A DNA stretch of 64,000 nt, from assembly GCA_963580285.1 (NCBI GenBank), contig OY757015.1, positions 130,135,688-130,199,687 of the forward strand, written 5' to 3'. A program made the position numbers and the translations under genes. Source of the stretch: Lucinisca nassula. Taxonomy: Eukaryota > Mollusca > Bivalvia > Lucinida > Lucinidae. Positions 1 to 64,000 of the stretch are shown piece after piece (position 1 is the stretch's first letter; each line of letters starts with the position of its first letter). The notes beneath the pieces are model-generated. The model had not been told where the DNA came from. It saw nothing but the letters and a program-made list of their open reading frames with translations, and did not search any database.

Positions 1-223
1 TCCTGAACAACAAATGCGAAATGTCGCAAAAGGAAGAACGCCGCGTGTTCCGAATAGGGTGACGTCAGTGGTATGATAAATGCTTAGGGGTGCGATAAAG
101 TATTATGATATGGATTTTTGGGGTATGATAAAGCCCATGCGATATGGCAGCACGTGCAAGCGTGCTACGTGCATTTGTGTCACGTTCGTGTCGCATATTC
201 AAAAACTAAGTAGTTTATACTAA

Positions 224-484
224 ATGTATGATGAAGTGCATATTTTCATACCTCAAAAAGGTATTTTTTTCTGATGAAAATTTGTGATATTTTTCTTATT
301 TATACTCAGAACATAGGTTTTGGGAGCTCGTTAGGACCGCCTCAATGAGGCGGTTCTAACGAGTACCAACAACCTATGTCTTGAAGCAGAAATAGTGAAA
401 TAATGCTTACCCCCGTATACCCAAGTTTTCTCCATATAAAGTGGGGTTTAGGGGGTCTTTGTTTCACGGACTTATTTACGTGAT
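224..484 (+). mobile_element. PAL-B copy
   Basis: The central hairpin ACCGCCTCAATGAGGCGGT is intact, with TCTCCATATAAAGTGGGG and the CGGACTTATTTACGTGAT end. A reversed scrap of the PAL-B left end (GTGTGTTGTCGTATTG) follows at about 520-545. Confidence 0.75.
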
Positions 485-649
485 GAGAAGCCGTTTAGTG
501 GATATGAGAGAATGCCCAATGTCACAGGAGTGTGTTGTCGTATTGGGCTGTTGGCATCTTCCTCATCAAACAAAAACTTGAAAAGGAGCAGCCATGGCTG
601 GTCTGAGGCCAAAATTTAAGAGGAAAATGCCAGGTACAACGCCGAAATA

Positions 650-998
650 TAAATCTGAACAAATTGTTTGTTTAAATCGCGACGTAAGGAAGGGCGAGGA
701 TTGTGGCCGCGTAAAATCGATTTAAGCCCGCCAGTGGAATTCGTTTCACTGACCGGTTCGAAGACGATTTTGTTCTTCTGTCGCGGTTTTATTTTTATTA
801 TGGTTTGTCATTTCAGTGTGTGTGTATCGCTTATAGTTTTTGTTTTGGATAGCCAATTGGCCATTTTGTGGGAAAGTAACGGTCCTTTTGGCTTTCCGCT
901 GTTGGTGTTTCCATTAGGGTCTACTTATTTCATGTTTGTGTTTCTTTCCCTTTAGTGTCTGTGATGTGGGTTAATTTTATCGATTCTTGATCATTGCC
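650..998 (+). mobile_element. PLE 3'-end fragment
   Basis: Matches the PLE 3' region from TCTGAACAAATTG through GCCAATTGGCCATTTTGTGG to GATTCTTGATCATTGCC. It is 5' truncated and non-coding, as the stop-free stretch here merely follows the repeat. Confidence 0.75.
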
Positions 999-999
999 G

Positions 1000-1647
1000 A
1001 ACTTCGTATTATGAAACACGATTTTTGATTGGATGTTTGTCAGACGAAAATATGGCGTAATGCGCTTAATCACTAGGGCACAGATTATTCGCGGCTTATG
1101 CAGATTTATTCCGCTACGGTAGGATAACATGCGTATACTATAAGAATCTTATATGGGTGTGAGGGTTGAATGGAAAAATCCGTCCCGAGGGACATTGTCC
1201 GGCATCACGAGGCTTGCCTGTCTGGTGTGCAAGAAAATATAATTCCGATTCTCTATCATTATATACATTTCGAGCGATCTGACTGGTTGAAATAAAAGTT
1301 TTATATTTCAATAAATTCCATGAGCAAGAATCACAGATCTGTTTCACATAGGACAGGTTGTAGGAGTGGTCCGCTTGGCCAGTTGGTCCGAGGGCAATTA
1401 CTCTAAACTGAGAAGGTTTCGTTATAACGTTGTAAAGACTGTCGTTTCAAACATCTTTTTATGTTTTTCGTTTTAATCACATTATTTTCTTTTACATGAC
1501 AAGAGGTTTATAAAAAAGTGTCTGTGTGCCCTATTCTATGTATACATCTTGAAATGTTGTGTTTCGGTCATTATATAAATTTTCGCATGTTGTATGTTCT
1601 CTTGCTTGCAACGTTTAATGATGTACATGTATCATTTTGTGTATATC
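1000..1647. other. No recognisable gene or repeat
   Basis: AT-rich unique-looking sequence. The short open frames on either strand have no recognisable domain or initiation context. Confidence 0.6.
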
Positions 1648-1923
1648 ATCACGCAAACACGCCTATACAAATACATTACCACCTTCATCGCCGAAAAAAT
1701 GAAAATTTTATGATGAAAAATTGTGATATTTTTCTTATTCTGCTCAAAATATAGATTGTGGGCACTCGTTAGAACCGCCTCATCGAGGCGGTTCTAACGA
1801 GTACCCACAATCTATATCTTAGAGCAGAAATAAGAAAATAAGTTATTCCCCCGGAAACCCCATTTTTACTATATGAAAGTGGGGTTCAAGGGGGTCAAAA
1901 TTATATAGGCGTGTTTTCGTGAT
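1648..1923 (+). mobile_element. PAL-A copy, complete
   Basis: 276 bp with both ends (ATCACGCAAACACGCCTATA and TATAGGCGTGTTTTCGTGAT) and an intact hairpin centred near 1780. A good reference copy. Confidence 0.88.
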
Positions 1924-2499
1924 GCTATCTAAGATAAGTTCAGCAATTTCTGATACATTTCAAGAAATAAATTCTTACCTAGAAGATAGATATTAAACAT
2001 TACTTGAACGTATTAGGCATAAGAAATCACATAGATTTGAAGAAGGCAATATGCCCTTGCAAGGCTGTATAGATTTGCATCAACGAGGGAGGGGTCTCCA
2101 TTTTAAAATAACCTATTCAAAACAATGTTTCAATTTCCTCTCTTAGTTAATTGTTTTCGTCTTTTAATTCTTAATAACGAGTCATTATTGCAGATTCTAA
2201 CACAGCGCGCCTATATAGGCAATGGAAAATAACTGTGTTTTATTCTGCAACAAATCACGTCAAGGAAGAGCGTGACGAGCGACGTCATTAAAAGTCCCAA
2301 TTTATTATGTCATTTGTCGATTTCCTTGACGTTAGACGGTGTAACGTCATATTCTCGCATGGAAAACGTTAGAAAAGGGTATAAACGCATTTGTTTCAGT
2401 CGATAATTTTAGCGGGATTTCTTCTAACAATGGCGAAAAGTTGTGAGATTTTGAAGGAAACAACAGCATAATTGCCGATTTTCAGCCTGTTAGAATCGA

Positions 2500-2668
2500 A
2501 TTAGATCAGCTCTAGTTTGTGATTTGTTGAGTTATAAATCACAATTTGTCGGTCAGTTGTAAGTAGACAAATCACGCGCCATACGCGCTCGTGATTTGCT
2601 CTACTTTACAACTGACCGACAAACTGTGATTTATTACTCAACAAATCACAGCTGGAGCTGATCTATTT
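2500..2668. repeat. Long inverted repeat (foldback), about 75-bp arms
   Basis: AGATCAGCTCTAGTTTGTGA TTTGTTGAG... is answered by ...CTCAACAAATCACAGCTGGA GCTGATCT, with inner arms TTTGTCGGTCAGTTGTAAGT and its inverse. The tip is CACGCGCCATACGCGCTCGTG. Confidence 0.85.
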
Positions 2669-2834
2669 CTCAAATCTGATTGTGCACTTACGAAAGCTGT
2701 TCAAACGCAAGCAGAACTTTACATTATGATTGACGTCAAGGACGCCGATATCACTTTATTCATTTGTATATGCAATGATTACAGTGTTTAACTGCAATAG
2801 CAGGAATGTCTTTGAGCTTATACATGCTGATATA

Positions 2835-3134
2835 TTTTGTTTGTTTGATTTGAGTCTTAACGTCCCCGTCAACACTGTAAAAGGTAATTTCGGAGACGTT
2901 GCTTCCAGTTTTGTGGGACTTTTACCCGACATTGAGATGACATCTCAAGCCCTGCCGCCCAATGAAACCAGTAGGGTTTATAAGCATGGACGGGCCCGAC
3001 TCACACAGCTTTGCCTGGGCATGCCTAGATCCTCTAAGCGTTTTAACCGGACTCTTGTGCGGGCCGGTTTCACCTCTGCGTGGAAGCATCACGCAGCCCA
3101 TCTATTTATTCAAGCCCCGATGGGCGGGGGCGGC
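2835..3134 (-). mobile_element. SINE-M copy with 12-bp target duplication
   Basis: A complete copy of the SINE with the tail CAACACTGTCAACGGGGACG-type end (read on its own strand as GTGTTGACGGGGACGTTAA plus CAAACAAA) and the 5' hairpin GCCCCGCCCATCGGGGC. The duplication CATGCTGATATA flanks it at 2823-2834 and 3135-3146, proving insertion. A MetaSINE-like 3' domain is possible, but I cannot confirm the family name. Confidence 0.85.
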
Positions 3135-3197
3135 CATGCTGATATAAAAAGGTAATTTAACCCTTATCTTGCTGTTCACGAAAACCCCTATCTTTGG

Positions 3198-3262
3198 AAA
3201 CAGTTTAGATCCAGATCAGATGGCTTCTGAAGAAGCCATCTGATCAGGATCTACACTGTTTG
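3198..3262. repeat. AACAGTGTAGATC-type short palindrome
   Basis: AAACAGTTTAGATCCAGATC and GATCAGGATCTACACTGTTT flank the stem GATGGCTTCTGAAGAAGCCA TC. Related copies, mostly imperfect, occur at 6290-6340, 13943-14002, 24597-24640, 26251-26301, 41845-41910, 44880-44925 and 63310-63385. Confidence 0.7.
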
Positions 3263-3417
3263 ACATTCAGTATATAAATTTGTAGGAATACATTTCGTCA
3301 AGTAATCTGATTGGTTCAAAGTCAGAAATGGGTGTGGCTAAACTGAATATTCAGCAAGAGAAGGGTTATATACGCACATTGTCAAAGAAAACTAATACCG
3401 CTGTACGTCTACATTGT

Positions 3418-3800
3418 GGCATTAGGAGGTCTTCATGCGGACTGAACAATCGCGATGGAAGTTTGGGCGAGGATTGTGGACACGTAAAATCGATTCCCCA
3501 CCCCCCCCACCCTCCCCCGTGGAAATCGTTTCACTGACTGTTCCAAGGCGGTTCGTCTGTCGCGGTTTATTTTTGTTATCGTTCGTCTTTGAGTGTGTGT
3601 ATCGCTTGTATTATTTTGTTTTGGGTATCCAATTGGCCATTTTGTGGAAAAGTAACTGTCCTTTTGGCTTTCCGCTAGTGATGTTTCCATTAGGGTCTAG
3701 TTGTTTCCTGTTTGTGTTTCTTTCCCTTTGGTGTCTATGATGGGAGCTGTGGGTTAATTGTATCGATTCCCGGTCATTGCCTTCACTTCTATTTAACATG
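3418..3800 (+). mobile_element. PLE 3'-end fragment
   Basis: Contains AGGTCTTCATGCGGACTGAA, an expanded C-rich tract (3493-3520), GCCAATTGGCCATTTTGTGG and the terminal TATCGATTCCCGGTCATTGC followed by CTTCACTTCTATTT, the shared 3' end of the family. Confidence 0.75.
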
Positions 3801-4118
3801 ACGACCAAGTCCCTATTTTTGCTAGCTCTAACGACCAAAATGAACAAGTCATTTGAAGGAACGTTCATTTTGGCCATTTGCACTGCAATACTGTAATCAT
3901 GATCGTAATTAAGGATTATGATCAAATTCAGTATGGTTTTGACGTTTTTGAACGATCACACTAGTTTGTTTGAATATCATTGTTTGACGGGTTCCAGGAA
4001 ACAACGTAACGCTATATTGGCCGTTGTGCTTGGCCAGTTTTAAAATTCTTTGCTGGGTCTTATTCCCAAATTTTAGCCCTTTATTATTATGTTTCAGGTA
4101 AGTTGTAGCACATGTAAA

Positions 4119-4420
4119 CATCACGAAAACACGCCCATCACGAAAAACACATGCCTATATAATTTTGACCCCCTAGAACCCCGCTTTTATATAGTAAAAC
4201 TGGGTCTTATTTCTGCTCTAAAATATAGATTGTGGGTACTGGTTAGAACCGCCTCGATGAGGCGGTTCTAACAAGTACACACAATCTTTGCGGTTCTAAC
4301 AAGTACCCACAATCTATATTTAGAGCAGAAATAAGAAAAATATCACAATTTTTCGTCTGGAAGTTTTCATTTTTGGTGGTAAAATTTACAATGTATTTGT
4401 ATAGGCGTGTTTTCGAAATG
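4119..4420 (-). mobile_element. PAL-A copy with duplicated hairpin arm
   Basis: Complete, with the right hairpin arm (GCGGTTCTAACAAGTAC and ACACAATCT) repeated at about 4262-4312. A second PAL-A start follows directly at 4421-4492 and is cut by the next repeat. Confidence 0.82.
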
Positions 4421-4492
4421 TATATAATTTTGAACCCTTGAACCCCACTTTTATATAGTTAAACTGGTGTTTACATGAGTACACCTTACTTT

Positions 4493-5250
4493 TAGCTCAC
4501 CTGAGCCGAAGGCTCTGGGGGAGCTATTGTGATCTCTCGCCATCCGTCGTCGTCGTCCGTCCGTCCGTCCGCCCGTCCACAATTCCTTTAAATGACATCT
4601 CCTCCTAAACCACTGAACAGATTTTGACCAAACTTGACAGAAATGATCTTTGGGAGGTCCTTTCTCTAAATTGTTCAAACAATACCATTCAATGCAGAAC
4701 TCCGGTTGCCATGGCAAAGAAAAGAAGAAATTAAGAAAAACCTTTAAAAATCTTCTTTTTTGAAACCAGAAGACCCAGATCTTTGATATTTAGCATGAAG
4801 CTTCAACTAGTGGACCTCTACCAAGATTGTTCAAATTATAACCCTGGGGCCAAAAAATGCCCCCGCACCGGGACCCGATGGTTTTACATAAGCTTATACA
4901 TGTAATAGGGAAAACCTTTAAAAATCTTCTTGTCTGAAACCAGAAGGCTCGGGTCTTTGATATCTGGTATGAAGTTTCTTCTAGTGAACCTCTACCAAGA
5001 TTGTTCGAAGCAAAAATTCCCCTGCGCGGGGACCCACATGTTTCACATAGGCTTATATAGGGAAAACCTTTAAAAATCTTCTTGTATGATACCAGAAGGC
5101 CACCCTCTTTGATATGTGGTATGAAGCTTCATTTTCAGACTCACCACGGACAGACAGATGGGCAGACTCACCACGGACGGACAGATGGGCGATGGACAAC
5201 AGGCCACGGCATAAGCTGACCTGCAGCTGCGTTTGAGCTATTTATATCTT
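4493..5250 (+). repeat. AGCTCACCTGAGC-type dispersed repeat
   Basis: Begins TTAGCTCACCTGAGCCGAAG G. It contains two related blocks starting GAAAACCTTTAAAAATCTTC TT (about 4735, 4910 and 5060) and ends near TTTGAGCTATTTATATC. A common non-coding bivalve repeat. The (GTCC)n run at 4555-4580 is part of it. Confidence 0.6.
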
Positions 5251-5317
5251 CAGTGTCAAAGAGGTTGTACCTCGGTTATATGATATCGGTGGGGAAAACC
5301 GGAGAAAACGAAGAAAA

Positions 5318-5540
5318 TCTTCACATCTCTAAAATGGCTACTTTTCTGGTGAAAATATGTGATATTTTTGTTATTTTTACTTCAAACATAGGTTGCGGGT
5401 GCTTGTTAGAACCGCCTGGTTGAGGCGGTTCTAACGAGTACCCACAACCTAGGTATTGGAGCAGAAATAAGAAAAATAATGAATACCCCCGTAAAGCCCA
5501 GTTTTCTCCATATAAATTGAATTTCAAGGGATTGAATATT
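5318..5540 (+). mobile_element. PAL-B copy, right end lost
   Basis: Intact hairpin centred near 5425 and TCTCCATATAAATT. The terminal CACGTGAT is missing. Confidence 0.75.
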
Positions 5541-5887
5541 ATGGTGTTTAAGCAATTACACCACTGGAGAAATGTCCACTTAAGGCAAACGTTTGCCAGC
5601 ATTTGAGGGTCATAATTCTGATGGAAGGGAAACAAAAAACAGTTACAATCCTATAACACTCAGTCCCGACAGGAATTCTCCTGTGAATGTTGAAAGAAAA
5701 TCATAAATTATGTCCAAAAAAGAGATCGAAAAATAGATTGCTGACAGACGAAGAAACTGACAGGTCTCCACTTCAACGGATCGGTCCAGAAACAAAAAAC
5801 ACAGGAAAAATCTCGAATAAGCGTCCAAAACTATGTGTATTAACATGAAAAAGAAACATAGCATTCCAAATTACTTTACATACTTTT

Positions 5888-6142
5888 AACCACCATGCAC
5901 CCCAATTTTATATAGTAAAACTGAGGTTTACAGAGGTACTGAGCATTATTTTTCTTCTTTCTGCTCCAAAAACAGATTGTGGGTACACGTTAGAACCGCC
6001 TCGATGAGGCGGTTCTAACGAGTACTCACAATCTATATTTTGAACAGAAATTAGAAACATATCACAATTTTTCATCTTAAAATGTTCGTTTTTTCGGCGG
6101 TAAAGTCTACAATGTATTTGTATAGGCGTGTTTTCGTAATGA
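5888..6142 (-). mobile_element. PAL-A copy, left end trimmed
   Basis: Intact hairpin ACCGCCTCGATGAGGCGGT and the TATAGGCGTGTTTTCGTAAT end. The GACCCCC side is truncated. Confidence 0.8.
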
Positions 6143-6437
6143 GAATAATTTAGCAAACATTGTGTTGCTGCCCTGACAGACGGGAGGGGCGGACAGATCG
6201 ACAGTCGCACTGTCGCCACACTCGTGTAGCGGAGTATAAAAAAATAGTTAACTTACTACGAAACATGGTGTACATAGCATACAGCACTGAATATGATCTA
6301 GATCAGACCTCTGGTTAGGGTCTACACGTTTTGCTTACAGTACAGATATTTAAGGGTTAAACGACCAGTGTTAGTCCTCTTTCAGGACAATTTTTTTGCC
6401 GACACTCAGAGACAATCAGAGCCATTTTCCAGTGGCA

Positions 6438-6717
6438 CATTACGATAACACACCCGTGCGACATAGTGCATTGTTGCTTATCTGCAAAATGGCTACTTGT
6501 CTGAAGAAAATCCGTGATATATTTCTTATTTATACTTTCAACATAGGTTGTGTGTAGTCGTTAGAGCCGCCTCAATGAGGCGGCTCTAACGAGTACCCAC
6601 AACCTATGTCTTGGAGCAGAAATAAGAAAAATAATGTATACCCCTGTAAACCTCAGTTTTTCTCTATATAAAGTGGAGTTTAAGGGGATGTTCATTTCCA
6701 GGACTTGTTCACGTGAT
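6438..6717 (+). mobile_element. PAL-B copy, complete
   Basis: Both ends present (CATTACGATAACACACCCGT and GGACTTGTTCACGTGAT). The hairpin has GAGCCGCCTC/GAGGCGGCTC, a compensated pair change relative to the usual GAACCGCC, so pairing is kept. Confidence 0.88.
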
Positions 6718-6946
6718 GTGAATGGAAGTGTAACGGATGTGCAGACTGGTCTTGCGTACACTGTGTGTCGTCAGGTCAGACATAGCCTGCACTTGTCGTC
6801 ATTGTCACAGTGATGATTCAGACTATAGTCATTATAATATTTGGTTACAAAGAAATCAATGATGGCTGCTACATGTACTACTTAATTAACTGTTCTCATA
6901 CAACAACCTTCGCGCAATTATTGTTTCTTCATGATTTTTTTAATAT

Positions 6947-7440
6947 GTTGTGCGCACAAGACATTATCTTGTTCGGACAACATATTATCTTGCGCGCACA
7001 AGAAAAAATATTGTGCGCACAAGATATTATCTTGTCCGCACAAGATAACATCTTGTCCGCACAACATAGATCTTGTGCGGAAAAGATGCGCACAAGATAT
7101 TATCTTTTGCGGACAAAATATTATCTTGTTATCACATCTTAATATCTTGTGCGCACAAGATAATATCTTGACCGCACAAGATAATATCTAGTGCGAACAA
7201 GATAATATCTTTCCCGCACAAGATAATAGCTTGTTCGCACAACTTCCCAAGATCCCTGTTGTGCAAACAAGATAATATTATGTGCGCACAAGATATTAAG
7301 TTGTGCGAACAAGATATTATCTTGTGCGCACAAGATAATTATGTTGTCCGCACAACATATTATCTTGTGCGCACAAGATAATATCTTGTTCGCACAATTT
7401 AATATCTTGTTCGCACAACATATTAAAAAAAATCTTGTCC
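6947..7440. repeat. Palindromic minisatellite, about 22-bp unit
   Basis: More than twenty units of the type TTGTGCGCACAAGATAATAT C. Each unit is itself palindromic (TTGTGCGCACAA). The array is flanked by inverted TTTTTTTAATATGTTGTGCG (6933 and 7434 ends), so the whole block can fold back. Stop-free readings here on both strands are artefacts of the repeat. Confidence 0.88.
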
Positions 7441-8079
7441 CTTCCCGGGTTCCGCTATGTGTTATGGGGATTTTAAACCATTGTAAAATACTGAGAACAA
7501 TTACATGCATACAACGATTCAAAAGTATCGTTTCTACTACAAACGAGATGTGTGTTTGAAATCAGTTCTTTGATGGAAATTGAAGTTATAAAATCTAAAC
7601 GGTTACAAATCAGTATATTACAAACTTTAATGACATTGGATAGGATATCGTGTTTATATGATATCGTCATCTTTATGGCCCTTCGGTTTTTTTTTTTGTT
7701 TTGAACATTTAGCCAAAATAATGATACGCATCTGCGGATACGTCATGCGACAATTTCAGTCTGTTTGAATTGAACGCGTCAATACACTGAAATCGACGCA
7801 AGACGGATTCGTAACCGTGCATAAGGACTCCTAACTTTCGTCACATAAAGTTCCCACGCGGATCTGACCTTTTTTGTGATGGCGAAAATGGCACTTTGTG
7901 CTGATAATATGAGAACCTCCGGGACTAATTTTACCAGCCGAGGGACGGAAGACAACGAAATCGCGACAGTCCCCAGATCTTCGTCCGAAAAATACCATTT
8001 ATCGACCCCACAAAATAAAATGTATATAGTTCGTCTGTCATTACTGATCACATGTGAGAAATGCTGCTGTTTGTGTGTT

Positions 8080-8530
8080 CTAAGATGACTTATTAGACCA
8101 ATTCTAGCTCTAAACTGGCCGTGGCAGTTAGAACAACAGAGGTCCTGCTGGTGATGCCTTAGCTCTAGTTTTGCACGTTTGTGTGTACGTTTCTCCTCGG
8201 CTTAGCTGCTTCTATTTGCCTCATGTTCATTAGCACCTCTCCTAAAAATCCTCTCGCGATGTTGCATGGCCCTTTGCAGTTTGTTCACGCGACGCCGTTG
8301 GTATGTTGAAGTCCATGAGGGAGGTTTTGATGATGTCACTGTTTCTCTTCTCATGATCATCACGGGAATGTTTGGTACTTTCAAATTCTCCGTAGAGTAT
8401 TTCCTTTGGCAAATGTTCCCTAGGCATCTTGGTAGCGTGACATGTCCATCTTAACTGTGGCAGTTTAAGAAAAGTTTGCACACTGCATCCATGCCATTTT
8501 CAGGACTCCCTTTTCTTAAATCCAGTCTTG
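8080..8530 (-). pseudogene. LINE C-terminal fragment with zinc-finger end
   Basis: Signatures are LPQLRWTCHATKMP, LPKEILYGEF, SLMDFNIPT and a terminal CSNCHGQFRARIGLISHL, the C-terminal zinc-finger-like end of this LINE type. It carries frameshifts. Together with 9780-9040 it forms one dead LINE interrupted by the PAL-A copy at 8606-8882. Confidence 0.75.
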
Positions 8531-8605
8531 CCACTTAATCATTAAAATAAATATGTTCTAAGACATGTACAGCTTGTACAGATGTGGTTCAGCGTGCCGT
8601 TGGTC

Positions 8606-8882
8606 ATTACGAAAGCACACCTATACAACTACATTGTAAATTTTAACGCCGAAAGAAACGCAAGTCTTAAGATGAAAAACATTGATATTTTTTCTTATTT
8701 CTGCACCAAATATAGATTGTGGGTACACATTAAATCCGCCTCATCGAGAGATTCTAACGAGTACTAACACACTATATTTTAGAGCAGAAGTAAGGAAAAT
8801 AAGGTTTACACCTATAAACAAGTTCTACAATATAAAAGTGGGGTTCAAGGGGGTCAGAATTATATAGGTGTGTTTTCGTGAT
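8606..8882 (+). mobile_element. PAL-A copy inside LINE relic
   Basis: 277 bp with both ends. The hairpin is decayed (AATCCGCCTCATCGAGAGAT). It separates the RT and C-terminal parts of one LINE. Confidence 0.8.
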
Positions 8883-9039
8883 GAAACTACGTTTCGAATA
8901 CATACAATAATGCTGGCAGCATCAAACTTTTACTACTGACCGTCCCAAGGCGGTCGTTGTTTTGCAGTGTCTTATTTGTTATTTGGCTTTGCACCGTTGG
9001 TTCATGTTTCGTCTATTTTTGTGTGTGCCTCCGTGTCAC

Positions 9040-9780
9040 GTTCTATAGGTGACTTGAGACGCATGCTTTCTTAGATTGTGGCCTTTCCTGAGTGACCTTT
9101 TCTTACTACTCTGTAGACTTTCAGCTTTGTGTGAGGCAGCATTCCACTTCGATCCCAAACTCTACCACGTAGTTTGCCAAATGCTGCACTAGCTTTCGCA
9201 GTCCTGGCATTGACTTCTTTATCAATGTGAACGATACTTGACAATATGCTTTCAAGGTAGGTTTACTCGTCTACCACTTGCAATCCTTGACCTTTAACTG
9301 TAATGATGGGCTCTTTGTAAGCTTTGCCATAAACTACCTCGGTCGTTTTGATGCTGATTGTGAGATCATAGCTGCCACAGGAGCAATAACCTTGACCTTC
9401 ACCTTTTTGCATCGTCTCTTCTGTTGGAACACCTTTTTACCATTTCGTCAACACAGAGAAACTCACCCAGCACCTCTGTTTGCACCTTGAATTTGGCTGG
9501 CAAACTTATTAGGTTGAAAGCTTTCCATTAAAGCGATACCATCTGTGAGCACGGCAGAGAACTTCACGCTGAACAGCGCTTGACTCCATTTGTCACAGGG
9601 AATGGATCAGAACCCACTTTGGCTTTAAGCCCCGAATGTTCATTCAATCGGTTTAGTAGAACTCTTGCAAGAACCTTCCCAGCAATTGACAATAAAGAGA
9701 TGCCACGATGGTTTTCACATAAATGACGGATTCCCATTCCGTTTAAATGTGTGGATAATTGACGCATCATTGGATTCTAA
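9040..9780 (-). pseudogene. LINE reverse transcriptase fragment
   Basis: The minus strand reads HRGISLLSIAGKVLARVLLN RLNEH (RT finger and palm region), FPVTNGVK, then after a deletion IITVKGQGLQVVDE, HIDKEVNARTAKASAAFGKL and TKLKVYRVV. These are standard non-LTR retrotransposon RT and thumb blocks. The YxDD region is lost in the deletion and stops occur. It continues in the block at 8530-8080 after a PAL-A insertion. Confidence 0.78.
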
Positions 9781-10049
9781 TTGGACGGCATCTTTTCTCC
9801 ACATAGTGTGAAATAACTGGAGTAGCCCACAAAATAATATCGAATTGGCTTCGAAGCCTGTATGTGACAGAGGTATTGTCAGTAAAAAACAATGGATGTG
9901 CTCTCTTTTAAAAAATGGTTACATGTTATTTCTATTGTTGTTTATTACGAAAGATTAAATATATTTTCGCACCAACTTACCTCCTCGGTTCAACATACCC
10001 CGCTGTCCGATAGCGGGGTAAGTTGCACCTGTTGACCTCGTCTCGGAAA

Positions 10050-10171
10050 ACGGCTATAATCGAGGCGATTCTAAGGAGTACCCACAATCTATTTGTTAGA
10101 GCAGAAATAAGAAAAGTAAGGTTCACCCCTGGAAACCCCAGTTTTACTTTATAAAAGTGGGGCTCAAGGGT
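10050..10171 (+). mobile_element. PAL-A right half
   Basis: Starts in the hairpin (ATCGAGGCGATTCTAAGGAG) and ends AAGTGGGGCTCAAGGG. Both outer ends are missing. Confidence 0.65.
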
Positions 10172-10399
10172 TAATTAGTTACACAATGCGAAAATAATAC
10201 CAGCAAATGAATATCGTTTTCGCCCGTCGATTTTTTAGTCAATTTCTTTTTAAATATAACGAATCTCTATACTTTTGTATATGACCTTTAACCGCAGCGT
10301 ATGAAAAAATGCAATTCTCAGACCAACTAGACCCGGTCTCCCCTAATCTGACGTGACGTCAAAGAGCACGTATAGAACCCGCGCGTTACGTCATTATAT

Positions 10400-10640
10400 G
10401 GGCCTCGTCAAGCGATTTTATTATATACTTATCACCTATGCGAGCAGCGAAGGTTCAGGCGAGCCTGCGCATCCGCGCAGTCTCGCAAGAACCTTCGCTG
10501 CTCGCTCAAACAAGCAGTGAATCAAGAGGAACCTTCAGACAGAAAGCCATATCCCTGGCCCCTCTGAATGACTGGGCATGCGCCGTTAAAATTTGTCATG
10601 ACGGAATGCTCGAAGACACAAATTCGCTTGACGGGGCTCA
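10400..10640 (+). mobile_element. GTCAAGCG hairpin MITE, copy 1
   Basis: Terminal inverted repeats GGGCCTCGTCAAGCGATTTT and AAATTCGCTTGACGGGGCTC. The internal GC-rich hairpin has arms GCGAGCAGCGAAGGTTC / GAACCTTCGCTGCTCGC. Confidence 0.8.
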
Positions 10641-10810
10641 TATATAAAAGATGTCAACAGCGTTCAATTAAAAGATGAAAACTATTCAAAACGTAAATGT
10701 TAGAAGACAAATAAACTGAATTTATAGACTTGACGATTTTGCTCTTGGGTTTCCTTCAAAGATATCAGCTGCTAATGGAATAATTATTCCGCCGTGGCCG
10801 TTGGTATAGC

Positions 10811-11085
10811 ATCACGATAACTCACCCGTGCAACATAGTGCATTTTTCACATCTCCAAAATGGCTACTTTTCTGATGAAAATCCTTGATATTTTTGTTAT
10901 AACTGTTCAAAACATAGGTTGAGGGTACTCGTTAGAACCGCCTCAGTGAGGCGGTTCTAACGAGTACCCATAACCTATGTCTTGGAGTAAAAATAAGAAA
11001 ACTAATGATTACCCCCGTAAACCCCAGTTTTCTCTATATAAATGGGGTGTTAGGGGTGTTCATTTCACGGACGTGTTCACGTGAT
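10811..11085 (+). mobile_element. PAL-B copy, complete
   Basis: Ends ATCACGATAACTCACCCGTG and GGACGTGTTCACGTGAT. Intact hairpin centred near 10950. Confidence 0.86.
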
Positions 11086-11115
11086 GGTAAATACATGGTT
11101 AGTATCTTTACTAAT

Positions 11116-11236
11116 AAAATATAATCGGTGAGCCTCAGACAATTTTTTAGGGGGGGGGGGGGGGGGGTGGGTGGGGGGCGAGATTCAGCGAGCCCCAATT
11201 TAATTGTCGCGGCGAACCGATTATATTTTCATATTA
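11116..11236. repeat. Foldback with long G tract in loop
   Basis: AAAATATAATCGGTGAGCC and its inverse GGCGAACCGATTATATTTT flank a run of about 18 Gs (11150-11167) followed by more G-rich sequence, a candidate quadruplex in a hairpin loop. Confidence 0.6.
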
Positions 11237-11974
11237 CAGGCACTAATCATGTATTTAGTTTATACCGCAATTCAAAACAATCACGGAGTTTGCAATGAAT
11301 AGCAAATTTAAGCAAAAGTACAGCAGACAGTGTGGCATGTTAAATGACATTCAGTGCCATGGTGCGCACAGGTAGTATAACGTGATATCAAGGGGTGTAA
11401 ACATTCTGATGCCACGCACCAAAGACGTAGGAAACAACATGGACGCTCGAATTAAAGTATCTCAGCGCTTTACAGTGCAAATAAATTATTTTAATTTAGC
11501 TTGCGAATTTATTTTGAGGTTGAACGCAAACGGAGTACTCAGAGTGGCAGTGTGCGCAATTATGCAACGAATCATTCAAACCAGAAAAGCCGGAGAAGGT
11601 AATTATTCAGCTGAAAATCTGTTTAAATAAATGTTGCAGATATTATAACTTGCAGTTTCGTTATTTTCCCGTGTTTAAAAGGTTGCATTGTATTGTTTAC
11701 ACTTGCAAATAAGGGACCTGAAAAGTAGGTCCGGTCTATAAACGGTCACTAGACTTAGTATAGGTCAGTAGGTAACTACCGATTATAGCGTACAGTTATT
11801 CGACCCCCTTTATTAGGATGATAGAATGGTTGGTTGCGGTATAACAGTTAATTCTTGCGCTTTTGAAAGAATTCCTAAAATTCTTGTGACAATTTTAACA
11901 GTTCGATGACAGAATTGGAATTATAAGTCTTTGTGGATTTTATCGATGTGTGAACCCAGGCGAATTACTCACAC
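11237..11974. other. No recognisable gene or repeat
   Basis: The 82-codon open frame at 11382-11630 has a protein-like start, but no family signature and no flanking splice sites that I could defend. Confidence 0.5.
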
Positions 11975-12252
11975 ATCACGTAAACAAGTCCGTGAAATGA
12001 ACATCCCCTAAACCCCACTTTATATAGTGAAAACTGGTGTTTACGGGGGTATACATTATTTTTTTTATTTCGGCTCCAATACATAGGTTGTGGGTACTAG
12101 TTAGAACCGCCTCATTGAGGCGGTTCTAACGAGCACCCACAACCTATGTTTGAAGTATAAATAAGAAAAATATCACGGATTTTCATCAGCAAAGTAGCCA
12201 TCATTTGGAGATGTGAAAAATGCACAATGTCGCACGGGTGTATTATCGTAAT
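11975..12252 (-). mobile_element. PAL-B copy, complete
   Basis: Ends ATCACGTAAACAAGTCCGTG and CGGGTGTATTATCGTAAT. Intact hairpin ACCGCCTCATTGAGGCGGT. Confidence 0.86.
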
Positions 12253-12458
12253 GGGCAAACTTAGCATGAACCGGTATCATGGTTTCATGCAGGTTGTAAG
12301 TGATTCGCCGGAGTTTACACATCGATAAAATCTACAAAAATAAAATTCATTCCTATAACAACCTTTCAATGCTTCCGGAACCAGCATCACATCTTCGGAT
12401 ACCCATAAAAAGCAATTTGAAGCGAAAAGTGGCATTCGAACATGCGCACCCGTCGAAG

Positions 12459-12757
12459 CATTACGGAATCATGCCTACAAATGCATTGCAAATTTCACCG
12501 CCGAAAAAAAAAAAAAAAACACGAAAATTTTAAGATGAAAATTGTGATATGCTTCTTATTTCTCCTCAAAATATACATTGTGGGTACTCGTTAGAACCGC
12601 CTGATCAAGGCGGTTCTAACAAGTATCCACAATCTATAGTTCAGAGCAGAGATAAGAAAAATAGGGTTCACCCTATAAACCCCAGTTTTACTATATAAAC
12701 GTGGGGTTCAATGGGGGGGGGGGGGGCGTCAAAATTATAAAGTCGTGTTTTCGTGAT
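12459..12757 (+). mobile_element. PAL-A copy, complete
   Basis: Has expanded A (12505-12520) and G (12714-12726) runs. The hairpin loop is CTGATCAAG. The right end reads GTCGTGTTTTCGTGAT. Confidence 0.82.
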
Positions 12758-12837
12758 GACAGATCAACCGCTGCAACGGCGCAGTCTGATTATAGTCCTT
12801 GCTGCTTCTCAGTGCAGTTTGAGAATGTTGTATTCTC

Positions 12838-13139
12838 ATCACGTGAACAAGACCGTGAGAATGTTGTATTCTCATCACGTGAACAAGTCCGTGAAATGAA
12901 CACCCCCCTAAATCCCACTTTATATGGAGAAAACTGGGGTTTATGGGGGTAAACATTATTTTCCTTATTTCTGCTCCAAGACATAGGTTGTGGGTACTCG
13001 TTAGAACCGCCTCGAGGCGGTTCTGACGAGCACCCAAAACCTATATTTTGAGTATAAATAAGAAAAATATCGCACATTTTCGTCATAAAAATACCTTTTT
13101 TGAAATATGCACTATATCACACGGATGTGTTATCGTAAT
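12838..13139 (-). mobile_element. PAL-B copy with duplicated end
   Basis: The terminal block CATCACGTGAACAAG with its flank GAGAATGTTGTATTCT is present twice (12838 and 12874). Short hairpin ACCGCCTCGAGGCGGT with a 0-nt loop. Confidence 0.82.
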
Positions 13140-13206
13140 GTGATTGTGGAAGCTCGAAAACCCCTTTTCTCTTGAAGGTTCTCATCTTGTATTTTCATTA
13201 CGATGA

Positions 13207-13517
13207 ACGGCCCCTGCCCATCGGGGCATGAGGAAATAAATGGGCTGCATGATGCTTCCACGCAGAGCTGAATCCGACCACACATGAGTACTGGTAAACC
13301 GCTTAGAGGACCTAAGCCTGCCCAGGCAAAGCGGTGCGAGTCGGACCGTCCATGCTTGTAAACCCTATTTATTTCATTGGACAACATGGCTTGAAATGTC
13401 ATTTCATGTCATTTCATCTCAGTGGCGGGTAAAATCCCACACAATTGAAAGCACTGTCTCCAAAATGACCTGTATAGTGTTGACGGGGACGTTAAACATC
13501 AAATCAAACAAAATACA
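13207..13517 (+). mobile_element. SINE-M copy
   Basis: Has the 5' GCCCATCGGGGC hairpin, GAGTACTGGTAAACCGCTTA, GGTGCGAGTCGGACC and the GTGTTGACGGGGACGTTAAA CATCAAATCAAACAAA tail. It contains a small internal duplication of GTCATTTCAT. Confidence 0.8.
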
Positions 13518-13520
13518 AAA

Positions 13521-13824
13521 CATTACGATGGATGACACACCCGTGCGACAAAGGGCATCTTTCATATGTTCAAAATGGCCACTTTTCTGATGAAAATTCA
13601 TGATAGTTTTTTATACTGCACATATAGGTTGTTGGTGCTCTTTAGAACCGCCTCATCGAGGCGGTTCAATGGAGTACCAACAACCTTCTAAGGAGTACCA
13701 ACAACCTATGTCTTGGAGAATAAATAAGAAAAATAATGTATACCCTCGTAAACCGAAGTTTTCTCCGAGTATTTAAAGTGGGATTTAGTAGGGTGTTCAT
13801 TTCACGGACCTGTTCACGTGGTGA
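13521..13824 (+). mobile_element. PAL-B copy with duplicated right arm
   Basis: AGGAGTACCAACAACCT is repeated beside the hairpin (13672-13708). Right end GGACCTGTTCACGTG. It starts immediately after the tail of a SINE-M copy. Confidence 0.8.
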
Positions 13825-14195
13825 TATTATATATTGTGGAACCAGTTAGCAACAAATAATATCGTTTTTACCCTTAATATTCGGACACCTCAAATTCTTA
13901 ATCATACGAGCTAACGGTGACGTGTCTAAAAAGCTAGATGAATGGCAAACAGTGTAGACCCTGTTGAGACGCCGCGTCCTCATCTGGTTCTACACTGTTT
14001 GCTCAGGACTGACCTCCCCATAACAAAGGGGTAAATAAATACGGTATTTTCTTGGACCAGGGGTCGGTTATTCAAAACTAAGCAAAGCCTATGTTGATTT
14101 ATCGTTTAACTTTGAGATCAAACATCGAAATATGGCAATTGTGTTCATATATACTGGAGTGTATATAACATACACCGTCTGTGTCCTACCTGATA

Positions 14196-14197
<2 letters not shown>

Positions 14198-14273
<76 letters not shown>

Positions 14274-14284
14274 AGGAAAGAAAG
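14198..14284 (+). repeat. (AAAG)n microsatellite
   Basis: About 21 uninterrupted AAAG units, with a single G interruption near the right end. Confidence 0.95.
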
Positions 14285-14725
14285 ACGTGAGTAGCTTTTG
14301 CATTTTGCGAGTATCGTAAATGAGCCGCGGCGTTGGGAAAGGGCTATTCGGACATTCTTAGGTCAATGAAACGTGAACAAGTGCTCACTTGAGCATTTTT
14401 CAAATGATCTATACATTTTCACGCAATACATGGTTTGAGCCCAGTTTTTAGTGTTTTCAGCACTTTGTGAGGCTAAAAATACTATATTTCACTTTAACGC
14501 CATAATTCTCGAAATCGACGTAAACAATGGTACTTTCATGATATTATTGAATAACTTGTTTAAAACACGGAGTACCTAAGTGAAATAAATAGTGCCTTGA
14601 AAAAGGCTTTCTGGAAATCTAAATATAGCATAACCATGCCAGTTTGTATTGTACCTTCTATCTAAAGCAGTTAACATTTTGATCACTATCCTTTAAGCCA
14701 AACTGGTAAAACGGATTCATAATAT

Positions 14726-14961
14726 GAGCCCCGCCAAGCGAATTTGGGTCTTCGAGCATTCCGTCATGACAAATTTTAACTGCGCATGCCCAGCCATTCA
14801 GAGGGGCCAGGGATATGACTTTCTGTCTGAAGGTTCCTCTTGATTCACTGCTTGTATGAGCGAGCAGCGAAGGTTCTGGCGAGACTGCGCGGATGCGCAG
14901 GCTCGCCTGAACCTTCGCTGCTCGCATAGGCGATAAGTACCAAAATCGCTTGACGGGGCCC
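14726..14961 (-). mobile_element. GTCAAGCG hairpin MITE, copy 2
   Basis: Ends GAGCCCCGCCAAGCGAATTT and AAAATCGCTTGACGGGGCCC, with an internal GCGAGCAGCGAAGGTTC palindrome. Flanked by TATA-rich sequence on both sides. Confidence 0.82.
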
Positions 14962-15269
14962 ATATATAATTCTTACCAGTACTTTGTTAATAAATAATTA
15001 TAAAATCCTTTAAATCCAGAACATGGACAAATTGTTGATCGGAATTTTAAATGGCTGAGAACAATCGGTCTTCAGGTATTCTAAATTATAAGCTTACACT
15101 CATCATTTTATTGTAATTGTCTTTCAGTGAGAAGATAATTATATGAAATTAAGGGTTTATATTACTTGAATGATATTGTGGATATGTAACATGATGTAAG
15201 ATGAAAATATGACATATACATCATGAAAAAAACATATATAATTTTGACCCCTCTTAAACCCCACTTTTA

Positions 15270-15780
15270 TTAGCTCACCTGAGCACGAAGTGATAATGGT
15301 GCTCATGGTGGGGTATTGTGATAGGTCGATGACCATCGTGTGCGTGCGTCGTGTGTCGTCAAAAAGTTGCTTTAAATTCGAACGCCTCCTGTTTGATTCA
15401 AACTTCACTGGATTGTTACCTAGGTAGCTCCCTACAGGACTAGCTAAATCGTTTGATGAACAAGATGGCCACCAGAGTTAAAATTAGAAACATATTTAAA
15501 CGACAACTCCTCCTATACCCTTATGTCAATTTCTTTAAAACTTCATAGGTATGTTGCTTAGGTGACCCTCTGACAAAACAGCTAAAACTGTACCGCTCTG
15601 ATGAGCAAGATGGTCACCAGAGCTAAAAATATAAACAAAAAACAAAACGTCAAAAATTTGCTTCAAATGCAACCTCCTAAACCCTTGGGCCAGATTGATT
15701 CAAACTTCACAGTAATGTTGCCCAGGTGGCTCCCTACCAAAATTGCTTAAATTATTTCGCTCCGATGAACAAGCCGGAGC
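15270..15780 (+). repeat. AGCTCACCTGAGC-type dispersed repeat, second copy
   Basis: Begins TTAGCTCACCTGAGCACGAA G and contains three diverged blocks with GATGAACAAGATGGCCACCA G and AACTTCACTGGATTGTTRCC. It is preceded by a PAL-A scrap (ATAATTTTGACCCCTCTTAA ACCCC at 15238-15268). Confidence 0.6.
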
Positions 15781-15852
15781 TAATCAAAGGACAGATAATC
15801 CCAAGAGTCTGCTAGCATGCACAGTACTGAGGTAGGGCTGTTTATATTCTCT

Positions 15853-16144
15853 CTGCACCCCGTCCATTGGAGCTTGAAGAAATAGACTGGGCTGCAATGT
15901 TGCTTCCGCGCAGAGCTAAAACTGACTAATTTTGGTAACCGCTTAGAAGGACTAAGCCTGCCCAGGCAAGTGGTGTGAGTCATACCGTCCTATGCATATA
16001 GGCCCTATCGGTTTTATTGGGCGGCAGGGCTTGAGATGAATTTCATCGCAGTGTCAGGTAAATGTCCCATCAAGTTGGAAGCGGCGTCACCAAAATGACC
16101 TTAATAGTGTTGACGGGGACGTTAAACCTAAATTCAAGCAATCA
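15853..16144 (+). mobile_element. SINE-M copy with 9-bp target duplication
   Basis: Diverged full-length copy flanked by ATATTCTCT at 15844-15852 and 16145-16153. The tail is GTGTTGACGGGGACGTTAAA. Confidence 0.8.
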
Positions 16145-16408
16145 ATATTCTCTGGGCACACAAGACATGCAACAAAGATAGATGGCATTCCAATTCTACA
16201 CCATCGAAGCTCTGTGAAATATATCAACCTTCAGGACATTGGACTTCCTGAAAAACCGTTCTTAAAATACTTTTAAAACCTTTTGGTAAGCGCATGCGCT
16301 TGACAAATCTGACCTCAGGGTCCAGTCTTGGAAGAATTTCAAACGACGATTTTTACCTACTTTATTCTTGCTGTTATTATAATTATACATTCAACATCAT
16401 ATAAGCAG

Positions 16409-16670
16409 TAGAGGAGTTGACGTGTATCTTGCGTCACTGGAGCGTCCAATTGGTAATGGCTTTCAGTTCGACAAGTCCTGCAGTCCTTGCAGCAGATAAG
16501 GGTAGAGGGGGTACGTCTACCCTTCCATTCATTTTCCTCTTTCTCCTCTATCCCTCACTTCCATCCCCTTTCCTCTATTTTCTTTTTCTTTTCACCCTTT
16601 CTCTGGGAGACGACACAAAATGACCAACAAGGATAGACGTGTCGCTAAATCAAAACAACCAATCAATCAA
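16409..16670 (+). mobile_element. SINE-like element with pyrimidine-rich body
   Basis: Bounded by an 8-bp repeat ATAAGCAG (16401-16408 and 16671-16678). It ends GACGTGTCGCTAAATCAAAA plus CAATCAATCAA, a usual SINE tail. The interior at 16530-16600 is almost all C and T. No clear tRNA head is visible. Confidence 0.55.
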
Positions 16671-17032
16671 ATAAGCAGACTCTGATTATTTAAATGACGA
16701 TACATTTATTTTCATTCACTTCAGGAGAACATCAATTATGGTGTGAATAATATACTACGTGCCGAGTTCCCGCCTTGGAAAAAATAGCGCGTGTATTATT
16801 TTTATACAGTTGATATTACAAATTGCATTGTCTAAATCTATTCCAGTAACAGTCATGTTTAGCGAAATAAAAATGCCATACAAAGTTTCGCTGATTCATA
16901 TTGACATTACCAAATCAGTGTTGAATTGCACCTTGTTGAAAAGTAGTGCGCGTATGAATACACTCATAATGAGCATTGATGAGAATCGGCTTGTGATATG
17001 TAGCAGGGCTAACAAAAAGGAATTCTTAACAT

Positions 17033-17299
17033 TAAGAAAACGCGCCTATACAAATACAGTGTTACCTTTATTGCAGAAAAAAATGAAAATATTAAGATGA
17101 AAAGTTGTGATATTTTTCTTATTTCTGCTCAAAATGTAGATTGTGGGTGCTCGGTGGAACCGCCTCATCGAGCGAGTACCCACAATCTATATTTTAGTGC
17201 AGAAATAAGAAACATGAAGTTTATCCCTGTAAACCCCAGTTTTACTATATGAAAGTGGGGTTCAAGCAGGTCAAACTTATATAGGCATATTTTCGCGAT
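17033..17299 (+). mobile_element. PAL-A copy, hairpin loop deleted
   Basis: Both ends recognisable. The hairpin is reduced to GTGGAACCGCCTCATCGAGC GAG, so the right arm is mostly lost. Confidence 0.78.
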
Positions 17300-17449
17300 G
17301 TGACGGTTTTACTCAACTGTTGCAAGAATGTTGGCCAGGCGACCGTCTATCAAATTGCTAGAGTTATGCTTTAAGAAATGGCTGTCATTTACCCATATGG
17401 CATTCAGACACTATGTGACATCTTGAAATCATCTTTGCCCTCTTGTATA

Positions 17450-17669
17450 TAGAAAAATGGAGGGATATACATTGTTTTTCTTATTTCTCCTCAAAAACAT
17501 AGATTGTGGGTACTCGTTAGAACCGCCTCGCCGAGTTCTAACGAGTGCCCACAATCTATGTTCTGAGCAGAAATATGACAAACAATATGACAGATATTTT
17601 TATTTTTTATCTAACAAATTTTATTCCTTGGTGGTAAAATTTTCAATACATTTGAATAGGTGTGTAATG
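17450..17669 (-). mobile_element. PAL-A copy, partial
   Basis: Hairpin shortened (ACCGCCTCGCCGAG). The left GACCCC end is replaced. The right end GAATAGGTGTGTAATG is partly retained. Confidence 0.7.
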
Positions 17670-17749
17670 AATTCATCATGTTACAATATCTTGGTCATAA
17701 ATGACATTGTGAACCCAACTTTATATTGGGGAAGTTTGGGTTTATAAGA

Positions 17750-18300
17750 GGATCTCACATAAGTGTGTTTGTAATATTGAATTCAATAAACGAATTAGTT
17801 TAGTTTATACTAATTTATTTTAGTTCGATTGCGATGAAAGCTTCAAGCTTATTGAATCGCTCTCGAACACTCATTCCGGGTGTTTTCACGCGCACGCGAG
17901 AGAGAGGCAGTGGCTTTTACACCACTGCTACCCATTTACACCTGGGTGGAGTGGGGCAGTGTCATTACGAGTCTTGCCCAAGGACACACCTCGATACCGG
18001 TGGCCGGATTCGAACGCACAACCTTTCTATCATGAGTCGAACGCGCTAACCACTGCGCTATCGAGGCTGACCGATCACGAATTGAGGAAACGGTATAAAA
18101 CTGGAGGCTTCGCCGAGCATTTTATGCCTTTTTAGCTGAACGAGTTTATTAAATTAGAAAAAAATTCAGCTCGAATGCAAGATTCATTTAACACGCATTT
18201 TATTGACGATTCTTTTTTACACAAATGTCAATATTTCTCCATTAGTAAACGCCCTGCGTGTAACGTCACCGAGCGTATCTCACTAAGATGACGAGGCAGA
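17750..18300. repeat. TTGAGGAAA-type foldback split by a SINE
   Basis: AATTGAGGAAACGGTATAAA and GAGGCTTCGCCGAGCATTTT form the core inverted repeat, and GCATTTTATTGACGATTC and ACGTCACCGAGCGTATCT continue the family body. A tRNA SINE sits inside at 17797-18076. Confidence 0.6.
17797..18076 (-). mobile_element. tRNA-derived SINE inside a foldback element
   Basis: On the minus strand, 18070-18000 reads like a tRNA head with a box B-like GGTTGTGCGTTCGAATCCGG segment and a preceding CAGTGGTTAGCGCGTTCGA box A-like segment. ACGAATT occurs at 17790-17796 and 18077-18083 as the likely target duplication. The host is a TTGAGGAAACGG-type foldback. Confidence 0.7.
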
Positions 18301-18304
18301 TGTA

Positions 18305-18430
18305 ACGAGTTCCCACAATCTATGTTTTGAGCAGAAATATGGAAAATATCAGAATATTTTATCTGATTTTTTTTTTTTTTTTTTTTGAGTGTACAATTTT
18401 CAATATATTTGAATAGGAGTGTTTTCGTAT
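18305..18430 (-). mobile_element. PAL-A right half
   Basis: Only from the hairpin arm (ACGAGTTCCCACAATCTATG) to the GAATAGGAGTGTTTTCGTAT end, with an 18-T run inside. Confidence 0.68.
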
Positions 18431-18535
18431 TTGTGAACAGAAAACTGAGAAATCAACGTGAGCTGGCACACATCATTATCTCTCATGGAAACACATTTTC
18501 ACTCAGTGAAACTGAGTTTGTTGTTCATTACGATA

Positions 18536-18822
18536 ACACACCTGTACATAGTGCATTCTTTCATATCTCAAAAAGGGTTACTTTTCTGATGAAAATTTGG
18601 GATATTTTTTCTTATTTTTACTCCAAATATAGGTTGTAAGTTTGCGAGTTCTCGTTAGGCGATTCTAACGAGTACCCACACACTATGTCTTGACCCACAC
18701 ACTATGTCTTGGGGCAGAAATAAACAAAATAATCTATACCCTTGTAAACTCCAGTTTTCTATACATATATTTCTAAAGTGGGGTTTAGAGGGACGTTCAC
18801 TTATAGGACTGGTTAACTTGAT
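18536..18822 (+). mobile_element. PAL-B copy with duplicated arm
   Basis: CCCACACACTATGTCTTG occurs twice (18677-18712), and the hairpin is nearly lost. Ends CATTACGATAACACACCTGT and GGACTGGTTAACTTGAT. Confidence 0.78.
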
Positions 18823-19230
18823 GCATGTATGTTTGTCACAGTTTTCACCTGAAAATGCATTTAATATAGCCAGAAAGATAGTAGTTGTCACAGATCGACA
18901 ATTACATAAAACAGCACAAAATATAGCTTAATATATATACTCATTATAAAAAATATACTAAAACATCCATACATGTAGCATTATACAATACAGGTGTTTT
19001 TAACATTTATTAGTAAATATTGCCTCTATTTTCCCTGTGCACAAACTTAATAAATCTTCGATTTGAACAACCCCCGGCCCGAAAAAAAAACCGAAAATGC
19101 TAACACGGACAAATATATCATTTACATGGTCAATCTTATCTTACTTTGCAAAAAATAAAATGTTTTGAACTACTATGAGCCGCATGTAATGATACAAAAC
19201 ATCTTTGCAAATAAACCTCGAATACATGTC

Positions 19231-19445
19231 GTTTGTTGGTTTTTATCCGACATTGAGATGAAATGACACTCAATCCCTGCCTCCCAATGAAACGAATAGG
19301 GCGGTCCGACTAGCACCACTTTGAATGGGCAGGCTTAGATCTTCTAAGCAGTTTACCAGTACGCATGTGCGGTAGGTTTCAGCTCTGCGTGGAATCATCA
19401 TGCAGCCCAATCTATTTCGCCAAGGCCCTATGGGCGGGGGCGACA
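19231..19445 (-). mobile_element. SINE-M copy, tail internally deleted, 10-bp target duplication
   Basis: Flanked by AATACATGTC at 19221-19230 and 19446-19455. The GACGGGGACGTTAA block is missing, and only GTTTGTTGG of the tail remains next to the CCGACATTGAGATGAAATGA block. Confidence 0.78.
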
Positions 19446-19564
19446 AATACATGTCATATAATACTCCTTCTCCTGACTCAGTGGATAATATTTCAATTAC
19501 AAGCAAATTTCAGTGCTCGTACATGTACCACCCCTGTGTCTCGAACAAATTTTCATGGTCCCAC

Positions 19565-19876
19565 ATCACGTTAATAAGTCCGTGAAATGAACATCCACCC
19601 TAAACCCACTTCATAAAGTGGAAACTTGGGTTTATTGAGGTATACATTATTTTTCCTATTTCTCGTCCAAGACATAGGTTGTGCGTATTTGTGAGAACCG
19701 ACTCCAACAGGCGGATAGGTTCTGGGTACTCGCCAGAACTGCCTCCAAGAGGCGGTGCTAACGAGCACTCAAACCCTATAATTGCAGTATATAAATAAGA
19801 AATTATCACAAATTGTCAGCAGAAAAGTAGCCCTTTTGGAGATGTGAAAAAATGCTCTATATCGTGCGGGTGTAGA
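19565..19876 (-). mobile_element. PAL-B copy with rearranged hairpin
   Basis: The GAACCG...GGCGG stem appears twice (about 19693-19715 and 19734-19760), each copy altered. Ends ATCACGTTAATAAGTCCGTG and GTGCGGGTGTAGACG. Confidence 0.76.
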
Positions 19877-20188
19877 CGTAGAAATTCGAGTATATAAGCT
19901 TGTATCTAACAAAAGAGTTCAAACGAGTACAAGACCTCAGAAACGTTTTGCGTAACAGTAAATAATAGCACTGAGCATCTAAAATAAACGTTCATTTTGT
20001 GCTAAAGAGACATTTAAAGCAGTTTTTAAAGAAATGTTTTTATGAAGTGTAAAATTAAATGCACTTTATTCCACCATTCGCGGTCGGTATGCAGATTCCG
20101 TTGCATCCTCCGTTACCAGACACACATCCGTTTGTCACTGAAACAAAAAGCAACCAATCAACAAGAAATTCGTTTCGCAACAGCACAT

Positions 20189-20465
20189 AATTACGAAAAC
20201 ACGCCTTTACAAATATATTCAAAATTTTACCGCAAAAAATTCAAAACTTTCAGATAAGAAAGTCTGATATTTTTAATATTTCTGCACAAAACATAGATGT
20301 TGGGCACTCGTTAGAATCGCCTCGTCGAGGCGGTTCTAACGAGTTCCCACACTCTATGGTTTTGAGCAGAAATAAGAAAAATAATGCATACTCCCGTTAA
20401 CCCCAGTTTAACTATATAGAGTGGGGTTTAAGTGGGTCAAACTTATATGGGCGTATTTTCGTGAT
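20189..20465 (+). mobile_element. PAL-A copy, complete
   Basis: Both ends present (ATTACGAAAACACGCCTTTA and GGGCGTATTTTCGTGAT). Intact hairpin centred near 20320. It is followed 15 bp later by a decayed PAL-B. Confidence 0.86.
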
Positions 20466-20482
20466 GATTACTCAAATCTTTG

Positions 20483-20696
20483 GGGTGACACACCCGTTAG
20501 ACACAGTGCTTTCTCACATGTCTTTAAGTGATGAAATATTGTGATATAATTCTTATTTCCGCTTCAGACATAGATTGTTAGTGCTCGCTAGAACAGCTTC
20601 ATTGAGACTATTCTAATGAATAGCGACAAAATTAGTAAAACAATGTATAAATTCATAAACCCCACATGTCCTGTATTATTGGTTTCATGGACTTGT
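20483..20696 (+). mobile_element. PAL-B copy, decayed
   Basis: GACACACCCGTTAGACACAG at the left, hairpin AGCTTCATTGAGACTATT, and GGACTTGTTTCG where a SINE-M starts. Confidence 0.65.
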
Positions 20697-21035
20697 TTCG
20701 GCCCCCGCCAATCGGGGCTAGAAGAAATAGATGGGCTGCATGATGCACACGAGTACTGGTAAACCGCTTAGAATATCTAACCCTGCACCGACCGCACACG
20801 AGTACTGGTAAACCGCTTAGAATACCTAACCCTGCACCCGACAAAGCGGTGCGAGTCAGACCGCCCATGCTTATAAACCCTATTGGTTTCATTGGGCGAC
20901 AGGGCTTGAGATGTCATTTCATCTCAATGTCGGGTAAAAGTCCCACAAAATTGGCAGCAACGTCTTCAAAATGACAAATACAGTGTTGACGGGGACGTTA
21001 AACCTCAACTCAAACAAACAAACAAACAAATCATT
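20697..21035 (+). mobile_element. SINE-M copy with internal 53-bp duplication
   Basis: The segment with CACGAGTACTGGTAAACCGC through CCCTGCACC occurs twice in a row (about 20748-20855). The tail is GACGTTAAACCTCAACTCAA followed by four CAAA units. ACTTGTT on both sides may be the target duplication. Confidence 0.75.
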
Positions 21036-22085
21036 AACTTGTTAACAGTATGATACATACTAAAATCACATTACGACCCTTTTTCGATTAGACCCTTTAG
21101 AATTCCAAATGTTTGCCTGCAACTCAACCTACATTTTATGCGCATTGTCTTCCTGCGAAAAGAATCCATGCATGTACATGCAGTTGAGGATATTTATCAG
21201 AAATATTTCGAAGGGCGGGGAGCTAAGATTTTCTTCTTGTAAACAAAACTTTGAAGGTCCCGAATGTTTTGATATATTGCAGGTTTTCCGACCACGGTTT
21301 GCAGGTGTGCTTGTAATTTGAGATTTTTGGACCTGGTCTATTTAAGTTGAAGTCCCTTTTCTACTTAGAAATAGAAAAGCTCTTGTCTCGAACTGAACAG
21401 TTGTTTGACCTCAATGGTTCTGTAATTTTTACTTCAAAAGTTCCTTTAGACGTTGGATTTCATCTGCAAACTTTATGTCCTCAACTCTTTCCACTCTCTT
21501 CTTTATATTCTTTAAATACTTATTGTTATGGCCTGGGGATGGGCATGTAATGTTTGATTTTGACTAGGTTTGTACTTCTTTAAAAGTACTTTTGCTGTAC
21601 GGTGTTTGTATTCCGTAAATGATGAGCTATTATAGTTCCGACTGGTTACGTCTGACCTTCGGCCATTTAATGTTCTGAGCCTCCGCCGTACCCCACGAAA
21701 GTAGTACCTTTAAAAAAAATCATCTCTTCGAAATTTAGCGACTATAGACTACACTCGATTGTTGAGCTGTGCGGGTTGTTTGCAACTTCAGCTTAGAATG
21801 AATTTTATGGACTAAAATGAGATTTCCGTGTCAACTGTTGGAAACGCGTTCAGTTTGTCTACTCTACCTATAAGCGCGCCAGTCTTGGAAAGTAAAGACC
21901 ATAATAAAAGCGTATTCAAGGCGGGAAACTGCGATGGTCAACCTATAGTGAAAGGGGTACCTTTTGGAAGGGCACTGGTCGGGATATAGTTTTGGTTCTG
22001 CAACATCGATTACACCTAGGCGAGTGCCAAAGTCTGGTGTTTATATTGTGGCATATGGTTAATACTTATGTTGTATTACACCTTA
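21036..22085. other. Unassigned sequence
   Basis: No repeat recognised. At 21150-21275 (+) the reading SSCEKNPC...SSCKQNFEGPEC recalls the two ends of an EGF-like domain but lacks the middle cysteines and a frame-preserving splice context. Confidence 0.45.
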
Positions 22086-22364
22086 CATTACGAAAACACG
22101 CCTATACAAATCCATTGTTACCTTTATCGCCGAAAAAATGAAAATTTTAGGATGAAAAATTGTGATATTTTTATTATTTCTGGTCGAAATATAGATTGTG
22201 GGTACTCGTTCGAACCGCTTTATCGAGGCGGTTCTAACGATTACCCATAATTTATATTTTAGAGCAGAAACAAGAAAAATAAGGTTTACATCTGCAAACC
22301 CCAGTTTTACTATATAAAAGTGGGGTTCGAGGGGGTCAAAATTACCTAGGCGTGTTTTCTTGAT
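22086..22364 (+). mobile_element. PAL-A copy, complete
   Basis: CATTACGAAAACACGCCTAT to CTAGGCGTGTTTTCTTGAT. Hairpin with one mismatch (GAACCGCTTTATCGAGGCGG). Confidence 0.86.
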
Positions 22365-22569
22365 GATATAAACCGACCTGATGAAATACAAGAACCAGCG
22401 CTTGTACGAATGAGCCGCTAAATGAACCCTTTCAAAACTGCTATTCAAACAGCCGCAGTCTTAAACTGTTATTTCACGCATCTTTCTGAAAGAAGTATTA
22501 TGCCTTTGGTATCTACTTTATATCTCAGGAAAACATGCGAACGACAAAATCAGCTACGTGTTAATTTAC

Positions 22570-22852
22570 TCGCCTCCGCCCATCGGACTGGGAGAAATAG
22601 AATGGGCTGCACGGTGCTTCCACGCAGAGCTAAACCTGACCACAAATGAGAACTGGTAAACCGCTTAGAAGGACTTAGCCTGCCCAGGAAAAGCGGTGCG
22701 AGTCCGACCGTCCAATACATATATGTCCTATTGGTTTCATTGGGCGGCAGAGCTTGAGTTGTCATTTCATCTCAATGTCGGCTAAAAGCCCCACAAAATT
22801 AGAAGCAAAATGACCTGAATAGTGCGGACGGGGACGTTATTGAAACAAAACA
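22570..22852 (+). mobile_element. SINE-M copy, diverged
   Basis: CCGCCCATCGGACTGGGAG, AACTGGTAAACCGCTTAGA and a reduced GCGGACGGGGACGTTATTGA tail. A 7-bp direct repeat ACGTGTT flanks it. Confidence 0.72.
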
Positions 22853-25813
22853 AACGTGTTCATGTATGACATTAGACAAAAACACATAAATGAAAAAAGA
22901 GATCTTACAGTTGAATTGAACACTGGTCTTGTGTACGTGAATGTCATTTAATCTATCGAAGCCTGGTGGTCCTACAGCGACTGCCGCTCCTCCAGAGACA
23001 GAAACCTTCATCACAGATCTATCAGAAATACAAAATGAATCCAGCGAAAGTAAAGAAATTGCAACAAAACTAAAATCAAAGTGCCAAAGGCACTCAAATA
23101 ACAGATTCTATGAGAAAATCATAACACTGTGAAAACTTCAGAAAACCTTTCTAAGAAGAGCTTAAAATTTAGAAAGGTAGTTCTGCAAATTCCAATATAT
23201 GATATGTTTGCAGATGTCTATATACCGGTTGTATTATGACACGCCATTCGATGTTTCACATTTTTGAAAGAAACTTTTTACGTTTTAAAAACCAAACATT
23301 TAAATTCAAGTTTTAACAATGCTACTGTCTATAAGTAATAGTTTTTGTCTGGTCGGTTGTGGACACCTGTACCCAGAGATACTCTATGGGAAAGAGATCG
23401 GAGGAGAAAGGCTGGCTAGTTCAGTACATGAATTCCATTAGCTTGAAGACATTTTTGAGTAAGAACAGCACTTTGAGCCCGCTCGTAATCCTGCTGGATA
23501 AGATATCCCAGATTCTGAGCGTTAACAAATATAAATGGAACCATGTGAGGCCGAAGAACTTAACTGATATAACGTCTCGCTGTTCAATCCATGTCTCAGC
23601 TATGATCTTGAATGTTCTTAATGACACTAAGCTGCGTTCGCTAACTACATGCAATAGCTCGCCACACAGTTAGGCTTATTTCACCGATATGTCATGCTCT
23701 ATTACGCACGCGTCCCCTCGGCATACCTTACACCTATACGTCGAAACACCCGGAAACGACAACCGACGTGATTCACGCTGAAGTGCGATTTGTCACTGAA
23801 ACGCATATGCCAGTCGCTTAGACGCCAATTTACGTATTTCATGCACTAGCGTAAGTGTTCCATACTGTGTCGACGCGTTAACTTTGGTCACGACAAGGAC
23901 GTCTAGCTCTCAAACGTGCATCGCATAAGGGCGACAATCAGTGTCAGTGCTTATTAGTCGGGAGTTGAGACCCCTTGTTTATCTACAGGTACAGTGTAGC
24001 AGCTGCCGGCGGAAAACTGTTTCACATATGCGTCTGACGGTCGAATCGATCTTGACGTACTGACGTCGGTCTTCCGCTACGTCGACGTCCACTAGCGTCT
24101 TCTCTATATAGTAAGATGTCGCTCCACTAGACGATAGATCACACACATGTGGTGCCTAAAATCAGAGTTAACGTCATCCGCTTTCCGACCAGCTTCTTAC
24201 TGTCCAGGGGAACGCTTACGATCCTTTAATGAAAAATGTTGCAATACGCTCTCATAAAATGCTTTTTTGAGAACAAATTTCAGTTTCTTCTTTTCTAGGC
24301 ACGACCTTACATTGCTCATCAAAATTTTGATCCTGAACATGTGGTTTCTATCCGTACTGGTGTAGGGGTGGTGAACAGGATCGACGTGGCCGGACTGCTA
24401 ACCCGGCGTCACGGTTGATTGATTTAACCTTTTTAGCTTAAGGGCATGGTGCCTAAGTGTGTTGTAATCATTTGGTTTCAGAATCAAAGCACTGAGAGTG
24501 TGGGGTGTAGGCTGGAGTAATAGGCCTGGGCTGAGATTTAAACTGTTTCATTTATCTCTGAAATTCCGAACAATAGTGAAGATTTTGATAAGAAGACGCG
24601 TTCGGCAGCGTCTGATCTTGGTCTACACTGTTTGCCAAGCTCACCCTATGATTCCAGGATAACCCTCTTCCGTCTTATGGAATACCCCGATCTCACTGCG
24701 GCTATTTTCTACAAGACAAAAAGTTATTCTGACAAGTCAGTGATAGTCACGTAGACATTAGCACTGAAGCGCTTTTCTTATTATCAACTTCGGGTCGAAT
24801 GCCAAACAATCAACCCAAACATAACCGCGTCGTTTGTCAGTGTTGGGTATATGTGTTATCTGTAAAATCTGCACATGAATCAAATGTTGGATCTGGCAAA
24901 CAATCTAAACTCAGTTCAAAAGCCACACAACACGGTGCTGATCTTGTTCCACACTTTTTTTGCATTAGTTACTAATATCTTAAGTTTAAACGAATCAGTC
25001 CAAGTCCCCGTTCATGGCCAGTCTGTATTTAGAGACAATCGGAATGAGTGTTGTCAGTGATTTGATTTATTCACTGCCTTGGATTTCTGGAGTGCACTCT
25101 TCCATCACTGAAGTTGGGCTCGTCCATTCTGCTAAATATATGGCACCTAGAATTATATCACAGGAACTACACTAAGTACCTGTACCGTGTTCCAGGGTTG
25201 AAAGGGACAGCCTTTCTTTTCAAATTCTCCACGCAAAGTCAATATACACCTACGTTGTAACTGACCTAAACTTGACCTCGAAAGTCACAGAAAGAAACCC
25301 CATTATTATTCTTGTCTAAAGCTGACCTTGTCCAACAGCAGGCTGGTCTTTTAGGATTAAATATTGACAGCACTGATAGAAAACAGTGTTAAACCTGAGA
25401 AAACTGCTGTGCAGGCGCCGCACTTGTCGCAAACCCGTCGCACGATGCAGTTGATGCATATGAAATACTGAATCGTCAAGTCGTCTGCTTCAAAAGATTA
25501 TATTACATGTACGCTTACAGGATAACTAATACGCTTTTACAAATTGATTACTGCGCCAAACCGGACTACATTTTGTGCGGACTCGTATTTCTATGGCTGT
25601 CAAAGCCGGAAGAAAAAGCCTGAATTACTTTAAACGTGCAGCACAGCAAGAATAGGCAGATGGAATCTGTCATTAAATAGAGCACTGGTGGGTCGATTGT
25701 CTCCGAGTGTAGGTTGAAAAATGAAAAAAAAAACTTTAGTGTAAAATTGTTTCGTGTAAGAACCAAAGCAACATGGAAAAACAATTTCGGTGCTTATGGG
25801 CCTTTTATTGTCC
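22853..25813. other. Unassigned 3 kb stretch with few repeats
   Basis: The longest part of the window without the usual elements. Open frames at 22941-23132 (+), 23359-23673 (+) and 23421-23654 (-) have no recognised motif. The part from 23650 to 24250 is less AT-rich and contains many CG dinucleotides, unlike its surroundings. A scrap of the short palindrome lies at 24597-24640. Confidence 0.5.
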
Positions 25814-26080
25814 ATCACGAAAACACGCCTATATAATTTCGGCCACCTTGACCCCCACTTTTACATAGTAAAACTGGGGTTTACAGGGGTAAACCTTATT
25901 TTTCTTATTTCTGCTCTAAAATATAAATTGTGGGTACTTGATAGAACCGCGGTTCTAACGAGTACCAACGATCTATATTTTGAGCAGTCATAAGAAAAAT
26001 ATTACAATTTGTCCTCTTAAATTTTTCATTCTTTCGGCGATAAATGTTACAATGTATTTGTATTTGCATGTTTTCGTAAT
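25814..26080 (-). mobile_element. PAL-A copy, hairpin tip deleted
   Basis: The tip is reduced to AGAACCGCGGTTCT, a perfect tight palindrome with no loop. Both outer ends are present. Confidence 0.82.
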
Positions 26081-26404
26081 GCTTTGCCCTTTATTTATTA
26101 AACAGTATACGAAACTCTTTGATATACACCCGGGTCAACGTTACTTGTCAGTGATTATCTGCAGTGTTGCGTTTTTTGGGTCAATTGACAACTTATCAAC
26201 CCTAAACGTTGACTTTTTTGAACGGGGAACCCCTAAATTGGTCTCTAGCTAACAGTGCCGGTCCAGATTACGGCTCCTGGTCAGGGTCTTCACTGTTTGC
26301 CTCCCCACCCCCAATTCCCACCCCCAAAAACGTCAATTTTTAAAACAACTTCTCAAATTAACTCAACTGCTGATATCGGTGCATTTCGAATTGGACTCCT
26401 GCTA

Positions 26405-26495
26405 CTTCGAAGGTTTCCCTTTGATGTCTTGAATTGGAGGTGTGAGGTAATTATATCGATTCCTGATCATTGCCTTCACGTCTATTTTACGTGGG
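26405..26495 (+). mobile_element. PLE 3'-terminal scrap
   Basis: About 90 bp ending ATATCGATTCCTGATCATTG CCTTCACG. Only the 3'-terminal portion remains, consistent with severe 5' truncation. It lies downstream of exon 6 in the host gene. Confidence 0.6.
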
Positions 26496-26596
26496 GTTTA
26501 CCGTATTTCCGTATACATGTAAATGCTTGCAAGCACCAGGCGTTGGTCTCGTTAGAGCCGCTTAAATAATCGATGCATATCAAACTATATTCTTAC

Positions 26597-26753
26597 GCTT
26601 TTTGCCAGTCTGTATAATATAGATAATTCTGGAAGTATGCCAGTCCAAACACATGACTAAGTGGTTCCTGATAAATCGTGTGGCGACCGGTCCCATCAGT
26701 GTTCACACCTTCTATATTATGGTTCCTTTCGTCAGCCCAGTAAACTTTTCGAC
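26597..26753 (-). CDS. Exon 6: YWTD propeller blades 5-6
   Basis: The 52 residues carry RKVYWADERNHNIEGVNTDG (blade 5), HVFGLAYFQ, and the start of blade 6, NYLYYTDWQKA. The acceptor is GTTTCCACTTCAG before GTCGAAAAG and the donor is AAAAAGC followed by GTAAGA. It leaves two bases (GC), so another exon must lie further left on this strand or beyond the window. I looked for a following EGF-like exon and did not recognise one down to position 1. The blades in exons 3-6 add up to a near-complete six-bladed propeller, of which only the end of blade 6 is missing. Confidence 0.87.
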
Positions 26754-26871
26754 CTGAAGTGGAAACTGGAAGCATTAATATATCATCATAAATATTATCT
26801 TTCTATTATTACTCGGATATGTCTTACATCAAACAAGTAAGCATCGCAGCCATCCACAGTTTCCTTAATAT

Positions 26872-27066
26872 TGCCCAGAAACATAGATTGTTGGTGCCCG
26901 TTAGAACCGCCTCTGCGATGTAGTTCTAACGAGCATCACAACCTGTATTTGTGGATACTTGTAAGCATCGTTTCAGTTAGATGGCCCACACGCGTTTGAA
27001 ACAGAAATAATAAAAAATATATTATAACTTTTCACCAGAAAGCGGGTTTTATTTTCCATTCTCTCT
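26872..27066 (+). mobile_element. PAL element remnant
   Basis: ACATAGATTGTTGGTGCCCG TTAG, GAACCGCCTCTGCGATGTAG and, after a short insertion, AGAAATAATAAAAAATAT. Ends lost. It lies in the intron between exons 5 and 6. Confidence 0.55.
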
Positions 27067-27090
27067 TTTAATTTCTGCTCTTGGGAATTA

Positions 27091-27368
27091 CATTACGGAA
27101 ACCCGCCTGTACAAATACATTGCCACCTTTATCGCCGAAATAATGAAAATTTTATGATGAAAAATTGTTATATTTTGCTTATTTCTGATCAAAATATAGA
27201 TTGTGGCACTCGTTAGAACCGCCTCATCGAGGCGGTTCTAACGAGTACCCACAATCTATATTTTAGAGCAGAAATAAGCAAAATACGGTATACCCCCGGA
27301 AACCCCAGGTTTACTATATAAAAGTGGGGTTCAAGAGGGTCAAAATTATATAGGGGTGTTTTCGTGAT
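27091..27368 (+). mobile_element. PAL-A copy, complete
   Basis: CATTACGGAAACCCGCCTGT to AGGGGTGTTTTCGTGAT. The hairpin arms pair over about 50 nt, with an intact ACCGCCTCATCGAGGCGGT tip. Confidence 0.87.
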
Positions 27369-27770
27369 GGTTAACGGTCTAATAGAAGGTTTTCGTATCA
27401 AAAACTTAGAGGGATCAGTATAATCACATAGGTACGGTGAAATTTCACTGTTTTGAACATGATGTTCTATACATGGATAGCTCATTACCTATGGATGATT
27501 CGAGCTCATCCATAAGTCAGTACATTCTCCCCATAGCTCCAGGTTACAAATATGCCGAGGCATTTTCTTACTTTAAAAATGTATTTTGTGTGTACCCATT
27601 AGAATCGCACAATATGTCGCACTATTCTTATGAGTAACACACCATACCTTTAACTTTTAAGAAGCTCGAAAAGAGCCTGCACATAATGCAGGCCAACGTT
27701 TGGCATACATTCTTTGCTGGCAGGGATTTCCAAGCTCTTTGATTAACCCTCACTTGCTCGAACTAACCCC

Positions 27771-28046
27771 ATCACGAAAACAGGCCTATATAATTCTGAC
27801 CCCCTTGAACTCCACTGTTATATAGTAAAACTTGTGGTTCAAAAAAGTAGAGGGGTAAACCTTCTGCTCTAAAACATAGATAATGGGTACTCGTTAGACG
27901 TTAGAACCGCCTTGTCGAGGCGGTTCTAACGTGTACCCACAATTTATATTTTGAGCAGAAATAACAAAAATATCACAATTTTTCATGTTATAATTTTCGT
28001 TTTTCGGCAGAAAAATTAACAATGTATTTGTATAGGTGCATGTATA
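27771..28046 (-). mobile_element. PAL-A copy
   Basis: ATCACGAAAACAGGCCTATA at one end. Hairpin with a GTTAGAC duplication in one arm (27893-27905). The far end is decayed after ATTTGTATAGGTGCATG. Confidence 0.8.
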
Positions 28047-28049
28047 CCC

Positions 28050-29229
28050 GGTCAAAAAAGTAACTACACCAACTTCCGGGTAAATTCCAGTAGCTATGCG
28101 GCAGCCATTCAGCTAAACGTGGCTGTAAAAATGCGAGTCGGACGTTTAGCTACAAAATGCATACTTTTGTATTTGCCCATACTATTTTGATCAAGAGTTG
28201 TCTTGCAATATGTGCCCAGAAAGGTTTTGCAAGGAATTAGGCATTGCGCATGCGCAGATGATCATTGTTTGTCTGAGGTGAAAGATCATGACCATTGATC
28301 ATCGAAACTCACTTTACTTTTACAATATCTCATGATCTTGCACTACAATCAAGGCTTTAATTTGTGAAATTCTCAGATGATCTCCCTTTCAATTGAAAAT
28401 ATAGCAATTTTCAAACTGTTGTAATTTCTATACATGTCGTTCATTTTTTTCAATTTCTTCAAAAAGCGTTTTGTTGCCACCATTGCTGTTAACCATGATG
28501 GAAAATAATGTAGAAAATTCATGTAGCATGTAGCCCTACCAATTTCGATTTTCTGTGGAGTTTCAATTAAAAGCAGCATTTTGCACACAACTTCAAAGAA
28601 TCGGAGGCCTTTACGTAAGCGTCTGTTTCTCTTAGCAAATGAACTAAAGTTACAAACCTTTTGTGAATAGACACAGGGTATCTAATAAAAGGTTACATGT
28701 ATCAAAGTTTAAAAATCTTGTGTTAATAGTAATTTTAATGGTTTTAAATCTTGACCTTTCTCATGATTTATTCTGCGAAATTGCCACAGTGACCCCTTGG
28801 GTGTTTAAAACAATAGCCCAGGCTGGCGAGTGTACATAAACAAAAACAGTTTTGGCTTTTACATGGTAAATGAGTCTTCTAACAAAAACAAAAAAAAAAT
28901 GTGTGTGGTTTTCATTTGTAGTAACTATGGTAACAGAAGCAATTTTATGTATAAGAACTTTTTTGACTCAGAAATTTCGTAATGCTAACTACCAGGGGGT
29001 TCAATTAATTCGTAGAAGTCGTTATTTTTTATATAATTAAAGATTTCTTTTTTCGCAGATTTTCGTAATTGTATGATCTGAGAGAATGCGTTATGCTAAT
29101 GTTATAATTTTGTTAAGTTTTGGTATCTGAATTGCAAGTGCTGCACTTGCATCACAACGTTTAACCCTTGATGATCATCAAATTATTTAAGTCCATGTAA
29201 TGACCGTACTACCCTTGTAAACCCTTGTA
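28050..29229. other. No recognisable gene or repeat
   Basis: AT-rich intron between exons 5 and 6. Nothing supportable beyond simple A/T runs. Confidence 0.6.
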
Positions 29230-29425
29230 CACGCCACTTTAGATACAGTAATACTCGTTAGAACAGCCTCATTGAGGCACCATCAAACTATGTTTGATTC
29301 CACTCATAGATTAGAGGTACTCGTTAGAAACGCCTTGCTGTGGCAGTTTAAACGAACATGGATAATCTATGTTTGTACCCAGAATCTTCATAGCGGAAAT
29401 AAGAAACATATCATTTTTTCATATG
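29230..29425 (-). mobile_element. PAL element remnant, hairpin twice
   Basis: GTTAGAACAGCCTCATTGAG GCACC and, 60 bp later, GTTAGAAACGCCTTGCTGTG GCAG, with GCGGAAATAAGAAACATATC on the right. Heavily rearranged. Confidence 0.5.
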
Positions 29426-29511
29426 CAAAATGTCGTCAGGAAGCTGTATGCCATATTTAAGATAACTCCTAATCGACAACAAGTTTGTTCAAGTATCGCT
29501 TTTTTTATATA

Positions 29512-29845
29512 ACATCAAGAAAACACACTTATATAATTTTGACCCCATTGCACCGCACTTTTATATAGTAAAATTGGGGTTTGCAGGGGTAAATCTTGTT
29601 TTTCTTATTTCTGCTCTAAAATATAGATTGTGCGTACTCGTTAGAACCGCCTCATCTTTCTTATTTCTGCTCTAAAATATAGATTGTGGGTACTTGTTAG
29701 AACCACCTCGATGAGGCGGTTCTAACGTGGTCCCACAATCTATATTTTGAGCAGAAATAAGAAAAAATCACAATTTTTCATCATAAAATTTGATTTTGTC
29801 GGCGGTAAAATTTACAATGTATTTGTATAGGCATGATTTCGTAAT
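29512..29845 (-). mobile_element. PAL-A copy with duplicated left arm, next to exon 5 donor
   Basis: The left arm CTTATTTCTGCTCTAAAATA TAGATTGTG and GTTAGAACC is present twice (29601 and 29659). The end TTTCGTAAT is 31 nt from exon 5 inside the intron. Confidence 0.85.
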
Positions 29846-29876
29846 GAAGAGAAGTCGTCCGGAGAACCAAACATAC

Positions 29877-30004
29877 CCTGAAGATCAAGTGCGAGGCCAT
29901 TTGGAAAGCCTAGTCCAGAACTAACTAGTATCTGTCTGTTCGTCCCGTCATAGTTCGAGCTCTCTATTTTAGGCTGTATCCCCCAGGCAGACCAATATAT
30001 TGTT
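29877..30004 (-). CDS. Exon 5: YWTD propeller blade 4
   Basis: The 128 nt encode about 43 residues with the blade signature [20 protein letters not shown] and the loop [16 protein letters not shown] replaces YWTD, a common variant of the repeat. The acceptor is TTTCTCTCTCAAG before AACAATA and the donor is TCAGG followed by GTATGT. The exon begins with one base that finishes Gly and ends with G that starts Gly of exon 6. A complete PAL-A element starts only 31 nt inside the downstream intron (its edge is at 29845), so a hairpin-forming insertion lies beside the 5' splice site. Confidence 0.88.
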
Positions 30005-30059
30005 CTTGAGAGAGAAACAGAAGTTGTAAATCGCATTAGGTACATGTAAATATATGTAT

Positions 30060-30430
30060 ATAGAGGATCTTACATGAGTGCTCATGTATTATTGAATTTA
30101 TTAAACTCGTTGAGGAAAAGGGATAAAATGCGAGGCTTTGCCGAGCATTTTATCCCTTTTCCTCAACGAGTTTAATAAATTCTATAATACATGAACACGA
30201 ATGCAAGATTCTATTTATCACATGACATTTAAAACGCATTTTATTCACAATTGTTTACAAAAATGTTAATATTCCACCATTAGTAACCGCGACGTCGTTA
30301 AGGACGTCGTACATGTAACGTTACGGGACGTATCTAGCTAATTTGCATATTTAAACCACTAGTGGATTATCGAAAATAATACATGACGTTATTACACTCT
30401 CAGACGCGACGTCATATGATAAAAGTATTT
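30060..30430. repeat. TTGAGGAAA-type foldback element
   Basis: A near-perfect inverted repeat centred at about 30142: CTCGTTGAGGAAAAGGGATA AAATGCGAGGC with its inverse, extended by CATGTATTATTGAATTTATT. A body with GACGTCGTTAAGGACGTCGT follows to about 30430. Confidence 0.75.
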
Positions 30431-30812
30431 ATTACATTTTCAGTAGTGATTTACTAAGATTTCTCCGTGTATTATAATCTATAATTCCCCCGTCTGAGTT
30501 ATTTCATTCAATAAAAAATAGTTGATGTTTGGTGGAAAATCTGATACAATCGTGGAAATCAGACTTCAATTTTCAGATAGTTTATGAGTAAAGACCTTGC
30601 AACACGAAGATAACGTATGATTGTTTTTCTCGCTCACTGATTTTTTTTTTTTTTTTGCCCGGAAGCCTTAGAACACTTGTGAAAACTCTGTACACATTGT
30701 TTTCATCATCTTCTTCTTCTACATGAGATTCTTCTTCTTTTTTTTTTCATGGCTTTGACAAGGGTATATTTTGCATGGAAAAGTTGTAAACATTTTTTTT
30801 TGTCTCTGAACT

Positions 30813-31035
30813 CATCACGAAAACACGCCAATATCATTTTGACCCCCTTTAAACCTTATTTTTCATATTTCTGCTCTAAAATATGGATTAAGGGCCCTCG
30901 TATGAACCGCCTCAATATAGATTGTGGACACTTGTAACGAGTATCAATAAGCTATATTATGAGCAGAAATAATAACAATATCACAAATTGTCGACTTAAT
31001 TTTTTTTTCAGCGATAAAGTTCACATAGAATTGGA
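30813..31035 (-). mobile_element. PAL-A copy, decayed
   Basis: CATCACGAAAACACGCCAAT and GCTCTAAAATATGG are clear. The hairpin is broken (GAACCGCCTCAATATAGATT), and the far end is lost after CAGCGATAAAGTTCACA. Confidence 0.65.
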
Positions 31036-31059
31036 CTCACAAGATGTTCATTACACCAT

Positions 31060-31500
31060 CGAGTTATACAGGATCCTACATGAGTGTTCATGTATTACTG
31101 AATTTATTGAACGAATTGAGGAAAAGGGATAACCCTTTTCCTCAATGAGTTTAATAAATTTATATTTTTGAGTTTACTGAGCTGTGAAAAAAGGACTAAA
31201 ATGCGAGGCTTTGCCGAGCATTATATCCCTTTTCCTCAACGAGTTTAATTTTAATAACCATGAACACGAATGACAGATTATATTTATCATATCACACAAA
31301 ATCGTATTTCATTCACGATTTTTTTTATAAAAAAAATGAACAATTCGGCATTTGTTTACGCGACGTTATTAAAAACGTCGTATGTGTAACCTTACGGGTC
31401 GTATCAAATTTCTTTGTATATTCAATCCACTAGTGGATTACCGAATTTTATTCATGGCATTATAACATGTACATTCTCAGACGCGACGTTATATAATAAA
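31060..31500. repeat. TTGAGGAAA-type foldback element, second copy
   Basis: Same family as 30060-30430, with the AGGAAAAGGGATAA / TTATCCCTTTTCCTCA arms present twice because of an internal duplication (31120-31150 and 31190-31250). Confidence 0.65.
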
Positions 31501-31776
31501 AAGCAATAATAAAAAAAAAAAACATGAAAAGGAAAAACAATCAAGCAGCCGTCGCAAACCACCGAGCGGAGGAAAAACATCACTAGAACTTGGCGTCTCT
31601 CTTCCATCGTTAGTTTTAGGTTTCCGACAGTGTATATCGCAGGAAATGCCGTACTGTTGCAAGGTTTTGACGTCTTCAAATCAGATGTCGCGTTATATTT
31701 ACAAGCCTTTAATTCAACAGACATGCGTGCTTTAATTCAACAGTCATGAGTGTTTTAATTCAACAGCCATGAGTGC

Positions 31777-31850
31777 TTTAATTCAACAGTCAAAAGTAAA
31801 CACATCCCTGCGATATAGTGCATTTTTTCACATCACCAAAATGGCGTTTA
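31777..31850 (+). repeat. PAL-B left-end scrap
   Basis: ACACATCCCTGCGATATAGT GCATTTTTTCACATCACCAAAATGG matches only the first 70 bp of PAL-B. It is preceded by a threefold TTTAATTCAACAGYCATGAG repeat (31725-31790). Confidence 0.55.
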
Positions 31851-32110
31851 CTATAGTTTATCAACGACCTTTGAGAGTTCAAAGTTTCAGCGAGACGTGT
31901 CGATTCCATTTTTTAGGGGAAGCAGGTTTCGGATACCCTTTTTCTCGTGATTTTAAAGATATAAATCAATGTTTTGATATTATTTACCTAGAACTCATGG
32001 CCGAGTGGTTAATGCGATGTGCTGCAAGTCACATTAAAAAATGTTTTAGACGAGGGGTTCGAGTCCCAGTGGCACATTTATTTTTAATATTTGATATGTC
32101 ATTTTTATTT
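31845..32110 (+). repeat. Repeat carrying a tRNA-like segment (copy 1)
   Basis: TTTATCAACGACCTTTGAGA GTTC, GGGGAAGCAGGTTTCGGAT and a tRNA-Ser/Leu-like block CATGGCCGAGTGGTTAATGC with GGGGTTCGAGTCCCAG (31996-32071). A related copy sits at 45510-45700. The conserved right end reappears at 33150-33240 beyond a SINE. Confidence 0.55.
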
Positions 32111-32214
32111 TATCTTTTTATGATTAAAGTTAATTTTCTTTTTTTTTTATATATTTACATCATTTATATTTTGTTTCCTTTGTTTTATTTTCAACAATTA
32201 TATTTTATGTTGGA

Positions 32215-32520
32215 TGCCGGCCTCGGTAGTTCAGTCGGATGCGCGTCTCACTGGTGGTCAATAGGACGCGGGCTCGATACCTGCCGGGGTCAGCAACATT
32301 ATTTCCCATAGAGATTGATCATGAAATCTTTTTTTCATGGCCATTCCCTCCTTTTTGCTGATTCAAGAAGGGCAGTTGTTAGTTTCTGGAGAAAGAATGT
32401 GCATAGTACTGGTTACGTATAAGCTTGCCAAGGATAATTGTGGATTAGTAAACTGACCGGCTCATAAATGACCTAAATAGTGTTGCCTGTGCCGTAAAAG
32501 CCCAATTCAAAGTTCAGATT
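32215..32520 (+). mobile_element. tRNA-derived SINE
   Basis: The head CCTCGGTAGTTCAGTCGGAT GCG and GGGCTCGATACCTGCCGGGG has tRNA box A and box B shape. The body contains AGTACTGGTTACGTATAAGC, and the end is GACCTAAATAGTGTTG...GCCGTAAAAGCCC, the layout of mollusc tRNA SINEs. Confidence 0.65.
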
Positions 32521-32674
32521 CATTTCAACAGCGCATTTGCCTTCACTGACGGCTATGAACGTACGTTCAATCATAGTAACATTTTTATAATACTTCTTGA
32601 ATCCGAGCTGCAACGATTCGCTTGTGCTCGTTCCATCTTTTCAATAGAATGAAAAATTTTATACATCTAATGTG

Positions 32675-32962
32675 ATGGCCCCGCCCACCGGGGCTTGGAG
32701 AAATAGATCGAGCTGCACTATGCTTCCAAGCGGATCTGAAACTGACGACACATGAGCAATGGTAAACCGCTTAGTAAGTCCGAACCTGCCCAGGCAAAGT
32801 GGTGCGGGTTGGACCGTCCATAAATATTAAGCCGTTTACTTTTATTGGGTGGCAGAGCTTGAGATGTCGTTTCATTTCATTGTCGGGTAAAGAACCCCAC
32901 AAAACTGGAAGCAACTTCTCCAAACTTGACGGGGACAATAAACCTCAAATCAATCAAACAAA
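32675..32962 (+). mobile_element. SINE-M copy with 11-bp target duplication
   Basis: Flanked by CATCTAATGTG (32664) and CATCTCATGTG (32963), one mismatch. It carries GGCCCCGCCCACCGGGGC at the 5' end and a CTTGACGGGGACAATAAACC tail. Confidence 0.8.
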
Positions 32963-33007
32963 CATCTCATGTGCTCCAATTTTATAGGTTCGAAAAAAAT
33001 GTTAAAG

Positions 33008-33115
33008 AAAAGAAAAAAAAAAATTGCCCAAGATTCGAACCCCAGATCTCCAAGATGGAAGACCTGTTACTAAAGTGTCTCGACTGGTCGTCCATCTGGT
33101 TACACGACGCGCCAG
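33008..33115 (-). repeat. tRNA-like sequence
   Basis: The minus strand reads TGGCGCGTCGTGTAACCAGA TGG, then GATCTGGGGTTCGAATCTTG GG, giving box A- and box B-like blocks about 50 nt apart. The cloverleaf is imperfect, so this is probably a SINE head or old tRNA pseudogene. Confidence 0.45.
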
Positions 33116-33239
33116 ATTAAGAATATAACGGTAACTACCGCCAAGTGTAAAAAATATCCACTACAGGCGACTTACCTAAAACACGGACGAGTCCAAAATT
33201 AAAAGTGCAGTCACGTCTCACTGCGTTTTGAAAGACTAT

Positions 33240-33430
33240 ACTAATACAAATCCGTGATATTTTCTTGTTTATACTGCAAATATAGGTAGTGGATGCTCGT
33301 TAGAACCGCTTCATTGAGGTGGTTTTAACAAGTACCAACAACCTAAATCTTGGAACAGAAATCAGAAAAATAACTTATACCCCCGTAAACCCCAGTTTTC
33401 TCTATATAAAATTGGCTTAAGGTGTTTTCA
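33240..33430 (+). mobile_element. PAL-B copy, ends lost
   Basis: AAATCCGTGATATTTTC, hairpin ACCGCTTCATTGAGGTGGT, and TCTCTATATAAAATTGG. It is cut by a PLE 3' scrap on the right. Confidence 0.68.
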
Positions 33431-33431
33431 C

Positions 33432-33572
33432 TCTCCTTTTGGCTTTCCGCTATTGATGTTTCTGTTAGAGTCTAGTTATTTCATGTTCGTGTTTCTTTCC
33501 CTTTGACGTCTCTGATTGGAGCTGTGGGTTAATTGTACCGATTCCTGATCATTGCCTCCTTTTCTGTTTTGG
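33432..33572 (+). mobile_element. PLE 3'-terminal scrap
   Basis: CTCCTTTTGGCTTTCCGCTA to GATTCCTGATCATTGCC matches the last 140 bp of the PLE family. It abuts a truncated PAL-B copy on its left. Confidence 0.7.
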
Positions 33573-33776
33573 CCACGTGATGAATTCATTAGTCATGAAA
33601 ACATGGGGTCAGTTTCCCAAAACGAACGGTGTCGTTAGATCAGGTTACATGTATCATTTAATCTTGACCATTCAATATGGCAAATATTTTAATATGTTTG
33701 CTGCCAAAAGTGAGTAGAAAGCTCCTCCTAAGGAAATCTTTATACAGAACAATAGTTTAGTTTCTAAAACTGGTAA

Positions 33777-34018
33777 TATTACGACCCGCCTATTCAAATA
33801 CACTGCAAATTTTACCGCCAAAAATGAAATTTTTCAGATGAAAAAATGGGATAATTTTCTTATTTCAACTCAAAATATAGATTGTGGGTATTCGTTAGGT
33901 TCTAACGTGTACACACAACTTATATTTTAGAACAGAAATAAGAAAAATAAGGCTTAACCCTGTAAACCCCAGTTTTACTATATAAAAGGGGGTCATAATT
34001 ATATAGGCGTGTTTTCGA
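33777..34018 (+). mobile_element. PAL-A copy, hairpin tip deleted
   Basis: ATTACGACCCGCCTATTCAA to TATAGGCGTGTTTTCGAGAT. The whole GAACCGCCTC...GAGGCGG tip is missing, leaving TTCGTTAGGTTCTAACG. It abuts the PLE RT relic. Confidence 0.78.
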
Positions 34019-34029
34019 GATAAGTCACG

Positions 34030-35961
34030 AGCTCGTTCAACTGTCAAGGGTTTGATACTAAGGCATATGAGCTGCAGTCTTTGGCTGTAGAGAGGGATTT
34101 AGTTGATAACCACATCTGTCATTCAGTCGCAAAGTTTGCTGTATGTGTAACAGAAGGCCAAGACAAGCTTCCTACGTTATATTTGTTACCTAAACCTCAT
34201 AAAGACCATACAAAACACGGTTTATTGCAAATTCAAGCTCTTGTACCACCACTAAACTCTCCAAATTATTAACTTCATTTTTTTCTGCCATCAAAAAACA
34301 TGTGATTTAATATTGTGATAAAGTCTTTGAACGATCAGGGAGAGGGCTGTTTTGGTCTATAAAAATTCTAATGAAGTTTTAAAAAATTGAAACCCAGACG
34401 TTTTTGTCCTCATAATCTTATGAAAGAAAAACTTTATGATTTAATTGAATGGACATTTCATAGAGAAGACTGCCTCTATCTTGCGTGTAATGTAAGAACT
34501 GCTTTTTCACTTCTGCAGAGAATAACAATTATACTTTATGATCATGTCAGAAAGTGGGTGAACTCTCACTTTTCTACTTGACAATATTTACATAAGATTT
34601 GGTACTAATTTATTTAGACAAGTTGTGGGTATTCCGATGTGTACAAATTGCGCAACGCTTGTGGATGATCTGTTCTTGTTTTGTTATGAAAGAGACTTCA
34701 TGATGTCTTTTCCGTTGACAACCAATCTGAAATCATTGAAGCCTTAAGCTCGATTTCTAGATATTTGGATGATTTATTAAATATTGATAATACCTATTTA
34801 GATGGTTTGATCAATCAAATTTAGTCACCAGAACTTGAGATAAATAAAGCAAATTCTTCTGATACCGAGGCTCAGGTTTTGGATTTACATCTTTCTATTG
34901 AAGATGGATTTGTTTCTTGCAAAATTTAGGATAAACGCGATGATTTTGATTTTGAAATTGTAAAGTGTCCTTTCTTGAGTGGTGATGTTCCACGTGCGGC
35001 ATCCTATGACGTTTATATTTCGTAATTAATTCGATTTGCCAGAGTGTCTGGTCGTGTAACTGACTTCAAGACTCGTAATAAATTGTTAACTGCTAAATTT
35101 AATCAGGGTTACTGGTATCATGAACTACGCAGAGCCTTTTCAAAATTTTATAGACGTCATTCCGATTTCATTTCAAAATTCAATGTTGGACTTAAATCTC
35201 TGCAACGCGAAATTTACGGTGACTTAGTATATAAATTCAGATAAATATATAAGTGCATGACTTCAGCACCCAATTTCGTAAAATCATTCTTCGATACAAA
35301 AAGATTGGCTACAACATAAATGTTATACAACAGACTACATGCATGGTAGGTAACCCAATCACGATCGATAACTTTGCTTCCCTCTCTAATTGCACGCCGG
35401 TGGGTCAGGTGTCAGATTCTATGACGGTTCCAGTGTAAAAGCTTACTCTGGTCGGGCTCATCGGAGTCTAACTGTTGGTTTTCTTTTGCTTCAGCATTTC
35501 AGTGGTTTCTTGCTGTCGAGTCCTCACCGTTGTCTCACCTCTGTGGTTCTTTGATTTTTGTGTTAACGGAGATGTTGCACTGATGAGTTAGGAGGCCTTC
35601 ATGCGGACTGAACAAATTATTTGTCTAAATCGCGACGGAAGTAAGGGCGAGGATTGTGGTCACGTAAAATCGATTTAAGCCCCCCAGTGGAAATCTGCCA
35701 CTGACCGTTCCAAGGCGGCTCTTCTGTGGCGATTTATTTATGTTGTCGTTTGTTACTTACTGTGTGTATCACTTGTGTCTTTTGGTTTTGGATGGCCATA
35801 TGGCCATTTTGTGGGAAAGTAACTGTCCTTATGGCCTTCCTTTGTTTAGGTTTCCATTATGGTCTGGTCGCTTAATGTTTGTATTTCTTTCCCTTTGGTG
35901 TCTTTTATGGGTGGAGTAAGTTAATTGTATCAATTCCTGATCTTTGTTTTACTTCTACTTT
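34030..35961 (+). pseudogene. Penelope-like element: broken reverse transcriptase ORF plus 3' untranslated region
   Basis: Translation in shifting frames gives PLE-type RT blocks in order: LPTLYLLPKPHK (34174-34209), VVGIPMCTNCATLVDDLFLF (about 34625-34684), SRYLDDLLNIDNTYLDG (about 34757-34810, containing the YxDD catalytic box), TDFKTRNKLLTAKFNQGYWY (35059-35118), FRKIILRYKKIGYN (35274-35315) and NFASLSNCTPVG (about 35370-35410). Several stop codons and frameshifts show it is dead. GIPMCTNC has Cys where GIPMGTNC is usual. I saw no GIY-YIG endonuclease domain. The 3' region (35441-35961) ends in the GGTTAATTGTATCGATTCC-type tail seen throughout the window. Confidence 0.8.
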
Positions 35962-36254
35962 GTTTGATTTGACGTTTAACGTCCCCGTCAACACTGTAAA
36001 GGTCATTTTGGAGACGTTGCTTCCAATTTTGTGGGACTTTTACCCCACATTGAGATGAAATGACATCTCAAGCCCTGTCGCCCAATGAAACCAATAGGGT
36101 TTATTAGCATGGACGGTCCGCCTTGCACCGCGGTTCCTGGACAGGCTTAGATCCTCTAAGCGGTTTACCAGTACTAGTGTGCGGGCCGGATTCAGCTCTG
36201 CGTGGAAGCATCATGCAGCCCAAATATTTCTTCAAGCCCCTATGGGCGGGGGCC
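35962..36254 (-). mobile_element. SINE-M copy with perfect 15-bp target duplication
   Basis: TTTTACTTCTACTTT flanks the element at 35947-35961 and 36255-36269. The host site is the junction between the end of one PLE and the start of the next, so the SINE is younger than the PLE pair. Confidence 0.88.
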
Positions 36255-36270
36255 TTTTACTTCTACTTTA

Positions 36271-36433
36271 CTGAGAATAAGAGAGAATCTATTTTTTTAT
36301 GTAATGTTGGCTGGTGCCTGATGCTTTGTGTCTGGTCGAGGCCATCGGACTGCAGTTGTTGGTTCCCTTTTGCTCCAGCGTTTCAGGAGTTTCTTGCTGT
36401 CGAGTCCTCACCGTTGTTTCATATCTGCGGTTA
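36271..36433 (+). mobile_element. Second PLE copy, 5' truncated (3' region, left part)
   Basis: Starting ACTGAGAATAAGAGAGAATC, this matches the 3' untranslated region of the PLE and lies directly after the SINE target duplication at the end of the first PLE. The two copies are therefore head to tail. It breaks off at 36433, where a tandem array begins, and continues at 39879. Confidence 0.75.
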
Positions 36434-37539
36434 TTATGTCTCCCCCGAAAAAATTTTTTTCGGAGAGACATATTGTTTTTCCCCCGGGCGTCTGTCTGTC
36501 TGTCTGTCCGTCTGTCCGTCTGTCACACTTTCGTGTCCGCTCTGTAACTTGAAAACCGTTAGAGCTATCTTCACAAAACTTCGTATAAATATTAATCAGC
36601 ATTAGACGACGTGCAGTGCGCAAGAACCATAACTCTCGCATTTATACTTTTTGAATTATCTCCCTTGGAAGTTTGTTGGTATGTATATATGTATGGGCAA
36701 ATCCTGTCCGGTCAATAACTTTCTTATTTTTTGATGGATTTTAAAATTACTCGGCAGAAATATTAACAACCATAAGACGATGTGTGGTGCGCATGAGGCA
36801 GGTCGGTACCTCAAAGGTCAAGGTCATACTTAGAGGTCAAAGGTCAAAAAAGGGGCCTTTTTTCGTATTTGGTCAATAACTTTCTTATTTTGAAATGGAT
36901 TTTTAAATTACTTGGCATAATTATTAACAACCATAAGATGATGTGTGGTGCACATGAGGCAGGTCGGTTCCTCAAAGGTCAAGGTCATACTTAGAGGTCA
37001 AAGGTCAAAAAGGGGCCTTTTTTTTCGTATTTGGTCAATAACTTTCTTATTTTGAGATGGATTTTGAAATCACATGGCAGAAATGTGAACCAATATAAGG
37101 CGATGTGTTGCGCGCATGACCCAAGTTGGTACCTCAAAGGTCAAGGTCATACTTAGAGGTCAAAGGTAAAAAAAGGGGCCTTTTTCGGGTTTTGTCAATA
37201 ACTTGCCTATTTTTAAATAGAATTTGAAGTTACTTGGCAAACATGTTAACTATCATGGGACGATGTGTTGCATGCATGATTCAGTTTGGTACCTAAAATG
37301 TCAAGGTCATACATAGAGGTCAAAGGTAAAAAGGGGCCTTTTTTCGTGTTTGGTCAATAACTTTTTATTTTTAGATGGATTTTGAAATTGCTAGGCAGAA
37401 ATGTTAACCACCATGAGATGATGTGTTGCACGCATGACCCAGTTTAATACCTGAAAGGTCAAGGTCATACATAGAGGTTAAAGGTAAAAAATGGCCTTTT
37501 TTGTGTTCTGTCAATAACTTTCTTATTATGCCCCCAACT

Positions 37540-39125
37540 TTGAAAAAGTTGGAGGGGCATATTGGTTCTGGTTCGTTCGTCCGTCAGTTACGCTTTTGAT
37601 GCATAGCATAACTAAAGAACCGTGTATGCTAGGGTTTTGAAATTTCATATATGGATTCCTCATGGAAAATTAGCTTACGCGTATTTTTTTTCTCGTCCGG
37701 ATTATGTCCCCTTCAAGAGTTATTGCCCTTTGAATTTTTTTAATAAAATCTTGTCAGCAAGATATCTCAAAAACTATGTGAGCTAGAGCCTTGAAAGTTG
37801 GTGAATATATTAATGGTGATGAGTAGATGAACTGATTAACTTTTGACAAAATTCCGAAAAATACTTTGTGAGTTATGGCCCTTTGTCATTATGGTAATTT
37901 GTGCCCATTGTAATGTATGCTAAAAGTGATGCATAGCATAACTTTAGAACCGTGTATGCTAGGTTTTTGAAATTTCATATATGGATTCCTAATGGAAAAT
38001 TAGCTGACGCGTATTTTTTTTCTCGTCCGGAATATGCCCCTTTCAAGAGTTATTGTCCTTTGAAATTTTTTAATAAAATCTTGTCAGCAAGATATCTAAA
38101 AAACTATTGGAGCTAGAGCCTTGAAAGTTGGTGAATAGATTGGTGGTGATGAGTTGATGAACTGATTAACTTATGACAAAATTCCGAAAAATACTAAGTT
38201 AGTTATGGCCCTTTGTCATTTTGGTAAGTTGTGCCCATTGTAATGTATGCTAAAAGTGATGCATAGCATAACTTTAGAACCGTGTATGCTATAGTTTTGA
38301 AATTTCATATATGCATTTCTGATGGAAAATAAGCTGACGCGTATTTTTTTTCTCGTCCGGATTATGCCCCTTTTAAGAGTTATTGCCCTTTGAAATTTTT
38401 TTAATAAAATCTTGTCAGCAAGATATCTCAAAAACTATTGGAGCTAGAGGCTTGAATGTTGGTGAATATATTGGTGGTGATGAGTAGATGAACTGATTAA
38501 CTTTTGACAAAATTTCTGAAAAATACTTTGTGAGTTATGGCCCTTTGTCATTTTGGTAATTTGTGCCCATTGTAATGTATGCTAAAAGTGATGCATAGCA
38601 TAACTTTAGAACCGTGTATGCTAGGGTTTTGAAATTTCATATATGGATTCCTCATGAAAAATTAGCTGACGCGTATTTTTTTTCTCGTCCGGATTATGCC
38701 CCTTTCAAGAGTTATTGCCCTTTGAAATTTTTTTAAAAAAATCTTGTCAGCAAAATATCTCAAACACTATTGGAGCTAGACCCTTGAAAGTTGTTGAGTA
38801 TATTGGTGGTGATGAGTATATGAACTTATTAACTTTTGACAAAATTCCGAAAAATACTTTGCGAGTTATGGCCCTTTGTCATTTTGGTAATTTGTGCCCA
38901 TTGTAATGAATGCTAAAAGTGATGCATTGCAGAGCATTAGAACTGTGTATGCTATGGTTTTGAAATTTCATATATGCATTCCTAATGGAAAATAAGCTGA
39001 CGCGTATTTTTTTTCTCATCCAGATTATGCCCCTTTCAAGAGTTATTGCCCTTTGAATTTTTTTTTTATAAAATCTTGACAGCAAGATATCTCAAAAACT
39101 ATTGGAGCTAGAGGCTTGAAAGTTG
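37540..39125 (+). repeat. 331-bp tandem array nested in the 160-bp array
   Basis: Units begin GATGCATAGCATAACTTTAG AACC at 37598, 37928, 38258, 38590 and 38921 (periods 330-332). They include ACGCGTATTTTTTTTCTCGT CC and GAGTTATGGCCCTTTGTCAT. The opening hairpin is CCCCCAACTTTGAAAAAGTT GG. Long stop-poor readings here repeat with the unit and are not genes. Confidence 0.85.
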
Positions 39126-39292
39126 GACCATGAGTCATGTGCAAGACCAAGGTCCATACCTCCAATGTCAAGGTCATACCTAGAGGTCAAAGGTAAAAAA
39201 AAGGACAGTCAATAACTTCCGTATTCTTTGATGGATTATGAAATTACTTGGCAGAAATGTTAACCATCATGAGACGATGTGTTGTACCGCAA

Positions 39293-39630
39293 TGTGTGTG
39301 TGTGTGTGTGAATTCGGGTTTAACGTCGCTTTCAACAATTTTTCAGTCATATCACGACGGTGTCTGGTTGCGACAGGGAGCTCAATGCTCACGTTTATAG
39401 TGCTGCCTCACTGAAGTTTCATGTCCCAGACACATTACATGATACCACACCCAGTCACATTATCCTGACACTGGATCGACCAGTCCTAACTCTACCCCGT
39501 AAATCTGAGTGCCAAACAAGGAGCAGCTAGTACCATTTTTAACGACTTTGGTATGTCGCGGCCCGGGATTGAACCCGAGACCTCCCGTTCCCCGGAGCGG
39601 ACACTCTACCAACTGAGCTATCGGGGCCGG
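39293..39630 (-). mobile_element. tRNA-derived SINE with 15-bp target duplication
   Basis: The minus-strand head has GATAGCTCAGTTGGTAGAGT (box A) and TCTCGGGTTCAATCCCGGGC (box B), very close to a true tRNA. The tail is (TG)n read on plus. TGTGTTGTACCGCAA at 39278-39292 and 39631-39645 is a perfect target duplication within the tandem array, so this is a late arrival. Confidence 0.88.
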
Positions 39631-39878
39631 TGTGTTGTACCGCAAAGGTCAAGGCCATACTTAGAGGTCAAAGGTAAAAAAGTGCTTTTTTTGTTTACGG
39701 CCAATAACTTTTTTATTTTTCTATGAACATTTTTAAAGTTACTATGCAGAAATGTTCATCTTCATTATATGATGTGTGCACACAAGACCCAGCTGAATAC
39801 CTCCAATGTCAAGGTTATACTTAGCAGTTAAAAACGGGGGAGACATCTGTGTTTTTGTAGAAAAACAAATTCTAGTTT

Positions 39879-40275
39879 GCTTTTTGTGTTCGGAGAATTT
39901 GCACTGATGAGGTAAGAGGCCTTCATGCGGTCTGAACAAATTATTTGTCTAAATCGCGACGGAAGTAAGGGCGAGGATTGTGGCCACGTAAAATCGATTT
40001 AAGCCCCCCAGTGGAATTCGTTTCACTGACCGTTCCAGGGCGGTTCTTCTATCGCAGTTTATTTTTGTTATTGCTTGTCTTTGGGTGTGTATCGCTTTTA
40101 CTATTTTGTTTTGGATCGCCAATTGGCCATTTTGTTGGAAAGAAATCGCCCTTTTGGCTTTCCGCTTTTGATGTTTCCATTACGGTCTAGTTGTTTCATG
40201 TCTGTGCTTCTTTCCCTTTGGTGTCTCTGATGGGAGCTGTGGATTAACTGTATCGATTCCTGATCATGAACAACT
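39879..40275 (+). mobile_element. Second PLE copy (3' region, right part)
   Basis: The PLE 3' region resumes with TTTTTGTGTTCGGAGAA and GCACTGATGAGGTAAGAGGC. It runs through TTCATGCGGTCTGAACAAAT, the CGATTTAAGCCCCCCAGTGG block and the terminal TGTATCGATTCCTGATCAT. It joins cleanly to the part ending at 36433, showing that 3.4 kb was inserted between them. Confidence 0.8.
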
Positions 40276-40382
40276 GCCTGTAAAGAATAAGACTGAATTT
40301 TGACATGAATAATTGGGAAATGTTCCAGATATGGTAAGTCATGAATACTTGTCAAAGTTTCATGTATGTACACAAGTAAGTG

Positions 40383-40672
40383 TCGCCTCCGCCCATCGCG
40401 AATTGAAAACATTAATTGGGCTGCATGGTGAAATCCACCAAACTTGAGTATTGGTAAACCGCTTAGAGAGTCTAAGTCAGCCTAGGAAAAGTGGTGCGAG
40501 TCGGACCTTTCCTTAAATGCTAATAGTTTTTTTGGCGGAAGGGATCGACATGTCATTCCATTTCAATGTTGGGTAAAAGTGCCACAACATCGCAAGCAAC
40601 GAGTCCAAAGTGACATAAACAGTGTTGAAGGGGACGTAGCAACTCCACACAAACAGAACAAACACAATTACT
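40383..40672 (+). mobile_element. SINE-M copy, diverged
   Basis: CCTCCGCCCATCGCGA, GAGTATTGGTAAACCGCTTA, GGTGCGAGTCGGACC and a decayed GTGTTGAAGGGGACG tail. Confidence 0.72.
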
Positions 40673-40693
40673 TGATAGTATGTACAAATATTT

Positions 40694-40969
40694 CATTACA
40701 ATAACACACCCGTGCGACATAGTGCACTTTCACATCTGAATAATGGCTACTTTTCTGATGAAAATCTGTGATAGTTTTCTTCTTTATATAGCAAACATAG
40801 GTTGTGGGTGCTCATTAGAACCCCCTAATTGCGGCGTTTCTAATGAGTACCCGCAACCTATTTCTTGGAACAAAAATAAGAAAAATAATGTAATCATCGT
40901 AAACCCCAGTTTTGTTTCTATAAAGTGGGTTTTAGAGGGGTGTTCATTTCACGGACTTGTTCACGTGAT
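40694..40969 (+). mobile_element. PAL-B copy, complete
   Basis: CATTACAATAACACACCCGT to GGACTTGTTCACGTGAT. Hairpin partly mismatched (GAACCCCCTAATTGCGGCGT). Confidence 0.84.
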
Positions 40970-41010
40970 GCATAGCAAGCCGTCAAGTATGACCTTACCA
41001 ATTTACTGGA

Positions 41011-41543
41011 CATAGTGCATTTTTGTACATCTCAATAATGGTTACTTTTCTGATGAAAATCCGTGATATTGTTGTTCTTTATACAGCAAGCATAGGTTGC
41101 GGGTGCTCGCATCACGAAAACACGCCTATATTATTTTCATCCCTTTGAACCCCACTTTTATACAGTAAAACTGGGTTTCAGGGGGAATACATTCTTTTTC
41201 TTATTTCTGCTCTAAAATATAGATTGTGGAACTCGTCAGAACCACCTCGATGAGGCGGTTCTAACAAGTGCCCACAATCTATATTTTGAGCAGAAATAAG
41301 AAAAATATCACAAATTTTCATCATAAAATTTTCATTTTTTCGGCGATAAAGGTGACAATGTATTTGTATAGGCGTGTTTGCGTAATGGTTAGAACCCCCT
41401 TATTGAGGCGGTTCTGACAAGTATCCACAACCTTTGTCTTTGAGCAGAAATAAGAAAAATAATGCAATCTCCGTAAACCCCAGTTTTGTCTATATAAAGC
41501 GGGATTGAGCGGGGTGTTCATTTTACGGATTTGCTCACGTAAT
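41011..41543 (+). mobile_element. PAL-B copy split by a PAL-A insertion
   Basis: Left part 41011-41109 ends ...GGGTGCTCG and right part 41387-41543 resumes GTTAGAACCCCCTTATTGAG G. Removing 41110-41386 restores a normal PAL-B hairpin. The left terminus is replaced by ACTGGACATAGTGC. Confidence 0.82.
41110..41386 (-). mobile_element. PAL-A copy, complete, inserted in PAL-B hairpin arm
   Basis: CATCACGAAAACACGCCTAT to TATAGGCGTGTTTGCGTAATG. Intact hairpin centred near 41250. Flanking host bases show at most one duplicated G. Confidence 0.88.
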
Positions 41544-41558
41544 GTATTGCAAGCTTAC

Positions 41559-41727
41559 CCATTTACTGGATCAAGTTCAATGGCTCTTGGCTGATCCAAA
41601 CTTGCGTTAACGACGATCCTTTCGTGAGTTCCATTGAGGGTCATTAAATAAATTCTGCCATTAGAAGTGTCTGCATAGAACAATAGCCGAGATATAGGAG
41701 CCACTGCAATACCATTGGCCATAGAAT
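41559..41727 (-). CDS. Exon 4: YWTD propeller blade 3
   Basis: The 56 residues begin DSMANGIAVAPISRLLFYAD and end LDQPRAIELDPVN, the usual blade 3 pattern of a YWTD propeller with an FYAD variant of the motif. NGT and NAS are two potential N-glycosylation sites. The acceptor is TATTTCTTTAG before ATTCTATGG and the donor is AATGG followed by GTAAGC. The exon leaves GG, which the next exon completes to Gly (DPVN-G-TIYW), so the phase fits exactly. The flanking introns are long (6.95 kb upstream, 11.55 kb downstream) and filled with PAL elements, PLE fragments and arrays. Confidence 0.9.
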
Positions 41728-42223
41728 CTAAAGAAATATAGATCAAAACACTGATCGTTTGTCTTTGGGTGTAGGCTGGGACAAAAGTTTTGGACTTTGA
41801 CGCAAACAGTTTCGTTTTACCCTTAAATTCACGTTTTAAGCAAACTATGCAGACAGTGCATAATGCCGAGTTCTGCGGCTTCTGATCTGGGTTTACACTT
41901 GTTTTCCAAGTCTAATCCATGATTCCCAGTCCAGATTCTATATATAACCCTCTTATGAATCGGTAAAATATGCGCCTTTTTTTCCATAAATGACAGCTAC
42001 CTGTTTTTCCGACAAGTCAGTGACAGTCACGTGGACTTCAGCATTCAAAAGCTAACTGCGCTTTATAACTTTGGGTCAATTGATAAACAATCGACCCAAA
42101 TCTGCAGAATTAAGGCAGAGGTGCCTGTACAGAACAACATTTAAAATACACCACTTAAATATACTGGATAATAGAAGCGGGCATCGGTCTAAGACAGACG
42201 TTACACCGCCGGAAATGCGGTTT

Positions 42224-42500
42224 CATTACGATAACAAATCCGTGTCCAAAGTGCATTCTTTCTTATCTTCAGAATGGTTACTTTTCTTGTGAAAATTCGA
42301 GATATTTTTCTTTTTAATGCTCCAAAAATATGTCGTTGTGCTCGTTTGAACCGCCTCATTGAGGCGGTTCTAACGATTACCCACAACCTATGTCTTGAAG
42401 AGAATTAGAAAATGTTCTATACCCCTGTAAATCCTAGGTTTCCTTATAAAAATTGGGTTTAGAGGGCTGTTTGTTATACGGGGTTTTGTTTAATTATGGG
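42224..42500 (+). mobile_element. PAL-B copy
   Basis: CATTACGATAACAAATCCGT at the left, intact hairpin ACCGCCTCATTGAGGCGGT, and a decayed right end (ACGGGGTTTTGTTTAATTAT). Confidence 0.78.
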
Positions 42501-42534
42501 TCAACCGCGTTTCCAACTTTATTTAATTTGATTC

Positions 42535-43027
42535 CATTACTAGAACACACCCGTGTGATACAATGCGTTCTTCCATATGTCCAAAACCTTATTGTTCTGA
42601 TGAAAATGATGTTTTTTTCCTTTTTTGACTCCAAACAATGGATGTTGGCGGATTTAACGAGTACCCACAACCCATGTCTTGGAGCAGAAATAAGAAACAT
42701 AATGTATACCCTTGTAAATTCCAGTTTTCTCTATGTGGGCCCCGTCAAACGATTTTGGTACTTATCGCCTATGCGAGCAGCGAAAGTTCAGGCGAGCCTG
42801 CGCATCCGCGCAGTCTCGCCAGAACCTTCGCTGCTCGCCCATACAAGCAGTGAATCAAGAGAAACCTTCAGACAGAAAGCCATATCCCTGGCCCCTCTGA
42901 ATGGCTTGCATGCGCAGTTGAAATGTGTCATGACGGAATGCTCGAAGACACAAATTCGCTTGACGGGGCTCAAATTTATAAAGTAGGGTTCACAGAGATG
43001 TTAATTACATGAATTTGTTTACAGGAT
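42535..43027 (+). mobile_element. PAL-B copy split by a GTCAAGCG MITE
   Basis: CATTACTAGAACACACCCGT at the left, hairpin largely deleted (GGATTTAACGAGTACCC), and host broken inside TCTCTATATAAAG at 42736. It resumes TTATAAAGTAGGGTTCACAG and ends near 43027. Confidence 0.75.
42737..42971 (+). mobile_element. GTCAAGCG hairpin MITE, copy 3
   Basis: GGGCCCCGTCAAACGATTTT to AATTCGCTTGACGGGGCTC, with the internal GCGAGCAGCGAAAGTTC palindrome. The host PAL-B site is TATA-rich, and a TA duplication is plausible. Confidence 0.85.
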
Positions 43028-43083
43028 GTCAATCTGCATCTGACATGGCTGTTTGCTCACGTTTTCCTTTAACTTTAAGGAAT

Positions 43084-43540
43084 AGATATATCCATTGTTT
43101 TTGTGAAATATTGGGAAATATTTGTACTGATTGATATCTGTACAGGATAATTTGACGAGCCCGCCAGGGCGAGGCTAATTTTTTTTTTTTTTTGGTTTGG
43201 GTTTTACGGCCCTTTCAAGATTATTTCACTCATATCGAGCCGATCGTTAATCAGAGGTGGGCGAAAACCGGAGTACCCGGAGAAAAACCACCTGACCTTC
43301 CGTTGCAGAACTTGGCGTCTCACACGTCTTCTCTTCTTCCGGTTTCGCCTGAAGTCTCACACGTGGCCCGAGCGAGGCTCGAACCTACGGCGGTGAGAGA
43401 CCTAATGACTAAGAGTCAGCGCTCTTATCCACTAGGCCACGGAGGCCCGTGCGAGGCTAATTATCGTGTACAGATGTCAATCAGTACAAATATTTACCAA
43501 TATTTCTCAAAAACAAATGGATATATCTGTTTTAATCCAC
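43084..43540. repeat. Foldback element with 75-bp arms, loop interrupted by SINE
   Basis: AATAGATATATCCATTGTTT TTG... and ...CAAATGGATATATCTGTT, with AAATATTTGTACTGATTGA and its inverse, form long arms. The centre is GACGAGCCCGCCAGGGCGAG G, where the SINE at 43181-43450 landed. Confidence 0.75.
43181..43450 (-). mobile_element. tRNA-derived SINE in the loop of a foldback, 12-bp target duplication
   Basis: GCGAGGCTAATT flanks the element (43169-43180 and 43451-43462). The head reads GGCCTAGTGGATAAGAGCGC on minus with box B GTAGGTTCGAGCCTC. The end is GCCGTAAAACCCAAACC plus poly(A). It is the same family as 54629-54868, with a small extra insertion near 43330. Confidence 0.88.
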
Positions 43541-43959
43541 AGCTTATTGTAGCTTCCGCTTAAAGGTAATAGAAAAAAAAATTAAAACCTATTAAAGCAT
43601 ATTTGTTTTATTTCCTGTTAATTAATTTTTATCATTTGACCTGATTTACCCCGTCTGGAAAATAGATTGTCCTGTCTGAAAGGACACTGTCAGCTTCTTT
43701 GCTTCATTAATATTCAATTGGATTTGATTGGTCTAAATCCAACTGTAGCCATATGTGGCCAAAAAAAATTCTTCTTTCTGACCAGGCTATTTGATCATGC
43801 TTTTTTAACCTGATGTTTATCACTGGGGCATTTTAATTTTGAAACTTCAAGTGAAAGGACTTACTTTGAACTCAGATGTGTGTTTTTGCTGCATGCAAAT
43901 GTTTCATAAAATGTTTGGCACCAGTTACAGAGGAATTGAACACGGGAGTGTATTGTGAT

Positions 43960-44090
43960 AATTCAAGAATATTTTTTCTCCATAAAAAAGTATGTTGTGG
44001 GTATTCATTAGAACCGCCTCATCCCACAAAAACATGTTGTGGGTACTTGTTGGAATTGCCTCGATGAGGCAGTTAATGTCCACGTTTATA
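43960..44090 (+). mobile_element. PAL-like remnant
   Basis: GTTGTGGGTATTCATTAGAA CCGCCTCATCCCAC, then a second GTTGTGGGTACTTGTTGGAA TTGCCTCGATGAGGCAGTT. Both are central-hairpin fragments without outer ends. Confidence 0.5.
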
Positions 44091-44091
44091 C

Positions 44092-44530
44092 TTAACTGTT
44101 CGGACACCAAAAAATCAGTCTCAGACCAGACCCAGATCAGGAGCAGTCTGATCAGGGTCTGCACTGTTTGCCATTAAGGAAAAGCCATTTTAAATGTGGG
44201 TACTCATTCAAGTAGCCTCGGCGAGGCTATTTTAATGAATACCACAATGTTAAATTGTTACGGCTGAAAATGTAACAAAACAAAATAACAGAAGAATTCA
44301 GGTGGTTCAGTCAGGCAAAAATTATTTTGTTAATATATTTAACTGTTTGGACACCAAAAAATCAGTCTCAGATCAGACCCAGATCAGAAGGAGCAGTCTG
44401 ATCAGGGTCTGCACTGTTTCCCATTAAGTAAAAGCTATTTTGAATGTGGGTACTCATTCAAATAACCTCCGCGAGGCTATTTTAATGAATACCCTGACAA
44501 TGTTAATTTTGTCATGCAGAGCTAGAAGCC
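44092..44530 (+). repeat. Tandem duplication of a 248-bp two-hairpin unit
   Basis: Two copies (from 44092 and 44340) each contain an AGTCTCAGACCAGACCC / GGGTCTGCACTG inverted repeat and a distinct hairpin GTGGGTACTCATTCAAGTAG CCTCGGCGAGGCTATTTTAA TGAATACC. This hairpin resembles PAL in layout but not in stem sequence. Confidence 0.75.
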
Positions 44531-44992
44531 CTTTCCTATTTTAATTGTAGCTCAGCTGATTGGTCCATTCAAAACTGTACATGATATCAGTACATGATAT
44601 CAGTACATGATAACAATACATTTATCAAAATTTATTAGTACCGCCAACATCAAAAGGAAAGTACTGGAAGCTGTGGATTAAAATATTATTTTCGCACATA
44701 TTTCGGCTCATTCTTTGTACCATCTCAATATTTGGTCCGTTGATACAAGAATGTATTCATTTGAACTTTTAATGTATCAAGAAAAAAATCTGAAAATGTT
44801 GTCTTTTTATCGTCTGCTGCACCTTCTTGTAAAGTTTTTAAAATATATGTATATATTTTTTGCATACAGTTTAATAATCTGGACCCTGATCAGACTGCTC
44901 TAGGGGTAGTCTGACCTTGATATGAATTTAATTTATGAAACGATAAGCATAATCTTACACTCGTGGTCATATCAAATGAAATCATCGCCTCG

Positions 44993-44993
44993 T

Positions 44994-45061
<68 letters not shown>
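44993..45061 (+). repeat. (GA)n microsatellite
   Basis: About 33 GA units with no interruption. It produces the repetitive Arg-Glu or Ser-Leu readings on the two strands, which are not genes. Confidence 0.95.
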
Positions 45062-45064
<3 letters not shown>

Positions 45065-45164
45065 TGCTTTGCTTTCTTTCTATGTTCCGTTGTGTTTGCT
45101 CTACCTTCTGATTCTGATATCATCAGTAGACTATCGTCTGTGATTGTAGCATTTCGGGTTTATT

Positions 45165-45195
<31 letters not shown>

Positions 45196-45234
45196 TGCAC
45201 GTAACTCAGAGTTTGCGTAGATGCTCATAGGTTC

Positions 45235-45434
45235 TGTTGTCCGAAGATAAGTTGAAAGTGACGTAATGTTTTTTCCACTGTTGTCAAACGGTAACGGCGC
45301 TTCGGTAAAGATAATTTTAACGGTATAGTCTGTTTTGTCAGCCAATGATGGGTATGATAATGATAACGATGGATCCTGTCGAACCATCCTGTTGTGGTAT
45401 ACTCTTTTACGTCACTGTCTAGTTATCCTCCGAC
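45235..45434. mobile_element. TIR element, about 200 bp
   Basis: Ends CTGTTGTCCGAAGATAAGT and ACTTATCC-type inverse (TTATCCTCCGACAACA), forming imperfect terminal inverted repeats of about 30 bp that include the TGACGTAA block. It lies in tandem with the longer related element on its right. Confidence 0.55.
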
Positions 45435-45437
45435 AAC

Positions 45438-45957
45438 AAAACTTTTGTCCGAAGATAAGTTGAAAGTGACGTCAGCGAATGTTTTTGTTATCAAGCATTG
45501 TCCACTGTTGACAAAAGGTATTGTTTATCAACTACCTTTGAGAGTTCAAGGTTCAAGCGTGCCAAGACTATTCCAAGTTTTAGGGGAAGCAGGTTTCGGA
45601 TTTCTTTTTTCACAGGATTTTAAAATTACAAATAAGTTTTTTTGATAATGCCATCATGTTGAAACGTGGCCAAGTGGTTAATATGATGCAGTACGAATCT
45701 CAGTAAAACCATATCGTAATGTAAAATCCCAACTGAAGGCGACTTAACCTAAAGCACGTACTAGTCCAAAATTAAAAGTGCAGTCACGTCTCACTTCGTT
45801 TTGAAAGACTATTTTTTATAACGACGCTTCGGTAATGATAATTATGCCGTCTTGCCAGCCAATGCTGGGTAAGTTAATTATAACGGTGCAACCTGCCAAA
45901 CTTACCTGGGATGGTATACTCTTTTACGTCACTGTCTACTTATCCTCCGACAACAGT
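45438..45957. mobile_element. Longer related TIR element with tRNA-like repeat inside
   Basis: Starts TTTTGTCCGAAGATAAGTTG and ends CTACTTATCCTCCGACAACA, matching the neighbouring 200-bp element at both ends. Its interior holds the second copy of the ACCTTTGAGAGTTCAAGG and tRNA-like repeat seen at 31845. Confidence 0.5.
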
Positions 45958-46219
45958 AAATTCATTGGTTTATTGCAATGTGCCATTGATAGGTTGTATT
46001 CTTTGTTTTTTGGGGTTTTTTTTTTTAGCTGTAAGGGCCTATTAGCGATACAGAATTTCCTATCACCTCAGAAGAGATTAAACTGTCTCAATTCTACAAA
46101 AATGTTATCAGATACATGAAACATTATCTCGAACGCGTGCGTTTTCAAAAAAAAAAAACAACAAAAAAACATTGTATCAACTGCAATACCAGTGATCATG
46201 TAATCGACACAGAAATATC

Positions 46220-46410
46220 ATTATGAGAACACGCCTATTTGACTAAAATGAATATTTTCCCACCAAAAAAAGAAACATTTTCAGATAGAACATTCTGCAG
46301 TTTTTCATATTTTTGCCCAAAAACATAGATTGTGAAATCGTTACGGTGAGGCGGTCCTAACGAGTGCCACAATTTATGTTTTGGGCCGAAATAAGAATAA
46401 AATATCGCAA
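46220..46410 (+). mobile_element. PAL-A copy, decayed
   Basis: CATTATGAGAACACGCCTAT, ACATAGATTGTGAAATCGTT and GGCCGAAATAAGAATAAAAT. The right third is missing, where a PLE begins. Confidence 0.65.
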
Positions 46411-46792
46411 ATAATTCGAACTGCCAGAGTGTCTATTCATGTAACTGGCTTCATCACTCGTAACAAATTATTAACTACTATTTTTATCAGGCTTTTCGCT
46501 ATCATAAACTTCACAAACGTAAGGTTAATCATGTCTATAGACGTCATTTAGATTCAAATTCAATGTTGCACTTAAATCCGATCTGCAACAAGGCCCATCG
46601 GAACCTGAATTTAATGGTGCTTTATTATATAAATTCAGAAAAATAAATGCTTTCAGTACACAGTTTCGTATAATCGTTCTTCGTCATAAAAAAGATCGGG
46701 TACAACACAAATGTTTTAGGACAGACTGCATGCATGGCAGTTAACCCAATCACGGTTAATAACTTTGCTTAGAATTGCACGCCGGCGGGTCG

Positions 46793-47086
46793 CATCACGT
46801 AACAAGTCCGTGAAACGAAGACCCCTCTAAACCCGCATAATATAGAGAAAAGCGGGGTTTACGGAGGTATACATTATGTGCCTTATCTTTGCTCAAAAAC
46901 ATAGATTGTTGGTACTCGTTAGAACCGCCTGTTAGAACAGCCGAGGCGGTTCTCGGCTGTTATAACAAGCACCAACAATCTGTTTTGAAATCAGAAATAA
47001 AATATGTTATCATTTTGACCCATACTGTGTCATTTCTGACACCATGTTGTACACCATTATTTCACATGGACATGTTTTCCTAATGG
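46793..47086 (-). mobile_element. PAL-B copy, complete, inserted in PLE
   Basis: CATCACGTAACAAGTCCGTG to ATGTTTTCCTAATG, with hairpin tip rearranged (CGCCTGTTAGAACAGCCGAG). Host PLE bases on the two sides (GGGTCG and GGGCCTCAG) allow at most a 1-bp target duplication. Confidence 0.82.
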
Positions 47087-47330
47087 GGCCTCAGACACAA
47101 TGACGGCTCCAGCCTAAGGACTTAATTAAAATTAAGGTACTCTCGATTGGTGTCTGATCATCTGTCTCTGATCGGGCCAACCGGATTCTAACTGCTAGTT
47201 TTTCTTAAGCTCCAGTATTTCAGTTATTTCATTGTTTCAAGTTTGCATCGTTGTTTCATCACTGTAGTCGTTTTGTTTACGGAGGTGTTGTACTGATGAG
47301 GCAGAAATCCTTCATGCGGACTGAACATAT

Positions 47331-47566
47331 GGGACCCGTCAAGCGATTTTGGTACTTATCGCCTATGCGAGCAGCGAAGGTTCAGGCGAGCCTGCGCATT
47401 TGCGCAGTCTCGCCAGAACCTTCGCTGCTCACTCATACAAGCAGTGAATCAAGAGGAACCTTCAGACAGAAAGCCAAATCCCTGGCCCCCCTGAATGGCT
47501 GGGCACGCGCAGTTAAAATTTGTCATGACGGAATGCTCGAAGACACAAATTTGCTTGGCGGGGCTC
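47331..47566 (+). mobile_element. GTCAAGCG hairpin MITE, copy 4
   Basis: GGGACCCGTCAAGCGATTTT to AAATTTGCTTGGCGGGGCTC. Inserted in the PLE block CTGAACAAATTATTTGTCTA AATC, which is interrupted after CTGAACA. Confidence 0.84.
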
Positions 47567-47942
47567 ATTTGCCTAAATCACGACAGAACCAAGGGCGATA
47601 ACTTTGTCTTTGTACAATCGATTAAAGAACCACCCACCTTCACCTCCCAAGGAACATTCTGCTTACCACGAGCAAAGCACGTTCCAAAGCAGTTACTCTG
47701 CCAGGGTTTATCATTGTTAGTGTTTGTCTTTGCAGGCATGCACTGCTGATATCTTTGTTTTTATTTTGGATAGCCGTTTGGCCATTTTGTGGGAAATAAT
47801 TGTCCTTTTTGCTTATAGCCTGTGACGTTTTCATTATAGTGAAGTTATTGTATGTTCGTGTTTCGTTTCCTTTAATGTCATGGATGTGAGGTCTGAGATA
47901 ATTGAATCGATTCCTGATAATTACTTTCATTTATATTTTGAC

Positions 47943-48340
47943 TCAAACTTGGAAGTATACAGAGTTCTGGCGCTGCTAAGACTAGTGTACGTATGCGAAT
48001 CGTGGACAGTTTACCAACGACATGCCAAAACATTTAATAACGTTCATAAAAGCTGTCTTAGAAAGTGTTAAAGATAAAGGGCCAAGACAGGATTCCTGAC
48101 ATAGAAAACCAGAAAAGGACAAATATGCAGAGAGTGCACACACTTTTGACACTGGCATAGTTATGATGGACATACCATGTTACCAGGATGTCTTAGGAAG
48201 GTCAACCAAACAATTCATCTGTGGAAAACTTCAAATGGGCAAACACTCTCATGGTTATAAGAAGAAGCGATGCAAGGACACCCTCAAAGCCTACTTCGAG
48301 GGCAGCAGCATACCAACATAATCGTAGGAACAACTTGTAC
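47943..48340 (+). pseudogene. LINE C-terminal fragment
   Basis: Reads LEVYRVLALLRLVYVCESWT, VYQRHAKTFNNVHKSCLRK, then GKLQMGKHSHGYKKKRCKDT LKAYFEG. These are the same blocks as the LINE at 8-10 kb, but a different copy. Frameshifts occur between blocks. It is bounded by a PLE 3' end on the left and a truncated SINE on the right. Confidence 0.75.
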
Positions 48341-48386
48341 AAGACCGACCAAAGTGGCGAGGCCTCATTAGAAGGCATGCTCTTGT

Positions 48387-48600
48387 TTGTTTGTTTGTTT
48401 GTTTGATTGATTTGAGGTTTAACGTCCCCGTCAACAATGTAAAGGCCATTTTGGAGACGTTGCTTTCAGTTTTGTGGGACTTTTAACCAACGCTGAGATG
48501 AAATGACATCTCAAGCCCTGTCGCGCAATGAAACCAATAGGGTCTGTAAGCATGGACGGTCCGACTCGCACCGCTTTGCCTGGGCAGGCTTAGATCCTCT
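48387..48600 (-). mobile_element. SINE-M copy, 5' truncated
   Basis: The tail (four TTTG units, then GAGGTTTAACGTCCCCGTCA read on plus) is intact. The head is cut at GATCCTCTT, where a foldback remnant starts that runs up to exon 3. Confidence 0.75.
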
Positions 48601-48665
48601 TGATTATCGATTTTATAACATGGCGTTATTACATTCTCTGACGTGACGTCATATGGTAAATAGCC
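48601..48665 (+). repeat. Foldback-family remnant next to exon 3
   Basis: GATTATCGATTTTATAACAT GGCGTTATTAC and GACGTGACGTCATATGGTAA A match the tail of the foldback at 30360-30430. It ends 15 nt from exon 3. Confidence 0.6.
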
Positions 48666-48679
48666 ATTGATACACTTAC

Positions 48680-48916
48680 CACTTCTGAGAGCTTTAACAG
48701 TCATCTGGCTACCGGCGTCAATAGATATACTAAATATTTTCTTGTTGGTGGTGTCGGTCCAGTATATTCTTCTATCTACAGGATCATAGTCCAGGGCCAC
48801 AGCGTTACCAGACTGTTCCACCGGTACTTCCACATAGTTACCAGAGTCCAGGTCCATACGAAATATCTTGTCTTTTAAGGTGTCAGTAAATAGCAAGAAA
48901 CCATCCGGCATTGTTG
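48680..48916 (-). CDS. Exon 3: YWTD propeller blades 1-2
   Basis: The 79 residues contain blade 1 (FLLFTDTLKDKIFRMDLDSG) and the canonical RRIYWTDTTNKKIFSISIDAG of blade 2. These are LDL-receptor class B repeats, which form extracellular six-bladed beta-propellers in LRP-type receptors. The acceptor is a pyrimidine-rich TGTATATTTCAG before CAACAATG, and the donor is GAAGTG followed by GTAAGT. The length of 237 nt equals 2 + 78 codons + 1, and the final G joins AT of the next exon to give Asp. About 15 nt into the downstream intron the sequence becomes a foldback repeat and then a truncated SINE, so mobile DNA reaches almost to the splice donor. Confidence 0.9.
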
Positions 48917-50324
48917 CTGAAATATACACAGGATAAGGTCAAAATATTCAAAGAAAAAGTTCTACATGTATACTGGTGCAAAAGTCCATAGCTCGTGCTA
49001 TTAATTCTCAGTACAGTCCCTTGACAGATCCTTTGGAAGCAAAGAATACACCAGACAATTAAAAATAGCAGTCTCGGTTTTAATGAGTCTGTTCTTGACC
49101 AGTACTTAAATGTGCAACACCGGTCACGAACCGGTTTAAGCAGAACTCTATTTTCAAAATTATTCTAAATAATGTCAATGATCCCAAAGGACCAGAAATA
49201 TAAACTGCGTAACCCACCTGGTGCACGTTTCTTTCAGACTGCCAAACGATGAATAAAATAGTGTTCAGTTTGGTCTTCAAACCTTACTTCTTTTACAATC
49301 TTAATTAGCATCACCAGGAAATCAGGTTCCATGTTAATTTGCACAGGTAATATAATCAATGGGGATGTTGGTGGATAAATCTTAACTGCGGGCATGTGAT
49401 AAAACTTACATTCGCGAGCATCTTGTGCATTTCGTGTTTCGTGGAAAGGAACTACCGTAAAATACAATGCGACTTTGTCCGACTGTTCCATTTAATTCTT
49501 TAATAACAACTCCGATCAGCGTACTAACCCTAAGTGAGCGTGCGTCATAAAATTTATAATCCATCTGCAATTTACCCTTGGAATCCCTAAACGCAGCACT
49601 GCGTGCCTACGTATGTGTAAGCTTATTATTTTGGTTCAGAATTTATTTGGCAGATGTGAGCCATGGCCTTGTCACTGTATGGACTATTTTAAGTCTTCGT
49701 CCAATTGATGAAGTCAAACTTCCAATTAACGTTATAATTGTTCAGGTGACCCTCTACTAAAAAAAGTTGGAACAGTGGAAACGGTAAGCATTTTGTTGTC
49801 ACTATAAATACCAAGTAGCTCCTGCCTTGAAGGGCGGTTGGAATGCACTCCTCAACATTAAGATTTATTGGGTCATTTCTTACGGGCACATTTTAAATCC
49901 AAACATTTTAATTGCGAACCATGCAAAGACATCTAGAAACTAATGGAACATATTCTATGGGAAATTTCTAACCGTTTTATTAACTTCCTTACGTGCTTAC
50001 ATATTTTGATGGTTTCTACAAAAGGCATCGTTTCCTGTGTTATGACAGCGGAACCAGCTGATCGTTAGAAAACTTCCACAGAGCAGTGGCAACTATTAAA
50101 TTCAGCTGACCATTTTGACATTTGCGAAGAACATGCGCACAGGCTGATACGCATTTTTACAGTTGTTAGACAGTACACTACCTATTCTTTCTATATCTGA
50201 AATGTCAAGACCCTTTGCTCATATATGTAGTTTAGAAGACCGATTTGTGCCTTACTAGGATAACACAGTGCATAATTGCACGTGAGTTAATGTTTGTTTG
50301 TTTTTTTTTTCGTCTCTGTGGGAT
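48917..50324. other. Intron between exons 2 and 3, unassigned
   Basis: No transposable element recognised in most of this interval, which is unusual for the window. Open frames at 49080-49491 (-) have no domain signature. Confidence 0.5.
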
Positions 50325-50510
50325 AGCCTTTCTGGTGAAATTTTGTGATACTTGTCTCAATGATAAATTTGCAATATATTGCGCAGCTCCGTAGATTCGT
50401 CTTCATGTGACGTTTCTAACAAGAAACTACAATTTAGTGTGATAAGAAAAAACAATGTATACGCACATGTTATAGTTTTCATGTACACGGGTATTCATTA
50501 TACAGACAAA
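50325..50510 (+). mobile_element. PAL-B copy, strongly decayed
   Basis: CTTTCTGGTGAAATTTTGTG ATACTT, ATAAGAAAAAACAATGTATA CGC and ATGTACACGGGTATTCATTA keep PAL-B order, but the hairpin is gone. It ends about 35 nt beyond exon 2. Confidence 0.45.
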
Positions 50511-50543
50511 TGGGTATCGATGTGTCAAGAGAAATAAACTTAC

Positions 50544-50713
50544 AATGATTGCACACTACCGCAGCATCCTGTAGATGTGAGCAATCAGTTTCACCCCACT
50601 TATTTGCTGTACAATCAACAATAGAATTTTCCGTGCTATCACAGTGTACGTTGTCCAACAAAATCATGCCACTTCCTATTCCGTTATTTGCTGCTATACC
50701 TCTGGATCCGTGT
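50544..50713 (-). CDS. Exon 2: second half of SRCR domain
   Basis: This exon completes the SRCR domain with HGSRGIAANNGIGSG, MILLDNVHCDSTENSIVDC and WGETDCSHLQDAAVVC, which are the conserved C-terminal signatures of the family. The acceptor is ...TTATGTTTAG before ACACGG and the donor is CATT followed by GTAAGT. Its 170 nt consist of 1 base, 56 codons and 1 base. The trailing T joins CA of the next exon to make Ser, which puts only NHS and a few residues between the last SRCR cysteine and the start of the propeller. NHS is a possible N-glycosylation site. A hammerhead ribozyme motif sits in the preceding intron, 107 nt upstream of this acceptor and on the same strand. Confidence 0.88.
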
Positions 50714-50814
50714 CTAAACATAATGATAATCATTTGTCAATAAATCATTGAGAAGAATAATAATCAAACATGAGTTCCTTTAAGAGCAATGAAAACATTC
50801 ATAAGAAAGAAGAT

Positions 50815-50860
50815 GGGTCATACTACGTAGTTTCGGCTAATAAAGCCTCATCAGTGACCC
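50815..50860 (-). ncRNA. Hammerhead ribozyme, complete core, intronic and sense to host gene
   Basis: Reading the minus strand from 50860, every hammerhead part is present. Stem I is GGGTCA (50860-50855) paired with TGACCC (50820-50815). The core CTGATGA is at 50854-50848. Stem II is GGCT/AGCC (50847-50844 with 50838-50835) closed by a TTATT loop. GAAA is at 50834-50831. Stem III is ACT/AGT (50831-50829 with 50824-50822) with an ACGT loop. The scissile position is A50821, after GT. All stems are fully Watson-Crick. A type I hammerhead with a 3-bp stem III is the form known from metazoan retrozymes and some Penelope-like elements. It lies inside the intron between exons 1 and 2. Activity is inferred from the conserved core and has not been shown. 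Confidence 0.88.
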
Positions 50861-51213
50861 TGTAATGATCCGGCAAAGAAAGCCAGAGAAAACATACTGC
50901 AATTTTGCGAATTTCGAATAGGCAGTCGATTCAAAGACTGATATAAATCAAAATGGGGTCCAAACAATTAAAAACCTGTCTAGAATATGAGTCTAAACCA
51001 ATAATTTATTTCCGATTTCTCAGAATATTCACGCTGACTGTCTTTCGAACAAAAAGTAGTTCCACTGATATGTACACATTTCTAAACTAGACATTGATTG
51101 GCAGATTGAGACCGCGATTTAACCGTTATAGAATCTGAAGTTTGAGACAAAGACATCTTTTATGACCATGCAAAGGGATATTCTTGTACCGGAGGTGAGA
51201 AAACGGAAAATAG

Positions 51214-51272
51214 AGATGAAATCGATACAACTCCCAAAAACCCCCATCAGAGACACCAATGGGAAAGAAACA
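51214..51272 (-). mobile_element. PLE 3'-terminal scrap
   Basis: Minus-strand 3' end (GTTTCTTTCCCATTGGTGTC to TGTATCGATTTCATC), truncated exactly where a partial PAL-A starts at 51273. It lies in the intron between exons 1 and 2, about 350 nt upstream of the hammerhead on the same strand. Confidence 0.65.
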
Positions 51273-51425
51273 GCATCACGAAAGCATACCTATATAATTT
51301 TGACCCCTTTGAACCCCACTTTTATATTGTGAAACTGGGGTTCTCGTGGGTATACCTTATTTTTCTTATTTCTGCTCTAAAATATATATTGTGGGTACTC
51401 GTTAGAACCGCCTCGATGTGGCGCT
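51273..51425 (-). mobile_element. PAL-A left half
   Basis: CATCACGAAAGCATACCTAT to ACCGCCTCGATGTGGCG. It stops at the hairpin tip, suggesting breakage there. Confidence 0.7.
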
Positions 51426-52206
51426 ATTAATTCGCTATTAACTCCTTTACCCCTGAGTTTCTGAGGTTGCCTCTAGTTTGGTGGTGCATATCTATATGCC
51501 TTTAGTTGAAGTTGTTATTAGACTGGAAATAAGTGTAAGATGGGTTTGAGCCTTTAGATTTGGAACTACACTATTTATATACGTACTTGCACCGGATTAT
51601 ATAGTTGAAAGTTTTAATGTCACCAAAATTTAAACACTTTTTCTGATGAAAATGTGTGATTTTTTTCCGCTTCCAATAAAGAATGCTGGCTCTCCTTTAA
51701 ACTACCTCAGAGCTTATATGCATTCTATGCCTGGTGTTGTACTAAATATTTACACTACAGAACTGGAAAATCGTATTATTTTTAACTTTGCAATATCGCA
51801 CATTTACATTGTCTAAATGGTGCAAATCCTCACAAAGTACTTAACTGATCAGGACAGCAATCTCACCAAAAAGAACAGCGGGGAGTAGCATTTACAAAGA
51901 TTGAAGTTGTATACTAGTATTCCAAAAGAAAATATGAAACTTTCTATCAAGGTGCATACAATAATGGAGACAGCAAACCCTACCTTGAGAACCCCCCCCC
52001 CCCCAACCCCACCCCAGTTTGTCACCGTGTTTCTCTGTTCCCTAAATCATGTTTTCTTCTTCCTTAGTAGTAATTAAAAAAAAAAACTCTTATAAACTGC
52101 TTTTGTGACCTTGTTCCTTATATTTACCATATTTGCTATACAATAAACTGGCATGTTCCCTGCTGAGAATCGCTTCAGCGTCCAGATCTAAATAATTCCT
52201 TCATAC

Positions 52207-52375
52207 CTTGAGAAGCCTAGCATATGACACACTACAGCGGCGTCAAAATCGCCCCAAAAATCATTGCACACTGTTCCCCAAGTGTTGAAAGCGAACAGCT
52301 CCACCCGTCCATCATGACAAGAACTTCCATCAACTAGACGCACATAAACTGGAGATGTCGGTGTAGCTGGACTTC
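52207..52375 (-). CDS. Exon 1 seen: first half of SRCR domain, SRCR-YWTD receptor-like gene
   Basis: This exon encodes 56 residues of a scavenger receptor cysteine-rich (SRCR) domain, an extracellular ligand-binding module. Visible family hallmarks are VRLVDGSS, GRVELF, NTWGTVCNDFWGDFDAAVVC and MLGFSR. On the minus strand the acceptor is ...CTTTTATAG before GAAGTCC, and the donor is CTCAAG followed by GTATGA. The exon enters in phase 1 and leaves two bases (AG) that join the A of the next exon to make Arg, so GFSR runs on into HGSRG without a break. No upstream exon was recognised, so the gene is 5'-open. The 169-nt length and phase-1 entry are usual for SRCR exons. PLE 3'-end sequence begins about 30 nt upstream of the acceptor. 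The domain identity is firm; the name of the whole protein is not known. Confidence 0.88.
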
Positions 52376-52404
52376 CTATAAAAGATAGTCGTAAATATTG
52401 TAAA

Positions 52405-52480
52405 ACCAAGAAGTGCAGGCAATGATCAGGAATCGGTACAATAACCCCACACCTCCTATCCAAAACATCAAAAGAGAAGG
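52405..52480 (-). mobile_element. PLE 3'-terminal scrap next to exon 1 acceptor
   Basis: The minus strand reads TTTGATGTTTTGGATAGGAG GTGTGGGGTTATTGTACCGATTCC and TGATCATTGCCTGCACTTC, the PLE 3' end. It stops about 29 nt before the acceptor of exon 1 (52376), so the sequence just upstream of the splice-site tract is retroelement-derived. Confidence 0.65.
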
Positions 52481-53071
52481 AAAAAGAAGACAGGAAAAGA
52501 AGTGAAATGTTTAAAATGTGGTCTGCGTAGGGCTACAATATTGTTATTGTGCAATCAAGCTGTTTTAACAAAATATGTTCTATAAATGGTTATCCTTATG
52601 GAGCAAGGAATACAACAAAGAACTAAAACCTGTACAAGGTTTTTGATCAGAGTAGCTAGTTTATACAAACTGGACCTCATAAGAGACCCTCGAATATTTT
52701 CAAAATTTCAAAACGGTTTCAATAACAATGGCTATTCATACATGTGGATATTTTGTATAATGGTTAAAAACGATCTCATATTAAAACATTTAGTTGTGTA
52801 AGTATGCCTCTCCCTGGGTTTAGCGGGAAAATGGAGGTAAAAAGTCACCAGCTTAACGCGTTTAAAGCATAGCATAGCATATAACATGTTATAGGCATAT
52901 TGATTTTATGTATGAACCTGTTTAAATTCAATGATTTTACGTTAGAAATCAAGAAATTGTACGGAGGGCGAAACATTAATTTTTTAGCGACAGAGACCCT
53001 TTCAAGATATGCGTGTTGTTCCTTCGTTTCTGCATCTTTACAGAATGGGTATGAATGAGCTTAAATGAACC

Positions 53072-53381
53072 TTCTCAGTCCCCGCCCGTCGGGGCTTGAA
53101 GAAATAGATGGGCTGCATGGTACTTTCACGCAGAGCTGAAACCGACCCGAACACGAGTACTGGTAATCCGCTTAGAGCATCTAAGCCTGCCTAGGCAATG
53201 TGGTGCGAGTCGGCCCGTCCATGCTTATAAACCCTATTGGTTTTATTGGCGGAAAGACCTTGAAATGTCATGTCATCTGAATGTCGGGTAAAAGTCCCAT
53301 AAAATTGGAAGCAACGACTCCAAAATGACCTTTACAGTGTTGACGGGGACGTTATATTTCAAATCAAACAAGCACACAAAC
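53072..53381 (+). mobile_element. SINE-M copy with 9-bp target duplication
   Basis: Full length, flanked by AAATGAACC at 53063-53071 and 53382-53390. It lies immediately 5' of the hammerhead tandem repeat. Confidence 0.82.
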
Positions 53382-53449
53382 AAATGAACCCTTGATATTT
53401 TAGTCCTTAGGGACCGTTGATTCCACTGCGAAATTTCGAAAATATCTGA

Positions 53450-53495
53450 GGGTCACTGCTGCGGCCTAATTGGTCGAAACTAGCAAGTCTGACCC
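53450..53495 (+). ncRNA. Hammerhead ribozyme copy 1, core mutated
   Basis: Stem I GGGTCA/TGACCC is perfect. Stem II is GGCC/GGTC (one G-T pair) with loop TAATT. GAAA, stem III ACT/AGT with loop AGCA, and a C at the cleavage position are all intact. The core reads CTGCTGC instead of CTGATGA, changing two invariant A positions, so this copy is probably inactive although its fold is preserved. Confidence 0.8.
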
Positions 53496-53709
53496 AGAAA
53501 CAACTTGTATACTCTACAGTTTTCAGATCTGTAATGTTGGCATTGTTTTCAAGGGACTACGTTTTTAATAAAAAACATATTGAACTTCACCACAGCTGTT
53601 GTTAAGGGAATATGTGGCGGCCAACAAATGTCTCCCTGCCCTTCATCATAGTTATACTTTCTAGTCGTTTGAAATCATCGGTTCTACTGGGTTCTTTGAA
53701 AACATCTGA

Positions 53710-53755
53710 GGGTCACTGATGAGGCCTTATTGGCCGAAAGTGCCTAATATGGCCC
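53710..53755 (+). ncRNA. Hammerhead ribozyme copy 2, core intact, stem III weakened
   Basis: The core CTGATGA (53716-53722) and GAAA (53736-53739) are intact. Stem II GGCC/GGCC is perfect around TTATT. Stem I GGGTCA/TGGCCC has one wobble pair. Stem III is AGT/AAT, with a G-A mismatch in the middle pair, and the cleavage position is A53749. It could retain weak activity. Confidence 0.8.
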
Positions 53756-53973
53756 AGAAACAATTTGCACACTTTACAGTTTTCAGTCTGTTCTGTAGTC
53801 ATTGCTTTCAAATGACCATACTTTTACAGAACATATTAAACTTTACTCCAGCGGATGTTAAGGGAATGTGATGTGGCCGTCAAATGTCCCCCTGCCCTCC
53901 ATCATTGTGAGGATTATTTTGCTCTAGTCCTTTGAAGTCACTGGTTCCCCTGCGGAATATTGCAAATATCTGA

Positions 53974-54019
53974 TGGTCACTAATGAGGTCTAATTGGCCG
54001 AAACTAGCTAGACTTGCCT
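53974..54019 (+). ncRNA. Hammerhead ribozyme copy 3, decayed
   Basis: The core reads CTAATGA, losing the invariant G of CTGATGA. Stem II GGTC/GGCC and GAAA remain. Stem III ends AGA, so the A-U closing pair is lost, and stem I has a mismatch. It is recognisable only by alignment with the other two copies and is probably inactive. Confidence 0.72.
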
Positions 54020-54628
54020 AGAAATTACGTGTAAACTCTACAGTTTTCAGTTCTGTTCTGCAGTCCTTACTTCCAAAGAATCACTCTTTTCTGAACATAA
54101 ATTGATTTCAATAAGCAACTCAAGGAAACTCTCATCTTTACAGACTGTCTAAACATTTACAGGATGTCTTTAGGTTTAAACGCAAACTTCAAAGGCTGGC
54201 TTAAACTTTGGAGACATTCTACAAAAGTAGCCTTTTAAGGATTTGATAAAACGTTCTTCCCTCATACTAGATAATACAGTAAAGGCAATGATCAGGAATC
54301 GATACATATAAACTCACACCTCCCATTCAAAACACCTAAGGGAAAGCAAAAACAAACATAAAACAACGTTATCATAATAAAATTGTCGCAAGCGGAGAGC
54401 CAAAAGGTCAGTTACTTTCCAAGAAAATGGTCAAACGGCAATGCAAATTAAAATGATATAAGTACTACATACAGTGCAAAGACAAAGTAAAGTAATAATA
54501 AATCACAATAGGAAAACCGCCACGGAACGGTCAATAAAAAGTTTTACTGGTATAGCGGGTGGGGCACTAATCAGTGCAACAGCTCCGAGAACATAGAAAT
54601 CAAACGAATACAGATATGAAAGAACGAT

Positions 54629-54868
54629 TAACGGGCCTCCTTGGCCTAATGGATAAGAGCGCTGACTCTTAGTCATCAGGTCTCTCACCGCCGTAGGTTC
54701 GAGCCTCGCTCGGGCCACGTGTGAGACGCCAAGTTCTGCAACGGAAGGTCAGGTGGTTTTTCTCCGGGTACTCCGGTTTTCGCCCACCCCTGATTAACGA
54801 TCGGCTCGATATGAGTGAAATAATCTTGAAAGGGCCGTAAAACCCAAACCAAAAAAAAAAAAAAAAAA
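54629..54868 (+). mobile_element. tRNA-derived SINE with 13-bp target duplication
   Basis: The head CTTGGCCTAATGGATAAGAG CGC and CCGTAGGTTCGAGCCTCGCT is tRNA-like. The tail is GGGCCGTAAAACCCAAACC plus about 19 As. ATGAAAGAACGAT is duplicated at 54616-54628 and 54869-54881. The host is a PLE 3' end. Confidence 0.88.
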
Positions 54869-54980
54869 ATGAAAGAACGATGAGGACTCGACAGCATAAA
54901 CACTGAAATTTTGGAGCAAAATAGAGCAAAACAGTCGGACACCAGACACAAAGCATCAGTCAGGCACCACCGACATTACT

Positions 54981-56202
54981 TAACAAGATGTGTTTGTGAA
55001 ACACGAATATGTCTCCGGGGATGGTCTTTTTTTTCAAAGTTGGTCACAGTTCAAGGTCAAGGTCACAGGTGTGAAGCCCTTTACACAAGGAACGTACATG
55101 CCAAATATGAAGGCTCTGTCTTAAATGGTTCAAAAGTTATGAACAATAATATTTTTTTATAAGTAGGTCATAGGTCAAGGTTACAGGTCAAACAATTTTG
55201 CACGAATGCAAAGCTCTTCTCATAAGGAACCTACATGCAAAATATGAAGGCTCTATCTTGAACGGTTCGAAAGTTATGAACAATTTTATTTTTACTTTTA
55301 AGTAGGTCAAAGGTCAAGGTCAAAAATTTGCAAAACTGTAAAGCTCTTGTCACAAGGAATCTACATGCCAAATATGAAGGCTTTATCTCAAACGGTTCAA
55401 AAGTTATGACCAATGTTAACCTTTTTATGTAGGTCAAGATCAAGGTCACAGGTCAAAATTATTTGTGTGAATGAAAAGTTTGTGTCACAAGAAACCTACA
55501 TGCAAAATATGAAGGCTCCATCTCAAACGGTTCAAAATTTATGACCAAAATGTTATTTTTTATTTTAAGTAGGTCAAGGGTCAAGGTCATGGGTCAAAAT
55601 TTTTTGCATGAATATAAGGCTGATGTTACAAGGAATCTACATGTCAAATGTGAAGGCTGTATCTCTATAGGTTTAAAAGTTATGACTAATGTTAACTTTT
55701 TCTTTTATGTAGGTCAAAGGTCAAGGTAAAAAAACATTGTATGAATGTAAAGCTCTTGTCACAAGAAACCAACATGCAAAATATGAAGGCTCTATCTCAA
55801 AAGTTTCAAAAGTTATGACCAAAATGTTATATTTTTATTTTAAGCAGGTCAAAGGTCAAGGTCACAGGTCAAACTTTTTTGCACGATTGTTAAGCTTTTG
55901 TCACAAGGAACATACATGCCAAATATGAAGGCTGTGTCTCAAGCGGTTCAATAGTTATGACCAATTGCTGTTTTTTTTTTCTTTTAAGTAGTTCAAAGGT
56001 CAAGGTCAAGCTCATAGGTCAAATTTTTTTGCATGAATGTGAAGCTTTGGTCAAAAGGAACCTTCATGCCAAATATGAATGTTCTACCTCAAAAGGTTCA
56101 AAAGTTATGACCAACGTTAAAAATTTCCGCGTACACACCAACAAACCAACAAACAAACAGACAGGGCAAAACAATATGTCCCCGCTGTTGTTCCGGGGAC
56201 AT
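54981..56202 (+). repeat. Tandem-array element with AGGTCA motifs, 1.2 kb, inserted in PLE
   Basis: Eight units of 130-150 bp keyed on AAATATGAAGGCTCTATCTC (55103, 55240, 55370, 55505, 55646, 55779, 55921, 56071), each with AGGTCAAAGGTCAAGGTCA-type sequence. Ends ATATGTCTCCGGGGAT and ATGTCCCCGCTGTTGTTCCG GGGACAT (hairpin). PLE sequence continues on both sides. Confidence 0.82.
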
Positions 56203-56335
56203 AAAAAGCAAATCTTTAGGCCGGAGCCGTCTTACCGTCTGATGCCCAACCCTTCGGCGTGCAGTTGTTGAGGGAAGCAAAGTTATCAAAGGTGATTGAC
56301 TTAACTACACTGCATGCAATGTGTCGTATAACATT

Positions 56336-56545
56336 TAGCCTGCCCAGGTAAAGCGGTGCCAGTCGGCCCGTCCAGGCTTATAAACCCTATTGGTTTCATT
56401 GGGCGATTGGGCTTGAGATGTCATTTCATCTCAATTTCGGGTAAAAGTCCCACAAAATTGGAAGCGACGTCTCCAAAATGACCTATACAGTGTTGACGGG
56501 GACGTTGAACCTCAATTCAAACAAACAAAAACAAACATGTATGTG
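56336..56545 (+). mobile_element. SINE-M copy, 5' truncated
   Basis: Starts at AGCCTGCCCAGGTAAAGCGG, so the head is missing. It ends GTGTTGACGGGGACGTTGAA CCTCAATTCAAACAAACAAA. It abuts PLE sequence. Confidence 0.75.
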
Positions 56546-57667
56546 GTATCCAGTCTATTTACATCGAAGAATCATTTACGAAATTGGGTACTGAAATCAT
56601 TGCAAACAGATATTTTTGTATTGTAAAAAACACCGTAAGATACAGGTATCGATAAATCATCTTAATCAACAATACATTATTATTATCAGATTGAATAACG
56701 GTAAGGAAAACTTTAAATACCTAGAACAAACCTTTTGTCAAAGTTGGCTAATCCATCTGCTGGAATGTGGTAAGAGTTTAGAAGCCATAGTAGTATCAAC
56801 CATTCAGTGTCAGCCCATGCTAGCAGCATTATTAATTCCTATAATACCCTAACAATCTCAGCATACATAGAGGTTAATGAACCTACAACTTGAAATACAT
56901 GAACTATTTGGTTTAAACATATATTTTATTTCAAGAACAATACAGGATATATTTCTAGAAAGACTTGCAAATCCGGACTTTCCTGTCTTTAGGGAAACTT
57001 TTTACAGTATTTACAATACACTGCTGATTATATGCACGTTAATATAGCTGATTAACGCTATATTATATACATCTTTCTCTTTGTAATTCAATTATTCATC
57101 ATACCAGTTTTATATTTACAACTTCTCAAAGTGAGCCACAGTGCGTTTTTGTGCGGAAGTATACATCAGTGTCCAACAAGAGTGTAACATAATTGCATAA
57201 ACATGTGATCTAAATGATCCAAATAGTATTGATAAGTTGAAAAATGATGCATTTGTATTGCACAGTCATGTTGCATGAATGACTGAAGTTATGTGGATGT
57301 GTAGTAAGATTTTTATATGACCAATGTACTGTTGAATGGGCCGTAAATGTGTTCAGGATTATAATTAATTAAGCTCTGAAACAGTATAAGCTTCTATAGT
57401 TAAATTCTGAAACGTTTTTATCCTTTACAATATTGTTGAGAATCTGCAGTAGCTGTAATTTAATACATTGTACTGTAAATCCGAGATATACATGGTTTAT
57501 TTTTATTGGAATCCATTAATCAATATTTTTGTAGCCTTTAAAAGAGACCAGTATATTACGTGGGCAACATCTATTGTTTATAACCGTTCTGAACCTGAAA
57601 CTATTTCATTACTAAGCAACACCTATTGTTGTGTTACAAAGTTATGATGATTATGCAAGTGCTAAAT
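56546..57667. other. No recognisable gene or repeat
   Basis: AT-rich unique-looking sequence between a truncated SINE-M and PLE scraps. Confidence 0.6.
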
Positions 57668-57806
57668 AGAAGTGAAGGCAATGATCAGAAAATTGATACA
57701 ATTAATCCACAGCTCCCATCAGAGACACCCATTCCCATTGATCAGGCAATGATCAGGAATCGATACAATTAACCCACAGCTCCCATCATAGACATTGCCT
57801 TCACTT
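57668..57806 (-). mobile_element. Two stacked PLE 3'-terminal scraps
   Basis: The 3' terminus (AAGTGAAGGCAATGATCAG read on the plus strand) appears twice within 140 bp (57672 and 57745), each followed by ATACAATTAAYCCACAGCTCC. This suggests one very short PLE copy landed in or beside another. Confidence 0.65.
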
Positions 57807-59461
57807 CGTTTTTGAAATACCAAACGTCTCTAATGCATAAACAGCTCAATGAATTTCAAGTACTGTAGTTAATTTCGATGGGAATCCCAAAAACCACAAA
57901 TAACGGATAAAATCAATAGTAAAATGTGCCACTCACTATTTTATCTGATGCTAGAAAAATACGGATAGCATACCAGTTATCCGGTGGTGCTGTTAGTCCA
58001 TTCATTCAAGGTTCGAGCATACATACATACAAGCAGCTCGTACATACAAGCAGCTCCTCTTAACACATGGGAACAACTTAAACGACCCCCAGCTCTAAAT
58101 TTTTCTAACATAACAGACCCACAGATGGCATTCTCAATGTTAATTTTCTGTCGGCCAGAAGCATGGAGAAAACATATAGACGTTTGCTGAAATAATTTGA
58201 TGCATATGGTTATTTAGGGTAGGGGGAAGACAGCTAATCGACATTTTTGTAGATGGGCTACAACTTGATCACTGAAAATGTTTAGATATTAAGAGGGCAT
58301 AGCAATCAGCACAAATAAACATAATTTAAGGACAGGGGTTTCTGTCATATACGAAAACATTCTTACGAGCCCACGGAGTTTGACCATTCAAGAATTCGAA
58401 ATTACCGTAAATATCCACGACAAAAATAAAGGGTAAGTGACATAGTTACTAGAAACATAAATTGTTAGAACTGTTGCCGAGAAGGTCATATTGCAAGAGA
58501 TTGTAGGGCACACCATTTAAGAAGCAGACCACCAGATGGGCATGGTCGCAGTCAAATAAAACAAAACACAGTAGAAATTCGATGGCTCTTACACCGATGA
58601 CTCGTTTACCATGGCTGTTTCGAGCCCGTTCTACAGGCCTTAGGGAATTTCTCTACATAAGAAATAGTGCGGGAAAGGTTAGGATAGTTTTTATTTTATC
58701 CTGCAAATGTATGCTGCGTGTACTTCTATTCTACATACATTTATGTTATAGAACACTGAAAAGATATCTAAAACGTATCTCCATCATGCCACTGGGTAGT
58801 AGCCCTCAGTGGCTCGAACTACCCTTGTCTCGAAAAATGCTCATGGTGACCAGGAAAGCTAAGAACCTCTTTACATGGTGAGGTCGATGTAAAGAGTGAA
58901 AACTCTACGACACAAAATTTCAGGGTCGATATTACAGGTAACCCGAACTCTTGTATAATTAAGATAGGTAAACAAAAGCATAGCACTCTTGATGCCACAG
59001 GGGCAGAATTTCATCAATGAACGGACGATAATATAAGATCCGTTAAATAACAAACCTATGCTGCAAAATTGAAAGGTTTGTGTGCAGTCAGCAAATGTGA
59101 TGGGTGTATTACTGTGCAGTTTTGTATTGGTGGAACTGATATGTCCCAAGAGTTCTATGTTTTCAGAATTTCGAATAAGACTCTTATACTTGGTTTGGAT
59201 TGGCTGAAGTAGAAGAATGTAAGAATATACTTTGACTTAAAATGTCGAGGGATAAAAGAATAAAATTCATCCTATTCAGAAGAATGCATCCATATTGCTT
59301 CGTCTGTAATAATGACAACAACAACTGTCATTAAACCTCAAACAACAAAATATGCTAAGGCAATGCCACAGAAAACCCTAATTTATTAGCTGGTCAAATC
59401 TATGAAATTTGCAAATAGAGAGAGATTTTCTTGTGAATCAACCCCATTTACAAGTTATAAA

Positions 59462-59852
59462 AAATAGAAGTAGAGGCAATTATCAGGAATCGATACAATT
59501 AACCCACATCTCCCATCAGAGACACCAAAGGGAATGAAACGCAAACATGAAGCTACAGACTAACGGAAACACCAACAGCGGAAAGCCAAAATGACAGTTA
59601 CTTTCCCACAAAATGGCCAAAAGGCTATCCAAAAAACAATAATTTAAGCGACACAAACACCCAAAGACAAGCCGTAACAAAAATAAACCGCGACAGAAGA
59701 ACCGCCTTGGAACGCTCAGCGGAAACGAATTCCACTGGTGGTGGGGGGGGGGGGGGGCTTAAATCGATTTTACGTGGCCACGATCCTCGCCCTTACCTTT
59801 GTCGCGATTAAAACAAATAATTTGTTCAGTCCGCATGAAGGCCTATAAACAC
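59462..59852 (-). mobile_element. PLE 3'-end fragment inside gypsy relic
   Basis: Full 3' region from GAGGCAATTATCAGGAATCG (plus-strand reading) to TTTGTTCAGTCCGCATGAAGG. It contains a long G tract at 59742-59757, where other copies have six Cs on the opposite strand. Gypsy-like sequence continues on both sides. Confidence 0.75.
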
Positions 59853-59955
59853 CGTTTCAACATTAGATAAAATTAGATCTTTGTCTAGGTTGATTGTTAA
59901 CAACACAAAAAAAATTTCATCGTCATGGTCTTTTGGCAAGAATTTCAGTTATTTT

Positions 59956-60032
59956 TTTGGTGTCTCTGGTGGGAGCTGTGGGTTAATTGTATCGATTCCT
60001 GATCATTGCCTTCACTTCTATTTCAGAAGAAG
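59956..60032 (+). mobile_element. PLE 3'-terminal scrap
   Basis: TTTTTTGGTGTCTCTGGTGG to CATTGCCTTCACTTCTATTT. It is only about 77 bp long, in the opposite orientation to the flanking PLE pieces, and is inserted in gypsy-derived sequence. Confidence 0.65.
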
Positions 60033-60157
60033 ACATCCATATTACTTCAACTGTAATTATGAAAATACCAACTGTATTAAACCTTAAACAACAAAAATAT
60101 GTCATGGCGAGATCCGAGAAAACCATGATTTATTAGCTGGATTTCTCAAATAGATAG

Positions 60158-61300
60158 AAAATAGAAGTAAAGGCAATGATCAGGAATCGATACAACTAAC
60201 CCACAGCTCCCATCAGAGACATCAAGGGAAAGAAACATAAACTTGAAACAACTAGACCCTAATGGAAACATCACTAGCGGAAAGCCAAAAGGCCAGTTAC
60301 TTTCCCACAAAATGGCCATTGTCTATCCAAAGCAAAATAATATAAGCGATACACACGCTAAAAAACAAGCCGTAACAAAAATAAACCACGACAGAAGAAC
60401 CGCCTTGGAACGGTTAGTGAAACGAATTCCACTTGGGAGGAGGGGTTGGGGGGGGGGGCTTAAATCGGTTTTACTTGGCCACAATCCTCGCCTTTACTTT
60501 CGTCGCGATTAGACAAATAATTTGTTCAGTTCGCATGAAGGCCTCCTAACTCATCAGTGCAACATCTCCGTATCAACTACAGAGATGAAACAACGGTGAG
60601 GACTTGATAGCAAGAAACCACTGAAATGCTGGAGACAAGAAAACCAACAGTTAGATTTCGATGGGCCCAACCAGAGAAAGATCATCAACTAACATTACAT
60701 AAAATTAGATTCTCCCTAATTCTCAGTACGCCTTTACGCTGGAACCGTCATAGAATCTGAGGCCTGACCCACCGGCGTGCAATTAAAGAGGGTAGCAAAG
60801 TTGTCAACGTGATTGGGTTACCATGCATGCAGTCTGTCGTATAACATTCTGAAGTCATTGCAATTATATATTTATCTTAACTTATATACTAAGTCACCAT
60901 AAAATTCGGGTTCCGATAGACCTTGTTGCAGAAGAGATTAAGGTCCAACATTGAAATTTGAAATTAAATCGGAATGGCGTCTATTAAATTTTGAAAAGGC
61001 TTTACGTAGTTTATGATACCGATAACCCTGATTAAGAAGTTTAGCAGATAATAATGTATTACGAGTGTTGAAGTCAGATACATGACTAGACACTCTGGCA
61101 GATTGAATAAATTGCGAAAATATAAACGCCATAGGATGCAGCACGAGGAACGTCACCATCCAAGAGAGGAAAATTTACAATCTCAAAATCATCGCGTCTA
61201 TCTTAAATTTTGCAAGAAACAAATCCATCTACAATAGATAGGTGTAAATCCAAAAACTGGTCCTCGGAATCAGAAGTATTTGCTTTATTTAACTGAAGTT
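60158..61300 (-). pseudogene. PLE copy: RT C-terminal part and complete 3' region
   Basis: Reading down the minus strand, the RT C-terminal section (FNTRNTLLSAKLLNQGYRYH KLRKAFSKF, about 61080-60990; CTPVGQAS-like near 60775) is followed by the 3' region to 60158. It is 5' truncated at a long G tract (61303-61319), after which gypsy sequence resumes. Frameshifts and stops make it inactive. Confidence 0.78.
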
Positions 61301-61964
61301 CGGCGGGGGGGGGGGGGGGGGTTTCTTGTGAATCAACCCGATTTACAAGTTATAAGCATCGTTTCAACCTTAGCTTAAAATAGAATTATCCGCATGGTCT
61401 TTTGGCAAGAATTTCAGTTATTCAAAACAATGGTTTGTCATCTGTAAATTCTGTTATTCAAAATGACAAAAAAGCTAAGGTTTAAAAGATTTAGATGTTT
61501 CAGACAAATGTAGGACAAAAATAGAAAATCTGGTATTACACAATTAAGATATTTTTTCAAACAAAGACTCTGAATCTGGGCACACTTATACGGTACGGAT
61601 ACAAATTGATACAGGGGATCAAATGTCAATTTAAATGAGACCTTAGAGATTCCCAATTAAGAACAGCTAAGTTGTAGAGAACGGTTTGGCTGACATGTTA
61701 GGTGCAAACGTTATTTAAAGTTCTACATCCCCTTCGCCATTTCGTGTAGTAAAAGTAAACAAGAATGACGACAGCAAAAGACTCTGTGTTGATTTTAGAT
61801 ATTAAAATAACTAAAAAAAAACCTCTGATCCTTCACCTTTGATAGATGACATTTTGTCCTTGTTAGATAAGGCGAAATACTTTACTTCTTTGGACTTAAA
61901 AATGGTTAATGGCAAATAGTCATGAATGAGAAAGATAAAGAGAAGACAACATTTTGTGGGAAAG

Positions 61965-62125
61965 TTTTATTTTTTATTTATTTTTTTTTGGCTTTCCGCT
62001 ATTGATGTTTCCAGTTGGTCTGTTGTTTCATGTTTGTGCTTCGTTTCCTTTGGTGTCTCTGATGGGAGCTGTGGGTTGATTGTATCGATTCCTGATCGTT
62101 GCTTTCCATTCTATTTTACATGTCG
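61965..62125 (+). mobile_element. PLE 3'-terminal scrap
   Basis: GGCTTTCCGCTATTGATGTT to TTGTATCGATTCCTGATCGT with the usual terminal block. It cuts the gypsy RT reading frame at about 61960. Confidence 0.7.
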
Positions 62126-62529
62126 CAAAAGGTTGTTCGAATTCCATTTCTTGCATAAATACCTTTGCGCATGGCTGTTTGAAGCCATTGTCAAATGGAC
62201 CGAAAGCCGTGCTCAAACAGCAAAAACCATGTTAAAATCATGCAATTCGCGCGCTGTTTGAACATGGATTTGGAGCTTTTGATATCACAAGACGGGCCTT
62301 GCTTTGTTAACGAAACGTTGCGCGACGTAACGTCATCGCCCTGAACGTGGCGTTTTAGGGTTCAATGATAACGTCAGTGGGTTACTGTATGACAACGTCA
62401 TTGTAAACAATATTCTGAACTGCCCGCCATTTGGTTTGCTTGTCGCATTTTAAGAGTTAATAAGGAATTTATATAGAGTTTTTTGGCATTTTCGTCAAAA
62501 GTTGCTCAATAAACACGTTTCTGATCTTG

Positions 62530-62955
62530 ATATTGACACTAACACTCCTGATACCTGTGATTGTAAAAATTCAGTGCATTGCTATTCTGTTGCCCGTCAT
62601 AATATTACTGGCAATTGAAAAATTATTCCTGATTCTCTGATACGTTATATAATTTCTAAAGGACCGAAATATCGATCTGATTCTAAATTGATGTCAATAA
62701 ATGTAGAGATTAAATCGCTGCTGCCTTGAATGAATTTGGTAATCGATGGTATAAACGATAGTATGTCTTAAAGTATGGAAACTTAGCATCCTGAAATTAG
62801 TGAACAAACGCATTTCGTTTTCTGCTCAAACATTTTAAACCTAAGACGTCCGTATGTCACCTTAAACTAGATATTAAAGAATTTCATAAGAAGTTTGTTT
62901 TTGGCTCAAGCAGATAAGGCCGCTAACAATGTGGTCGTTTTTTTAAAGTTGATTT
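62530..62955 (+). pseudogene. PLE RT N-terminal region, broken
   Basis: Several PLE N-terminal signatures appear in shifting frames: DTCDCKNSVHCYSVARHNIT GN, then IISKGPKYRSDSKL, AAALNEFGNRWYKR, IKEFHKKFVF and ADKAANNVVVF near 62905-62940. Stops interrupt every block. It complements the C-terminal fragments elsewhere in the window, but does not join to any of them. Confidence 0.7.
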
Positions 62956-64000
62956 TTAAAATCAAGTTTCTATGTCATTAAATTTTGTACTTCCGGTACT
63001 GGACCGCGTTACTCCTCTTCCGCCGTTCGTTCGCTGAATAAAATAGTCCAAATGAACTCTTGAAAATTAATTTTGCAGGTATGGAACGTCTTTCAAAATA
63101 TTTCAGTTTTCGGGACTTTATACGGATTGAATATAAATTGGCACAGAGAGACGAATTCTGAAAAGAAAACAGTACTCTGGGACAATTGTCCTACGCGCTT
63201 TCCGATGATATTTAGGTTTTACTCTTTCATCCCTGAGTTTCTACACAGAACACTTCTCGCTTTAAATATATTCTTATAGAAAGGGATTTCTGATTAGTTC
63301 ACTGACATGATGACAAACACTGTACATGTAGATTCTGGCGAGACGTTCTAGCTACGTGCCGTCTTATCAGGATCTACAAGGTTTGCATAGATACAGTGTA
63401 TTTCTACCTCGGCGTCTGCACCGGTCTACAGGGTTAAAAGGGTTAGCATATCAGTGACCAACTAAATAATCCTTTACTGACCTACAGTTCGCCTGCTTTC
63501 GAGAGCTCTAATTACAAAACACGCGTTGTATGCTGTGAGTTTTAAATCAAGTTCTGTACTTTTGCAAATAGTGAAAACACCGATCAGACGCAACATTATG
63601 TGGCCTCTAATATATCTTAACTGTTTCAGAATGTCCCAATAATGAAAAATTAATTGGCATTAATGGGTTAATGTTTTAAGGACCCGTACAGGTTGGAATA
63701 AACGTATTTTAATTCGCCTTTGGTAAACATGGCGTCTGATCAGGGTTATAATGTCTAAATCAAATTGTTCAAAAATGATCTTTTTTGTCAAGTTATTCTC
63801 CTTTTTATGTCCCGACGCCCAAAGGAACATAGTTCCAAGCGGCTGCACAACGTATGTGCATCGTCGTATCAATGCGACGTTGCTAAGACATCATGTGTCC
63901 GCTAGGAGAGCTTCTCTGTAAGATTATTAGCAGATTCATCCAAAAATAACTGATCAGTTAGTTATAATTCTTTTATTTATTGACGTACGTATCTAATAGC
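62956..64000. other. No recognisable gene; short palindrome remnants
   Basis: Only diverged pieces of the AACAGTGTAGATC palindrome (63310-63385 and near 63735) were seen. The reading at 63073-63279 (+) follows an AG acceptor-like site but has no known domain. Confidence 0.5.

Follow-up and report, generated by a model that had tools for sequence, protein, structure and literature searches.

The DNA analysed here, a stretch of 64,000 nucleotides from the bivalve Lucinisca nassula referred to as the window, carries a hammerhead ribozyme motif within an intron of a gene with an SRCR domain, and the question raised by this locus is whether the motif belongs to the gene in which it lies or came there as part of something else. 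The features needed for the answer are the following, with the basis of each in brackets:

50714 to 52206, minus strand: intron splitting the SRCR domain, which holds the insert (splice joining and SRCR halves)
50756 to 51037, minus strand: retrozyme insert, 0.74 of a 383-bp unit (97.2% identity to the L023 unit)
50815 to 50860, minus strand: type I hammerhead ribozyme (core sequence and covariance-model match)
Between 50821 and 50820, minus strand: predicted ribozyme cut (core sequence)
52571 to 52726, minus strand: decayed 0.63-unit copy of a 261-bp family, with a hammerhead relic at 52644-52689 (family alignment and covariance model)
53395 to 54099, plus strand: array of 2.7 units of the 261-bp family, with three hammerheads at 53450-53495, 53710-53755 and 53974-54019 (family alignment and covariance model)

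A sequence-only reading of the window had placed a complete hammerhead core inside the SRCR intron, in sense with the gene, and its placement was correct. The two SRCR halves lie on either side of the hammerhead (PF00530 positions 1-43 and 56-100), and joining AG/GTATGA (52207/52206) to TTTAG/A (50714/50713) gives a single open SRCR frame. The predicted cut at 50821/50820 falls 107 nt upstream of the splice acceptor, as had been stated, and the insert ends 42 nt upstream of it. Read on the minus strand from 50860 to 50815, the motif is GGGTCA CTGATGA GGCT TTATT AGCC GAAA CTACGTAG TA^TGACCC (caret, predicted cut), in which all core bases are in place: CUGAUGA, GAAA, the A-U pair at the base of stem III and an A as the H at the cut. 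This conserved catalytic core is surrounded by three helices and was assigned to type I because stem I is the open one. The description of the stems as fully paired was too generous: all three are present, stem II with 4 bp, but stem III is short and weaker than claimed, consisting only of C-G, U-A and A-U pairs with a 4-nt loop. In fold computations, the hammerhead fold of the 46-mer reached -11.7 kcal/mol against a minimum of -12.5, so that a competing fold is 0.8 kcal/mol better, and stem III had a pair probability of about 0.11 in a 682-nt context.

By itself, the pattern CTGATGAN{4,30}GAAAC is not a rare one, with one match in the window and at least one match in 25 of 100 shuffles. Comparison with covariance models, which had been proposed as a check, gave a divided result: the Rfam scan of the window returned no match at the gathering score, which is a library threshold and not a definition (Hammerhead_3 on the motif, 20.3 bits versus a gathering score of 48.5, E 0.6), whereas a model from the same genome scored 50815-50860 at 74.5 bits (E 1e-18). 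This model contains 30 copies located elsewhere in the genome and no window sequence; from 87 hammerhead rows, the 67 with 46 bases were kept and the 20 of other length were left out, and 30 of the 67 entered the model. It also matched 53710-53755 (64.6 bits), 53450-53495 (59.4) and 53974-54019 (44.9) in the window, and gave 11 bits (E 0.98) to the relic at 52644-52689. Stem pairing is kept in 93.3% of the cells of the 30-copy alignment versus 16-45% with slid partners, and at one position of stem II, 15 rows have C-G and 10 have U-A, a swap that represents few events because it mostly splits the two families. Mismatches amount to 2.4% in the hammerhead versus 2.8% elsewhere, from which no claim of selection is made since the copies compared were chosen by the core pattern.

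The insert at 50756-51037 corresponds to unit positions 167 to 383 followed by 1 to 65, numbered from the ribozyme cut, and shows 5 mismatches in 282 to the consensus of the 383-bp family. The sister copies sampled sit in unrelated sequence, two of them inside a Ty3-like pol gene. Over the whole genome (2.93 Gb, 696 contigs), the pattern CTGATGAN{4,20}GAAAC gave 44,413 + 43,766 = 88,179 exact matches and the same pattern reversed 4,185 + 4,256 = 8,441, which leaves a forward excess of 79,738; two sub-families cover most of the listed core-pattern places, as judged by eye. One candidate, CTGATGAAGCTGAAAC at C1:1612120 (L049), was rejected as a hammerhead and appears by eye to be a different tandem repeat. 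The second family, with a 261-bp unit, is older than the 383-bp family, and its array at 53395-54099 lies about 20% off the family consensus (139 mismatches in 693 bases). Both units combine a type I hammerhead with repeats in the retrozyme range of about 150-450 bp, found as dimers to multimers, and the GC content of the 383-bp consensus, 37.9%, is below the 50% that bounds such elements. Copies are 0.4-2.3 units long in the 383-bp family and up to 6.8 units in the 261-bp family, the window copy being a single 0.74 unit and not a multimer. At L030:2318-2727, pieces of the 261-bp family lie around one another in opposite orientation. The window also contains an array of 22 copies of a 21-bp unit around the near-palindrome CTTGTGCGCACAAG (6941-7422), and an array of 4.6 copies of a 330-bp unit with 92% matches (37597-39126), which adjoins a 160-bp array at 36710-37527.

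The reading that we favour, with a probability of roughly 0.85, is that the window motif belongs, as its ribozyme, to a copy of a metazoan non-LTR retrozyme, an already known kind of element, lying in the SRCR intron and spread through a circular-RNA cycle. It is based on the boundaries of the insert, its 97.2% identity to other copies, the large excess of core-pattern matches and the kept stem pairing and, for the circle, on fixed 3' ends, spread 5' ends, variants shared between laps and clean pairs of filled and empty sites. In such a cycle, transcripts of multi-unit copies would cut themselves at their hammerheads, as reported for the mussel (PMC7229834), and the ends of the unit RNA would be ligated at the cut to close a circle. 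A reverse transcriptase borrowed from another element would then start at a fixed point, 64-69 nt (383-bp family) or 85-92 nt (261-bp family) past the cut, with priming at a nicked target through short T-rich matches as suggested by the junctions. The enzyme would travel around the circle, completing less than one lap or several, and halt anywhere, the window copy having presumably halted after 0.74 lap.

Insertion ends were mapped in 24 copies of the 383-bp family, namely 23 from 20 loci on contig C1 and the window copy, the family having been sampled by exact core pattern in the first 3 Mb of one contig. The 3' ends fall at unit positions 64-69 in 21 of the 24, and the remaining three at 71, 85 and 210; the end at 85 is probably an over-extended alignment, because a separate comparison ends at 65. 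In the 261-bp family they fall at 85-92 in 22 of 37 rows and elsewhere in 15, while the 5' ends are scattered in both families. The retrozyme 3' sequences are GGAACTCATTTTTGATTTTTATTT and TATAGAACATATTTA. The concentration R of the 3' ends reached 0.93 (383-bp family, 24 copies) and 0.90 (261-bp family, 31 of the 37 rows), and is reported as R only, as the Rayleigh approximation breaks down there; the 5' ends gave 0.19 and 0.20 respectively (p 0.43 and 0.31). The six rows left out of the circular statistics of the 261-bp family, judged to be broken pieces, are L009:2084, L013:1754, L030:145, L030:2318, L030:2643 and L036:2363, with 3' ends at 227, 216, 215, 224, 60 and 244 in that order. The usual 3' end lies beyond the ribozyme cut and, consequently, the copied RNA must have been continuous across the cut. 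The end at position 210 is that of a two-unit retrozyme (L009:2393-3200), which abuts about six CCCTAA repeats some 95 kb into contig C1 and was possibly primed on a telomere-like end.

Among many candidate pairs of filled and empty sites, eight comparisons were aligned, five of them showing clean insertions and three being ragged (L018 twice and L026). In the clean pairs, the bases shared at the 3' junction are T-rich, and a target-site duplication of 6-7 bp is present in one of the five, compared with the more than 4 bp looked for when a duplication is present; a loose repeat scan for such duplications gave up to 9 bp, in L019.

Laps overlap in 12 of the 24 copies of the 383-bp family, which allows variants to be compared between laps of one copy. 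Shared non-consensus states numbered 51 in 2,392 bases between laps versus 142 in 142,276 between copies, a difference of about 20-fold, and differences numbered 49 in 2,392 and 8,306 in 142,276 respectively. One copy, L020, supplies 15 of the 51 shared states, and 39 in 2,093 bases are left when L022, described below, is set aside. In the 261-bp family, 217T>G is found in all 7 laps of L048, L014, L015, L032 and L034 have lap pairs with zero shared variants, and the laps of several copies share 0-2 variants, a result which neither supports nor excludes a circle.

The copy at L022:1895-2572 is distinguished in its mismatch counts by an excess of A>G, which accounts for 25 of its 34 mismatches versus 27 of 254 in the other 23 copies (Fisher p 1.4e-14); in the flanks of L022 compared with the empty-site locus, A>G makes up 9 of 66 changes. 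Read in the order of reverse transcription, the copy keeps all of its first 41 A's, whereas G replaces 25 of the 127 that follow (p 0.0007, a generous value because the boundary was picked after seeing the data). Sites 212, 250, 256, 260, 262 and 265 are changed in both laps, and the bases immediately 5' of the altered A's (T at 7, G at 6, C at 4 and A at 2) do not show a clear ADAR preference. Molluscs are reported to have ADAR genes and to edit viral RNA (PMC6651903). As a tentative explanation, the L022 circle may have been deaminated by the host (A-to-I, ADAR-like) during its reverse transcription, with edits from about unit position 270 in the first full lap. The data are also explained if the enzyme switched templates, from an unedited RNA to an edited sister. 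Three variants are found in L022 only among the 24 copies (35C>T, 282C>A and a gap at 284-285) and are present on both sides of the boundary, suggesting either a single source whose editing began partway or a switch to an edited sister RNA.

The spread of the family could also be that of a retroelement copied from linear multimeric transcripts instead of circles, the ribozyme cut being irrelevant to insertion. A fixed start beyond the cut requires only uncut RNA, uncut RNA is reported as the main template of a lizard Penelope-like element in vitro (PMC11167929), and a linear multimer from a homogenised array also crosses the cut and could share variants, which weighs against the circle. On the other hand, the private variants common to the laps of one copy are as expected for one circle read again, and the six edited sites of L022 are present in both laps; copying from linear RNA is considered rather unlikely. 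A plain tandem satellite, moved by unequal crossing over and DNA-level excision without any RNA circle, would agree with arrays reaching 6.8 units and with lap-shared variants produced by homogenisation, but is made very improbable by the fixed 3' and scattered 5' ends, the single part-lap copies with their empty sites and the surplus of A-to-G changes that one copy shows on its RNA-sense strand. Finally, the proposal that came with the sequence-only reading, of a regulatory intronic ribozyme under selection which cleaves the SRCR pre-mRNA with an effect on exon inclusion, is scarcely credible in spite of the complete core, the sense orientation and the position of the cut ahead of the acceptor, and was not retained as the main reading, the motif being part of a dispersed insert and not of the SRCR gene; the same 282 bp are found elsewhere as a mobile repeat, the insert is young and stem III is weak.

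As regards the SRCR gene, it is possible, from the sequence and predicted fold, that the retrozyme copy in its intron could cut the pre-mRNA, and such cutting would probably be slow because stem III is weak; the in vitro cleavage rate of the element of Mytilus galloprovincialis was about 0.1 per minute (PMC7229834). With one ribozyme and 0.74 unit, the window copy should yield no circle, since a circle needs two cuts.

The mobilising enzyme was not found, and the Penelope-like families examined do not fit. GIY-YIG domains are plentiful: scoring 150 of 746 candidates gave at least 138 matches, which include tandem arrangements and open frames of 763-820 aa; the Penelope-like label stands on GIY-YIG and reverse transcriptase domains together in L058 and on GIY-YIG matches for the others. 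Retrozyme sequence was searched for in 24 stretches, made of 19 Penelope-like 3' flanks and parts of L052, L058, L060, L061 and L062. The 19 flanks, four of which (L070-L073) stop short of the element end, held none, and the single match was found about 60 bp past the end of L058. This apparent tail was rejected, as the tandem neighbour L060 puts the L058 end about 60 bp before the retrozyme piece, which is thus a neighbouring truncated retrozyme; L056 had also first appeared to bear such a tail. All 15 Penelope-like ends inspected run into (TA)n versus none of the 24 retrozyme junctions, and the copies examined have no sequence in common with the retrozymes, neither a common 3' tail nor a target preference linking the two. 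In one Penelope-like family (L060, L062 and L064-L069), copies have two alternative end points, separated by 41 bp and both leading into (TA)n, a pattern which resembles the optional 'tail' known from other Penelope-like elements.

An intronic hammerhead in a molluscan SRCR-YWTD gene had been thought new; type I hammerheads are already reported in the mollusc Mytilus galloprovincialis, at about 5,000 compared with about 80,000 excess core matches here (PMC7229834). Unlike the mussel element as reported there, a second, 261-bp family is present in this genome, and RNA circles have been shown for the mussel whereas the present families are known from genomic copies alone. Axolotl retrozymes, as described in the same source, are alike in their very high number (126,247 motifs), their two families and their weak stem III, and differ in their vertebrate host, their units of 330 and 350 bp and ribozymes that work better as dimers (PMC7229834). 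In the Penelope-like element of Anolis carolinensis, reverse transcription likewise starts inside the RNA downstream of a hammerhead cut, the cut being at +26 and initiation between +111 and +118, and the resulting spacing of 85-92 nt matches the 261-bp family and differs from the 64-69 of the 383-bp family; this element, unlike the retrozymes here, encodes its own enzyme (PMC11167929).

Circles were proposed as templates by Cervera and de la Pena 2020, with Penelope-like enzymes as likely helpers (PMC7229834), and insertion-end evidence for animal retrozymes was not met in the portions of that article consulted. In the titles and abstract openings of the open-licence papers surveyed, neither edited genomic retrozymes nor fixed 3' ends of retrozymes are reported, which is weak evidence of absence. 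The question addressed by the ends and laps described here is how an animal retrozyme returns from RNA circles to DNA. Fixed 3' ends indicate the start point of the enzyme and, together with scattered 5' ends and lap-shared variants, make the circle model testable by sequence alone in any genome. If the deamination suggested for L022 is true, retrozyme copies would be fossil time-stamps of host attack on the circular template, and more copies of this kind, if they exist, would reveal the action of a host enzyme on the template RNA.
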